Origin: a virus
Reading direction: 5' to 3' (one strand)
Virus record (IMG/VR): IMGVR_UViG_3300024346_000316
Location: 1 to 31,597 of that record
DNA length: 31,597 bases
Under the pieces are notes generated by a model that made no database searches, was not told the DNA's origin, and saw nothing but the letters and a program-made list of their open reading frames with translations. Both the position numbers and the translations under genes were made by a program. Positions 1 to 31,597 of the stretch are shown in pieces; positions within the stretch are counted from its first letter, which is position 1, and each line of letters starts with the position of its first letter.

Positions 1-3000
1 CTGTAGTACCCTCAAGTATAGTGAGAGTAGTAGAGGCACCTGTATAGTTTCCATTTGCTCCATTAAAGTCTGCAGGAATAGTATGACTATCATTACTTAA
101 ATTAGCTCGAAGAGTAGATTGACCAGGCGTGCCATCGTTTCCTTTTGAGAAACTTTGGATTTTAGTAAAAGTAGTAGCAGTCCCTTCTCCATTTCTAGCT
201 ACTATACTATAAGTTATTGTTGCCGACCTAGTGCTAGCACCCATAGCAGTTGCAACACCAGAATACCAATTTGTACCGCTCCCCGTGGGAGTGCCTTTCG
301 TAATACCAGACGCGTTCGCAGTGACACTAAAGGTATTTGCACCACTTGTGCCATAACTAAGAGCAGTAGTACCTAAAAATACTTTTATATTAGTACCTGA
401 ATTAGAAAAAGTTATTGGCGCACCTGTCGCAGTAGCTGGTATTGTATGGGCTTCGTTGTCTAAGATAACTGTAAATGCCTCAGCACCGTCTTTAATGCCG
501 TATATAGAAGTAGAATCTATGACTGTAGTACTTCCTTGGATAACTTCTACTTTTACTGTTATCTGTTCCCCATTTGCAGGCTCATCACCATCTGCAAGTA
601 CAAAGTCTTTCTCATCATCAGTATTGGTATTAGTCTGTTTAAGAACATTATCAACATAAAACTTATAGGTTCTATCTCCCGTACCAAAATTTGTGGCGCT
701 CGCAGTAAAAGTAATAGTAGCACTTTCTGTATCCGCTAAAGTATAAGGAATCACATATTGATTAGCGTTCAGTCTTACAGTTTTTGAAGCACCAGAACCT
801 AGTGAACCTCCTTCAACGCCGGCGGCAGTAGAAGGCTCGTAGTTAGAAAAAACTATTTTTTGCTGTGTTTGAGTACTTTGAGAGCCTCTAAGGACTTCAT
901 AGCGAAGCCAGTAGTAACGAATAGTTGAACCTTCCTCTATTACCGTATCTATATAAGTACTTGCTTTAGTACTACCAATATGTATTGCGTTAGCTATGTT
1001 ATTAATTGGGTTGCCACTAGCGTCTTTACCGGACCTCCAAATTTGCACAGTGTAGTTTGCAGGATTAAAGTTATCAGAGTTTTGCCAGTTTAATTCAATA
1101 CCTCCTCCATCGTTTTGCGTAGCAGTAATGGTATTAGGTTTAACAGGTAAAGGCACTGCCATATTTGTACCGCTAGATACAGGCCCGGATACTATTTGCG
1201 CGGGTTTGGCTGCTATTAAGTAGCCTGCGTCAGAGTGCTCCTCTGCAGTAATTTGTACTAGACAGTTTTCGTTGAATTTTAAGTTCTCTATTCTGAACAA
1301 TTTTTGAGACCAGCCAAACCTACTATGGTTTATCCTTATAACGTCTCCTGCTCTTAAGAGTATTCCTTTTGGAGCCATAGTAAAATTAATTTTTAAGCCA
1401 TGGCGAGAAGAGTCTAAGTACTGTTTTGCATTTATTCTTGCATTAAAGTAGTTTGTAACATATGGCGTTCCCATACTACCTTTTTTAGGAACCATCCTAT
1501 CTTCTTTTAAATAGTCAGAATTAAACATCATTACAGAACGCCCTTCAAATCTATTTTGAGGATCATTGATTGTAAGGTCTATCTGATTAAAAGTACCTTT
1601 TTGTCCTGCATCTTCAACGCTAATAGTTCCAATAATATCATCGTCTTCAATTATTTCAACAGTGTAAACTTCTCCGTCGACTGTTATAGGAGAAGGTGTC
1701 TGTGCTTTTCTTTTTACATCTAAAGAATACTTGCCATTCGAATACCGAAGTATACCATTAAAATGATTAAGCATGCTATTGATATTAGAAAATACAGATT
1801 TAGATGTATCTAATATAGTATTAGTCTGATGACGGGTAACGTGTCTTTGATTTTGAGAGTCCCACCCTAAGTATCTCCAATACTTAACATCGTCAGCATC
1901 ATATAAACTATATCCAGAAGTATAAGAAGTTGCTGATTTATATGTTTTAACTAAAGGATCACCATCAGAGGTGAATCGGACTCCGTATCCGGACCCTAGT
2001 ATATTGGCATCTATATTCAAAGTACTAGTACCTGAACCAGAAGATACTTTGGTAAACTGTATAGCCCCACTTAAATTAGTGCTGGCATTATAAGTAACTA
2101 GCCCTGCTGAACCTGCATGCTTATGTAGCTTACCTTCTTTATAATAAAGTTCTCCTGGGTAAAAGTATTTCCAATCTTCATGGCGATGAGCAAGTTTTCC
2201 TAGCACTTCTTCAAACTCTACACTCCATGCGTTAGAGCCATCTACAGTTAGGGTGCTAGAAACAGTTTTTGCTTTTCCTTGCCACGCTACTTTTGAAGAA
2301 GAGGTATTTGTATATTTATACACTTCCCCTACTGTAGGTTGAGTTCTTGTTAAGATAGTAACATTAGAACGCTCATCACATGCTCTCGCAGCTGCAAAAA
2401 AGCTTTCTTTATCTATGTCTGCATCTAATTCTAGACCTCTGCCGTACCTGTTATTTGTTAAATAGTCCAACATTTGCATGGCAGGGTTGGTACTTACTCT
2501 TATATCTCTATTCGAAGTAAAGATTTTGTAAGTATTGTTCTGCATAGGAGCATGTTCAAAAGGGCTATCTACAGATACTATTTTGTCTGTTCCGCCGCTA
2601 TATGCTGTTATTTTTCGTCTTTGAGTTATTATTGAGTAGTCAGGATAAGTATGAGTAAGCTCTATTTCACGGCCGACATATGCTCCAGACGTACTAGAAG
2701 CTCCCGCGGCTAGCTTTACTGACTGCATAGGAACTGCTGTAGTACCTACAAGACTAGAAGCATTTTCGGTGGTCTGTCCCACGTTGGTAAGAGTGTTACC
2801 GGAAATAGACGCGATATAAGCATTTAAAGCATCTTCATCTATCTCATAACCCGTGCCTTCTAAAAGTGCAAAAGTTTCCGATAGGTCAAATGCGTTTTGT
2901 GATGTGCTATCAGAGTTTCCTAGTACGACATTTGTGCCAGTACCTGAAGAGGGAGTGTTTACTGCTGTAACCACCTCTGACATAGTTTCAGGCACGGTTC

Positions 3001-5068
3001 CTGTATGTCCTGCATAATCAGTTGTTACAAAATGTACTTTATTACTACTACTGTCTTCAATGTAAAAAGACGTAAATTCTCCGGCTGCGTCTGAAGTAAA
3101 CCTAAAGCGTGTCTCATTATTTCCGTCAACATCCACAATATTATAAATATCAGCAATAACAACGTTACCAATAGAAACCGCTGCAGAGTATTTTGCTTCT
3201 ACTGTTTGTCCTATATCAAAGGTGCTAGACGCTGCGTCTGTTCCTGAGTGTTCGGGATCTATTGCAAAAGAATAATCATAGTTAAGGCATTCAATACCTT
3301 TACCTCTTACAACAAAGTCCAAAGAAGGTATAGTAGTCTCTCCTTCCCCAATAGTATATTCAGCAACTAGATAAGCTGTGTCTAGTAATCGGTGATTAGC
3401 ACCCCAATAAGGCTCAGTGCCTGAGTAGTAATCTTGTGCAATTTTAAAGTTATTTGAGTTGTGAAGAAGTATAGAATCTGCTTTCTGATTGCTTTTACCT
3501 GCATGGAACTGCATTCGAACGTCAATAGGGCTGTCGAATCTAGTACCTTTTTCATGTGTAATACCTGCACCCTGAGTGCTGGCTCCTATAGGAGTTGTGC
3601 TAGAGGCCGCAGGAGTGTTATAAACGTACTCGTTATAGTAAGTTCCTTCATTACTATTATTACCTTCCCATCTTCTCATTCCGTTCGCAAAATAAGTACC
3701 TTGGGCAATAGCGGTTGACCCCGCAGATATACTTTGAGAAGTTAAAGTATCTCCTCTATCTGCTCGTCCTATACAAGTTACATCTACTGTTTGGTTAGCA
3801 TTTTGTACGCTTCTAGTATTTGAGTCGTTAGCATCTATACATATAGAAGAAGTGTCGTCAAAGAATATATCATACAGACCTCCTACCTGCCCTTCACAAA
3901 TAGCATATGCTACAAATACTTTCTTGGAATCTGAAGCTAGAGTATCGACAAAAACAGGGATACTATCAATTTTATTAACACCATAGATAACGGGTAAATA
4001 TTTAGCGGATAAGTTAAAACGGAGATCAACCTCTCTGTCAACCTCTACTTCATATTCAACTTGTTTATAACTCTTCCCGCCCCACCATTTTCTTTTCATT
4101 TTTAACTTAGTCCTAGTTTCTTTAACTTGAAAAGTTGAAACTAAGTTAATTGCTTGCTCACTGTGTAAAAAACCTAAGTCAGCGGTGTATACATCTCGTA
4201 TAGCTGCCGAAGGATCTGGTACATTATTTTGGTCTAAAGCTCTGTGATTTTGGTCTGCAGTAATTCTTCCTGAAACTCTATTGAAATCTCCCCAATGGCT
4301 GCTAACACTCCAAGTTAGTACCGAACTTTTTGCAGCGTCTTCTTTAAGCTTTCCAGAAGAAATTATACCCTTAAATAGTAAGTAAGGCTCCCCAATAATA
4401 GCACCGGTTTCTGTGTTAATATGTGCTTTATATATAAAGACATCTCTATTTATATATCTAGCATAGCTACTTCCATTCGTTCTATCTATTAGTATGCCTT
4501 CTACTTCTGGATTACTAAAGGAAAGAGTTACAGTTTGATTAGTACCGGCTGTAAGGTTATTAGTAGTACAACTTACCACCATTTTTGTGTTATTAACTTC
4601 GAAGCGGTCTACTCGTACCTCTTTAGTATTATTAGATCCTCCGGTAATAAGAAGCGTGTCTCCTTCTCTAAAACCTTCTTCTACAAAGTCTTTAGTACCT
4701 GTAATAGTAGTAGATGTAAAAGTAACAGCGTCTGTAACTGACGTGCTTAAAGCGGCAGCACTTACATTAACAGTTATAGATGTAGCTCTTGCTTGAGTAG
4801 TTTCACTAATAGATCCTACACTTATTAGCTTATTTGCTATATAAGTTTGCGCTCCGTTTGCAACTGTACTGTTTACAGGATAGGATAAATCATCCCATAC
4901 TATATCTGTAGACCCATCACTGAGATACACATAGTCTTGAGGTCTTTTTAAGCTTCTGCCGGTTTCTGTTAGTAAAGGTTTTTCAAACTTTACTAAGTGT
5001 GCATACGTAAAAGACTCATCTTTTAGTAGAGAGTCTCTAAGCGTGGAGTTTAAATTCCTGATACCCAT
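1..5068 (-). CDS. gpJ-like tail hub / central fibre protein, partial (3' end beyond window)
   Basis: The frame is open from an ATG at 5068 to the left edge, giving 1689 codons without a stop, so the C terminus is missing. The start overlaps the stop of the preceding gene as TAATG, which implies translational coupling. The N-terminal part looks like a tail-hub protein. A GDVIRINHSRFGW stretch near residues 1235-1250 and a following ITAEEH strand resemble the hub core of lambda gpJ-type proteins. A fibronectin-III-like domain follows (about residues 1305-1410). The last ~280 visible residues are Ser/Thr/Gly-rich Ig-like repeats of the HTIPA...G...ITF type seen in central tail fibres. Its place last in the tail cluster, after the tape measure and distal tail genes, fits the tail tip and host contact. 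The gene family is an inference from position, size and domain style. Confidence 0.8.
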   Translation of the reverse strand, partial: MGIRNLNSTLRDSLLKDESFTYAHLVKFEKPLLTETGRSLKRPQDYVYLSDGSTDIVWDDLSYPVNSTVANGAQTYIANKLISVGSISETTQARATSITVNVSAAALSTSVTDAVTFTSTTITGTKDFVEEGFREGDTLLITGGSNNTKEVRVDRFEVNNTKMVVSCTTNNLTAGTNQTVTLSFSNPEVEGILIDRTNGSSYARYINRDVFIYKAHINTETGAIIGEPYLLFKGIISSGKLKEDAAKSSVLTWSVSSHWGDFNRVSGRITADQNHRALDQNNVPDPSAAIRDVYTADLGFLHSEQAINLVSTFQVKETRTKLKMKRKWWGGKSYKQVEYEVEVDREVDLRFNLSAKYLPVIYGVNKIDSIPVFVDTLASDSKKVFVAYAICEGQVGGLYDIFFDDTSSICIDANDSNTRSVQNANQTVDVTCIGRADRGDTLTSQSISAGSTAIAQGTYFANGMRRWEGNNSNEGTYYNEYVYNTPAASSTTPIGASTQGAGITHEKGTRFDSPIDVRMQFHAGKSNQKADSILLHNSNNFKIAQDYYSGTEPYWGANHRLLDTAYLVAEYTIGEGETTIPSLDFVVRGKGIECLNYDYSFAIDPEHSGTDAASSTFDIGQTVEAKYSAAVSIGNVVIADIYNIVDVDGNNETRFRFTSDAAGEFTSFYIEDSSSNKVHFVTTDYAGHTGTVPETMSEVVTAVNTPSSGTGTNVVLGNSDSTSQNAFDLSETFALLEGTGYEIDEDALNAYIASISGNTLTNVGQTTENASSLVGTTAVPMQSVKLAAGASSTSGAYVGREIELTHTYPDYSIITQRRKITAYSGGTDKIVSVDSPFEHAPMQNNTYKIFTSNRDIRVSTNPAMQMLDYLTNNRYGRGLELDADIDKESFFAAARACDERSNVTILTRTQPTVGEVYKYTNTSSSKVAWQGKAKTVSSTLTVDGSNAWSVEFEEVLGKLAHRHEDWKYFYPGELYYKEGKLHKHAGSAGLVTYNASTNLSGAIQFTKVSSGSGTSTLNIDANILGSGYGVRFTSDGDPLVKTYKSATSYTSGYSLYDADDVKYWRYLGWDSQNQRHVTRHQTNTILDTSKSVFSNINSMLNHFNGILRYSNGKYSLDVKRKAQTPSPITVDGEVYTVEIIEDDDIIGTISVEDAGQKGTFNQIDLTINDPQNRFEGRSVMMFNSDYLKEDRMVPKKGSMGTPYVTNYFNARINAKQYLDSSRHGLKINFTMAPKGILLRAGDVIRINHSRFGWSQKLFRIENLKFNENCLVQITAEEHSDAGYLIAAKPAQIVSGPVSSGTNMAVPLPVKPNTITATQNDGGGIELNWQNSDNFNPANYTVQIWRSGKDASGNPINNIANAIHIGSTKASTYIDTVIEEGSTIRYYWLRYEVLRGSQSTQTQQKIVFSNYEPSTAAGVEGGSLGSGASKTVRLNANQYVIPYTLADTESATITFTASATNFGTGDRTYKFYVDNVLKQTNTNTDDEKDFVLADGDEPANGEQITVKVEVIQGSTTVIDSTSIYGIKDGAEAFTVILDNEAHTIPATATGAPITFSNSGTNIKVFLGTTALSYGTSGANTFSVTANASGITKGTPTGSGTNWYSGVATAMGASTRSATITYSIVARNGEGTATTFTKIQSFSKGNDGTPGQSTLRANLSNDSHTIPADFNGANGNYTGASTTLTILEGTT

Positions 5069-5853
5069 TATTGAACTTCCTCAAGACTTAGAGAAAATGC
5101 ATATAAATTATTTGTATTTAATGCATATTCTTGTACGTCCCCTGTTATAATTACTTTGATTTTAGGATCATTAAAAATAAGATCATCTCCTGCTGTAACT
5201 GTTTTAGAGAGTGCCGGAGCAAAATGAATCCTTACTTGATTTGTAGTAGGTTGAGCAGGTGAGCCGCTGACCATGTGATAATCATTGTTAGTTTCTACTC
5301 TCGTTACTTGATATGTTTTTTTATGGTTAGAGTTAGTGCCATCAATAGTAAATAAATCACCTGGTAAAGGAGTCTTATCGGTAGCTACTGTATAGTCAGA
5401 AGCAGTTAGTAGTAAACTAGTAGAGCCTGCAGCGCCTGTTGAGTTTGCTACAGCACTAACTACAACATGTAAGTTATTAGTACTACCTCCAGACTCTTGT
5501 ACCCACGAGCTAAACGCGGCATCCCGAGGCAGACGATACTGAGGTAGCGACACAAAGAAAGGATTCAAAGCTCCTCTTCTTTGCAGTAAAAAAGTATTTA
5601 CAGGCTCAAACTCTTCGCGAGTCATAGGATTGTAGCTAATTTTTATCTTCCACGTATGTCCAGTTTTTGCCCTTGCAAGAAGGCGTCCTGAATTAGTTCT
5701 GTCTCTAAGAACAGTTTGGTTAGAAGAAAAACTTACTTTAGAATACCCGGGTCCGTAAGCACCTGCGTCAGAAGCAGAGTTATCAGCTCCTGCATTGTTT
5801 ATTCTATTGTTAGGATCTGGTAGTATGTTTTGAAAAGCTGTAAAGTCTGCCAT
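5068..5853 (-). CDS. Minor tail protein, probably distal tail (Dit/gpM-L-like)
   Basis: This 261-residue protein lies between the tape measure gene and the gpJ-like gene, where distal tail or tail-tip proteins are encoded in siphoviruses. The sequence has a central WKIKISYNPMTREEF segment followed by FLLQRRGALNPFFVSLPQ. That pattern (a beta strand, then 'MTREEF..i..F....G....F...lP') I associate with phage minor tail proteins that form rings at the tail tip. The rest is beta-rich and contains no signal peptide or membrane segment. The start ATG overlaps the tape measure stop as TAATG, and the stop overlaps the next start in the same way, so all three proteins should be made in a coupled series. 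I cannot tell a Dit-like from a gpL/gpM-like role. Confidence 0.65.
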   Translation of the reverse strand: MADFTAFQNILPDPNNRINNAGADNSASDAGAYGPGYSKVSFSSNQTVLRDRTNSGRLLARAKTGHTWKIKISYNPMTREEFEPVNTFLLQRRGALNPFFVSLPQYRLPRDAAFSSWVQESGGSTNNLHVVVSAVANSTGAAGSTSLLLTASDYTVATDKTPLPGDLFTIDGTNSNHKKTYQVTRVETNNDYHMVSGSPAQPTTNQVRIHFAPALSKTVTAGDDLIFNDPKIKVIITGDVQEYALNTNNLYAFSLSLEEVQ

Positions 5854-8800
5854 TAGTATCTCCCTACGCCCATGGCGCTAGAATTATTTTGTAATACAGT
5901 GGTGTCTACTTCTTCAACAAACGACTGTCCATAAGAATTTGCGGCTGATCTAATCATACCTATTATATTTCCTCTTTGTACTGTTAGCATGTCTTCTACA
6001 CCACTAGCATCTATTGTATTAATATGGAATGTTACTTGAGAGGGAGCTCCTCCGGCTTCTACTTCGTCCGCAGGTGCTATACGACCTGAACGGTCTGGAA
6101 TAAACATTTCAGGTCCTTGCTCTCCTACCATAAATCCAGCAGTTTCTCCTCCAGAAGCTCTATATTTAGCCCCTGTAAATGCAGGTTTAAAGTTGCTTGC
6201 GCCACCTATTCCGTCTGCTCCTCGCATATAAGCAAGCTCTCCTCTTGCAGAACTTGATGTTGCTAAATCTACTTTACTAGATCTTTCACCTAGACTCATT
6301 CCGGTAGGAGCTGCAGCTGAGGCTCCTCCTCCTCCGCCTTGGTAAGAGGTGCCAGCAATTAAAGCCATTTGTACCGCACCCATAGCGGCCACTGCCATTG
6401 CTAAAGGACTTGCAAAAAATCCGCCTACTTTCATGGTTTCCATTACAGCTGTAGCGGTTGCTATAGCTGTTTGAGCTAAGGATATTTTCTTATTTATTTC
6501 AAACTGTTTCTTCTTTGCTGCATCTTTCTTTTTCTCAAGCGCGGCCATTTTAGCAAGGCTACCTGCAGACTTACCATCTCTTTTCTTCTCTGCGGCTATT
6601 TGATTGTCTATTTCTGCAATTTGTGCTTTAGAGGATGCGTTAAGAATGCCTCCAATAGCTTGCATTGCTCCAGCTGCTATCGATAAGCCTGCTTTTATAC
6701 CTTCGCCTGAAGCTAATCCATGCTCTCCAATAGTTGCAAAGGAGTCCGTAAATGCAGTAGACATCATAAAAGCACCATCAAGAGCAGCACTTATAAGCTC
6801 GCCCTCCGGCCCTAGTTTTGATATTGCTTCTTGCATAGGAGAAAGTGTATTCATCAAAGCTTCTGCCTTGTCTGCAAACGTTGCGTCATCTCCTTTCTTG
6901 TCGAGTTTAGCGCCTTCTACTGCGGCAATATCTCCTGTTTTGGCTGCGACTCCCATTGCACCGCCTTGTTCTGCGCTAATTTGTTTAATCTCATTCTCTC
7001 TATCCTTGAGTTTTAGAATTTTTAACTGTAAATTATACTTTGTAATAAGCTCCTCGTTTTCCGTACCAAGTAGTTGAATATTAATTTTTTGTATATCTAA
7101 CGCGTATCCTGTAGCTATATTATCTAACTTGCGTGTTTCTAAAGCTTGTCCAGCTAAGGCATTACTTGATATTAAAGTTTGTGAGTGAGCTTCTTGGGCC
7201 TCTCGCAAGGCAACTAGCATATTTTTATATTCGTCAGTAGTCATACCTGCTTTTTTAGTAACTGCAGCATACTCTGCCATTGCAGAGTTAGCTGCAGCTT
7301 CATTTTCTGCAGTTCCTACTTTTCTAAATGCTTCAGCGGCCGCTAGGGCTGATTCTTCCATAGTATTTATTAAAAACTCTGTTGCAGTAAGATCTCCGGT
7401 GCTCATAGAAGCTCGAACGCCGTCCCTAGCATCTCGCATAGCTTTTAGTTCAGAGGTCGCACTTCTAGCATTTGCTTCTAGTCTTAATATTAAGTCTCCA
7501 TAAGTCATAAGGTCGCCCTTATCATCTTTTTCAGTAGACAATGCTAAAGGATTTTTAGCTAATAATTTTGCCATTTTTTTGTTAACTTGCCCCATGTTCT
7601 GCATTTCTCTACGTAGGGTTCTTAAAGCTTCTATCTGTTGTTGATCATTAAGATTACGAATTTTTATTTCGTTTCCGTTTGCATCTAAAGCTTTGCTTTC
7701 TGCGTAGATGGCCTTAATCCTATCGCCTATACCTAGTGTTCCCAGAAGTGTTGCTTGGGTTATTCCTTTTTGAGCAGCTGTTTGTGAGTTGGTACTCGAG
7801 TGTAGTTTTTTACTTGCTGCATCAAGATCATCTCCCATTTTTTCAAAAGTTTCAGTAAATGTTTCTAATTTAGTACTTTGTGCTGTAACTAAGTTCGCTG
7901 CGTCCTCTACTCCCTGAGCCCATGCTCCTGCACCACTGCTTTGAAAAGCGTTTTTTGTACTAACTACTCCTGAACTTAACGTGGCAAAAGCTTCTGCTGC
8001 ACCTGTATTATCTGTATTAAGTAGCTCTAAGGGGTCTTTCTTGAGCACGGCGGCTATTTTATTATATTTATCTATAAAAAAGTTCACAAACGTTGCAAAC
8101 ATGTTTCTTGCACCATCAATAGCTCCCCCTATGCTAACAAGTACTCCTGATATAGGAGGCATAATAGCATTAATAACAGTATCTAAAGCACCTAGTAAAT
8201 TCGAGACTATAGTATAAGGAGACGTTATTACTTTCATAGCTACTTCATATAGCATTACAAATATACCTATAACGCCTGCCATTTTTAAAGCTTTGCTCAT
8301 TAGTTTACCGGTTTTTTCTGCCGCTTTTCCAAGCCCGCTCAACGTCTTTGTTCCTACATTTTTAATTTGTTTAAATACGACTTTAGACTGCAACTTTAAG
8401 TTTTTAAGCATATCTTTTGTAGCGCGTCCAAATGAACGACTGGACTTAGTCATATCGTTCATAGACTTTTTCATGTCTCTAACAATAGCAATATCCATGT
8501 CTTTAAAAGTACCTGTTACAATCTTACCATGAATCTCGTATTGTTTTTCGGCAGTTTTTAACATTTTCCTAACACGGCCCGCTTGAATAGCATTTAACTT
8601 TTCGCCTCCAGCTAATTTACTAACCAGTTTGCTGTTCCCGCCTCCTGCATCAACAGCAGCTTTTGCAGATTTTTGGCTTGCACTTTGTTTTGCTTTTTCT
8701 ATTGCTGCTGCATTTTTTTCTATTTCTTGTCTATAGGCTATTTGATCATCAATAGAAGATTGTACAGAAGCAGCCGACGCATCTTTCATTTCCTTCATAC

Positions 8801-9740
8801 GCTCAGCTACGCCATCTAACGGGATCATTGCTTTAAAAATACTAACACCTAGGAGTCCGAACACTGCTATAGCGGCATAGCCACTTTTATTAACAATATC
8901 GGCCACTCCCGTCATCATAGGTAGCACTCCATCAGTGCCTGACCGTACTAAGTCTTCAAAAGTTTTTGAAAGAATAACAAAAGGGTTAGACTCTGCAGCT
9001 GCGGTTCCATATAGTTCATTTAGCTGTGTTTGGGTCTCTATTAATACGGCTTGACTTCGCTGGGTAGCAGTTAATGCATCTTGTTGTACTCCTAGAGTTT
9101 CTGCGTATTTACGAGTAGCAGTATCAAGTCGTAAAGTAATACCTAATTCATCAAGTAATTCAGGTTCTGCTTTAGAAGCACCTCGAATAAGTCTATCAAA
9201 AGCATCTTCAAAGCCTCGTCCTAAAGCGGCTGCGGCACGCTTAGCGCCAGAGGCTAAGTCTTCTAGCTGTTGAGGAGAGAAACCTTTAGCTACACCAATA
9301 GCGGCGGCTTCAGCTGCTTCTCGAAATCCTAACATGCCTCCTGAGGCTTCTCTTAGTCCTGCAGTAATAGATTTTAGAGCGACACCTGTAGAGCCTGCAT
9401 ATTGTGTCTGACTCTTTTCAAGAATAGATACATCTGCGGCGCGTTTAAAAAAGTTGAAAGCCGCAGATAACGCGAACACGTTTGCGGCCAATGTTGCATA
9501 GGCAGGAACAAGACCACCAGTAATACCCGTGGTCATTTTAGAGAATGCTTTTGTCCCGTTAGAAGTAGCTTGAGCTACTCCCTTATTCTTTTTGGAGTAA
9601 TTGTCGGAAGCCTTGGCGCCTTTATTAGTAGCTTTAGATACCGACTCTACGCCTTCTTTAGCTTTTTTTGCTTCCTTGGCAATAATGGACAGTGAGCCAT
9701 CATCATCGATTTTAATTTTTAAGCTTACTGTATTTGCCAA
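5853..9740 (-). CDS. Tail tape measure protein
   Basis: At 1295 residues this is the longest complete gene in the window. It lies directly after the frameshifted chaperone pair, the classical tape-measure position. It is rich in Ala, Lys and Glu with long helical stretches, and has hydrophobic segments typical of these proteins: around residues 280-300 (YAAIAVFGLLGVSIF), 485-505 (MAGVIGIFVMLYEVAM) and 1110-1140 (SPLAMAVAAMGAVQMALIAG). The N-terminal third contains alternating helical and hydrophobic blocks; the C-terminal 150 residues are Gly/Ser-rich. The protein sets tail length and passes into the host envelope during DNA ejection. At the usual ~0.15 nm per residue the tail would be near 190 nm. 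The start codon is TTG, preceded by AAAGAGA; the gene begins 1 nt after the chaperone stop. No lytic transglycosylase or peptidase motif was recognised. Confidence 0.93.
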   Translation of the reverse strand: MANTVSLKIKIDDDGSLSIIAKEAKKAKEGVESVSKATNKGAKASDNYSKKNKGVAQATSNGTKAFSKMTTGITGGLVPAYATLAANVFALSAAFNFFKRAADVSILEKSQTQYAGSTGVALKSITAGLREASGGMLGFREAAEAAAIGVAKGFSPQQLEDLASGAKRAAAALGRGFEDAFDRLIRGASKAEPELLDELGITLRLDTATRKYAETLGVQQDALTATQRSQAVLIETQTQLNELYGTAAAESNPFVILSKTFEDLVRSGTDGVLPMMTGVADIVNKSGYAAIAVFGLLGVSIFKAMIPLDGVAERMKEMKDASAASVQSSIDDQIAYRQEIEKNAAAIEKAKQSASQKSAKAAVDAGGGNSKLVSKLAGGEKLNAIQAGRVRKMLKTAEKQYEIHGKIVTGTFKDMDIAIVRDMKKSMNDMTKSSRSFGRATKDMLKNLKLQSKVVFKQIKNVGTKTLSGLGKAAEKTGKLMSKALKMAGVIGIFVMLYEVAMKVITSPYTIVSNLLGALDTVINAIMPPISGVLVSIGGAIDGARNMFATFVNFFIDKYNKIAAVLKKDPLELLNTDNTGAAEAFATLSSGVVSTKNAFQSSGAGAWAQGVEDAANLVTAQSTKLETFTETFEKMGDDLDAASKKLHSSTNSQTAAQKGITQATLLGTLGIGDRIKAIYAESKALDANGNEIKIRNLNDQQQIEALRTLRREMQNMGQVNKKMAKLLAKNPLALSTEKDDKGDLMTYGDLILRLEANARSATSELKAMRDARDGVRASMSTGDLTATEFLINTMEESALAAAEAFRKVGTAENEAAANSAMAEYAAVTKKAGMTTDEYKNMLVALREAQEAHSQTLISSNALAGQALETRKLDNIATGYALDIQKINIQLLGTENEELITKYNLQLKILKLKDRENEIKQISAEQGGAMGVAAKTGDIAAVEGAKLDKKGDDATFADKAEALMNTLSPMQEAISKLGPEGELISAALDGAFMMSTAFTDSFATIGEHGLASGEGIKAGLSIAAGAMQAIGGILNASSKAQIAEIDNQIAAEKKRDGKSAGSLAKMAALEKKKDAAKKKQFEINKKISLAQTAIATATAVMETMKVGGFFASPLAMAVAAMGAVQMALIAGTSYQGGGGGASAAAPTGMSLGERSSKVDLATSSSARGELAYMRGADGIGGASNFKPAFTGAKYRASGGETAGFMVGEQGPEMFIPDRSGRIAPADEVEAGGAPSQVTFHINTIDASGVEDMLTVQRGNIIGMIRSAANSYGQSFVEEVDTTVLQNNSSAMGVGRY

Positions 9741-9741
9741 T

Positions 9742-10125
9742 TTATTTTCTCTTTAGCTTATCATACTGCCTCTTTAAGTCGTCTGAGGATTTTTTGATAG
9801 CTCTTGAATCTAGCCAAGAAAGTATTTCAAGGAAAAATTCTTTATCCTGCACTTCATATACATCTATAAAATGCGTTAAATTAGTATAGTCTTTTCCAGT
9901 ATAGCCTATTTCAGCATAAACTCTATCTCCTAACTGATTGAAGGTATTTATTGCCTGCTGTATAATTTCTGGAAAATCCTCCCAGTCAGGAGGAATTTCA
10001 ATTTCTATAGGCTCTTGATCTAATTGTTCACACATATTCAAATACTTTATGCGTGTCATTCCAGTATCAAGATTCTTGTGCATTCTCTCCAGTCGATCCA
10101 TCGCCTGTTCTTTTTGGTCCTGCAC
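9742..10125 (-). CDS. Tail assembly chaperone, downstream frame (gpT-like part of G-T fusion)
   Basis: This frame of about 127 codons overlaps the end of the gpG-like gene and lies immediately before the tape measure gene. It is acidic and helical, with a lysine-rich C terminus. No good Shine-Dalgarno sequence precedes either possible start: a GTG at 10125, or an ATG eight codons later. The frame is closed by a TAG just upstream of the GTG. The simplest reading is that it is expressed as an extension of the upstream protein by programmed frameshifting, as in lambda gpG-gpGT and many other long-tailed phages. The fusion would be about 259 residues. Chaperones of this type bind the tape measure protein and are absent from mature virions. 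Independent initiation cannot be excluded. Confidence 0.75.
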   Translation of the reverse strand: MQDQKEQAMDRLERMHKNLDTGMTRIKYLNMCEQLDQEPIEIEIPPDWEDFPEIIQQAINTFNQLGDRVYAEIGYTGKDYTNLTHFIDVYEVQDKEFFLEILSWLDSRAIKKSSDDLKRQYDKLKRK

Positions 10126-10522
10126 GAAAGTTATCTAAATCGAAGACTACCTCGTTAAGCCATGTATCAAATTCAGTTGAAGACGATACAAGAGTTTCTG
10201 CGTTATCCGCAGTATATTCTAGCTCTTTAGATAAGTCTTGATTATCAGTATCAATGAGCAGTAAAGACGATAGATGATCTAGTGTTAGACCTTTCCAGTT
10301 TTTTACTGTGCCTAGTGAGAACTCTGTAACGAACTTATCTTCGTCTAAAGTTTCTACAACTGCTCTTGTTTTTCTATCGAACTTTTGTCCGGTACAGCGT
10401 TTTCTTAAGCCGTTTAATTCTTTTCTTGACAAGTTAGCCACTTCAACAGAAAAGCCTGGAAGACCTGGAAAGTCTACCCACACTGCTTTAGTGTCTACCA
10501 TTAATTTTTTTAAGTCCATCAT
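10067..10522 (-). CDS. Tail assembly chaperone, upstream frame (gpG-like)
   Basis: This 151-residue protein sits between the second tube-like gene and the tape measure, the standard chaperone slot. I start it at the ATGATG at 10522 because AAAGGA lies 4-5 nt upstream and 8 nt separate it from the previous stop. The frame is open further upstream to 10594, but that would overlap the preceding gene deeply. The protein has a short mixed N-terminal part (a VWVDFPGLPGFSVEVANLS stretch) and an acidic, helical C-terminal half. It is the abundant product. A minority of ribosomes probably shift at 10111-10117 to extend it. In the family the short form coats the tape measure and the extension recruits tube subunits. 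The assignment rests on gene order, size and the overlapping second frame rather than a diagnostic motif. Confidence 0.78.
   Translation of the reverse strand: MMDLKKLMVDTKAVWVDFPGLPGFSVEVANLSRKELNGLRKRCTGQKFDRKTRAVVETLDEDKFVTEFSLGTVKNWKGLTLDHLSSLLLIDTDNQDLSKELEYTADNAETLVSSSTEFDTWLNEVVFDLDNFRAGPKRTGDGSTGENAQES
10111..10117 (-). promoter_or_regulatory. Candidate +1 frameshift slippery site (CCAAAAA)
   Basis: In the gpG-like frame the minus strand reads CCA-AAA-AGA. A Lys tRNA on AAA can move one base forward onto AAA again within the five-A run, placing the ribosome in the GAA-CAG frame of the downstream chaperone. AGA, a codon often slow to decode, would sit in the A site. The frames differ by +1 (equivalently -2), not the -1 of phage lambda. 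The site falls inside the short overlap where both frames are open. Confidence 0.55.
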
Positions 10523-10530
10523 TTTTCCTT

Positions 10531-11433
10531 TTAAGATTGTGTTTCGTACTTGAATACGTCTGCTAAAGACGCGGGATTTTGAACCATCCTCCAATCAATA
10601 TTTTGAGTAAATGCAGTATCTACGCCTACTCGATTGGTAAAAGAACAATTCGTTGTGTTTAAGTCTATACCATAAAAAGTATTGCTAATAAGAGTGCCAG
10701 CTTTGATACGAAGGCTTTGTGTTATACCATGTATACCCGCATCTGCCTTACTATCACTATTTAAATATCTTGTTATGTTACCTGCTAGAACTTTTCCTTT
10801 TAAATTAAACTGAGTGGGGTACATGGTATTTCCTGCAACTAGTGCATTATTTACAGTTTTCCAAGGTATCCAATCTATCTCATTTTGTAGTTCTATAGAC
10901 ATACTTACTAAATGACCGTGAATATCAGTCCCTCCAAGTGCTACTGTGAGATCTGGAGATAAGTTGTATGTACGAGAGGACGCGGAAGTCCGCAGAACTG
11001 TGATACTTTCAGCAGCAAATTCTGTAGCTTGTCCGGTTAGGAGCTTTGATGCTTCGCCAGATATGCTCAAACTCAGAGGTCGCAATCTCTCGATATTGAT
11101 CGTCCCATTTGTTATAACGCAAGTCTCTAACTTAAATACATCATCAGCGGTTGAAACGTATAAGTCAAAGGAGTTTACATCGATCAACCTATTAAAAAGT
11201 ATTTCTAAGTCATCTTCTAAAAGAAGGTTTACAGTTATTTCAAAATTTGCAGGATTTGCTTTATTAATAACAGACCCTTCAAATACATTATTCTGGTTGT
11301 GCAAAGTTCTTACAGTGTGAGTCTCTTCTGTAAAAGTCTGGCTAAAGCTTATAGAACTCATATCTAGTTGGAGCTTAGTAGTTCCATAGACTATATAAGC
11401 CTTTGCTTCCTTTAAAAAACTGTAATTTGCCAT
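10531..11433 (-). CDS. Second tail tube-like protein
   Basis: This 300-residue protein is first in the tail transcript that starts at the promoter 11490-11518. Its N terminus (AKAYIVYGTTKLQLDMSSISFSQ) parallels the start of the neighbouring 431-residue tube protein (TKVYIAKGDFVWDLPVLDGFSFSQ): same spacing and the same SFSQ strand. The two therefore look like divergent paralogs. The remaining sequence is beta-rich with motifs such as FEITVNLLLEDDLE and WRMVQ. It could be a minor tube ring, a tail-tip tube protein or the main tube subunit; gene order alone does not decide. The ATG at 11433 has only a weak GGGA upstream. The protein has no signal peptide or membrane segment. Confidence 0.6.
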   Translation of the reverse strand: MANYSFLKEAKAYIVYGTTKLQLDMSSISFSQTFTEETHTVRTLHNQNNVFEGSVINKANPANFEITVNLLLEDDLEILFNRLIDVNSFDLYVSTADDVFKLETCVITNGTINIERLRPLSLSISGEASKLLTGQATEFAAESITVLRTSASSRTYNLSPDLTVALGGTDIHGHLVSMSIELQNEIDWIPWKTVNNALVAGNTMYPTQFNLKGKVLAGNITRYLNSDSKADAGIHGITQSLRIKAGTLISNTFYGIDLNTTNCSFTNRVGVDTAFTQNIDWRMVQNPASLADVFKYETQS

Positions 11434-11453
11434 ATATTATCCCAGATATAATG

Positions 11454-11473
11454 AGGGGCTCCGAAAAGCCCCT
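11454..11473. other. 7-bp hairpin in 5' leader of the tail transcript
   Basis: AGGGGCT and AGCCCCT form a perfect 7-bp stem around a 6-nt loop. It lies about 10 nt downstream of the expected start site of the promoter at 11490-11518, so it would be near the 5' end of that mRNA. In the leftward direction no T-run follows, so it is not a good leftward terminator. Read rightward it is followed by CTTTTT. A stabilising 5' hairpin is an inference. Confidence 0.6.
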
Positions 11474-11489
11474 ACTTTTTATACTACAT

Positions 11490-11518
11490 ATTATATGTTA
11501 ATCAACCAAAATTGTCAA
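11490..11518 (-). promoter_or_regulatory. Sigma70-type promoter for the tail operon
   Basis: The minus strand carries TTGACA (11518-11513), a 17-bp spacer and TATAAT (11495-11490): a perfect consensus match. An A-tract followed by GTTC lies directly upstream. It falls in the 111-bp gap between the 431-residue tube gene and the second tube-like gene and would start transcription near 11483. It is one of six promoters in the window with the same layout. Confidence 0.88.
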
Positions 11519-11544
11519 GAACTTTTTTTGGTCTGGTAACGATT

Positions 11545-12840
11545 TTACTGCTTCGGATAGTATATAACAGTAGCTTCGTTAGTTCCATCAATAGTAGACG
11601 GTAATGCGTTGAACGCAGTCTCAACCGAGATTACATCTTCAATAGAGTGAGTTGGAATCTCTAAGTGACAAGTAGGCATATTAACTTCTAAACGAGGCTG
11701 TCCTGCTGTTATACCACCAATCTTAAAGACAAGACCGAAGGAGTTAGTTACCACGCTAGTGATAGACTTCAAATCTTCCCAAAGATCTGCAGAATGGTTA
11801 GTTGCACTAGTGTCCTTGCTCAAGTAGCAGGTCATAGAACCTGAGACTGAACGAGTTCCTGTAACGTGGCCAATTGGAATATTTACAAGACCAATTTCTT
11901 CAGGAGTAATAAAGGTAAGGTTGTTACTCATAGTAATATTACCACCAGTAAGAGTAATAGAGTAGTTCGCCTCTAGTTCGTTGACTCCATCAGAATCAGG
12001 ATCACGAGTAGTAGGTGTTACAGTAAGCTGAGTTAAACGGTTACGAATAAAGTTAGTTGTCTGCGAAGCACCTTCATAAACAGCGCCGGTATTAGTAATA
12101 ACACCTGAACTCGGTACAGCGGTAACTACACTTAAACGATGTGAGTCATTCGTATCCAACCAGACATCTCCAACTGCTATAGTGGTGCTATCTGCAGTAG
12201 TTGCATCATATGCAGGGTGCGCAGATGCTCCAGAAGCAGTAATAGTGCTACCAGTCATGTCAACGATTTCTGAGGACATACCTGACCAGTTAATTGTTGC
12301 AATACCATCAATATCGAAATCAAGACTAGCTTCGTTAACTACTGCGTCTTTTAGCTTATATATTTTTCGGTTTGCTCCGCCAACTACAAAGAAAATATCG
12401 CAAGTTCCTAAAGTAGCTTTGTTTGATTCACTAAAATCAATAGTGGTGAATTCCTGGCCTGTTGTAGTATCAGCAGTAAATTGATCTGTAAACGTGCTAG
12501 AAGAATAAGCTGCTGGTCCTGAAAAAAGAGCCCATAGAATTTCTTCTACTGCGTGAACTTTAGCTGCAACAGTGTCTGCTGCGCCTGTACCTGATCCTGC
12601 GGATTTAAAAGGGCGGACATAAGTTGAAAAAGACCACTCGGCAGGTGCCAAGGAATCGTTAAATTGCTTACGACCACGACGACTTGCGCCACCGCTTGCT
12701 TCCATTTCTGCTAGTGTAATTTCGCTTGAGTTTGTTGCTTGTGAAAAGCTAAAGCCATCTAATACGGGAAGATCCCATACAAAATCACCTTTAGCGATGT
12801 ACACTTTCGTGTCGCGACTAAAAAATAGTTGTTGTGCCAT
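11545..12840 (-). CDS. Major tail tube protein (probable)
   Basis: This 431-residue beta-rich protein begins AQQLFFSRDTKVYIAKGDFVW and has SFSQATNSSEITL with SRRGRKQFNDSLAPAEWSFSTYVRPF shortly after. That order (short N-terminal strand, 'SFSQ' strand, loop with basic patch, 'W.F.tYvrP') is what I recognise in phage tube proteins. It follows the tail terminator gene, the usual position for the main tube subunit. A Thr/Ser-rich central region (about residues 200-270) may be an inserted surface domain. The ATG is preceded by AGGAGATAAACT, a strong Shine-Dalgarno site, consistent with high expression. It is longer than typical lambda gpV (246 residues). Two tube-like genes in a row make the choice of which is major uncertain. 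Confidence 0.72.
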   Translation of the reverse strand: MAQQLFFSRDTKVYIAKGDFVWDLPVLDGFSFSQATNSSEITLAEMEASGGASRRGRKQFNDSLAPAEWSFSTYVRPFKSAGSGTGAADTVAAKVHAVEEILWALFSGPAAYSSSTFTDQFTADTTTGQEFTTIDFSESNKATLGTCDIFFVVGGANRKIYKLKDAVVNEASLDFDIDGIATINWSGMSSEIVDMTGSTITASGASAHPAYDATTADSTTIAVGDVWLDTNDSHRLSVVTAVPSSGVITNTGAVYEGASQTTNFIRNRLTQLTVTPTTRDPDSDGVNELEANYSITLTGGNITMSNNLTFITPEEIGLVNIPIGHVTGTRSVSGSMTCYLSKDTSATNHSADLWEDLKSITSVVTNSFGLVFKIGGITAGQPRLEVNMPTCHLEIPTHSIEDVISVETAFNALPSTIDGTNEATVIYYPKQ

Positions 12841-12902
12841 AGTTTATCTCCTATGTATCTTGAAAAGACTTGGGCGTGAACTTTTGCTCGTGCCAGTATT
12901 TT

Positions 12903-13358
12903 CTAGTATCGAACCTCGATAAGGATCTCTCCAATACCTAAAGGCTCTAGTACACCTTCGTCAGTATCTATACTGACTATAGTGATTTGTTGAGTGCTAT
13001 ATGATTTATTCTGTGCGTCTACATACTCTAAGGCGGACTGTTCTTCTATAACGGTTTCTATATCTTCCATTAAAGCATTTAGACCTCTTTGTGCATCTTC
13101 TTCATTTACATAACATCGTATAGTCACGGATAAGTACCTATCTTTGTAACCACCAGCTTGGTAGTCACGCGTTTCAGATCCTGCATTTAGATGGATTGCA
13201 GGAAATTCTTCTATCTCATCCCAAAACTTTAAACTAGGATGAACATTTTCATTGACGTCCATAAGATACGAGCCTGACCCATCAATATCTTTCAGCTTTA
13301 AAACTAAAGCCTCTATAATATTCATACGTCTTGAAGTATATAGTCTTGCAGCTGTCAT
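12903..13358 (-). CDS. Tail terminator / tail completion protein (probable)
   Basis: The 151-residue product has the layout of gpU/tail-completion proteins. An N-terminal helix (NIIEALVLKLKDI) is followed by strands, a central VTIRCYVNEEDAQRGLNALMEDIETVIEEQ segment and a C-terminal strand ending GIGEILIEVRY. It lies between the neck gene and the tube gene, as expected for the protein that caps the tail and joins it to the head. The ATG at 13358 overlaps the previous stop as TAATG; an internal ATG eleven codons on is possible but lacks that coupling. A 62-bp gap separates it from the tube gene. Confidence 0.7.
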   Translation of the reverse strand: MTAARLYTSRRMNIIEALVLKLKDIDGSGSYLMDVNENVHPSLKFWDEIEEFPAIHLNAGSETRDYQAGGYKDRYLSVTIRCYVNEEDAQRGLNALMEDIETVIEEQSALEYVDAQNKSYSTQQITIVSIDTDEGVLEPLGIGEILIEVRY

Positions 13359-14785
13359 TATACTCTCCTAGTATATAGTCTACCGACTGCCATCTCTGCG
13401 GCGATCTCTCTAATCGATCTATCAATTATGACCCTAGGGTCTCTATTTGCGTCTGCGAACCTACTACCACTTGTAGTTTCAAAAACGCTATAAGGTTCTT
13501 TCATGTAAGTGTATCCTATGCTATTGAACCCTTGAGGAGTTTGTGCCACGTCTGTTACTCTTACGCTTGACGCAAACCTACCTGTTCTTTTCTCAAGTGC
13601 AGGGCTGCCCATGTTTTCAGCTACTTTTCCAGGAAGCTTTGCATTAATATTGCCCATAATAGCCGCTATAGAATAACTGCTTGATGTTGCTTTTTGTACT
13701 TTGCCCGTAGGTTTAGTCTTTGCACTTTTGCCTTTTGTTATTCTGAATGCGGCGACTCCGCCTGCGGCTTGTGATACTCCGACCTTTCCTCCTGTCTTTA
13801 ACTTTACTTTTCGAGGATCTATGTTTGAGCTAACTTTTATCTTTTTGCCTTTTCCCTCTATATTAATAAGAGGAGCTATTGCTTTAGAGATCATCTTATC
13901 CCTAAGAGAGCTTGACCCTTCCATTGAAGCTAACTCTCCGGCACCAAGCTTTTGAAAAAACTTTTCAACAACCTTTTTAATTACTACTTCGCGAGCTTGA
14001 TGTGTCACTCTATTTGTGTACTTATCTTGAAATGTAATAAAAGGCAAGTAAGTAGCTGATATCTTTCCCGAAGGAGTTACTATTTGCTCATACTCAATAG
14101 AGACCTTTAGTAAGTCTTTTACCTCGTTGGCTGTTAGTTTCAAGTCACCTTCTGTAAAAGAATCTCTTACAAAGGAGTCAAACTCTTGCTGAAAAAGTTG
14201 TTTTGCTTCTTCATCGTCTCCTAAAGCTTTTTGAGCTCTTCCCATTCCTTGAGCTATCTGTACTCCTGATACTGCTAAACCATCGCTGGCTCCGTGTCCT
14301 CTATCTATAGAAGCGCGTATTTTTTTTAAATTATGTTCAGTAGTTTTAATGAATAAATCTATTATCTCTTTTTTGCATTTGCCAATTTGAGCAAAGCTAC
14401 TGCATATAAAGGCTTTTCCGGCTTTTACTTTTTTAAAGTCAGCAGGAAACTTTTTGCGTAAGTGCTGGCCTCCCATAGTGTTCTCTATATTAGAAGCTCC
14501 TTTGGGGTATCTCTTATTTCTTGTAACATAACCAATTTGAAATCTAGCACCTACATCGCGAGCTTTTTGTAAGTCTGCATCAGTAAACTTTAAAAGGTTA
14601 ATCTCTTCATTTAAATGACCTCTAGAGCCTAGCTCTTTGATGGTGTCGTTAATAAAATTAAGATTCTCTAAAAATAGTACTTGGGGCCTAGCTTTTTGTA
14701 GCTTTTTACGTGTTCTTTTATTCTCATCAGAGCTGAGATCTTTTAACAAAGCCTCTGCTAGTTCTTTTCTGATATTACTTTGCAT
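13358..14785 (-). CDS. Neck / head-tail joining protein (probable)
   Basis: This 475-residue basic protein lies between the connector and tail terminator genes. Its first ~350 residues are helical and lysine-rich with no motif I recognise; a KGKKIKVSSN to KTKPTGKV stretch (about 315-370) is very basic. The last ~80 residues (from LEKRTGRFASSVRV to RSIREIAAEMAVG) resemble the HK97 gp10-like neck fold, in which 'TGrl..si.v' begins the domain and a C-terminal helix ends it. The unusual length suggests a gp10-like domain fused to a large N-terminal extension. Start and stop are both joined to neighbours by TAATG. Function follows from position and the C-terminal resemblance only. Confidence 0.55.
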   Translation of the reverse strand: MQSNIRKELAEALLKDLSSDENKRTRKKLQKARPQVLFLENLNFINDTIKELGSRGHLNEEINLLKFTDADLQKARDVGARFQIGYVTRNKRYPKGASNIENTMGGQHLRKKFPADFKKVKAGKAFICSSFAQIGKCKKEIIDLFIKTTEHNLKKIRASIDRGHGASDGLAVSGVQIAQGMGRAQKALGDDEEAKQLFQQEFDSFVRDSFTEGDLKLTANEVKDLLKVSIEYEQIVTPSGKISATYLPFITFQDKYTNRVTHQAREVVIKKVVEKFFQKLGAGELASMEGSSSLRDKMISKAIAPLINIEGKGKKIKVSSNIDPRKVKLKTGGKVGVSQAAGGVAAFRITKGKSAKTKPTGKVQKATSSSYSIAAIMGNINAKLPGKVAENMGSPALEKRTGRFASSVRVTDVAQTPQGFNSIGYTYMKEPYSVFETTSGSRFADANRDPRVIIDRSIREIAAEMAVGRLYTRRV

Positions 14786-15372
14786 TAAAAGTTCTTATAC
14801 AAGTCTAGGACTCGCTTTATATGATCTGGAAACGCTACATTGTTTGCCTGAGAAGAGCTTGCAGAGTTTTGTATACTTGCTCCGCCCATTACTTTACGCT
14901 CTTTGTGCTCGTCCTTGTGATAGTATGTAATTAAGTCAATTACTGCTAGTTTCAGGTCTGAGGGACAAGAAGAGTACCCAGCTGTATACGTAACTTCTAC
15001 AGCACCCGGCCCTATAGGGTAGGAAGTGTATCCGTTTGAACCGTTAGATCTATAGATACTGTCAGTTGCGAGATCTATGTAGTAGTCTGAATTAACAGTT
15101 AATGTTTTATATGCCGAAGCTATGCCTGTCCGCTCTTTTACAGAAACTACAGTAAGGAGAGGGCTTTCAGATAGTTGAATAGAAGAAACACTAAAGTGGT
15201 TATTAAAGTACTCTACTTTGTTTGTAGAATTATAGTCTACAAACGAGTTATTACAATAAGTTTTTACTAATTGACTCACGGACGGAATTATAGCATTGAG
15301 TTTCAAATCATCTTTCGGAGTTGAAATACCCTCTGCCTCTTTATAGTCTTCTAAAGTAATTAAGTCTGCCAT
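14785..15372 (-). CDS. Head-tail connector protein (gp6-like)
   Basis: The 195-residue protein starts MADLITLEDYKEAEGI, followed by LNAIIPSVSQLVKTYCNN, the 'itle..K.yl.i...D..i...i..a...ie.yc' pattern of gp6/Phage_connect adaptors that dock under the portal. Further on GPGAVEVTYTAGYSSCPSDLKLAVIDLITYYH matches the conserved 'v.vtY.aGy...P.dlk.A...l...' part of that family. The C terminus holds PDHIKRVLDLYKNF. It is the first gene after the capsid gene and lies just beyond the terminator at 15394-15421, so it depends on read-through. No Shine-Dalgarno sequence is obvious before the ATG. Confidence 0.8.
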   Translation of the reverse strand: MADLITLEDYKEAEGISTPKDDLKLNAIIPSVSQLVKTYCNNSFVDYNSTNKVEYFNNHFSVSSIQLSESPLLTVVSVKERTGIASAYKTLTVNSDYYIDLATDSIYRSNGSNGYTSYPIGPGAVEVTYTAGYSSCPSDLKLAVIDLITYYHKDEHKERKVMGGASIQNSASSSQANNVAFPDHIKRVLDLYKNF

Positions 15373-15393
15373 AAGTTTATAAGTCCATTAGTA

Positions 15394-15421
15394 AAAACTC
15401 GGGGGCGAACCCCCAAGTTTT
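15394..15421 (-). terminator. Intrinsic terminator after major capsid gene
   Basis: On the minus strand a GGGGG-TTCG-CCCCC stem with a stable UUCG-type loop is flanked by further pairing (ACTT/GAGT with one mismatch) and followed by TTTTT. It begins 16 nt after the capsid stop. The A/T flanks make it bidirectional. No promoter is visible between it and the connector gene, so it probably attenuates rather than ends the transcript. Confidence 0.85.
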
Positions 15422-15436
15422 ATTACTCTTCTACAA

Positions 15437-16807
15437 TTAAGATGCAGCGTATTCAATACGAACTGAAGGAAGATCAGCTCCGCCACCAGCATAAAGCTCG
15501 GTGAATCCAAGTGATTGAGCAGCTACAATAGCAGTACGCTGATTTGCAGTCTCATATTCACTTTCAATACCAACACCTTTCAAACGTGGCACAACGTAGT
15601 TGTGAACGTTAACAGCGATAGCAGCAGTCTTGTTAGCAGCACGTGCAAAGTGATCAGAGATAACAACAGGAGAACCGTAAACAGATCCCATAGTACCAGT
15701 TACCTTAGCAGCAATATCAGAACCAACTTCACTGATATCAGAGAAAGCAGGATCATTTACTAGGTTGTAGTACTCTTCCATGTTGACGATGTAAGCAACA
15801 TCAGCAGGATTAATACCATACTTACCCATTTCACCACGTGCAGACATAAGCATAGCAGCAGTAAGGTTCGCAGAACCGTTAACAGCTAAGTCAGTTACAG
15901 AAGCAGAATCTGCGGCTAAGAAAGAACCAGATCCGTCAGTACCTGCTCCACCACAAAGACCTACGATTGAAGCATTACCAATAGTGAAAGCGCCATCAAT
16001 TGCACGAGCGTGAGCACGAGCTAGAGCAGACAAGATCATTGGCAAGATAGTTACAACAACTTGCTCGTCAGTATCAGCACCGATATAAGTACCAGAGATA
16101 AGACGCTTAGCAAGTGCAGTTACTTCACGCAATTCAAACTCGTTAGCAGCTACTTGGGTACGGTTTTCTAAGATACCATTAGCGCCAATTCCGCCTGGAG
16201 AGAATGTTGCAAGGTTAGTGTCATCCATCAAAGGAAGTACAGTTGCGCCAGAGTTAACTTGCATTTCTTTAAACAACTGAGCAACACGTTGGCTAAGACG
16301 AACTTCTTCTTCGAAAGTAGTTGAAACGATAGTATCTAAAGTAGCTGCGTTAGTGTCAAACTGAACGCCTGCTTTTTGAGCTAGGTCTTGAGCATAGTTA
16401 GTATCCCAGCCTTTGCCAGTGATTTTACCAAGTACAGAAGCATGGAGGAATTCCTTGCCAAACTTAGTTAGATCGCCGCCACGGTTTTGGAAGCTTTTCT
16501 TGCTGTTTTGCATAGCTTCGATTTCGACAGATTTCTCGTCAAGGTCTGCTTTATGCTGTGCTAGAATAGCAGCGATGTCTGCGTCTTTAGCAGCCATTTT
16601 TGACTCCATATCAGCCATAAGAGCTTCAACGCCAGACTGAATACCAGTCTTAACTTTGATGTCCTGTGCTTCTACGAAAGATGCTTGCTTCTCAGCTTCA
16701 GCTTTATCAGCTGCTTTTTGCTCGGCTTGCTTCATTGCGATTTTAGCAGCTGTATCTTCAGCTACCTTCTTTGCAAAAGCTTCCAAGTCGATGTTTTGAT
16801 TGTCCAT
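15437..16807 (-). CDS. Major capsid protein from an internal in-frame start
   Basis: An ATG at 16807 inside the fusion gene has AGGAG six bases upstream, one of the best ribosome sites in the window. It would yield a 456-residue protein (MDNQNIDLEAF...) comprising the coiled-coil scaffold region (about 1-105) and the full capsid domain, without the protease. Capsid protein is needed in hundreds of copies and protease in few, so nested expression makes sense: full-length fusion in small amounts, capsid in excess. The HK97 capsid precursor likewise has an N-terminal scaffold removed by the protease. Whether both products exist is not proven by sequence. The capsid-fold assignment rests on the protease partner, length and organisation. 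Confidence 0.72.
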   Translation of the reverse strand: MDNQNIDLEAFAKKVAEDTAAKIAMKQAEQKAADKAEAEKQASFVEAQDIKVKTGIQSGVEALMADMESKMAAKDADIAAILAQHKADLDEKSVEIEAMQNSKKSFQNRGGDLTKFGKEFLHASVLGKITGKGWDTNYAQDLAQKAGVQFDTNAATLDTIVSTTFEEEVRLSQRVAQLFKEMQVNSGATVLPLMDDTNLATFSPGGIGANGILENRTQVAANEFELREVTALAKRLISGTYIGADTDEQVVVTILPMILSALARAHARAIDGAFTIGNASIVGLCGGAGTDGSGSFLAADSASVTDLAVNGSANLTAAMLMSARGEMGKYGINPADVAYIVNMEEYYNLVNDPAFSDISEVGSDIAAKVTGTMGSVYGSPVVISDHFARAANKTAAIAVNVHNYVVPRLKGVGIESEYETANQRTAIVAAQSLGFTELYAGGGADLPSVRIEYAAS

Positions 16808-17428
16808 TTTGATCTCCTGATCTGCGGAAATAAGTTCCGCGCTTTTAGGTGTGTTGTCACTAGCTATATTTGAAGAAGTGTCTTCGTCCGTAGCCAGAGA
16901 CTGACCTGCTAGATCTACACGATTAGTGAAAGTTTTTTTGAATTCTTCGTACTCTTCAGTAGAGTCGAAAGACTTCGCGAGCGAAAAAGTAGCTGCCTGA
17001 TTGCATGGCACCGAAACAACCGATACCTCAAATAACTCAGCGTCCTTAATCATTAATCCGTCGGTTTCCTTAATATAATCAGCATCCTTGACTCTGAAAC
17101 CAACAGAAAAGGCTCCAAGAACACCGTCTTTAACAAGCTCAGATACATTGCCGGGGGCATTTTTACTGATCTTACATTCTAACTCTAGGCCATTAGGTCC
17201 TGCTTTCATACCTGTGGCTCTACCAATTGGTCTATCATAGTCATGATTGAATAGAATAATTGGATTTTTTTCAAAATTCTGTAACCCACCTTTCTGCCAA
17301 GCTTCTGCTGAAATAGTATCACCCGCGCGATCGAAGTCAGCTGTACTTGCCATTCCACGAATCATGACACTTCCATCATCCTCTTCATGTGCTTTAAAAG
17401 TAGATGTAAGATTAAAGATTTTATTCAT
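15437..17428 (-). CDS. Fused HK97-type prohead protease and major capsid protein
   Basis: This continuous frame encodes 663 residues. Residues 1-~160 match the HK97 prohead protease family (S78). The candidate catalytic His62 lies in LFNHDYDRPIGRA and Ser108 in GAFSVGF, and the conserved ELFEVSVVSVPCN follows. A Ser/Thr/acidic linker (160-207) leads to an Ala/Lys/Glu-rich coiled coil (208-~312, delta/scaffold-like), then an HK97-fold capsid domain. A processing site near SKKSFQNRGG is plausible. I start at 17428, preceded by GAGGGTAAAGATA and overlapping the previous stop by 8 nt. The open frame further upstream (to 17566) is a low-complexity translation of the neighbour's Pro/Lys tail in another frame and is unlikely to be real. 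The capsid part can also be made from the internal start at 16807. Confidence 0.88.
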   Translation of the reverse strand: MNKIFNLTSTFKAHEEDDGSVMIRGMASTADFDRAGDTISAEAWQKGGLQNFEKNPIILFNHDYDRPIGRATGMKAGPNGLELECKISKNAPGNVSELVKDGVLGAFSVGFRVKDADYIKETDGLMIKDAELFEVSVVSVPCNQAATFSLAKSFDSTEEYEEFKKTFTNRVDLAGQSLATDEDTSSNIASDNTPKSAELISADQEIKMDNQNIDLEAFAKKVAEDTAAKIAMKQAEQKAADKAEAEKQASFVEAQDIKVKTGIQSGVEALMADMESKMAAKDADIAAILAQHKADLDEKSVEIEAMQNSKKSFQNRGGDLTKFGKEFLHASVLGKITGKGWDTNYAQDLAQKAGVQFDTNAATLDTIVSTTFEEEVRLSQRVAQLFKEMQVNSGATVLPLMDDTNLATFSPGGIGANGILENRTQVAANEFELREVTALAKRLISGTYIGADTDEQVVVTILPMILSALARAHARAIDGAFTIGNASIVGLCGGAGTDGSGSFLAADSASVTDLAVNGSANLTAAMLMSARGEMGKYGINPADVAYIVNMEEYYNLVNDPAFSDISEVGSDIAAKVTGTMGSVYGSPVVISDHFARAANKTAAIAVNVHNYVVPRLKGVGIESEYETANQRTAIVAAQSLGFTELYAGGGADLPSVRIEYAAS
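16814..16818 (-). promoter_or_regulatory. Internal Shine-Dalgarno site for the capsid protein
   Basis: The minus strand reads AGGAG-ATCAAA-ATG within the protease-capsid fusion, at the exact boundary between the acidic linker and the scaffold coil. The strength, spacing and domain-boundary position argue that it is used. Confidence 0.7.
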
Positions 17429-17762
17429 TATCTTTACCCTCTTTAACTGCAACTTTAGGTGCAGGCTTGACCGCTGCCTTAGGTGCAGGCTTTGGTGCTT
17501 CAACCGTAGGCTTTGCAGCTTCTGGCTTCTTAATAGGCGCAACCTTAGTATATTGCTCAAGGTCACTCCAAAATGCGCTTTGTTTAAGCATAGTCATTAC
17601 ACCAGGATATCCACCAAATATATACTTAATAGTAGCACCTGTAACAGGCTGGCGGTGGCCTAAAGCAATATACTCTACTTCGCTGTGTATTTTCTTTTCT
17701 TGTGCATAAAAAGCTGCTAACAGCTTGATTGCTTTAAATCTTTTTACTTTATTACTATTCAT
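17421..17762 (-). CDS. Unknown small head-region protein with Pro/Ala/Lys tail
   Basis: I start this 113-residue protein at the ATG at 17762 because GAGGAG lies seven bases upstream. It overlaps the portal stop by 8 nt (ATGAATAG). The stop overlaps the protease start in almost the same arrangement (ATGAATAA). Residues 1-~75 form a compact helical domain (KRFKAIKLLAAFYAQEKK; ATIKYIFGGYPGVMTMLKQ). From ~78 on there is a low-complexity Pro/Ala/Lys/Val tail with repeated KPAPK-like units, probably unstructured. The position between portal and protease suggests a role in head assembly, such as portal-scaffold contact, but I do not recognise a family and assign no function. Confidence 0.75.
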   Translation of the reverse strand: MNSNKVKRFKAIKLLAAFYAQEKKIHSEVEYIALGHRQPVTGATIKYIFGGYPGVMTMLKQSAFWSDLEQYTKVAPIKKPEAAKPTVEAPKPAPKAAVKPAPKVAVKEGKDNE

Positions 17763-18936
17763 CTTCAGTCTCCTCAACTGGTCTGCCACCCTCGTCGGGG
17801 TTAGCTGCGGAACCTGCTATGTTTGCAGGTACTCTAATTTCTTCTGTTCCATCTATCTTAGGAAACCCTAAGCGATCTCTAGCTTCTGCAGCAGTAATAA
17901 TTCCACCATTTACTAGTGAAGTATAATAAGCTGACGCATCTCGTAGTTCCGGTGCTAAAGCCGGAATATCTGTAATGTCTTCGATACACTCAAAACCATA
18001 AAATCTTGTCATTGCAAAATTTAATTTTCGAACGATAGGAAGTATAGTCTCCAAATAATAAAGTCGTAAATTTGGACGAAGGTTAGCATTGTTACCTGAG
18101 TCTAAAAGAATTGGAGGGATTCCAAGTGCCTTTAAAATAATCTTTTCGTTTTCTAAAATTGCACTTTGAAAATCTAAATCTTTAAAACTTACGTTTGTAA
18201 TAGAGTCTACTTCAATACCACCATCTAAGATGAGAGGTCTTCGACCACCAGCATCTGGTCTATAGCGTTGTTGCCAAGCTAAGATCATGCGGTCTTTGAT
18301 TTTTTCAGAAAGGGTGTTAGGCGACTTGAGTACAAGTCCTGGAACTGCACCGTTCTTAAAGAAGTTATCCTGAAATTTACGCATAGATTGAATAAGATTC
18401 ATAGTACGCGCTGCAGGACTTAAACGGGGAACACCGCGGTAAATAGAGTGAAAAGAGTTCTCTTTAACATGAATAATCTCATCAACAGTATAGTCTATAT
18501 CTAGCAAAGAGTAGTGAGAGATAAAGGTCTTTTCGTCTGCATGTACTGTTACTTTATCGGCAGGTAGATGATACATATGAGCACCATCATAGTAAATAAA
18601 GATATTACCGTCAATAAGAAAGTCAGTAATTAAGTTTCTACGAAAAGAGTTAATATCTTGATAAGGGTTAGGCTCTCGATTAAGTAGAGTCTCTACTTTA
18701 GATCGTTTAATGCCTTTGATAACGCCTTTAGTATTTGTGTTAGGCTTAACAAGAGTAGGAATCTCAGCAACATCATCTACGATCATGTTTACACCGCGAT
18801 TTACAATTTCCAGCTCTTCATAAGCACGCTCATAGCTAAGAGTATTCTCTCGCGAGCTTTCCTTTATCGCAACGTCATGAAACTGCGCAGGATTTAGCTT
18901 TTCGGTTCTTCCTAGGATATTATTATACCAAGCCAT
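17755..18936 (-). CDS. Portal protein
   Basis: This 393-residue protein matches HK97-type portals. The N terminus has AYEELEIVNRGVNMIVDDVAEIP, followed by LLNREPNPYQDINSFRRNLITDFLIDGNIFIYY, HVKENSFHSIYRGVPRLSPAARTM and, near residues 265-300, ILKALGIPPILLD. It ends in an acidic tail (EGGRPVEETEDE). Twelve copies form the DNA channel at one head vertex. The position after the HNH gene and before protease/capsid is canonical. The ATG has AAAGAG upstream and lies 14 nt inside the HNH gene, giving coupled translation. It is slightly shorter than HK97 gp3 (424 residues). Confidence 0.92.
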   Translation of the reverse strand: MAWYNNILGRTEKLNPAQFHDVAIKESSRENTLSYERAYEELEIVNRGVNMIVDDVAEIPTLVKPNTNTKGVIKGIKRSKVETLLNREPNPYQDINSFRRNLITDFLIDGNIFIYYDGAHMYHLPADKVTVHADEKTFISHYSLLDIDYTVDEIIHVKENSFHSIYRGVPRLSPAARTMNLIQSMRKFQDNFFKNGAVPGLVLKSPNTLSEKIKDRMILAWQQRYRPDAGGRRPLILDGGIEVDSITNVSFKDLDFQSAILENEKIILKALGIPPILLDSGNNANLRPNLRLYYLETILPIVRKLNFAMTRFYGFECIEDITDIPALAPELRDASAYYTSLVNGGIITAAEARDRLGFPKIDGTEEIRVPANIAGSAANPDEGGRPVEETEDE

Positions 18937-19288
18937 GTTTTTCTCTTTGAATCTGTACCCAACGCATTTGTTTTTTAGCAGTAACTAACGCAGGGTCTTT
19001 ACCATAAATTGAGTGAAGCTTTAAATGGTGAGTATGACACAATGTAGCCGTGTGGTCATATAGCTCAGCATGATGCTCTTCTATAAAATCATCCCGTAGT
19101 GCTTGTATATACTCAGGATCGTGTTTGTTTTTTGCTAACCACTGATTAAGTAATGGGGTTAAACTATAGTAGTGGTGAAAATCAAGCTGTTCAGTTTCAC
19201 TACAAATCTCGCACGAGGAGCCTTTCTTATACCCAGACTTTGCCTTATCTCGTACATACTTTACAACATCACGTTTTAGCTTAGGCAT
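18923..19288 (-). CDS. HNH endonuclease (packaging-associated)
   Basis: This 121-residue protein has a Cys26-x2-Cys29 pair, a DFHHY motif (His38-His39) and a second CHTHH (Cys84, His87, His88) with a following His. This is the zinc-bound HNH fold with the catalytic His in DFHH. HNH proteins beside terminase and portal (HK97 gp74 is the model) stimulate terminase cleavage in cos phages. The location here, between large terminase and portal, fits that role better than a homing endonuclease. The N terminus is basic, suited to DNA contact. It is the first gene after the promoter at 19322-19350. The cos association suggests, but does not show, cohesive-end packaging. Confidence 0.85.
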   Translation of the reverse strand: MPKLKRDVVKYVRDKAKSGYKKGSSCEICSETEQLDFHHYYSLTPLLNQWLAKNKHDPEYIQALRDDFIEEHHAELYDHTATLCHTHHLKLHSIYGKDPALVTAKKQMRWVQIQREKHGLV

Positions 19289-19321
19289 TTGCTTTTGGGT
19301 TCCCGATTTTTCATTAGAAGA

Positions 19322-19350
19322 ATTATAGCGGCTTTAGGGTCACTTGTCAA
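19322..19350 (-). promoter_or_regulatory. Sigma70-type promoter for head genes
   Basis: TTGACA (19350-19345), 17-bp spacer, TATAAT (19327-19322) on the minus strand, with an AAAATAGTTA tract just upstream. It lies in the 85-bp gap after the large terminase and reads into HNH, portal and protease-capsid. Confidence 0.87.
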
Positions 19351-19373
19351 TAACTATTTTTGAACAGGTATCG

Positions 19374-20678
19374 CTAGAAGGATACGGATGCAGTTATAAA
19401 TGAATAGAGTGCGTATCTTAAACCGTCTGCCATGTGAGAAGCCATATTGTGCTTAGGTTTTTCACGAGCTAAGTTTGGGTTAGGATCCCACTGATAAGAA
19501 TCTAAACAAATGAGGGACTCTTTGCACTGTTGATCGACGTAAAGGTTGTCATTGTCAACGAGGCTTGATACATGACCAATTCCGTCCAATACAGACTTCT
19601 TAGCGTTAATGGTGGAGATGCCATAATTCTGCGCGAGATCGAACCTTGTTTGTTGAGCAGCTGAGTCAATATAAATAAAATCAATATCCCAACGATCAAT
19701 AAGTTTCTGTATTTCAATAGCATGTTGTTCGGTTGTCCTTTCTGCGTTAAGGTACTCATCTACTAAGTAGTATTTTCCTGCGTCCCAATCGTATGCAATT
19801 ACACACAATGCTGTGGGATCTTTGTATCCTACGTCTAAACCTGCGAACACGTCCATCTTTGAGGTGTCTAGCTGAGATAAGTCTTTCACCTGAGTCTCAA
19901 AGTTAAACTTCCATATCTGACCTTCATAAGTATTAAAGTCAGCTTCATACTCTTGCTTAAATTCTGCGTCTGACATAGACTTACGTGCTTCTGCTATATC
20001 AGATTCGGACATACGAGGGTTGTCTCTATAAGTTGCTCGTATGCTACACCATTCTGGGAAATCTTTTGAGAACCCACGATAGAAAAACTCAGAAAACCAG
20101 TTGTTCCGACCCCGTGGCGTGGAAATAAATATTGCTTTTGAGTTTTCTTTGTCGAGAGTGGGTCGAAGTGCAACGTTGAAGGCATCCTTGCCGTCAGCGA
20201 GTGCTGCCTCATCAAAGATGATAAGGTCATAAGATCTACCTACGCAAGAATCGACTTGGTTAACCGAGCCCATTCTTACAGTAGATCCATTAGAGATTTC
20301 GATAACTTTGTCCTTTGCGTTATCTTTTGTAACCTCTAAGTCGAAGTGCTTAATTAGGTTTCTTTGCAGATCAAAAGAGATCTGAGACAAAGCATAGTTG
20401 GGTGACATAATTAAAATGTTAGAGCCAGGCACTAAAGACACGAGCTGTCCAATAATGTTGGCAATGTATGTTTTGCCTTGCCGACGAGAGACGGCGGCAG
20501 AGACAAAACGGTACTTTGGATTGTTAATCGCGTTGATAATTGCTATCTGCGAAGGTAACGGTTTGACGTTCAATAGATCCAGATATGGGCCTATAGGAAG
20601 TTTCAAGAACTTTGCCTCAGATCCTAATTCAACTATTTCATCAGAGATAACATCTCTGCGACTTACTTCAACTGCCAT
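19374..20678 (-). CDS. terL: Terminase large subunit
   Basis: The 434-residue packaging motor has an ATPase domain with a Walker A-like SRRQGKT (residues 64-70), Walker B LIIFDEAA (Asp156-Glu157) and coupling motif STPRG (186-190). A C-terminal RNase H-like nuclease follows, with candidate metal ligands Asp282 (GLDVGYKDPTA), Asp338 (IYIDSAAQQ) and Asp418 (HMADGLRYAL). It cuts and pumps DNA through the portal. The length is normal for compact TerL proteins. It lies 3 nt after a 53-codon membrane-protein gene and is separated from the small terminase by about 2.4 kb of small genes, which is unusual. The Walker A has Arg-Gln before GKT, a common terminase deviation. Confidence 0.96.
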   Translation of the reverse strand: MAVEVSRRDVISDEIVELGSEAKFLKLPIGPYLDLLNVKPLPSQIAIINAINNPKYRFVSAAVSRRQGKTYIANIIGQLVSLVPGSNILIMSPNYALSQISFDLQRNLIKHFDLEVTKDNAKDKVIEISNGSTVRMGSVNQVDSCVGRSYDLIIFDEAALADGKDAFNVALRPTLDKENSKAIFISTPRGRNNWFSEFFYRGFSKDFPEWCSIRATYRDNPRMSESDIAEARKSMSDAEFKQEYEADFNTYEGQIWKFNFETQVKDLSQLDTSKMDVFAGLDVGYKDPTALCVIAYDWDAGKYYLVDEYLNAERTTEQHAIEIQKLIDRWDIDFIYIDSAAQQTRFDLAQNYGISTINAKKSVLDGIGHVSSLVDNDNLYVDQQCKESLICLDSYQWDPNPNLAREKPKHNMASHMADGLRYALYSFITASVSF

Positions 20679-20681
20679 ACA

Positions 20682-20843
20682 TTAATCTTCTTTTTTCAGT
20701 AGTGTCCAGATTCCGTAGCCTAAACCAATCCAGGCCATTAGTTTTGCTAAGCCGCCGAACAGTATTACTGAACCGCAAATTCCAATTAGCATAGCACCAT
20801 CCCAAGATGTGCGTTCTTTTACTAGTACTTTAAGATATTTCAT
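20682..20843 (-). CDS. Small two-helix membrane protein
   Basis: This 53-residue ORF begins MKYLKVLVKERTSWDGAMLI. It has two hydrophobic segments (about 17-31 and 35-48) joined by a short loop, with a charged KKED C terminus. It overlaps the DUF1353 gene by 14 nt and ends 3 nt before the large terminase, so it fills what would otherwise be a gap. I recall proteins with the same 'vKeRTSWDGAMLI' start in other marine phages, suggesting a conserved family, but this is memory. Position and topology allow a holin-like or envelope role; nothing proves it. Confidence 0.75.
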   Translation of the reverse strand: MKYLKVLVKERTSWDGAMLIGICGSVILFGGLAKLMAWIGLGYGIWTLLKKED

Positions 20844-21414
20844 GTTGTGTACCTCTCTTTTTATGTCCGTTCCAAGCTACGAAACCTGCAAGACGCAGTG
20901 TCCAGTATGCAAGGTAGTTTAATACTTTAAAACCATTTACTTCAATACAAATATCACGGAATAGTCCGTCCATGTGTTTTTGGTCGCGGTATCCAATAGT
21001 AGTTCCATCTTTCTTCATAAGAGTAGCATACTTATAACCATAGTCATGTACCAAGCCACCCATTAACAGTACTCCAACAGGAGATAGGAATGTTGCTAGA
21101 AACTTAGGAACAGACGCTCCATCGAACTCAAACCCCGCAGGAACTTTATACTCTACACCACTAATACTATAATGGAAGTCTTCGCAGATAACCCACTTAC
21201 GACTACCCATCAACCACATTAAGATACCTTTAAAAAAACCTTTATCTTTTGTTGCTATTGGTAATGGTTGCATCTTTGGCATCTCAGGGTAGCTAAACTG
21301 AATTAAGTCTTCTACTTCTTTATCGCACTTATTTACGATATATCCAATTATAACAAGTACGCCTAGTACAGTCCACTGCCAGAAGGTCATTGCTAAATCA
21401 ATTAACATTTCCAT
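20830..21414 (-). CDS. DUF1353-family protein with N-terminal membrane anchor
   Basis: This 194-residue protein has an N-terminal transmembrane helix (about 9-27, FWQWTVLGVLVIIGYIV). The core shows the DUF1353 pattern: KVPAGFEFDGASVP (near residue 90), then GLVHDYGYKY (near 119) and a Phe/Arg-rich helix, followed by a second hydrophobic region near residues 163-178. The His-Asp of GLVHDYGY and the Asp of FDGASVP are the invariant residues of the family. Its role is not established; members often lie in phage late regions near lysis or tail genes. Start and stop are tightly coupled (TAATG at 21414; 14-nt overlap at 20830). Confidence 0.8.
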   Translation of the reverse strand: MEMLIDLAMTFWQWTVLGVLVIIGYIVNKCDKEVEDLIQFSYPEMPKMQPLPIATKDKGFFKGILMWLMGSRKWVICEDFHYSISGVEYKVPAGFEFDGASVPKFLATFLSPVGVLLMGGLVHDYGYKYATLMKKDGTTIGYRDQKHMDGLFRDICIEVNGFKVLNYLAYWTLRLAGFVAWNGHKKRGTQHEIS

Positions 21415-21560
21415 TATTTCTTCCCCTTCTTTTTACTTTTTTTCTTTTTCTTAAAGCCTGCTTTCATAAAAGAGTATGCTTTCCTAGAGATAGTAGATTT
21501 CTTTTTTGTCCTACTCTTGCCGCTCTTTTTTCTTTTGTTGATATTGGCGTATAAGCTCAT
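21414..21560 (-). CDS. Very lysine-rich 48-residue protein
   Basis: I start this at the ATG at 21560: GGAGGAAG lies just upstream and the start overlaps the previous stop as TAATG. The 48-residue product begins MSLYANINKRKKSGKSR and ends with a run of Lys and Gly. Over a third of residues are basic. The N-terminal 'SLYANIN.kRK..g.S' pattern resembles, from memory, a small conserved protein of marine phages. Binding to nucleic acid or packaging into the virion is plausible from charge alone. It has no membrane segment. Confidence 0.7.
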   Translation of the reverse strand: MSLYANINKRKKSGKSRTKKKSTISRKAYSFMKAGFKKKKKSKKKGKK

Positions 21561-21874
21561 TATTTCTTCCCTCCTACTGCTTCCTTGGCATAAAATGCCG
21601 CTACAATTGCGGCTACCGATACAAAGTAAGTAGGTGCCATTGACCCTAAGGTTTTCTGCGCTTCGTCTAGACCTACAAGACTGGCTAATACTACTGCAAA
21701 AGGATAAAGTAACATTCCGGCTAAAGCGAACCATGCCATGTTACGTTGTGCATCTCGCATTGCATCTGCATCTTCTAGTTCCTTACGTTTTGCTTCAAGG
21801 TACATTGCTTCTTCTGCATCGGAGACTTTACCGTCCCCGTTAGTATCTGCTGGATGAAACTCTTTATCTACCAT
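21560..21874 (-). CDS. Membrane protein with an N-terminal EF-hand-like loop
   Basis: The 104-residue protein has a DTNGDGKVSDAEE loop at residues 10-22. It matches the EF-hand calcium loop, with Asp, Asn, Asp, Lys-Val and a terminal Glu at the expected spacing. A charged helix follows, then two hydrophobic segments (about 47-68 and 80-97). The layout is a short cytoplasmic or periplasmic domain plus two membrane helices, compatible with a holin or a calcium-responsive envelope protein. I recall similar EF-hand membrane proteins in marine phages. It overlaps the upstream gene by 7 nt and the downstream gene as TAATG. Confidence 0.75.
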   Translation of the reverse strand: MVDKEFHPADTNGDGKVSDAEEAMYLEAKRKELEDADAMRDAQRNMAWFALAGMLLYPFAVVLASLVGLDEAQKTLGSMAPTYFVSVAAIVAAFYAKEAVGGKK

Positions 21875-22164
21875 TTGACTTTATTTGCCCAATATGCCGC
21901 AGACATTTTGCCTTTAGCTATATTCTTGGCGTGCCGTGCTTTGAAGCTTTTTCTTTTTGCCTTCATAGCTGCGGACTCACCGGCCTTCGGCTTCCCTGCC
22001 GTTTTAGCTCCCTGCTGGCCGAAGCGAATAGTCTTAATCTTATTACCTACTTTTGCCACAACAATATGTGACTTTTTTGCGTGTCCGGGGGTGCGTTTAG
22101 GCTTATTATAGCCCTTTACTTTTGCTCTCTTTAATCGAGAGTCTTTCTTTTTCTTTACGGCCAC
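21868..22164 (-). CDS. Basic conserved phage protein
   Basis: This 98-residue protein starts at GTG (22164) with GAGGAGGAT upstream. It is strongly basic throughout. The central THE-like core SHIVVAKVGNKIKTIRFGQQG and the C-terminal KSFKARHAKNIAKGKMSAAYWANKVKW resemble a domain of unknown function I know from marine and T7-like phages. The 'RFGqqG....KaRh..ni.kgk.sa.yWa...kW' signature is characteristic. The Cys-free sequence and Arg/Lys-rich helices suggest nucleic-acid binding or a virion role, but no function is known to me. It lies between the Cys-rich and EF-hand genes. Confidence 0.78.
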   Translation of the reverse strand: MAVKKKKDSRLKRAKVKGYNKPKRTPGHAKKSHIVVAKVGNKIKTIRFGQQGAKTAGKPKAGESAAMKAKRKSFKARHAKNIAKGKMSAAYWANKVKW

Positions 22165-22167
22165 GGA

Positions 22168-22347
22168 CTAATCCTCCTCGCATTCACAAGGATCGCAATC
22201 ACAGTCCTCGCATACACAATACTCTTCTTCTTCAGGTTCTTTATAGCCCAAAGATGCTTTTGCGTCTTCTTCACTGCTAAAGGTTTTTAAGTCTTTTCCT
22301 TCTTCTTTAACGTACCATATATCACGCTTTTGATAAATCTCAATCAT
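22168..22347 (-). CDS. Cysteine-rich acidic 59-residue protein
   Basis: The ORF runs from ATG 22347 to a TAG at 22168. Residues 1-36 look folded (MIEIYQKRDIWYVKEEGKDL...), with an aromatic strand and a helix. Residues 37-59 are almost entirely Glu, Asp and Cys (PEEEEYCVCEDCDCDPCEC). Six cysteines in a C-x-C-x2-C-x-C-x2-C-x-C pattern suggest metal binding, as in metallothionein-like or rubredoxin-like tails. The start overlaps the upstream ORF as ATGA. The last codons also form the GAGGAGGAT ribosome site of the next gene. Unknown function. Confidence 0.65.
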   Translation of the reverse strand: MIEIYQKRDIWYVKEEGKDLKTFSSEEDAKASLGYKEPEEEEYCVCEDCDCDPCECEED

Positions 22348-22421
22348 TTCTTTCCCCTACGCCGCTTGTTACCTGCAGCTCTTTGCCCGCGTTTTGGCAG
22401 CTTTCTTTTTGGCTTTTTCAT
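22344..22421 (-). CDS. 25-residue highly basic peptide
   Basis: A short ORF, MKKPKRKLPKRGQRAAGNKR followed by four basic residues and Gly, has AGGAGATAGT before its ATG. It overlaps the Cys-rich gene through ATGA. More than half of its residues are Lys or Arg. The strong ribosome site and coupling support translation, although the length makes the call tentative. It could bind nucleic acid, or act mainly as a coupling leader. Confidence 0.5.
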   Translation of the reverse strand: MKKPKRKLPKRGQRAAGNKRRRGKK

Positions 22422-22433
22422 ACTATCTCCTAT

Positions 22434-22868
22434 TTAGAGCATACTAATAACCATTACTATTGCAAAAAATATTAACGGTATTGTTACTGCCACTACTGAG
22501 CCCCACGTGAGCCATTGAACTATAAGTTTATTTTTTTGAGCTTTCTTATATATTTTCGCTTTTGCAGCTGCTTCTCTTTGCCTTTTTCTATCAGACTGAA
22601 ACTGAAGCCAGGCATCCCACACTCCGGGATCGCCTTCATAAATCATGTATTCTTTTAACCACTCTTCTTCTTTCTTTAGTTTTTGTAATTCCATAAAGGC
22701 TGAAAGTTCGTCGCCATTGCCACCTTGTTTTGCTTTCTTTGCTATTATTGACTTGTTGTCAAAATATGAGCCTACAGTGTCAGCAACTTCATATAGTTCT
22801 TTACCGTTAGTAAGTGCTTCCTTTATAATACCGAAAGCCGCATTAGCTGCGGCGATCTCTAATAACAT
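22434..22868 (-). CDS. C-terminally anchored helical membrane protein
   Basis: The 144-residue protein is helical and charged (residues 1-~115, with KKAKQGG and KLKKEEEWLKEYM stretches). It ends in one transmembrane helix (about 122-142, SVVAVTIPLIFFAIVMVIS). An EGDPGVWDAWLQFQSDRKRQREAA segment in the middle is distinctive and, as I recall, seen in phages of marine hosts. The start overlaps the previous stop as TGATG. The topology (cytoplasmic helical domain, C-tail anchor) might suit an envelope-associated or lysis-accessory protein. No enzyme motif was found. Confidence 0.75.
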   Translation of the reverse strand: MLLEIAAANAAFGIIKEALTNGKELYEVADTVGSYFDNKSIIAKKAKQGGNGDELSAFMELQKLKKEEEWLKEYMIYEGDPGVWDAWLQFQSDRKRQREAAAKAKIYKKAQKNKLIVQWLTWGSVVAVTIPLIFFAIVMVISML

Positions 22869-23149
22869 CAGGCACCCATGTTAAGAAGTGCTGCTATTAC
22901 TCCTGCTAGGAACATTATAATGGTTCCACCTACTGATAACATACGGCCGTCCATCTTTTGTAAAGTCCCGTCTATTGCATCGAGTCTTGTAAACGTAGTC
23001 TTCCATCTTTCTTCGCACTGAGCTTCATGAATCGCTAAATCTGAAGCGACATGATCAATTTGACGAACAGAATCATGAAACCGTTCAGTGGTATCAGCGT
23101 TCCAGTTAACGTCTGAGGGGGTTTGAGTATTAGGTTGCGTCGTTGCCAT
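22868..23149 (-). CDS. XhlA/holin-accessory-like small membrane protein
   Basis: I start at ATG 23149 (MATTQPNTQ), with GGAAAAACTACTCA upstream; an earlier ATG at 23176 is possible but overlaps the small terminase further. The 93-residue protein has a helical region with HEAQCEERWKTTFTRLDAID followed by one transmembrane helix near the C terminus (SVGGTIIMFLAGVIAALL). A coiled coil with 'hEa.CeerWk....RLd.i' preceding a TM is typical of XhlA/hemolysin-like phage membrane proteins that assist lysis. That relation is by pattern, not alignment. It overlaps the small terminase gene by 20 nt. Confidence 0.6.
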   Translation of the reverse strand: MATTQPNTQTPSDVNWNADTTERFHDSVRQIDHVASDLAIHEAQCEERWKTTFTRLDAIDGTLQKMDGRMLSVGGTIIMFLAGVIAALLNMGA

Positions 23150-23597
23150 TGAGTAGTTTTTCCATGAGCTTGCCATAATTACCCTGACCGAAGGGTACAG
23201 ACTCATTAATCTGTACATTGGTTTGGTTTTTTATGTTGCTTCCTTCGGCTTTAGCAAGATCTGCCTGCGCCTTGATCTCGTCAATACGCATTTTATGAGC
23301 CATTTGTAATAGATCAGCTAAGTCTTTACTAGAGTAGACGCCAGATTCCTGGGCTTCTTCGAGTTTAGATGCGATCATCTCGTCTAATAAGGAACCGATG
23401 TTGTTCTTGTTTCGGTATCCCATATCTAAATATACAGTATCAATGTATTTCTTTACTTCTCGCTTATTCAACACATCTACTACTTGTGATTCGGATACCT
23501 GAAGGTACTCGCATACACCGCGAATGTTGCCGTACTGTAGATAACTATTCGCTATCTCTAGTCCTTCAGGAGAAATTGTAGTTAGTTCTTTTGCCAT
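23130..23597 (-). CDS. terS: Terminase small subunit
   Basis: This 155-residue protein resembles phage small terminases. A predicted helix-turn-helix (residues 10-50: EGLEIANSYLQYGNIRGVCEYLQVSESQVVDVLNKREV) is followed by RNKNNIGSLLDEMIASKLEEA and a helical oligomerisation region with a C-terminal QGNYGKLMEKLL tail. It would recognise the packaging site and load the large subunit. The start ATG lies only about 13 nt from the centre of the -10 of the promoter at 23605-23633, so the mRNA is probably leaderless. It is separated from the large terminase by about 2.4 kb. Confidence 0.75.
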   Translation of the reverse strand: MAKELTTISPEGLEIANSYLQYGNIRGVCEYLQVSESQVVDVLNKREVKKYIDTVYLDMGYRNKNNIGSLLDEMIASKLEEAQESGVYSSKDLADLLQMAHKMRIDEIKAQADLAKAEGSNIKNQTNVQINESVPFGQGNYGKLMEKLLNGNDAT

Positions 23598-23604
23598 GGT
23601 TCAA

Positions 23605-23633
23605 ATTATACTCAAATAGAGGTTGGTTGTCAA
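23605..23633 (-). promoter_or_regulatory. Sigma70-type promoter for the small terminase block
   Basis: TTGACA (23633-23628), 17-bp spacer, TATAAT (23610-23605) on the minus strand, preceded by AAAAAAATCTC. The start codon of terS is 7 nt past the -10, so the transcript should begin at or next to the ATG. Confidence 0.87.
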
Positions 23634-23650
23634 GAGATTTTTTTCTCAGG

Positions 23651-24109
23651 TTAGTCTGCAAGGGGATTATCAAGTGCTCTTTGCAGTTTCTTGGTAAGAC
23701 GGTCTTCTAATTCTTTCATGTCTCTGTCCGTATCGGATTTTAAAGAGTCACGTTTAGTTTCGAATCTGTCATTTGCTTTATCGATCATTACTCGTACTTT
23801 CTCTTCTGAGTCACGAACTTGATCCTCTACTCTATCTGCTTGCTTTTCGATTGAAATAATATCGTCTCTTAGTCCAGACTTAATATCACGGGTATACTCA
23901 ATTGCTTCATCAAGCTTTAGTTCTATCTGATCATTACGTGCTTCGATTGCACCAGTATCTATATTGGCGATAACTTCTTTCATATCCATATAGTCGTCAT
24001 AAAACTGGAACCCGGCCCATGCCGCCCCACCTAGTGTTGATAATGCTGTAAGCAGTACAACTGCTTTTCCACCTTTGAAGGTCATGCCTCCAAATTCAAA
24101 TTCTGCCAT
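23651..24109 (-). CDS. N-anchored coiled-coil protein (i-spanin-like candidate)
   Basis: The 152-residue protein has an N-terminal transmembrane helix (about 15-34, AVVLLTALSTLGGAAWAGF) after MAEFEFGGMTFKGG. A long highly charged coiled coil (40-145) follows, with many Lys/Glu/Asp/Arg, ending LQRALDNPLAD. The topology (one N-terminal anchor, periplasmic helix) is that of an inner-membrane spanin or other envelope rod. Its 3' end is followed by the small terminase promoter. It is the last gene of the exported-protein cassette and starts by TAATG overlap. No outer-membrane lipoprotein partner is obvious nearby. Confidence 0.65.
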   Translation of the reverse strand: MAEFEFGGMTFKGGKAVVLLTALSTLGGAAWAGFQFYDDYMDMKEVIANIDTGAIEARNDQIELKLDEAIEYTRDIKSGLRDDIISIEKQADRVEDQVRDSEEKVRVMIDKANDRFETKRDSLKSDTDRDMKELEDRLTKKLQRALDNPLAD

Positions 24110-24570
24110 TATTTCACTACCTCAATTTCATCTACGAAACTTAAATTCCTGAGATTCTTGATCTCTTGCTTTAGCTTTTCAACTTCCATCCTTTTAACTT
24201 GGAGTTCTAACTCATACAGTGAGTTACAGTTGATACGTTCTTTCGGTCCACCGATGGGAATATTTATCTTAGCGTATACTCCCACATCTGAGACTTGGTT
24301 TTGAGGAGCCATTATAAATTCGCTAGGATTATTATTGTATACGTCATTATAAGGATTACTAGTATTAGTATTATTGTTTAGAAAACCAACCACTCCAAAC
24401 TCAAAATTAGTTGCCGCTCCGATCGCATTCTGGCATTCAAAGTTTCCTGCACGAATCCTATCAGAAGCATAAGTTTGAGGAGAGTTTGGCAAATTCAAAT
24501 TTAAGGAACTCGACTCTCCCCAAGCCCTGAAGCCCACACACACTAGTACTACTATTAACAAATTTTTCAT
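24109..24570 (-). CDS. Secreted protein of unknown function (exported cassette)
   Basis: The 153-residue protein has a Sec signal peptide (MKNLLIVVLVCVGFRAWG, cleavage expected before ESSS). The mature part begins with a Ser/Asn-rich segment (SLNLNLPNSPQTY), then IRAGNFECQNAIGAATNFEFGV and an Asn-rich stretch (about 68-85). An AKINIPIGGPKERINCNSLYELEL motif precedes a C-terminal charged helix (QVKRMEVEKLKQEIKNL). Two Cys may form a disulfide. The domain order (Gly/Asn-rich strands, 'iPiGGpkeRInC..ly.LEL', helix) resembles, in my recollection, a conserved family in marine phage exported-protein clusters. No enzyme motif. Confidence 0.7.
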   Translation of the reverse strand: MKNLLIVVLVCVGFRAWGESSSLNLNLPNSPQTYASDRIRAGNFECQNAIGAATNFEFGVVGFLNNNTNTSNPYNDVYNNNPSEFIMAPQNQVSDVGVYAKINIPIGGPKERINCNSLYELELQVKRMEVEKLKQEIKNLRNLSFVDEIEVVK

Positions 24571-24574
24571 AATA

Positions 24575-24949
24575 TCACTTGATCTTTGAACAAATCCTCG
24601 ATGCTATAATTGAAGGGTCTCGCACGCTACTTAATATCTTTGACTTGGAACAGATATAGTGCGCTCTCTTTGTATCTCTTTTATGTAAATAAATCTCTAC
24701 AAGTTTCTTGTCGAGGTGTCGTACTTTTAGGAGAGAAGGTGTTGAAACAAAAGGTACCTTCTTCCAGTCTTTATCAAACACTCCAATGGAATAATAACTT
24801 ATTTCTTTTCTAGCATTGAACAGTTCCATTTTGGTGGTATATATTCCAACAATGTGAGACGGCTTAAGCTTTGGATATGTTGGCGTCCATTGGTGGGCAC
24901 TTGCGTACCCACCGGTAAAGACTAAAACCAATATAATAAGCATTCTCAT
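24575..24949 (-). CDS. Secreted protein of unknown function (exported cassette)
   Basis: The 124-residue protein starts at ATG 24949, overlapping the upstream stop as TAATG; a GTG five codons earlier is an alternative. The signal peptide MRMLIILVLVFTGGYASA should be cut before HQWTP. The mature protein is beta-rich with HQWTPTYPKLKPS, VGIYTTKMELFNARKEISYYSIGVFDKDWKK and a C-terminal Cys pair (HYICSKS...RICSKIK) that could form a disulfide. The 'v.g.y.tkm.LfN.RkeI.YY.i.VfD' pattern recalls small periplasmic proteins that accompany fimbrial genes. The next gene upstream resembles a fimbrial subunit, so a chaperone or anchor role is possible but unproven. Confidence 0.65.
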   Translation of the reverse strand: MRMLIILVLVFTGGYASAHQWTPTYPKLKPSHIVGIYTTKMELFNARKEISYYSIGVFDKDWKKVPFVSTPSLLKVRHLDKKLVEIYLHKRDTKRAHYICSKSKILSSVRDPSIIASRICSKIK

Positions 24950-25449
24950 TACTGGGCGATACACTCCGCTGTTACAACTGCTGAGTATGATCCTGCAGGA
25001 AATGCTTTGTTATACCCGTAAGTTGCTTCAGAAGATATATCAAACCATACGCTTCCTGCAATACTTAAAGGAAATTCAGTAGTATTATTATATACTACCT
25101 TATTTGTATTAAATACGGACATACCTGCATCTGACATTTGGTTGGCAACAGTAGAACCTGTCCAATTAACAACATCCCCGGCTAAAGAAGGGCTGGAAGT
25201 AAAACTAATTGGAGTTGAAATTCTTGCATTATAAGCATTCGCTGTAATAATATCATAGCGAATGATAGGGAGTACTCCGCCTTCAGAGCTAACAGTGGTT
25301 AGTTTAGTTGCGGAGGGGTTACCATAAACACCATCTGTGTCTGTTGTAACAATACATTTAGAGGCTACGGTACCTGAAATAGGAGTGGTTGCTGTCGCTA
25401 GTACGGGAGCGGCCATTATGGTGGCTAGTATAATTAGTTTATTTTTCAT
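24949..25449 (-). CDS. Secreted fimbrial-like / spore-coat-U-like beta protein
   Basis: The 166-residue protein has a signal peptide (MKNKLIILATIMAAPVLATA, cut before TTPISG). The mature sequence starts SGTVASKCIVTTDTDGVYGNPSA and continues as Ser/Thr/Gly-rich strands, ending SYSAVVTAECIAQ. Two Cys, near each end, could form the single disulfide found in many fimbrial subunits. The size, mostly-beta character and C-terminal alternating hydrophobic strand fit a pilin-like or SCPU/DUF4402-like extracellular protein. Exact family is unsure. A small 5-bp hairpin (25467-25480) lies in the 42-nt gap before the ATG, with AGGAA upstream of the start. Confidence 0.65.
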   Translation of the reverse strand: MKNKLIILATIMAAPVLATATTPISGTVASKCIVTTDTDGVYGNPSATKLTTVSSEGGVLPIIRYDIITANAYNARISTPISFTSSPSLAGDVVNWTGSTVANQMSDAGMSVFNTNKVVYNNTTEFPLSIAGSVWFDISSEATYGYNKAFPAGSYSAVVTAECIAQ

Positions 25450-25491
25450 AGTTTAAATAGTTCCTAGTGCTGTTAAGCACCCTGTTGATAA

Positions 25492-26361
25492 TTATTTATC
25501 ATATTGGAGATCTAGCATTTCTTCATGTTTGCGTTGTTGGGCTAAACCTAACCGCAAAGCTTTTTTATTATTGGGTATAAATCCATCTTTCAACATCGGT
25601 ACATCTTCATACTGTCCGCCCTTGAGAGCAGACTTATAAGAAGCTGGTATAAAATTCATTGCAAATAAGGCTTGCTCTTGTAGACTAGCAGCCTCTGACA
25701 TTGCTGAAGCGTTTAAGCCTCCTAACATCTTTTGGAGGTCTACTTTGACTTTCTTTTTTCTTTGTTTGCGATCGTACTCTTCTTGTTCTTTTTGTTGATC
25801 GAGCTTATATTGCTTTTCCATCTCCAAACGTAAGAACTCTTCTTGCTGCGGATCTACGTACTCTTGGGGCAGTATATCTGCTAAAACGTAAGGTTCTTGG
25901 TATCCTTCACAAGAAGGATCTGTCTGTGGGTCAAAGCATGTATCATACCTATAAGTATAAACTACGGAGGGATCTAACACACTTCCTATGCCTTCGATCT
26001 CGATAGAGCCGTTGCCCCAGTAGTCTATAGGAATATCTCCTACAGGTATTGCTTTATAGATTGTGTTACCTTGAAGTCCAGACCAATCATCTGTTTCTCG
26101 AAATATGTAACCATCTCCTAAAGCATTCTCGTTCTGTACATGGACGAGCATTGGATCATCAATATTTTTCACTGCCGTATAACGATAAATAACATTCCCC
26201 ACAGTAAGACCAGCTTGCTGCGGAAGAATGTTTTGCATTACCCAGTTATAACCAAAGTTAGCAGCATTTGTAGTGCTGCCGTAAACTTCTTCAGAGTAGG
26301 AGTAAGAGGAGCAGACTAGCGACACCGCCAGTAGCCCAAAGTGTCTGTTTAGTAGTTTCAT
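25492..26361 (-). CDS. Large secreted protein with coiled-coil region (exported cassette)
   Basis: The 289-residue protein starts at ATG 26361, with GAGGAG seven bases upstream, although it lies 71 nt inside the upstream gene. The signal peptide MKLLNRHFGLLAVSLVCSSYSYS is followed by EEVYGSTTNAANFGYNWVM. Residues 30-150 are beta-rich with aromatic residues and two Cys (DTCFDPQTDPSCEGY). A Gln/Glu/Lys coiled coil (about 168-205) follows, then a helical C terminus rich in Met and Lys (MLGGLNASAMSEAASLQEQ). No family recognised. Export and the coiled coil suggest a periplasmic or surface assembly role. Confidence 0.7.
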   Translation of the reverse strand: MKLLNRHFGLLAVSLVCSSYSYSEEVYGSTTNAANFGYNWVMQNILPQQAGLTVGNVIYRYTAVKNIDDPMLVHVQNENALGDGYIFRETDDWSGLQGNTIYKAIPVGDIPIDYWGNGSIEIEGIGSVLDPSVVYTYRYDTCFDPQTDPSCEGYQEPYVLADILPQEYVDPQQEEFLRLEMEKQYKLDQQKEQEEYDRKQRKKKVKVDLQKMLGGLNASAMSEAASLQEQALFAMNFIPASYKSALKGGQYEDVPMLKDGFIPNNKKALRLGLAQQRKHEEMLDLQYDK

Positions 26362-26851
26362 CCATACTCTCCTCTTCTTTTTCTTCTACAGGCTGCTCTG
26401 CAGTATGAGTTTCCCAGCCAGCTTTTGCATCTTCGCCGATCATACCATCATAAGGGCAAGGTGTTCCTGCCATTAACATTGCATCAAATACACGCTTGTC
26501 CTGACACATTACTGATACTGCTGCGACTTTCATGCCCATATCGTAAAGAGTCTTTGCATTCTTCAGCTTTTCACAATTCATATCTCTCATAGTAGTACCC
26601 ATGGAGATACCCAGTATCTGAGTCTGTACTGCACCCGCAACTCCTACTGTACATAAGTCCGAGTTTGATATATTCATCGTCGGTGTAATTGCCGAAGGTG
26701 GTGGAGACTTTAACGTAGTAGTTGATGTACTATTTACGTCACTTCTCGTTGTACTATCAGTAGTAATTACGTCTCCAGGTGTTACAGTAGTATCATCCTG
26801 TGCATGCACTAACGAAGACGCTAAAAGTAATGGAAGTAATATCTTTTTCAT
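26291..26851 (-). CDS. Secreted/anchored cysteine-containing protein (first gene of exported cassette)
   Basis: The 186-residue protein is the first gene after the promoter at 26883-26911. The signal peptide MKKILLPLLLASSLVHA precedes QDDTTV and a Thr/Ser/Pro-rich stalk (about 20-55). The core has SDLCTVGVAGAVQTQILGI, MNCEKLKNAKTLYDMGMKVAAVSVMCQ and FDAMLMAGTPCPYDGMIG: four Cys likely in two disulfides. An acidic segment and a C-terminal hydrophobic anchor (TLWATGGVASLLLLLLL) end the protein. The 'LC..gvsgavQtqilGi' and 'aGtPCPYdG.iG' motifs resemble a family I recall from marine phages. Function is unknown. The C-terminal anchor is encoded over the next gene's signal peptide. Confidence 0.72.
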   Translation of the reverse strand: MKKILLPLLLASSLVHAQDDTTVTPGDVITTDSTTRSDVNSTSTTTLKSPPPSAITPTMNISNSDLCTVGVAGAVQTQILGISMGTTMRDMNCEKLKNAKTLYDMGMKVAAVSVMCQDKRVFDAMLMAGTPCPYDGMIGEDAKAGWETHTAEQPVEEKEEESMDETTKQTLWATGGVASLLLLLLL

Positions 26852-26882
26852 GTGTTACCTATATGTGGTTTTAATTTTTAGA

Positions 26883-26911
26883 AGTATACTACGAATAAAG
26901 CAAATTGTCAA
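26883..26911 (-). promoter_or_regulatory. Sigma70-type promoter for the exported-protein cassette
   Basis: TTGACA (26911-26906), 17-bp spacer, TATACT (26888-26883) on the minus strand, preceded by AAAAAAAGTTC. The upstream 11 bases are identical to those of the tail promoter at 11490-11518. It would start transcription near 26876, 25 nt before the first cassette gene. Confidence 0.86.
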
Positions 26912-26928
26912 GAACTTTTTTTGAGTGC

Positions 26929-27054
26929 TCAGACTGAAATGTTGAGTAGGGTGCCTTTTTTACTTTCTCTGAACCCGTACTTAGCGTACAGACGTTTCAT
27001 GAGATTATTTCTTGCTTCCTTGTTAAGGAGGGCCTCCTTGTTAAGGAAGGTCAC
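26929..27054 (-). CDS. Small ORF (41 residues), possible remnant of a GNAT-type acetyltransferase
   Basis: From a GTG at 27054 that overlaps the previous stop as TAGTG, a frame of 41 codons ends at TGA 26929. The C-terminal part NNLMKRLYAKYGFRESKKGT resembles the final 'a.rLYeklGFre' strand-helix of GNAT acetyltransferases, without the rest of that domain. The N-terminal part (TFLNKEALLNKEARNN) contains a repeat encoded by an 18-nt DNA duplication. No Shine-Dalgarno site is visible. It may be a degraded fragment, or a real small protein translated by coupling. Confidence 0.35.
   Translation of the reverse strand: MTFLNKEALLNKEARNNLMKRLYAKYGFRESKKGTLLNISV
27017..27047. repeat. Short tandem repeat with internal dyads
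   Basis: TCCTTGTTAAGGA occurs at 27017-27029 and 27035-27047, an 18-nt period equal to six codons. Each copy is itself an imperfect inverted repeat (TCCTT...AAGGA), and the pair together could fold as a larger hairpin. It follows the stop of the tail chaperone-like gene by only a few bases. Confidence 0.75.
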
Positions 27055-27500
27055 TAACTAGGTTGAGTAGGCCACACTATATTATCTAAATCTGTGACGC
27101 TTGAGTTGGCCGCAGGAACGTCTCTCAATGCTGTCCTGTAAGTTTGCCACTCTGCTAAGGTTGTTCCTGCGGGTAATACTGCATCTGCTAGTTGAGTAAA
27201 GTCAGAGTTAAATAGTTTCGTGTCTCTCCGACCTCTTATCTCTGCATCTAGTTTTTCTCTATCAAGGACCCAAGCATTGTTTTCCCAGTAGCACCACGGT
27301 CCTGGGTACACAGGTTTGTCTTTTTTAAACTCAGTCCCATCCCAATACCATTTTTCTATATTCCAAGTATCTGTATCGTAAGGAACGATATGCGCTATAC
27401 AATCTCCATACCTTTGTCCGTCTGTGTACATATCATCTTCTGAGGGAGTGCAAACGGAGTTAATTTCTCCGTTATCCATTACCATAATTACTTTTATCAT
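27054..27500 (-). CDS. Tail fibre assembly / tail assembly chaperone-like protein
   Basis: The 148-residue protein has two parts. Residues 1-90 form a fibre-associated region with aromatic repeats (WNIEKWYWDGTEF; GPWCYWENNAWVLD). Residues 90-148 match the phage tail assembly chaperone pattern RRDTKLFNSDFTQLADAVLPAGTTLAEWQTYRTALRDVP (Phage_tail_APC-like, 'R..ll..sDwtqlpDa.l....w..YRqaLRdip'), ending at VWPTQPS. In other phages such proteins sit next to fibre genes and assist fibre folding or attachment. Here it follows two fibre-like genes in the same operon and starts by ATGA overlap. Confidence 0.75.
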   Translation of the reverse strand: MIKVIMVMDNGEINSVCTPSEDDMYTDGQRYGDCIAHIVPYDTDTWNIEKWYWDGTEFKKDKPVYPGPWCYWENNAWVLDREKLDAEIRGRRDTKLFNSDFTQLADAVLPAGTTLAEWQTYRTALRDVPAANSSVTDLDNIVWPTQPS

Positions 27501-28198
27501 ACTATATACCCCATTATTTCTGTTTTCTGTCCTGTATGTGTTCTAGTAAAAACACTAGAACCCCTTTGTAAGTCACCATTACTATAAGTGGCGATTGTAC
27601 CTAAAGTATGGTTCGTATAATCAAATTTCGCTTTTCGATGAGTATACCTAAAAAAGTTCTCTCCCAAGGATTGATATTGCTCATATTTATAATCTATGTA
27701 AGGCCCTAACATTACATAGGCTGCATCTATCGAGCCTACTGCTCCTTGATACCAGCCCCCATCAAACGCGCCAGAACTAGTAGTAAAGTTTACCGCTCGT
27801 GCTGCTACGGCTCGGAGCATGGGCTGTTCGCTTGTGAAGCCCAAGTCGCTGTTTGATTTAAAAATATTTATACCATAACCTGAGGTAGGAGTTGTAAAGA
27901 GTGAGCAGCGTTGCACAACTGCGTAATCACAGGCTACATTATACGTCATATTAGCCCTTAGAACTCTAACACCGCCAGCGACAAAATCGCTTATGTGCCC
28001 ACCTAAATATTTTACACCTGTAGTACCTCCTCCAGTAGGTCTGGCAAAGACAAGACAGTCTGTAGCTAACGTATTTGGAAGTGTTACATAAGCTACACCT
28101 GTAGGCTTAGTGCCTGTTTGTATAACCTGAAAGACTTCACTTGTTTCATCAATTTGAGTGAAGCCCGAAGAGTTGACTGAGGTTATTCCGTAAGTCAT
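27497..28198 (-). CDS. Tail fibre or tail-tip-associated protein
   Basis: The 233-residue protein starts MTYGITSVNSSGFTQIDETSEVFQVIQTG, a start style shared with small fibre or collar proteins ('...G..i..s...f.v...g') near phage fibre genes. It is beta-rich with no signal peptide. It has a GGGTTGVKYLGGH region, a YAVVQRCSLF strand and a C-terminal RGSSVFTRTHTGQKTEIMGYIV. Coupled by ATGA to both neighbours. Because it lies between the S/T-rich fibre gene and the fibre chaperone, a virion surface role is likely. I cannot name the family with confidence. Confidence 0.6.
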   Translation of the reverse strand: MTYGITSVNSSGFTQIDETSEVFQVIQTGTKPTGVAYVTLPNTLATDCLVFARPTGGGTTGVKYLGGHISDFVAGGVRVLRANMTYNVACDYAVVQRCSLFTTPTSGYGINIFKSNSDLGFTSEQPMLRAVAARAVNFTTSSGAFDGGWYQGAVGSIDAAYVMLGPYIDYKYEQYQSLGENFFRYTHRKAKFDYTNHTLGTIATYSNGDLQRGSSVFTRTHTGQKTEIMGYIV

Positions 28199-29622
28199 AT
28201 TTTAAATACCCTTAATTGAAAAGTATTACTCAAACTTGAAGGGTCATTTGAAGACCTTGATATCGTAATACTAGTTCCGCTTGAAGTAAGAGAGGTAAAC
28301 TCATGGGCTCCACTCGTCTGCCAGTCTAGCCCGATAGATGAACTAGAAGAGCTAAATCCTGCTTGAGTTACTGTTGCTGAAGAGCCTCCTGCAGCAAGAG
28401 TACCAGTATGTACTCCCAAAACTCTAATCGTTCTGTCTGAGGTGTCTAGTCTCGGTATGGTTCCCGTAGGCGGAAATACCTGCAACCCGTAAGCCCCTGT
28501 ACTAGTGCCCTGTCTCGTTATGCTAAAGTTCCACGGCTGCTGGAGATACCAAGCGTCTCCGTTGTACAATCTTATGATGTAATTTGAAGTATCTCCGGCA
28601 GAAGGCAGCATTGTAGCTGGAAGTGTTAGTGTTTGAGTCGTAGAAGTTCCAAAGCCTACAGAAGGGTACCACCCTGTAAGTGTTGAAGTGTTGTACACAA
28701 ACATATTCGGGTTAGCTGCTTCAGGGGTCTGACTCTGGGTAAGAGTAACACTAGCAGATGTTGCTGTTGAAGTTATAGTCTGAGACGAGGCACTTATTGA
28801 GGATGCAGAAAAGTCAGCGTCGTAAAGAGTAAAATCAACTGCTCCTATTAACTCAGTCTGGTTTGAGTGAGAATAAATTGAAAGGGTGAAAGATTCGCCT
28901 TGCCTCGCAGTTTCATCTACGGCATCGTCATCAATTAATACGTTTACATAAAAGGTATAGTTAGTTGTACTTCCTATTCTTTGACTTTGAGGTATATTTG
29001 CCCAGCCTGAGGTATATCCAAGCTCTCCGGATCCTATACTTCCTGAATTTCTAGTAACTCTATACCAAACTCGTGCAGCCCCATTAATTGTACTATTCTG
29101 ATCAACATTGTTTACAATATTTGTCCAACTAAAGTAATTACTCGTACTACCACTCCCTGAAGGTTCGGTTGAAGCAGTTACAGTTGGATCAAAAGTTATA
29201 CTAGTTACAGCATTTGAACCTGTTCCATCATCCCAAGTTACTTCAGTATCAACACCATTACTTGCCCCAAAAGGTGTGGAAGACACAGACCATGTCCAGG
29301 TAGTACTATTTGACGAGCTGTTATAGCTATAAGTTGCTGCAGACCTAGAGAGGGTAACGCTTCCTATTTTTATAGTGGCGAAGGTAGAGTTTGATTGGTT
29401 ACCAGTTAAAGTAAAGCTAACAGTGCCACTGCCTCCGCCTACTGTAGTGTGGTATAAACTTGTAATACTTGAACCTGAAAATACACTATCAAGAGTAGCA
29501 TTGCTGGTACCGTTTTGAGTATTAGAAACCGTACCAAAAGCAGTACCTGACATACCCGTAAGGGTGATCCCATAAACAGTAAGACTGCCTCGATCTACCC
29601 ATTTTGTTTGAAGTGTTGCCAT
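28195..29622 (-). CDS. Ser/Thr-rich tail fibre or adhesin-like virion protein
   Basis: This 475-residue protein is dominated by Ser, Thr, Gly, Asn and Val in alternating strands, i.e. several Ig-like or beta-sandwich domains. A central DDDAVDETARQGESFTLSIYS stretch (near residue 230) is like the Calx-beta/Cadherin 'D...E..e.f.l.l' calcium-binding pattern. It lacks a signal peptide, so it is made in the cytoplasm and assembled into the particle. The N terminus (MATLQTKWVDRGSLTVYGI) may be the virion-binding part. The start overlaps the previous stop as TAATG. It is likely a host-recognition component additional to the gpJ-like protein. Receptor unknown. Confidence 0.65.
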   Translation of the reverse strand: MATLQTKWVDRGSLTVYGITLTGMSGTAFGTVSNTQNGTSNATLDSVFSGSSITSLYHTTVGGGSGTVSFTLTGNQSNSTFATIKIGSVTLSRSAATYSYNSSSNSTTWTWSVSSTPFGASNGVDTEVTWDDGTGSNAVTSITFDPTVTASTEPSGSGSTSNYFSWTNIVNNVDQNSTINGAARVWYRVTRNSGSIGSGELGYTSGWANIPQSQRIGSTTNYTFYVNVLIDDDAVDETARQGESFTLSIYSHSNQTELIGAVDFTLYDADFSASSISASSQTITSTATSASVTLTQSQTPEAANPNMFVYNTSTLTGWYPSVGFGTSTTQTLTLPATMLPSAGDTSNYIIRLYNGDAWYLQQPWNFSITRQGTSTGAYGLQVFPPTGTIPRLDTSDRTIRVLGVHTGTLAAGGSSATVTQAGFSSSSSSIGLDWQTSGAHEFTSLTSSGTSITISRSSNDPSSLSNTFQLRVFKI

Positions 29623-29801
29623 TAGTAGTCTACCGGCTCTAAGATAGCTATGAGCTGTTCATCTGAAAAAAGTTGATTAAAATCTGTATCTAATGGTGTA
29701 TGAACGTTTCCCGATAATACACCGTCGAGGTACCACTTGCCTATTTTGTAGCAAGTTTCGTCTTCAACGAGTGTATCTATCCAAGTAATCGTTATTGCCA
29801 T
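29622..29801 (-). CDS. Small protein (59 residues) preceding the fibre gene
   Basis: An ORF from ATG 29801 to TAA 29622 encodes MAITITWIDTLVEDETCYKI... and ends FNQLFSDEQLIAILEPVDY. It contains a GKWYLDGVLSGNVHTPLDTDF segment and a C-terminal helix. It is the first gene after the promoter at 29854-29882 and its stop overlaps the fibre gene start as TAATG. It is acidic, with no membrane segment. I do not recognise a family. It may be a small virion or fibre-assembly factor; coupling to the fibre gene favours that. Confidence 0.6.
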   Translation of the reverse strand: MAITITWIDTLVEDETCYKIGKWYLDGVLSGNVHTPLDTDFNQLFSDEQLIAILEPVDY

Positions 29802-29853
29802 TAGTTACACTCCCACGTTCAAAGTATTAATATTATATGTTGTCATGGTTGCA

Positions 29854-29882
29854 ATTATATCTCACTTTCCATAAATTGTCAA
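29854..29882 (-). promoter_or_regulatory. Sigma70-type promoter for the fibre operon
   Basis: TTGACA (29882-29877), 17-bp spacer, TATAAT (29859-29854) on the minus strand, preceded by AAAAAAATTG. It directs transcription of the 59-residue ORF, two fibre-like genes and the chaperone-like gene. Confidence 0.87.
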
Positions 29883-29934
29883 CAATTTTTTTCAAGTTGG
29901 TCATGGGGAAGAATGGTTTGGGCAAGTCTTTTTC

Positions 29935-30306
29935 TTAAAAGGATTTACTAAGTAATATTTGATTATTAACAACTACTAAAGTAGCTCCAGTATTCATAAT
30001 ATTTAGAGCTAGGCCACGCTCTTTCTCACTGAGGTCGCGTCCTAACAGGTTGTATACTAATGCATTAGTTGCGGCTTTAACCAGTAAGAGTTTTCCTACA
30101 GAAGGTTTTGAACCGAAAATAGGGTTGCCTTCTGCAAGACCGCACTCTGGAGTACATTTTATTACTTTGTAAGTTTGTGCAGTATCTATCAACTGCATTG
30201 ATAGATAGTACTTGTACTTATTCTGCTCGCTCTCAGTCCACGTGCCGTAGGTGTTAGTTGCACACCCTGTCGATAATAATACTATAATTATAAATAATTT
30301 TTTCAA
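29935..30306 (-). CDS. Outer- or inner-membrane lipoprotein
   Basis: This 123-residue protein has a lipoprotein signal (MKKLFIIIVLLSTGC): the lipobox LSTGC places the lipidated Cys at residue 15. The start codon is TTG with AAGGAG six bases upstream. The mature part contains DTAQTYKVIKCTPECGLAEGNPIFGSKPS and a C-terminal hydrophobic region (LALNIMNTGATLVVVNNQI). Two further Cys could form a disulfide. The 'D..qT....C....aeGNP..g..Ps' pattern resembles a small membrane-protein family of unknown function. It has its own promoter and is the first leftward gene, so it may be expressed early. Superinfection exclusion is a possible role for such proteins, but nothing proves it. Confidence 0.75.
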   Translation of the reverse strand: MKKLFIIIVLLSTGCATNTYGTWTESEQNKYKYYLSMQLIDTAQTYKVIKCTPECGLAEGNPIFGSKPSVGKLLLVKAATNALVYNLLGRDLSEKERGLALNIMNTGATLVVVNNQILLSKSF

Positions 30307-30338
30307 GGTGCTCTCCTTTGCGCTGTGATTGTAGGTAC

Positions 30339-30367
30339 ATTTTACTCTGCTTTGAATAGCTTGTCAA
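30339..30367 (-). promoter_or_regulatory. Sigma70-type promoter for the lipoprotein gene
   Basis: TTGACA (30367-30362), 17-bp spacer, TAAAAT (30344-30339) on the minus strand, preceded by AAAAAAAATTC. It diverges from the rightward promoter at 30524-30551. Confidence 0.83.
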
Positions 30368-30523
30368 GAATTTTTTTTGTTACACCCTTTTGGTTTTCTC
30401 GTTTCTCTTAAAGTTGTACGTGGAGGGGAGCGCGGTCGCGCTGCTTATAACCAAGTCGTCTAACCGCCCCCTCCCTTATGCTTTTTTATTCTAAAAAACA
30501 TGCAGAAAAATTTTATTATTTAC
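30368..30523. other. Divergent control region with inverted repeats
   Basis: This 156-bp stretch lies between the leftward and rightward promoters and contains no credible gene. A GGAGGGG (30422-30428) can pair with CCCCTCC (30468-30474), enclosing a perfect AGCGCG-GT-CGCGCT palindrome (30429-30442). It also has T-rich and A-rich tracts next to each promoter. An operator, origin or recombination site are all possible; the sequence does not decide. Confidence 0.5.
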
Positions 30524-30551
30524 TTGACGGATTCGCTGGGCGTGCTATAAT
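30524..30551 (+). promoter_or_regulatory. Rightward sigma70-type promoter
   Basis: TTGACG (30524-30529), 16-bp spacer and TATAAT (30546-30551) lie on the plus strand. The -35 and spacer differ from the six leftward promoters (G at the last -35 position, 16 bp). It reads into the small rightward membrane-protein gene at 30584. Confidence 0.82.
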
Positions 30552-30583
30552 ATCACCTCATTAGACAGATAAGGCAGGGCAAA

Positions 30584-30676
30584 ATGTTTCACGATATCGC
30601 GGCAGGACTGGCAAAACTTTGTTTCTTTTCTTTGATAATTGGGGCTTTACTTTGCATTCTTTTAATGATACCATAA
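30584..30676 (+). CDS. 30-residue single-span membrane peptide
   Basis: A 30-codon ORF begins MFHDIAAGLAKLCFFSLIIG and ends LLMIP. It has one hydrophobic helix after a short polar N terminus. It lies 33 nt after the -10 of the rightward promoter, with AGGCAGGGC before the ATG. The position and ribosome site support translation. No family recognised. Confidence 0.5.
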   Translation: MFHDIAAGLAKLCFFSLIIGALLCILLMIP

Positions 30677-30711
30677 CATCTCTTTACAATTACTTACTAG
30701 GATATACTATT

Positions 30712-31014
30712 ATGACTGATATTAACTACACTCCCGAAATGGTAGCAAAAATCGAAGCCGCTCAACCTCTTGATCTGGCTAAAGCTAAAGCACTCGGTGC
30801 AGAATTAGATCGCGGCTACCGCTCGATCATTGCTAAAGCCAAGCGCGAGGGATTCGACTATATCTCGAAGCCAGCACCAGCCAAGAAAAAAGCCGCACCT
30901 AGCAAGGCCGATATGGTCGCGGCTATCTGCTCGGCTCTTGATATGGATACGTGCGAGGGGCTAGAGAAATCGACTGGCTCGGCTCTAAATAAATTGCTTT
31001 CATCGCTTGCATAA
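30712..31014 (+). CDS. Small, probably DNA-binding protein
   Basis: I start this 100-residue protein at ATG 30712 (MTDINYTPEMVAKIEAAQPLD), with AGGATATACT upstream; the frame continues further left without a good site. The N-terminal half has a helix-turn-helix-like pattern (LAKAKALGAELDRGYRSIIAKAKREGFDYI). A basic Pro/Ala/Lys linker (KPAPAKKKAAPSK) leads to a C-terminal helical module (DMVAAICSALDMDTCEGLEKSTGSALNKLLSSLA) of the SAP/HeH type. I recall close relatives of the C-terminal module in marine and T7-like phages. A role in regulation or DNA binding is likely; the target is unknown. Confidence 0.75.
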   Translation: MTDINYTPEMVAKIEAAQPLDLAKAKALGAELDRGYRSIIAKAKREGFDYISKPAPAKKKAAPSKADMVAAICSALDMDTCEGLEKSTGSALNKLLSSLA

Positions 31015-31022
31015 CTAGGAAA

Positions 31023-31044
31023 AGCCCTGTATAATCAGGGCTTA
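31023..31044. other. 8-bp hairpin with TATAAT loop
   Basis: AAGCCCTG and CAGGGCTT form a perfect 8-bp stem around TATAAT, 8 nt after the preceding stop and 17 nt before the next ATG. No T-run follows in the rightward direction, so an RNA-processing or stability element is likelier than a terminator. Confidence 0.6.
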
Positions 31045-31060
31045 ACCACTGGAGATTTTT

Positions 31061-31258
31061 ATGAATATACCAACTTTTTCTGGCTACACTGGCTCGGTAC
31101 TAATGGCAATTTTTGCTTTTACTATGCAACCTTTGGTTGCTATTGTAGGGCTTGCTCTCTTGACTGTTCAGGCGGTCGATGCTAAGATGTATAACCTAGT
31201 CGCGCTCAATCTCATATCTATAGGCGGCTTTCTAACTAACTACATGGGTGCATTATAA
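31061..31258 (+). CDS. Two-span membrane protein
   Basis: The 65-residue protein begins MNIPTFSGYTGSVLMAIFAF and has hydrophobic helices at about 12-36 and 44-62 joined by AVDAKMYN. A GGAG lies five bases before the start and TAATG joins it to the next gene. The family is unknown. From memory similar short membrane proteins occur in phages of marine hosts. Its position in the presumed early/rightward operon suggests a host-takeover or envelope role rather than late lysis. Confidence 0.75.
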   Translation: MNIPTFSGYTGSVLMAIFAFTMQPLVAIVGLALLTVQAVDAKMYNLVALNLISIGGFLTNYMGAL

Positions 31259-31597
31259 TGCAATATAAAATCTGGGATTTAGATGGTACGGTGATCGACT
31301 CAAGCCACCGTTACAGCACACTAGAAAACGGTGATATTGATCTGCCGAAATGGATCGCTGACAATACGCGCGAGAACATCGAACGCGACTCATTGCTACC
31401 ATTGGCGCGGCTTATGCGTTCCAACTATGCTAATGGCGATACTGTTATTATTTGTACTGCTCGCGTTCTAGGTGTTTGGGATAAGGTATTTCTAGCAGAT
31501 CATGGCATTAAGGCGCATTTTATTTTGTCACGCGCTCTCGGTGATAACCGAGGCGATGCCGAAATGAAACGCCAGAAATTGTTGGCTCTATTCGCTG
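31258..31597 (+). CDS. HAD-superfamily phosphatase, partial (3' end beyond window)
   Basis: The frame begins at ATG 31258 (overlapping the previous stop as TAATG) and is open to the window end (113 codons). Motif I is IWDLDGTVIDSSHR (Asp7 nucleophile, Asp9), and motif II falls at VIICTAR (Thr66). These are the phosphoaspartate-forming Asp and the phosphate-binding Thr of HAD enzymes. The DLDGT...SHR form and the later DKVFLADHGI stretch resemble the phosphatase domain of T4 polynucleotide kinase-like and nucleotide/phospho-end-repair HADs. The substrate cannot be told without the C terminus, where motifs III and IV should lie. Confidence 0.85.
   Translation, partial: MQYKIWDLDGTVIDSSHRYSTLENGDIDLPKWIADNTRENIERDSLLPLARLMRSNYANGDTVIICTARVLGVWDKVFLADHGIKAHFILSRALGDNRGDAEMKRQKLLALFA

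Follow-up and report, generated by a model that had tools for sequence, protein, structure and literature searches.

A conserved phage cassette of exported proteins with a candidate periplasmic chaperone and a pilin-like subunit

Organization and conservation of the cassette

The sequence studied here, hereafter the window, covers positions 1 to 31,597 of the IMG/VR virus record IMGVR_UViG_3300024346_000316. Five adjacent minus-strand open reading frames (ORFs), denoted E1 to E5 (positions 24109-26851), are followed by a sixth, E6 (23651-24109), so that the six genes together occupy positions 23651-26851. The cassette sits between tail-fibre and packaging genes. Its features are:

26883..26911, minus strand: near-consensus promoter, TTGACA-17-TATACT (11/12 to consensus)
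26291..26851, minus strand: E1, signal peptide and four-Cys core
25492..26361, minus strand: E2, signal peptide, N-terminal domain, charged linker and C-terminal tail
24949..25449, minus strand: E3, pilin-like subunit
25354..25386, minus strand: N-terminal donor-strand-like motif of E3, residues 22-32
24575..24949, minus strand: E4, candidate single-domain PapD-like chaperone
24109..24570, minus strand: E5, signal peptide, hairpin-like segment and coiled coil
23651..24109, minus strand: E6, N-terminal transmembrane helix and coiled coil

The E4 ORF was called at 24575-24964 from a GTG at 24964; the most probable start codon, however, is the ATG at 24949, which forms a TAATG overlap with the E3 stop codon and whose Met is nearly invariant.

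Signal peptides were called with a home-made heuristic, not with SignalP. It flagged E1-E5 and one unrelated lipoprotein (29935-30306), and no other minus-strand gene of the window. Within each of the E1-E5 families, 85-94% of the members were flagged, in contrast to the control families TerS (0/49), TerL (0/63), Hol (1/77) and APC (1/29). Export of E1-E5 is well supported, as are the predicted folds and the gene linkage described below.

E1-E5 were contiguous and in the same order in every one of the 89 non-redundant viral loci, with no gap exceeding 120 bp, and identity among the cassette relatives reached down to about 43%. This synteny is far beyond chance, and the E1-E5 cassette is a conserved system. 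Promoter sites scoring at least 11/12 lay upstream of E1 in 28 of the 106 cassette loci, but upstream of E2 and E3 in none (0/117 and 0/123, respectively). The initial annotation of the window, which described five consecutive genes for exported proteins followed by a gene for a membrane coiled-coil protein, is borne out by the ORFs and the signal-peptide heuristic, and the synteny search that it proposed yielded the 89/89 conservation of gene order, supporting its view that the genes make up an assembly and are not single morons. Two of its points need amending. There is a promoter before E1, but it is not the perfect one described, matching the consensus at 11 of 12 positions, whereas three other promoter sites of the region match at all 12. 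Likewise, the five genes are co-conserved in the viral loci, but they do not form a single set: the cassette is a composite of a core (E1, an E2-type protein and E6) and a separate trio (E3, E4 and E5), each of which also occurs alone.

A trio with a chaperone-like and a pilin-like member

Structure models were made for the E3 and E4 monomers. The E4 model (pLDDT 90) matched PapD-family chaperones in most of its best 36 PDB matches, including FaeE, PapD, DraB, Caf1M and FimC (E-values 1e-4 to 8e-4), and two invariant Cys of the protein, C105 and C125 (numbered from the GTG at 24964), fall in strands F and G, as in FGL chaperones. Two features count against a pilus reading: E4 also matches MSP domains, which have the same fold, and its profile gave only 0.5-2% against E. 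coli chaperones. With 124 aa, signal peptide included, E4 has a single domain rather than the two Ig domains of PapD-like chaperones, and it resembles PapD domain 1 in fold but not in sequence. E4 is a candidate for the periplasmic chaperone of its neighbour E3.

For E3, the closest PDB match of the model (pLDDT 90) was the PapG pilin domain, and CfaB, FimF, FimG and CsuA/B were also among the matches. Residues 22-32 read V/T-P-I-x-G-x-V-x-S-K-C, in which I24, G26, V28 and C32 are invariant in character; Cys32 and Cys163 are invariant. The donor-strand pattern was found in 86 of 127 E3 N-termini; among other genes it occurred in 7 of 2091, and shuffles gave it at a rate of 0.9%. In profile comparison with E. 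coli pilins, E3 reached 70% on the donor-strand segment, whereas other pairs gave 0.5-22%. The model finishes in a strand at the C-terminus, and E3 would combine an incomplete Ig fold with an N-terminal donor strand, as pilins do, the missing strand G being deduced from strand order only. The modest TM-scores to pilins (about 0.3-0.5) and the position of the second Cys, at the C-terminus and not in strand B, count against this assignment. The earlier suggestion of a fimbrial or SCPU-type subunit stands as to fimbria-like character, by model and motif, but not as to Pfam family: none of the SCPU/Fimbrial families matched above cut-off among 49 E3 members, the jumbo-phage members or those of a viral contig described below (L310). 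A weak FimH_man-bind match to E3 (E 0.036) was left out of the evidence.

The third member, E5, has a signal peptide, an N-terminal 'SLNLNLP', a beta-hairpin-like segment, 'GVYAKINIPIGG', and a coiled-coil C-terminus, and matches phrog_37374, a family of unknown function. Its homologues in jumbo phages adjoin E4-like and pilin-like genes, and an equivalent trio (chaperone-like, E5 and pilin-like) exists without the core in cultured phages of Klebsiella, Erwinia and Vibrio. In Klebsiella phage Eowyn, a BFVD search with E4 matched a protein of 116 aa, the gene for which directly precedes an E5 homologue and then a pilin-like gene. The adjacent trio is present in 24 phage records, and likewise in the Vibrio phages 2.275 and D479, its proteins matching the window families at 94% (E4-like) and 99% (E5-like). 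The Vibrio pilin-like proteins matched E. coli pilins in profile comparison at 93% over 119 columns, and the L310 contig carries a tandem array of three pilin-like genes.

Chaperone-usher pili (type 1, P and FGL, e.g. Caf1M-Caf1) share with E4 export, a PapD-like chaperone fold and a Cys pair in strands F and G, with E3 a donor strand of the pattern hydrophobic-x-hydrophobic-x-Gly-x-hydrophobic plus Cys and a gene beside that of the chaperone, and with the cassette a compact co-directional operon. Unlike these systems, the cassette is phage-encoded, its chaperone candidate ends at strand G of its only domain, the second Cys of its pilin-like protein lies near the C-terminus, and the partners are E5 and, in this cassette, E1, E2 and E6. 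It also differs in lacking Pfam-level sequence matches, with none to the PapD_N, pilin or SCPU families in the cassette or trio proteins searched, and in lacking an usher: PF00577 was detected in 0 of 11 relatives' records and 0 of 8 jumbo/Vibrio-type records, with E. coli as a positive control, which counts against the pilus reading. One usher-like match, below cut-off and interrupted by two stops, was dismissed.

The core module and searches for relatives

E1 comprises a signal peptide, a Ser/Thr-rich stretch, a core with four invariant Cys and a hydrophobic C-terminus, and has homologues in pelagiphages, roseophages and the N4-like phage JWAlpha. Its core domain matches phrog_20531 (E 9.7e-15), a family of unknown function that includes a protein of the Achromobacter phage JWAlpha; the JWAlpha protein, unlike the cassette E1, stands alone, without E2-E6. 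E2 combines a signal peptide, an N-terminal domain with a conserved 'FRETDDWSG', a charged linker and a conserved C-terminal tail, '..LH..M...QY', which is shared (hhalign 90%) with the pelagiphage protein of 400-800 aa encoded next after E1. A lipobox is found in 34 of 128 E2 sequences and is absent from the window copy. E6, with its N-terminal transmembrane helix, coiled coil and terminal 'LDNPL', accompanies E1 in most lineages possessing the core. In pelagiphages and roseophages, the core occurs without E3-E5, and genes for endolysin and holin frequently lie just downstream of it.

No named function was returned for E1-E6 by Pfam and PHROGs, and the literature searched for a phage chaperone-pilin system yielded nothing relevant, in line with the initial annotation, which knew of no described system. 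Profile searches of PDB sequences with the cassette proteins, tblastn of E2, E3 and E4 against sequenced phages, and a search of plasmids gave no matches. Matches in the genome_contigs collection fell mostly on contigs of phage-like character from MAG or single-cell assemblies and did not establish a bacterial origin. Curli were considered because pelagiphages can carry them, and rejected: CsgG was found in 0 of 36 module-bearing records, with positive controls. Pelagiphage-encoded curli (type VIII secretion), a multi-gene fibre-secretion set moving between phage families (PMC9599517), offer a precedent for such a set in a marine phage, but use CsgG/CsgF/CsgA-B, whereas the cassette folds are Ig-type.

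A possible usherless assembly and its alternatives

We give even chances to the interpretation that the cassette directs chaperone-pilin assembly without an usher, in the envelope of the host and on a scaffold specific to the phage, and that the product remodels or shields the cell surface. E4, as a one-domain PapD-type periplasmic chaperone, would hold the pilin-like E3, which would join other E3 subunits or E5 by donor-strand exchange, and the exported hairpin/coiled-coil protein E5 could stand in for the usher by anchoring or capping the fibre. E1, E2 and the membrane-anchored E6 may form the scaffold, reaching from the inner membrane to the outer layers. Expressed from its own promoter, beside tail and packaging genes, the assembly would most likely remodel or shield the surface of the infected cell, for exclusion or adhesion, and possibly also loosen the envelope for release. 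Donor-strand assembly, the anchoring role of E5, the timing of expression and the physiological role are what we infer here. Short of even likelihood, in our estimate, is the broader proposal that unrelated phages (marine tailed phages, enterobacterial jumbo and V5-like phages, and Vibrio jumbo phages) share such a pathway for making envelope donor-strand fibres, the marine version being mounted on an E1-E2-E6 trans-envelope scaffold.

The neighbourhood of the core raises the possibility, which we regard as rather unlikely, of a lysis machine that replaces the spanin and breaks the outer membrane late in infection, with an i-spanin-like E6 and with E1 and E2 (together with E3-E5) as periplasmic and outer-membrane partners. 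Like the i-spanin of the two-component Rz/Rz1 system, E6 has an N-terminal transmembrane segment and a coiled coil predicted to be periplasmic; a known spanin is lacking in about 13% of the phages surveyed in PMC6139136; some core-type loci are ordered E1-BIG-E6-x-x-lysozyme-holin; and in 59 loci a gene of the EF-hand/2-TM 'Hol' family is found downstream, on the strand of the module. Endolysin genes were enriched 0-3 kb downstream of E6, in 26 of 376 windows versus 13 of 1083, a count biased by the restriction to families found near E1. However, seven module-bearing loci have a separate Rz-like spanin gene, the lysozyme is roughly 5-40 kb away in the larger genomes, and the jumbo-phage trio has no annotated endolysin next to it. 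PHROGs gave no Rz match for E6, the module has no overlapping o-spanin lipoprotein, and E6 and E2 do not make up the pair of an Rz-like i-spanin and an overlapping or adjacent o-spanin lipoprotein; six proteins are involved, not two.

Still less probable, in our view, is that E3 and E4, secreted proteins with an Ig fold, look like pilus components only through the commonness of that fold and form no fibre, the set acting as exported effectors that inhibit host envelope enzymes or receptors. The wide distribution of the Ig fold, the modest E3 TM-scores and the missing Pfam-level homology would fit such proteins, but two neighbouring proteins were independently matched, one to chaperones and the other to pilins, E3 conserves the donor-strand motif, the pairing recurs in unrelated phages with up to three tandem pilin-like genes, and the Vibrio match to pilins is full-length. 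That the products are virion or adsorption components with signal-like N-termini, as the location between tail-fibre and packaging genes might suggest, is highly improbable given that five families in a row have signal peptides of the cleavable type and that homologous trios lie outside tail clusters. In addition, the text found on the JWAlpha virion reports, as its one band from beyond the structural cluster, a Big_2 protein of Ig-like type, and makes no mention by name of the E1 homologue. The two predicted folds are pilus-type, not those of virion proteins or enzymes, and co-occurrence of the genes is very strong; the initial annotation had named the opposite of each as evidence against itself.

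If an usherless chaperone-pilin assembly is indeed encoded here, lytic phages would own a minimal pilus-type assembly route, with a one-domain chaperone, used on a doomed host. This would be a form of host remodelling new among viruses and would supply the simplest known chaperone-pilin pair to study. Functions would follow for six abundant 'hypothetical' families of marine phages, and an E1-E2-E6 trans-envelope module would be common to phages of the most abundant ocean bacteria. Direct testing is feasible because the trio occurs in cultured phages of tractable hosts. Genes resembling a pilus kit are carried by many marine bacteriophages and by some giant phages of gut-type bacteria.

Layout and conservation of the exported-protein cassette

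The cassette consists of five adjacent minus-strand genes for predicted Sec-exported proteins (E1–E5), followed by a gene for a membrane-anchored coiled-coil protein (E6) and the small terminase subunit:

26291-26851, minus: E1, small exported protein
25492-26361, minus: E2, small exported protein
24949-25449, minus: E3, small exported protein, pilin-like candidate
24575-24949, minus: E4, small exported protein, PapD-like chaperone candidate; may instead start at a GTG at 24964, giving a longer protein
24109-24570, minus: E5, small exported protein with hairpin-like segment and coiled coil
23651-24109, minus: E6, coiled-coil protein with N-terminal anchor
23130-23597, after E6: small terminase subunit (phrog_3802, E 1.8e-36)

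Because E1 overlaps E2 by 71 bp and a TAATG junction is common to E3/E4 and to E5/E6, coupled translation is suggested. A promoter (TTGACA-17-TATACT, 11/12 consensus match) lies upstream of E1; promoters matching at least 11/12 positions precede E1 in 28/106 relatives and precede E2–E5 in none. The upstream neighbours are tail-fibre assembly and tail-fibre genes, near which a 123-aa lipoprotein-like protein (lipobox LSTGC) is encoded at 29935-30306 (minus); just downstream of that gene and upstream of the tail-fibre genes is a separate 12/12 promoter (29882-29854). The 31.6-kb IMG/VR record is probably incomplete, since a tail gene extends past its left end.

The initial annotation had proposed a run of consecutive exported proteins, and this central observation is confirmed by a heuristic based on hydrophobicity, charge and AxA motifs, which was applied to minus-strand window genes of at least 80 aa and to homologues. 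In the window it flagged E1–E5, one unrelated lipoprotein and no other such gene. The homologues were flagged in 124/132 (E1), 106/124 (E2), 107/116 (E3), 101/108 (E4) and 97/105 (E5) cases, the comparison families hardly at all (small terminase 0/49, large terminase 0/63, an EF-hand/two-transmembrane family 1/77, APC 1/29).

Relatives were collected from viral contigs, first with E1, E5 and E3 as queries and then with a divergent E4, and were scanned with iterated profiles. In all 89 non-redundant complete cassettes, from loci retrieved via E1, E3, E4 or E5, the five genes were contiguous and in the same order, with gaps never exceeding 120 bp and E6 normally next. The flanks vary while this order persists, with TerS/T7 before or after the block and either the EF-hand family or unrelated genes alongside. 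Pairwise identities of E1–E5 correlate mutually at 0.62-0.89 and with the large terminase at just 0.42-0.53, which argues that the five genes tend to evolve, and to move, together. The cassette is real, and more coherent than could be seen at first reading.

E3 and E4 as a candidate pilin and chaperone

AlphaFold2 models built from family alignments reached pLDDT values of 90.4 (E4) and 90.0 (E3) and were compared with the PDB by Foldseek. The E4 model is nearest to domain 1 of PapD-family chaperones (FaeE, PapD, DraB, Caf1M and FimC; E about 1e-4, probability 1.00, TM 0.51-0.63), with MSP domains, which share the fold, likewise among the matches. Its two invariant cysteines sit in strands F and G, as they do in Caf1M and other FGL chaperones, and strand G forms the end of the protein. 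The top match of E3 is the PapG pilin domain (E 5e-3), and CfaB, FimF, CsuA/B and FimG are among its listed matches, alongside other beta-sandwich proteins. The modelled E3 ends in a C-terminal strand, as expected of a subunit lacking strand G.

The N-terminus of chaperone-usher pilins carries alternating hydrophobic residues around an invariant glycine, followed by a cysteine. This donor-strand pattern is matched by 9/12 E. coli K-12 pilins and by 86/127 E3 sequences, a count that reflects conservation rather than 86 separate observations since the sequences are homologous; as background, it occurs in 7/2091 other genes of these loci and in 0.9% of E3 N-termini after shuffling. Positions I24, G26, V28 and C32 of the E3 alignment are invariant in character, and hhalign places the E3 profile on E. 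coli pilins (70%) exactly at the donor-strand segment, other pairs scoring 0.5-22%.

A search of 19 records found no usher, neither a curli pore nor a sequence-level PapD_N match was detected, and E4 is not recognisable as PapD by sequence (hhalign 0.5-2%). By strict definition the module is therefore not a chaperone-usher system, although it may function as the chaperone-pilin part of one does. We read the present module as a putative phage-borne, usherless chaperone-pilin assembly plus an additional core. A precedent for fibre secretion encoded by marine phages is the curli secretion set of pelagiphages (PMC9599517); no description of the present module was found in the open-licence papers searched.

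Recurrence of the E3-E4-E5 trio in other phages

In a Foldseek comparison of E4 with predicted viral proteins (BFVD), the third-ranked match was a protein of 116 aa from Klebsiella phage Eowyn; an E5 relative had turned up in just three records, Eowyn among them. From its length and place, this hit would be the E4-like gp39 (116 aa), whose gene directly precedes those for gp40, an E5 homologue (E5 profile E 2.6e-11; hhalign 97%), and gp41, an exported protein of 167 aa. E4-like, E5-like and pilin-like genes stand side by side in 24 records, including Klebsiella jumbo phages Eowyn, Miami, KPN8, YC1 and FBKp24, a Raoultella phage, a Stenotrophomonas phage and the 147-kb Erwinia phage pEp_SNUABM_01. 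The same trio occurs in Vibrio phages 2.275 and D479, in the latter (L311:1-4851) closely downstream of rIIA-rIIB, the region that in T4-like phages serves lysis inhibition and exclusion. A 172-kb viral contig (L310:3621-6083) encodes E4-like and E5-like proteins, the latter with a lipoprotein-like signal (LPAM_1, E 0.0015), and then three tandem pilin-like proteins.

Profile comparison links the E4-like (94% over 109 columns) and E5-like (99%) proteins to the window families. The Vibrio-type pilin-like proteins score 93% against E. coli pilins, with 119 columns aligned, and 85% against window E3, where the match covers the signal peptide and the donor-strand segment. Other window proteins reach 1.1% at most against the pilin profile. 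The 99.8% between the Eowyn-type and Vibrio-type pilin-like profiles is inflated by the Vibrio 2.275 sequence, which is present in both. The trio thus constitutes a functional unit of its own, joined to the E1-E2-E6 core in the window's lineage.

The E1-E2-E6 core and possible roles of the module

Homologues of E1 occur in pelagiphages HTVC115P, HTVC202P, HTVC023P, HTVC033P, Baldr and Mosig, an uncultured Mediterranean phage, roseophages CRP-207 and CRP-810, and others. After E1 these phages encode a second protein, in most cases a larger one, and most lineages then have an E6 relative; E3–E5 are absent. Among 80 loci retrieved with the HTVC115P protein, 60 carried E1 and E6, usually with one large protein (400-800 aa) between them, and none carried E3 or E4. 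In pelagiphage-like genomes (L169:6881-9999, L233:6962-11066) this intervening protein is acidic, exported and 400-800 aa long. Its C-terminus and that of E2 can be aligned (hhalign 90%), so E1, E6 and a protein of the E2 type constitute a core that is also found where the trio is absent.

In the periplasm, E4 would capture E3 by lending its G strand; in place of this strand E3 would then take up the N-terminal one of a second E3 copy or that of E5. E5, most conserved in a hairpin-like segment and its coiled coil, may anchor the product, with E1, E2 and E6 supplying a membrane-anchored scaffold; the product would be a fibre, cap or coat in the infected cell's envelope. Because the jumbo-phage trio sits among accessory genes, once near the rII genes, we favour surface remodelling or exclusion over lysis as its role. 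For the core, a lysis role is possible given its neighbours. One core-type lineage has E1, the large protein, E6, two further genes, lysozyme and a three-transmembrane holin, and endolysins are enriched 0-3 kb downstream of E6 (26/376 versus 13/1083 kilobase windows; odds ratio 6.1), a figure that is indicative only, as the endolysin profiles were derived from families found around E1. The lysozyme of larger genomes lies ~5-40 kb away, and an Rz-like spanin (phrog_739, E 3.9e-8; for a survey of spanins see PMC6139136) is encoded separately in 7 loci carrying the module.

The EF-hand/two-transmembrane family (window 21560-21874, minus), possibly a holin and without a Pfam or PHROG name, is encoded in 59 loci on the strand of E6 and downstream of it. 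Between it and the large terminase, a DUF1353 protein with an N-terminal transmembrane segment (20830-21414, minus) is kept in many relatives, and several loci (L186:11941-12699, L184, L070) have a gene for a class 3 lipase (PF01764) after the cassette.
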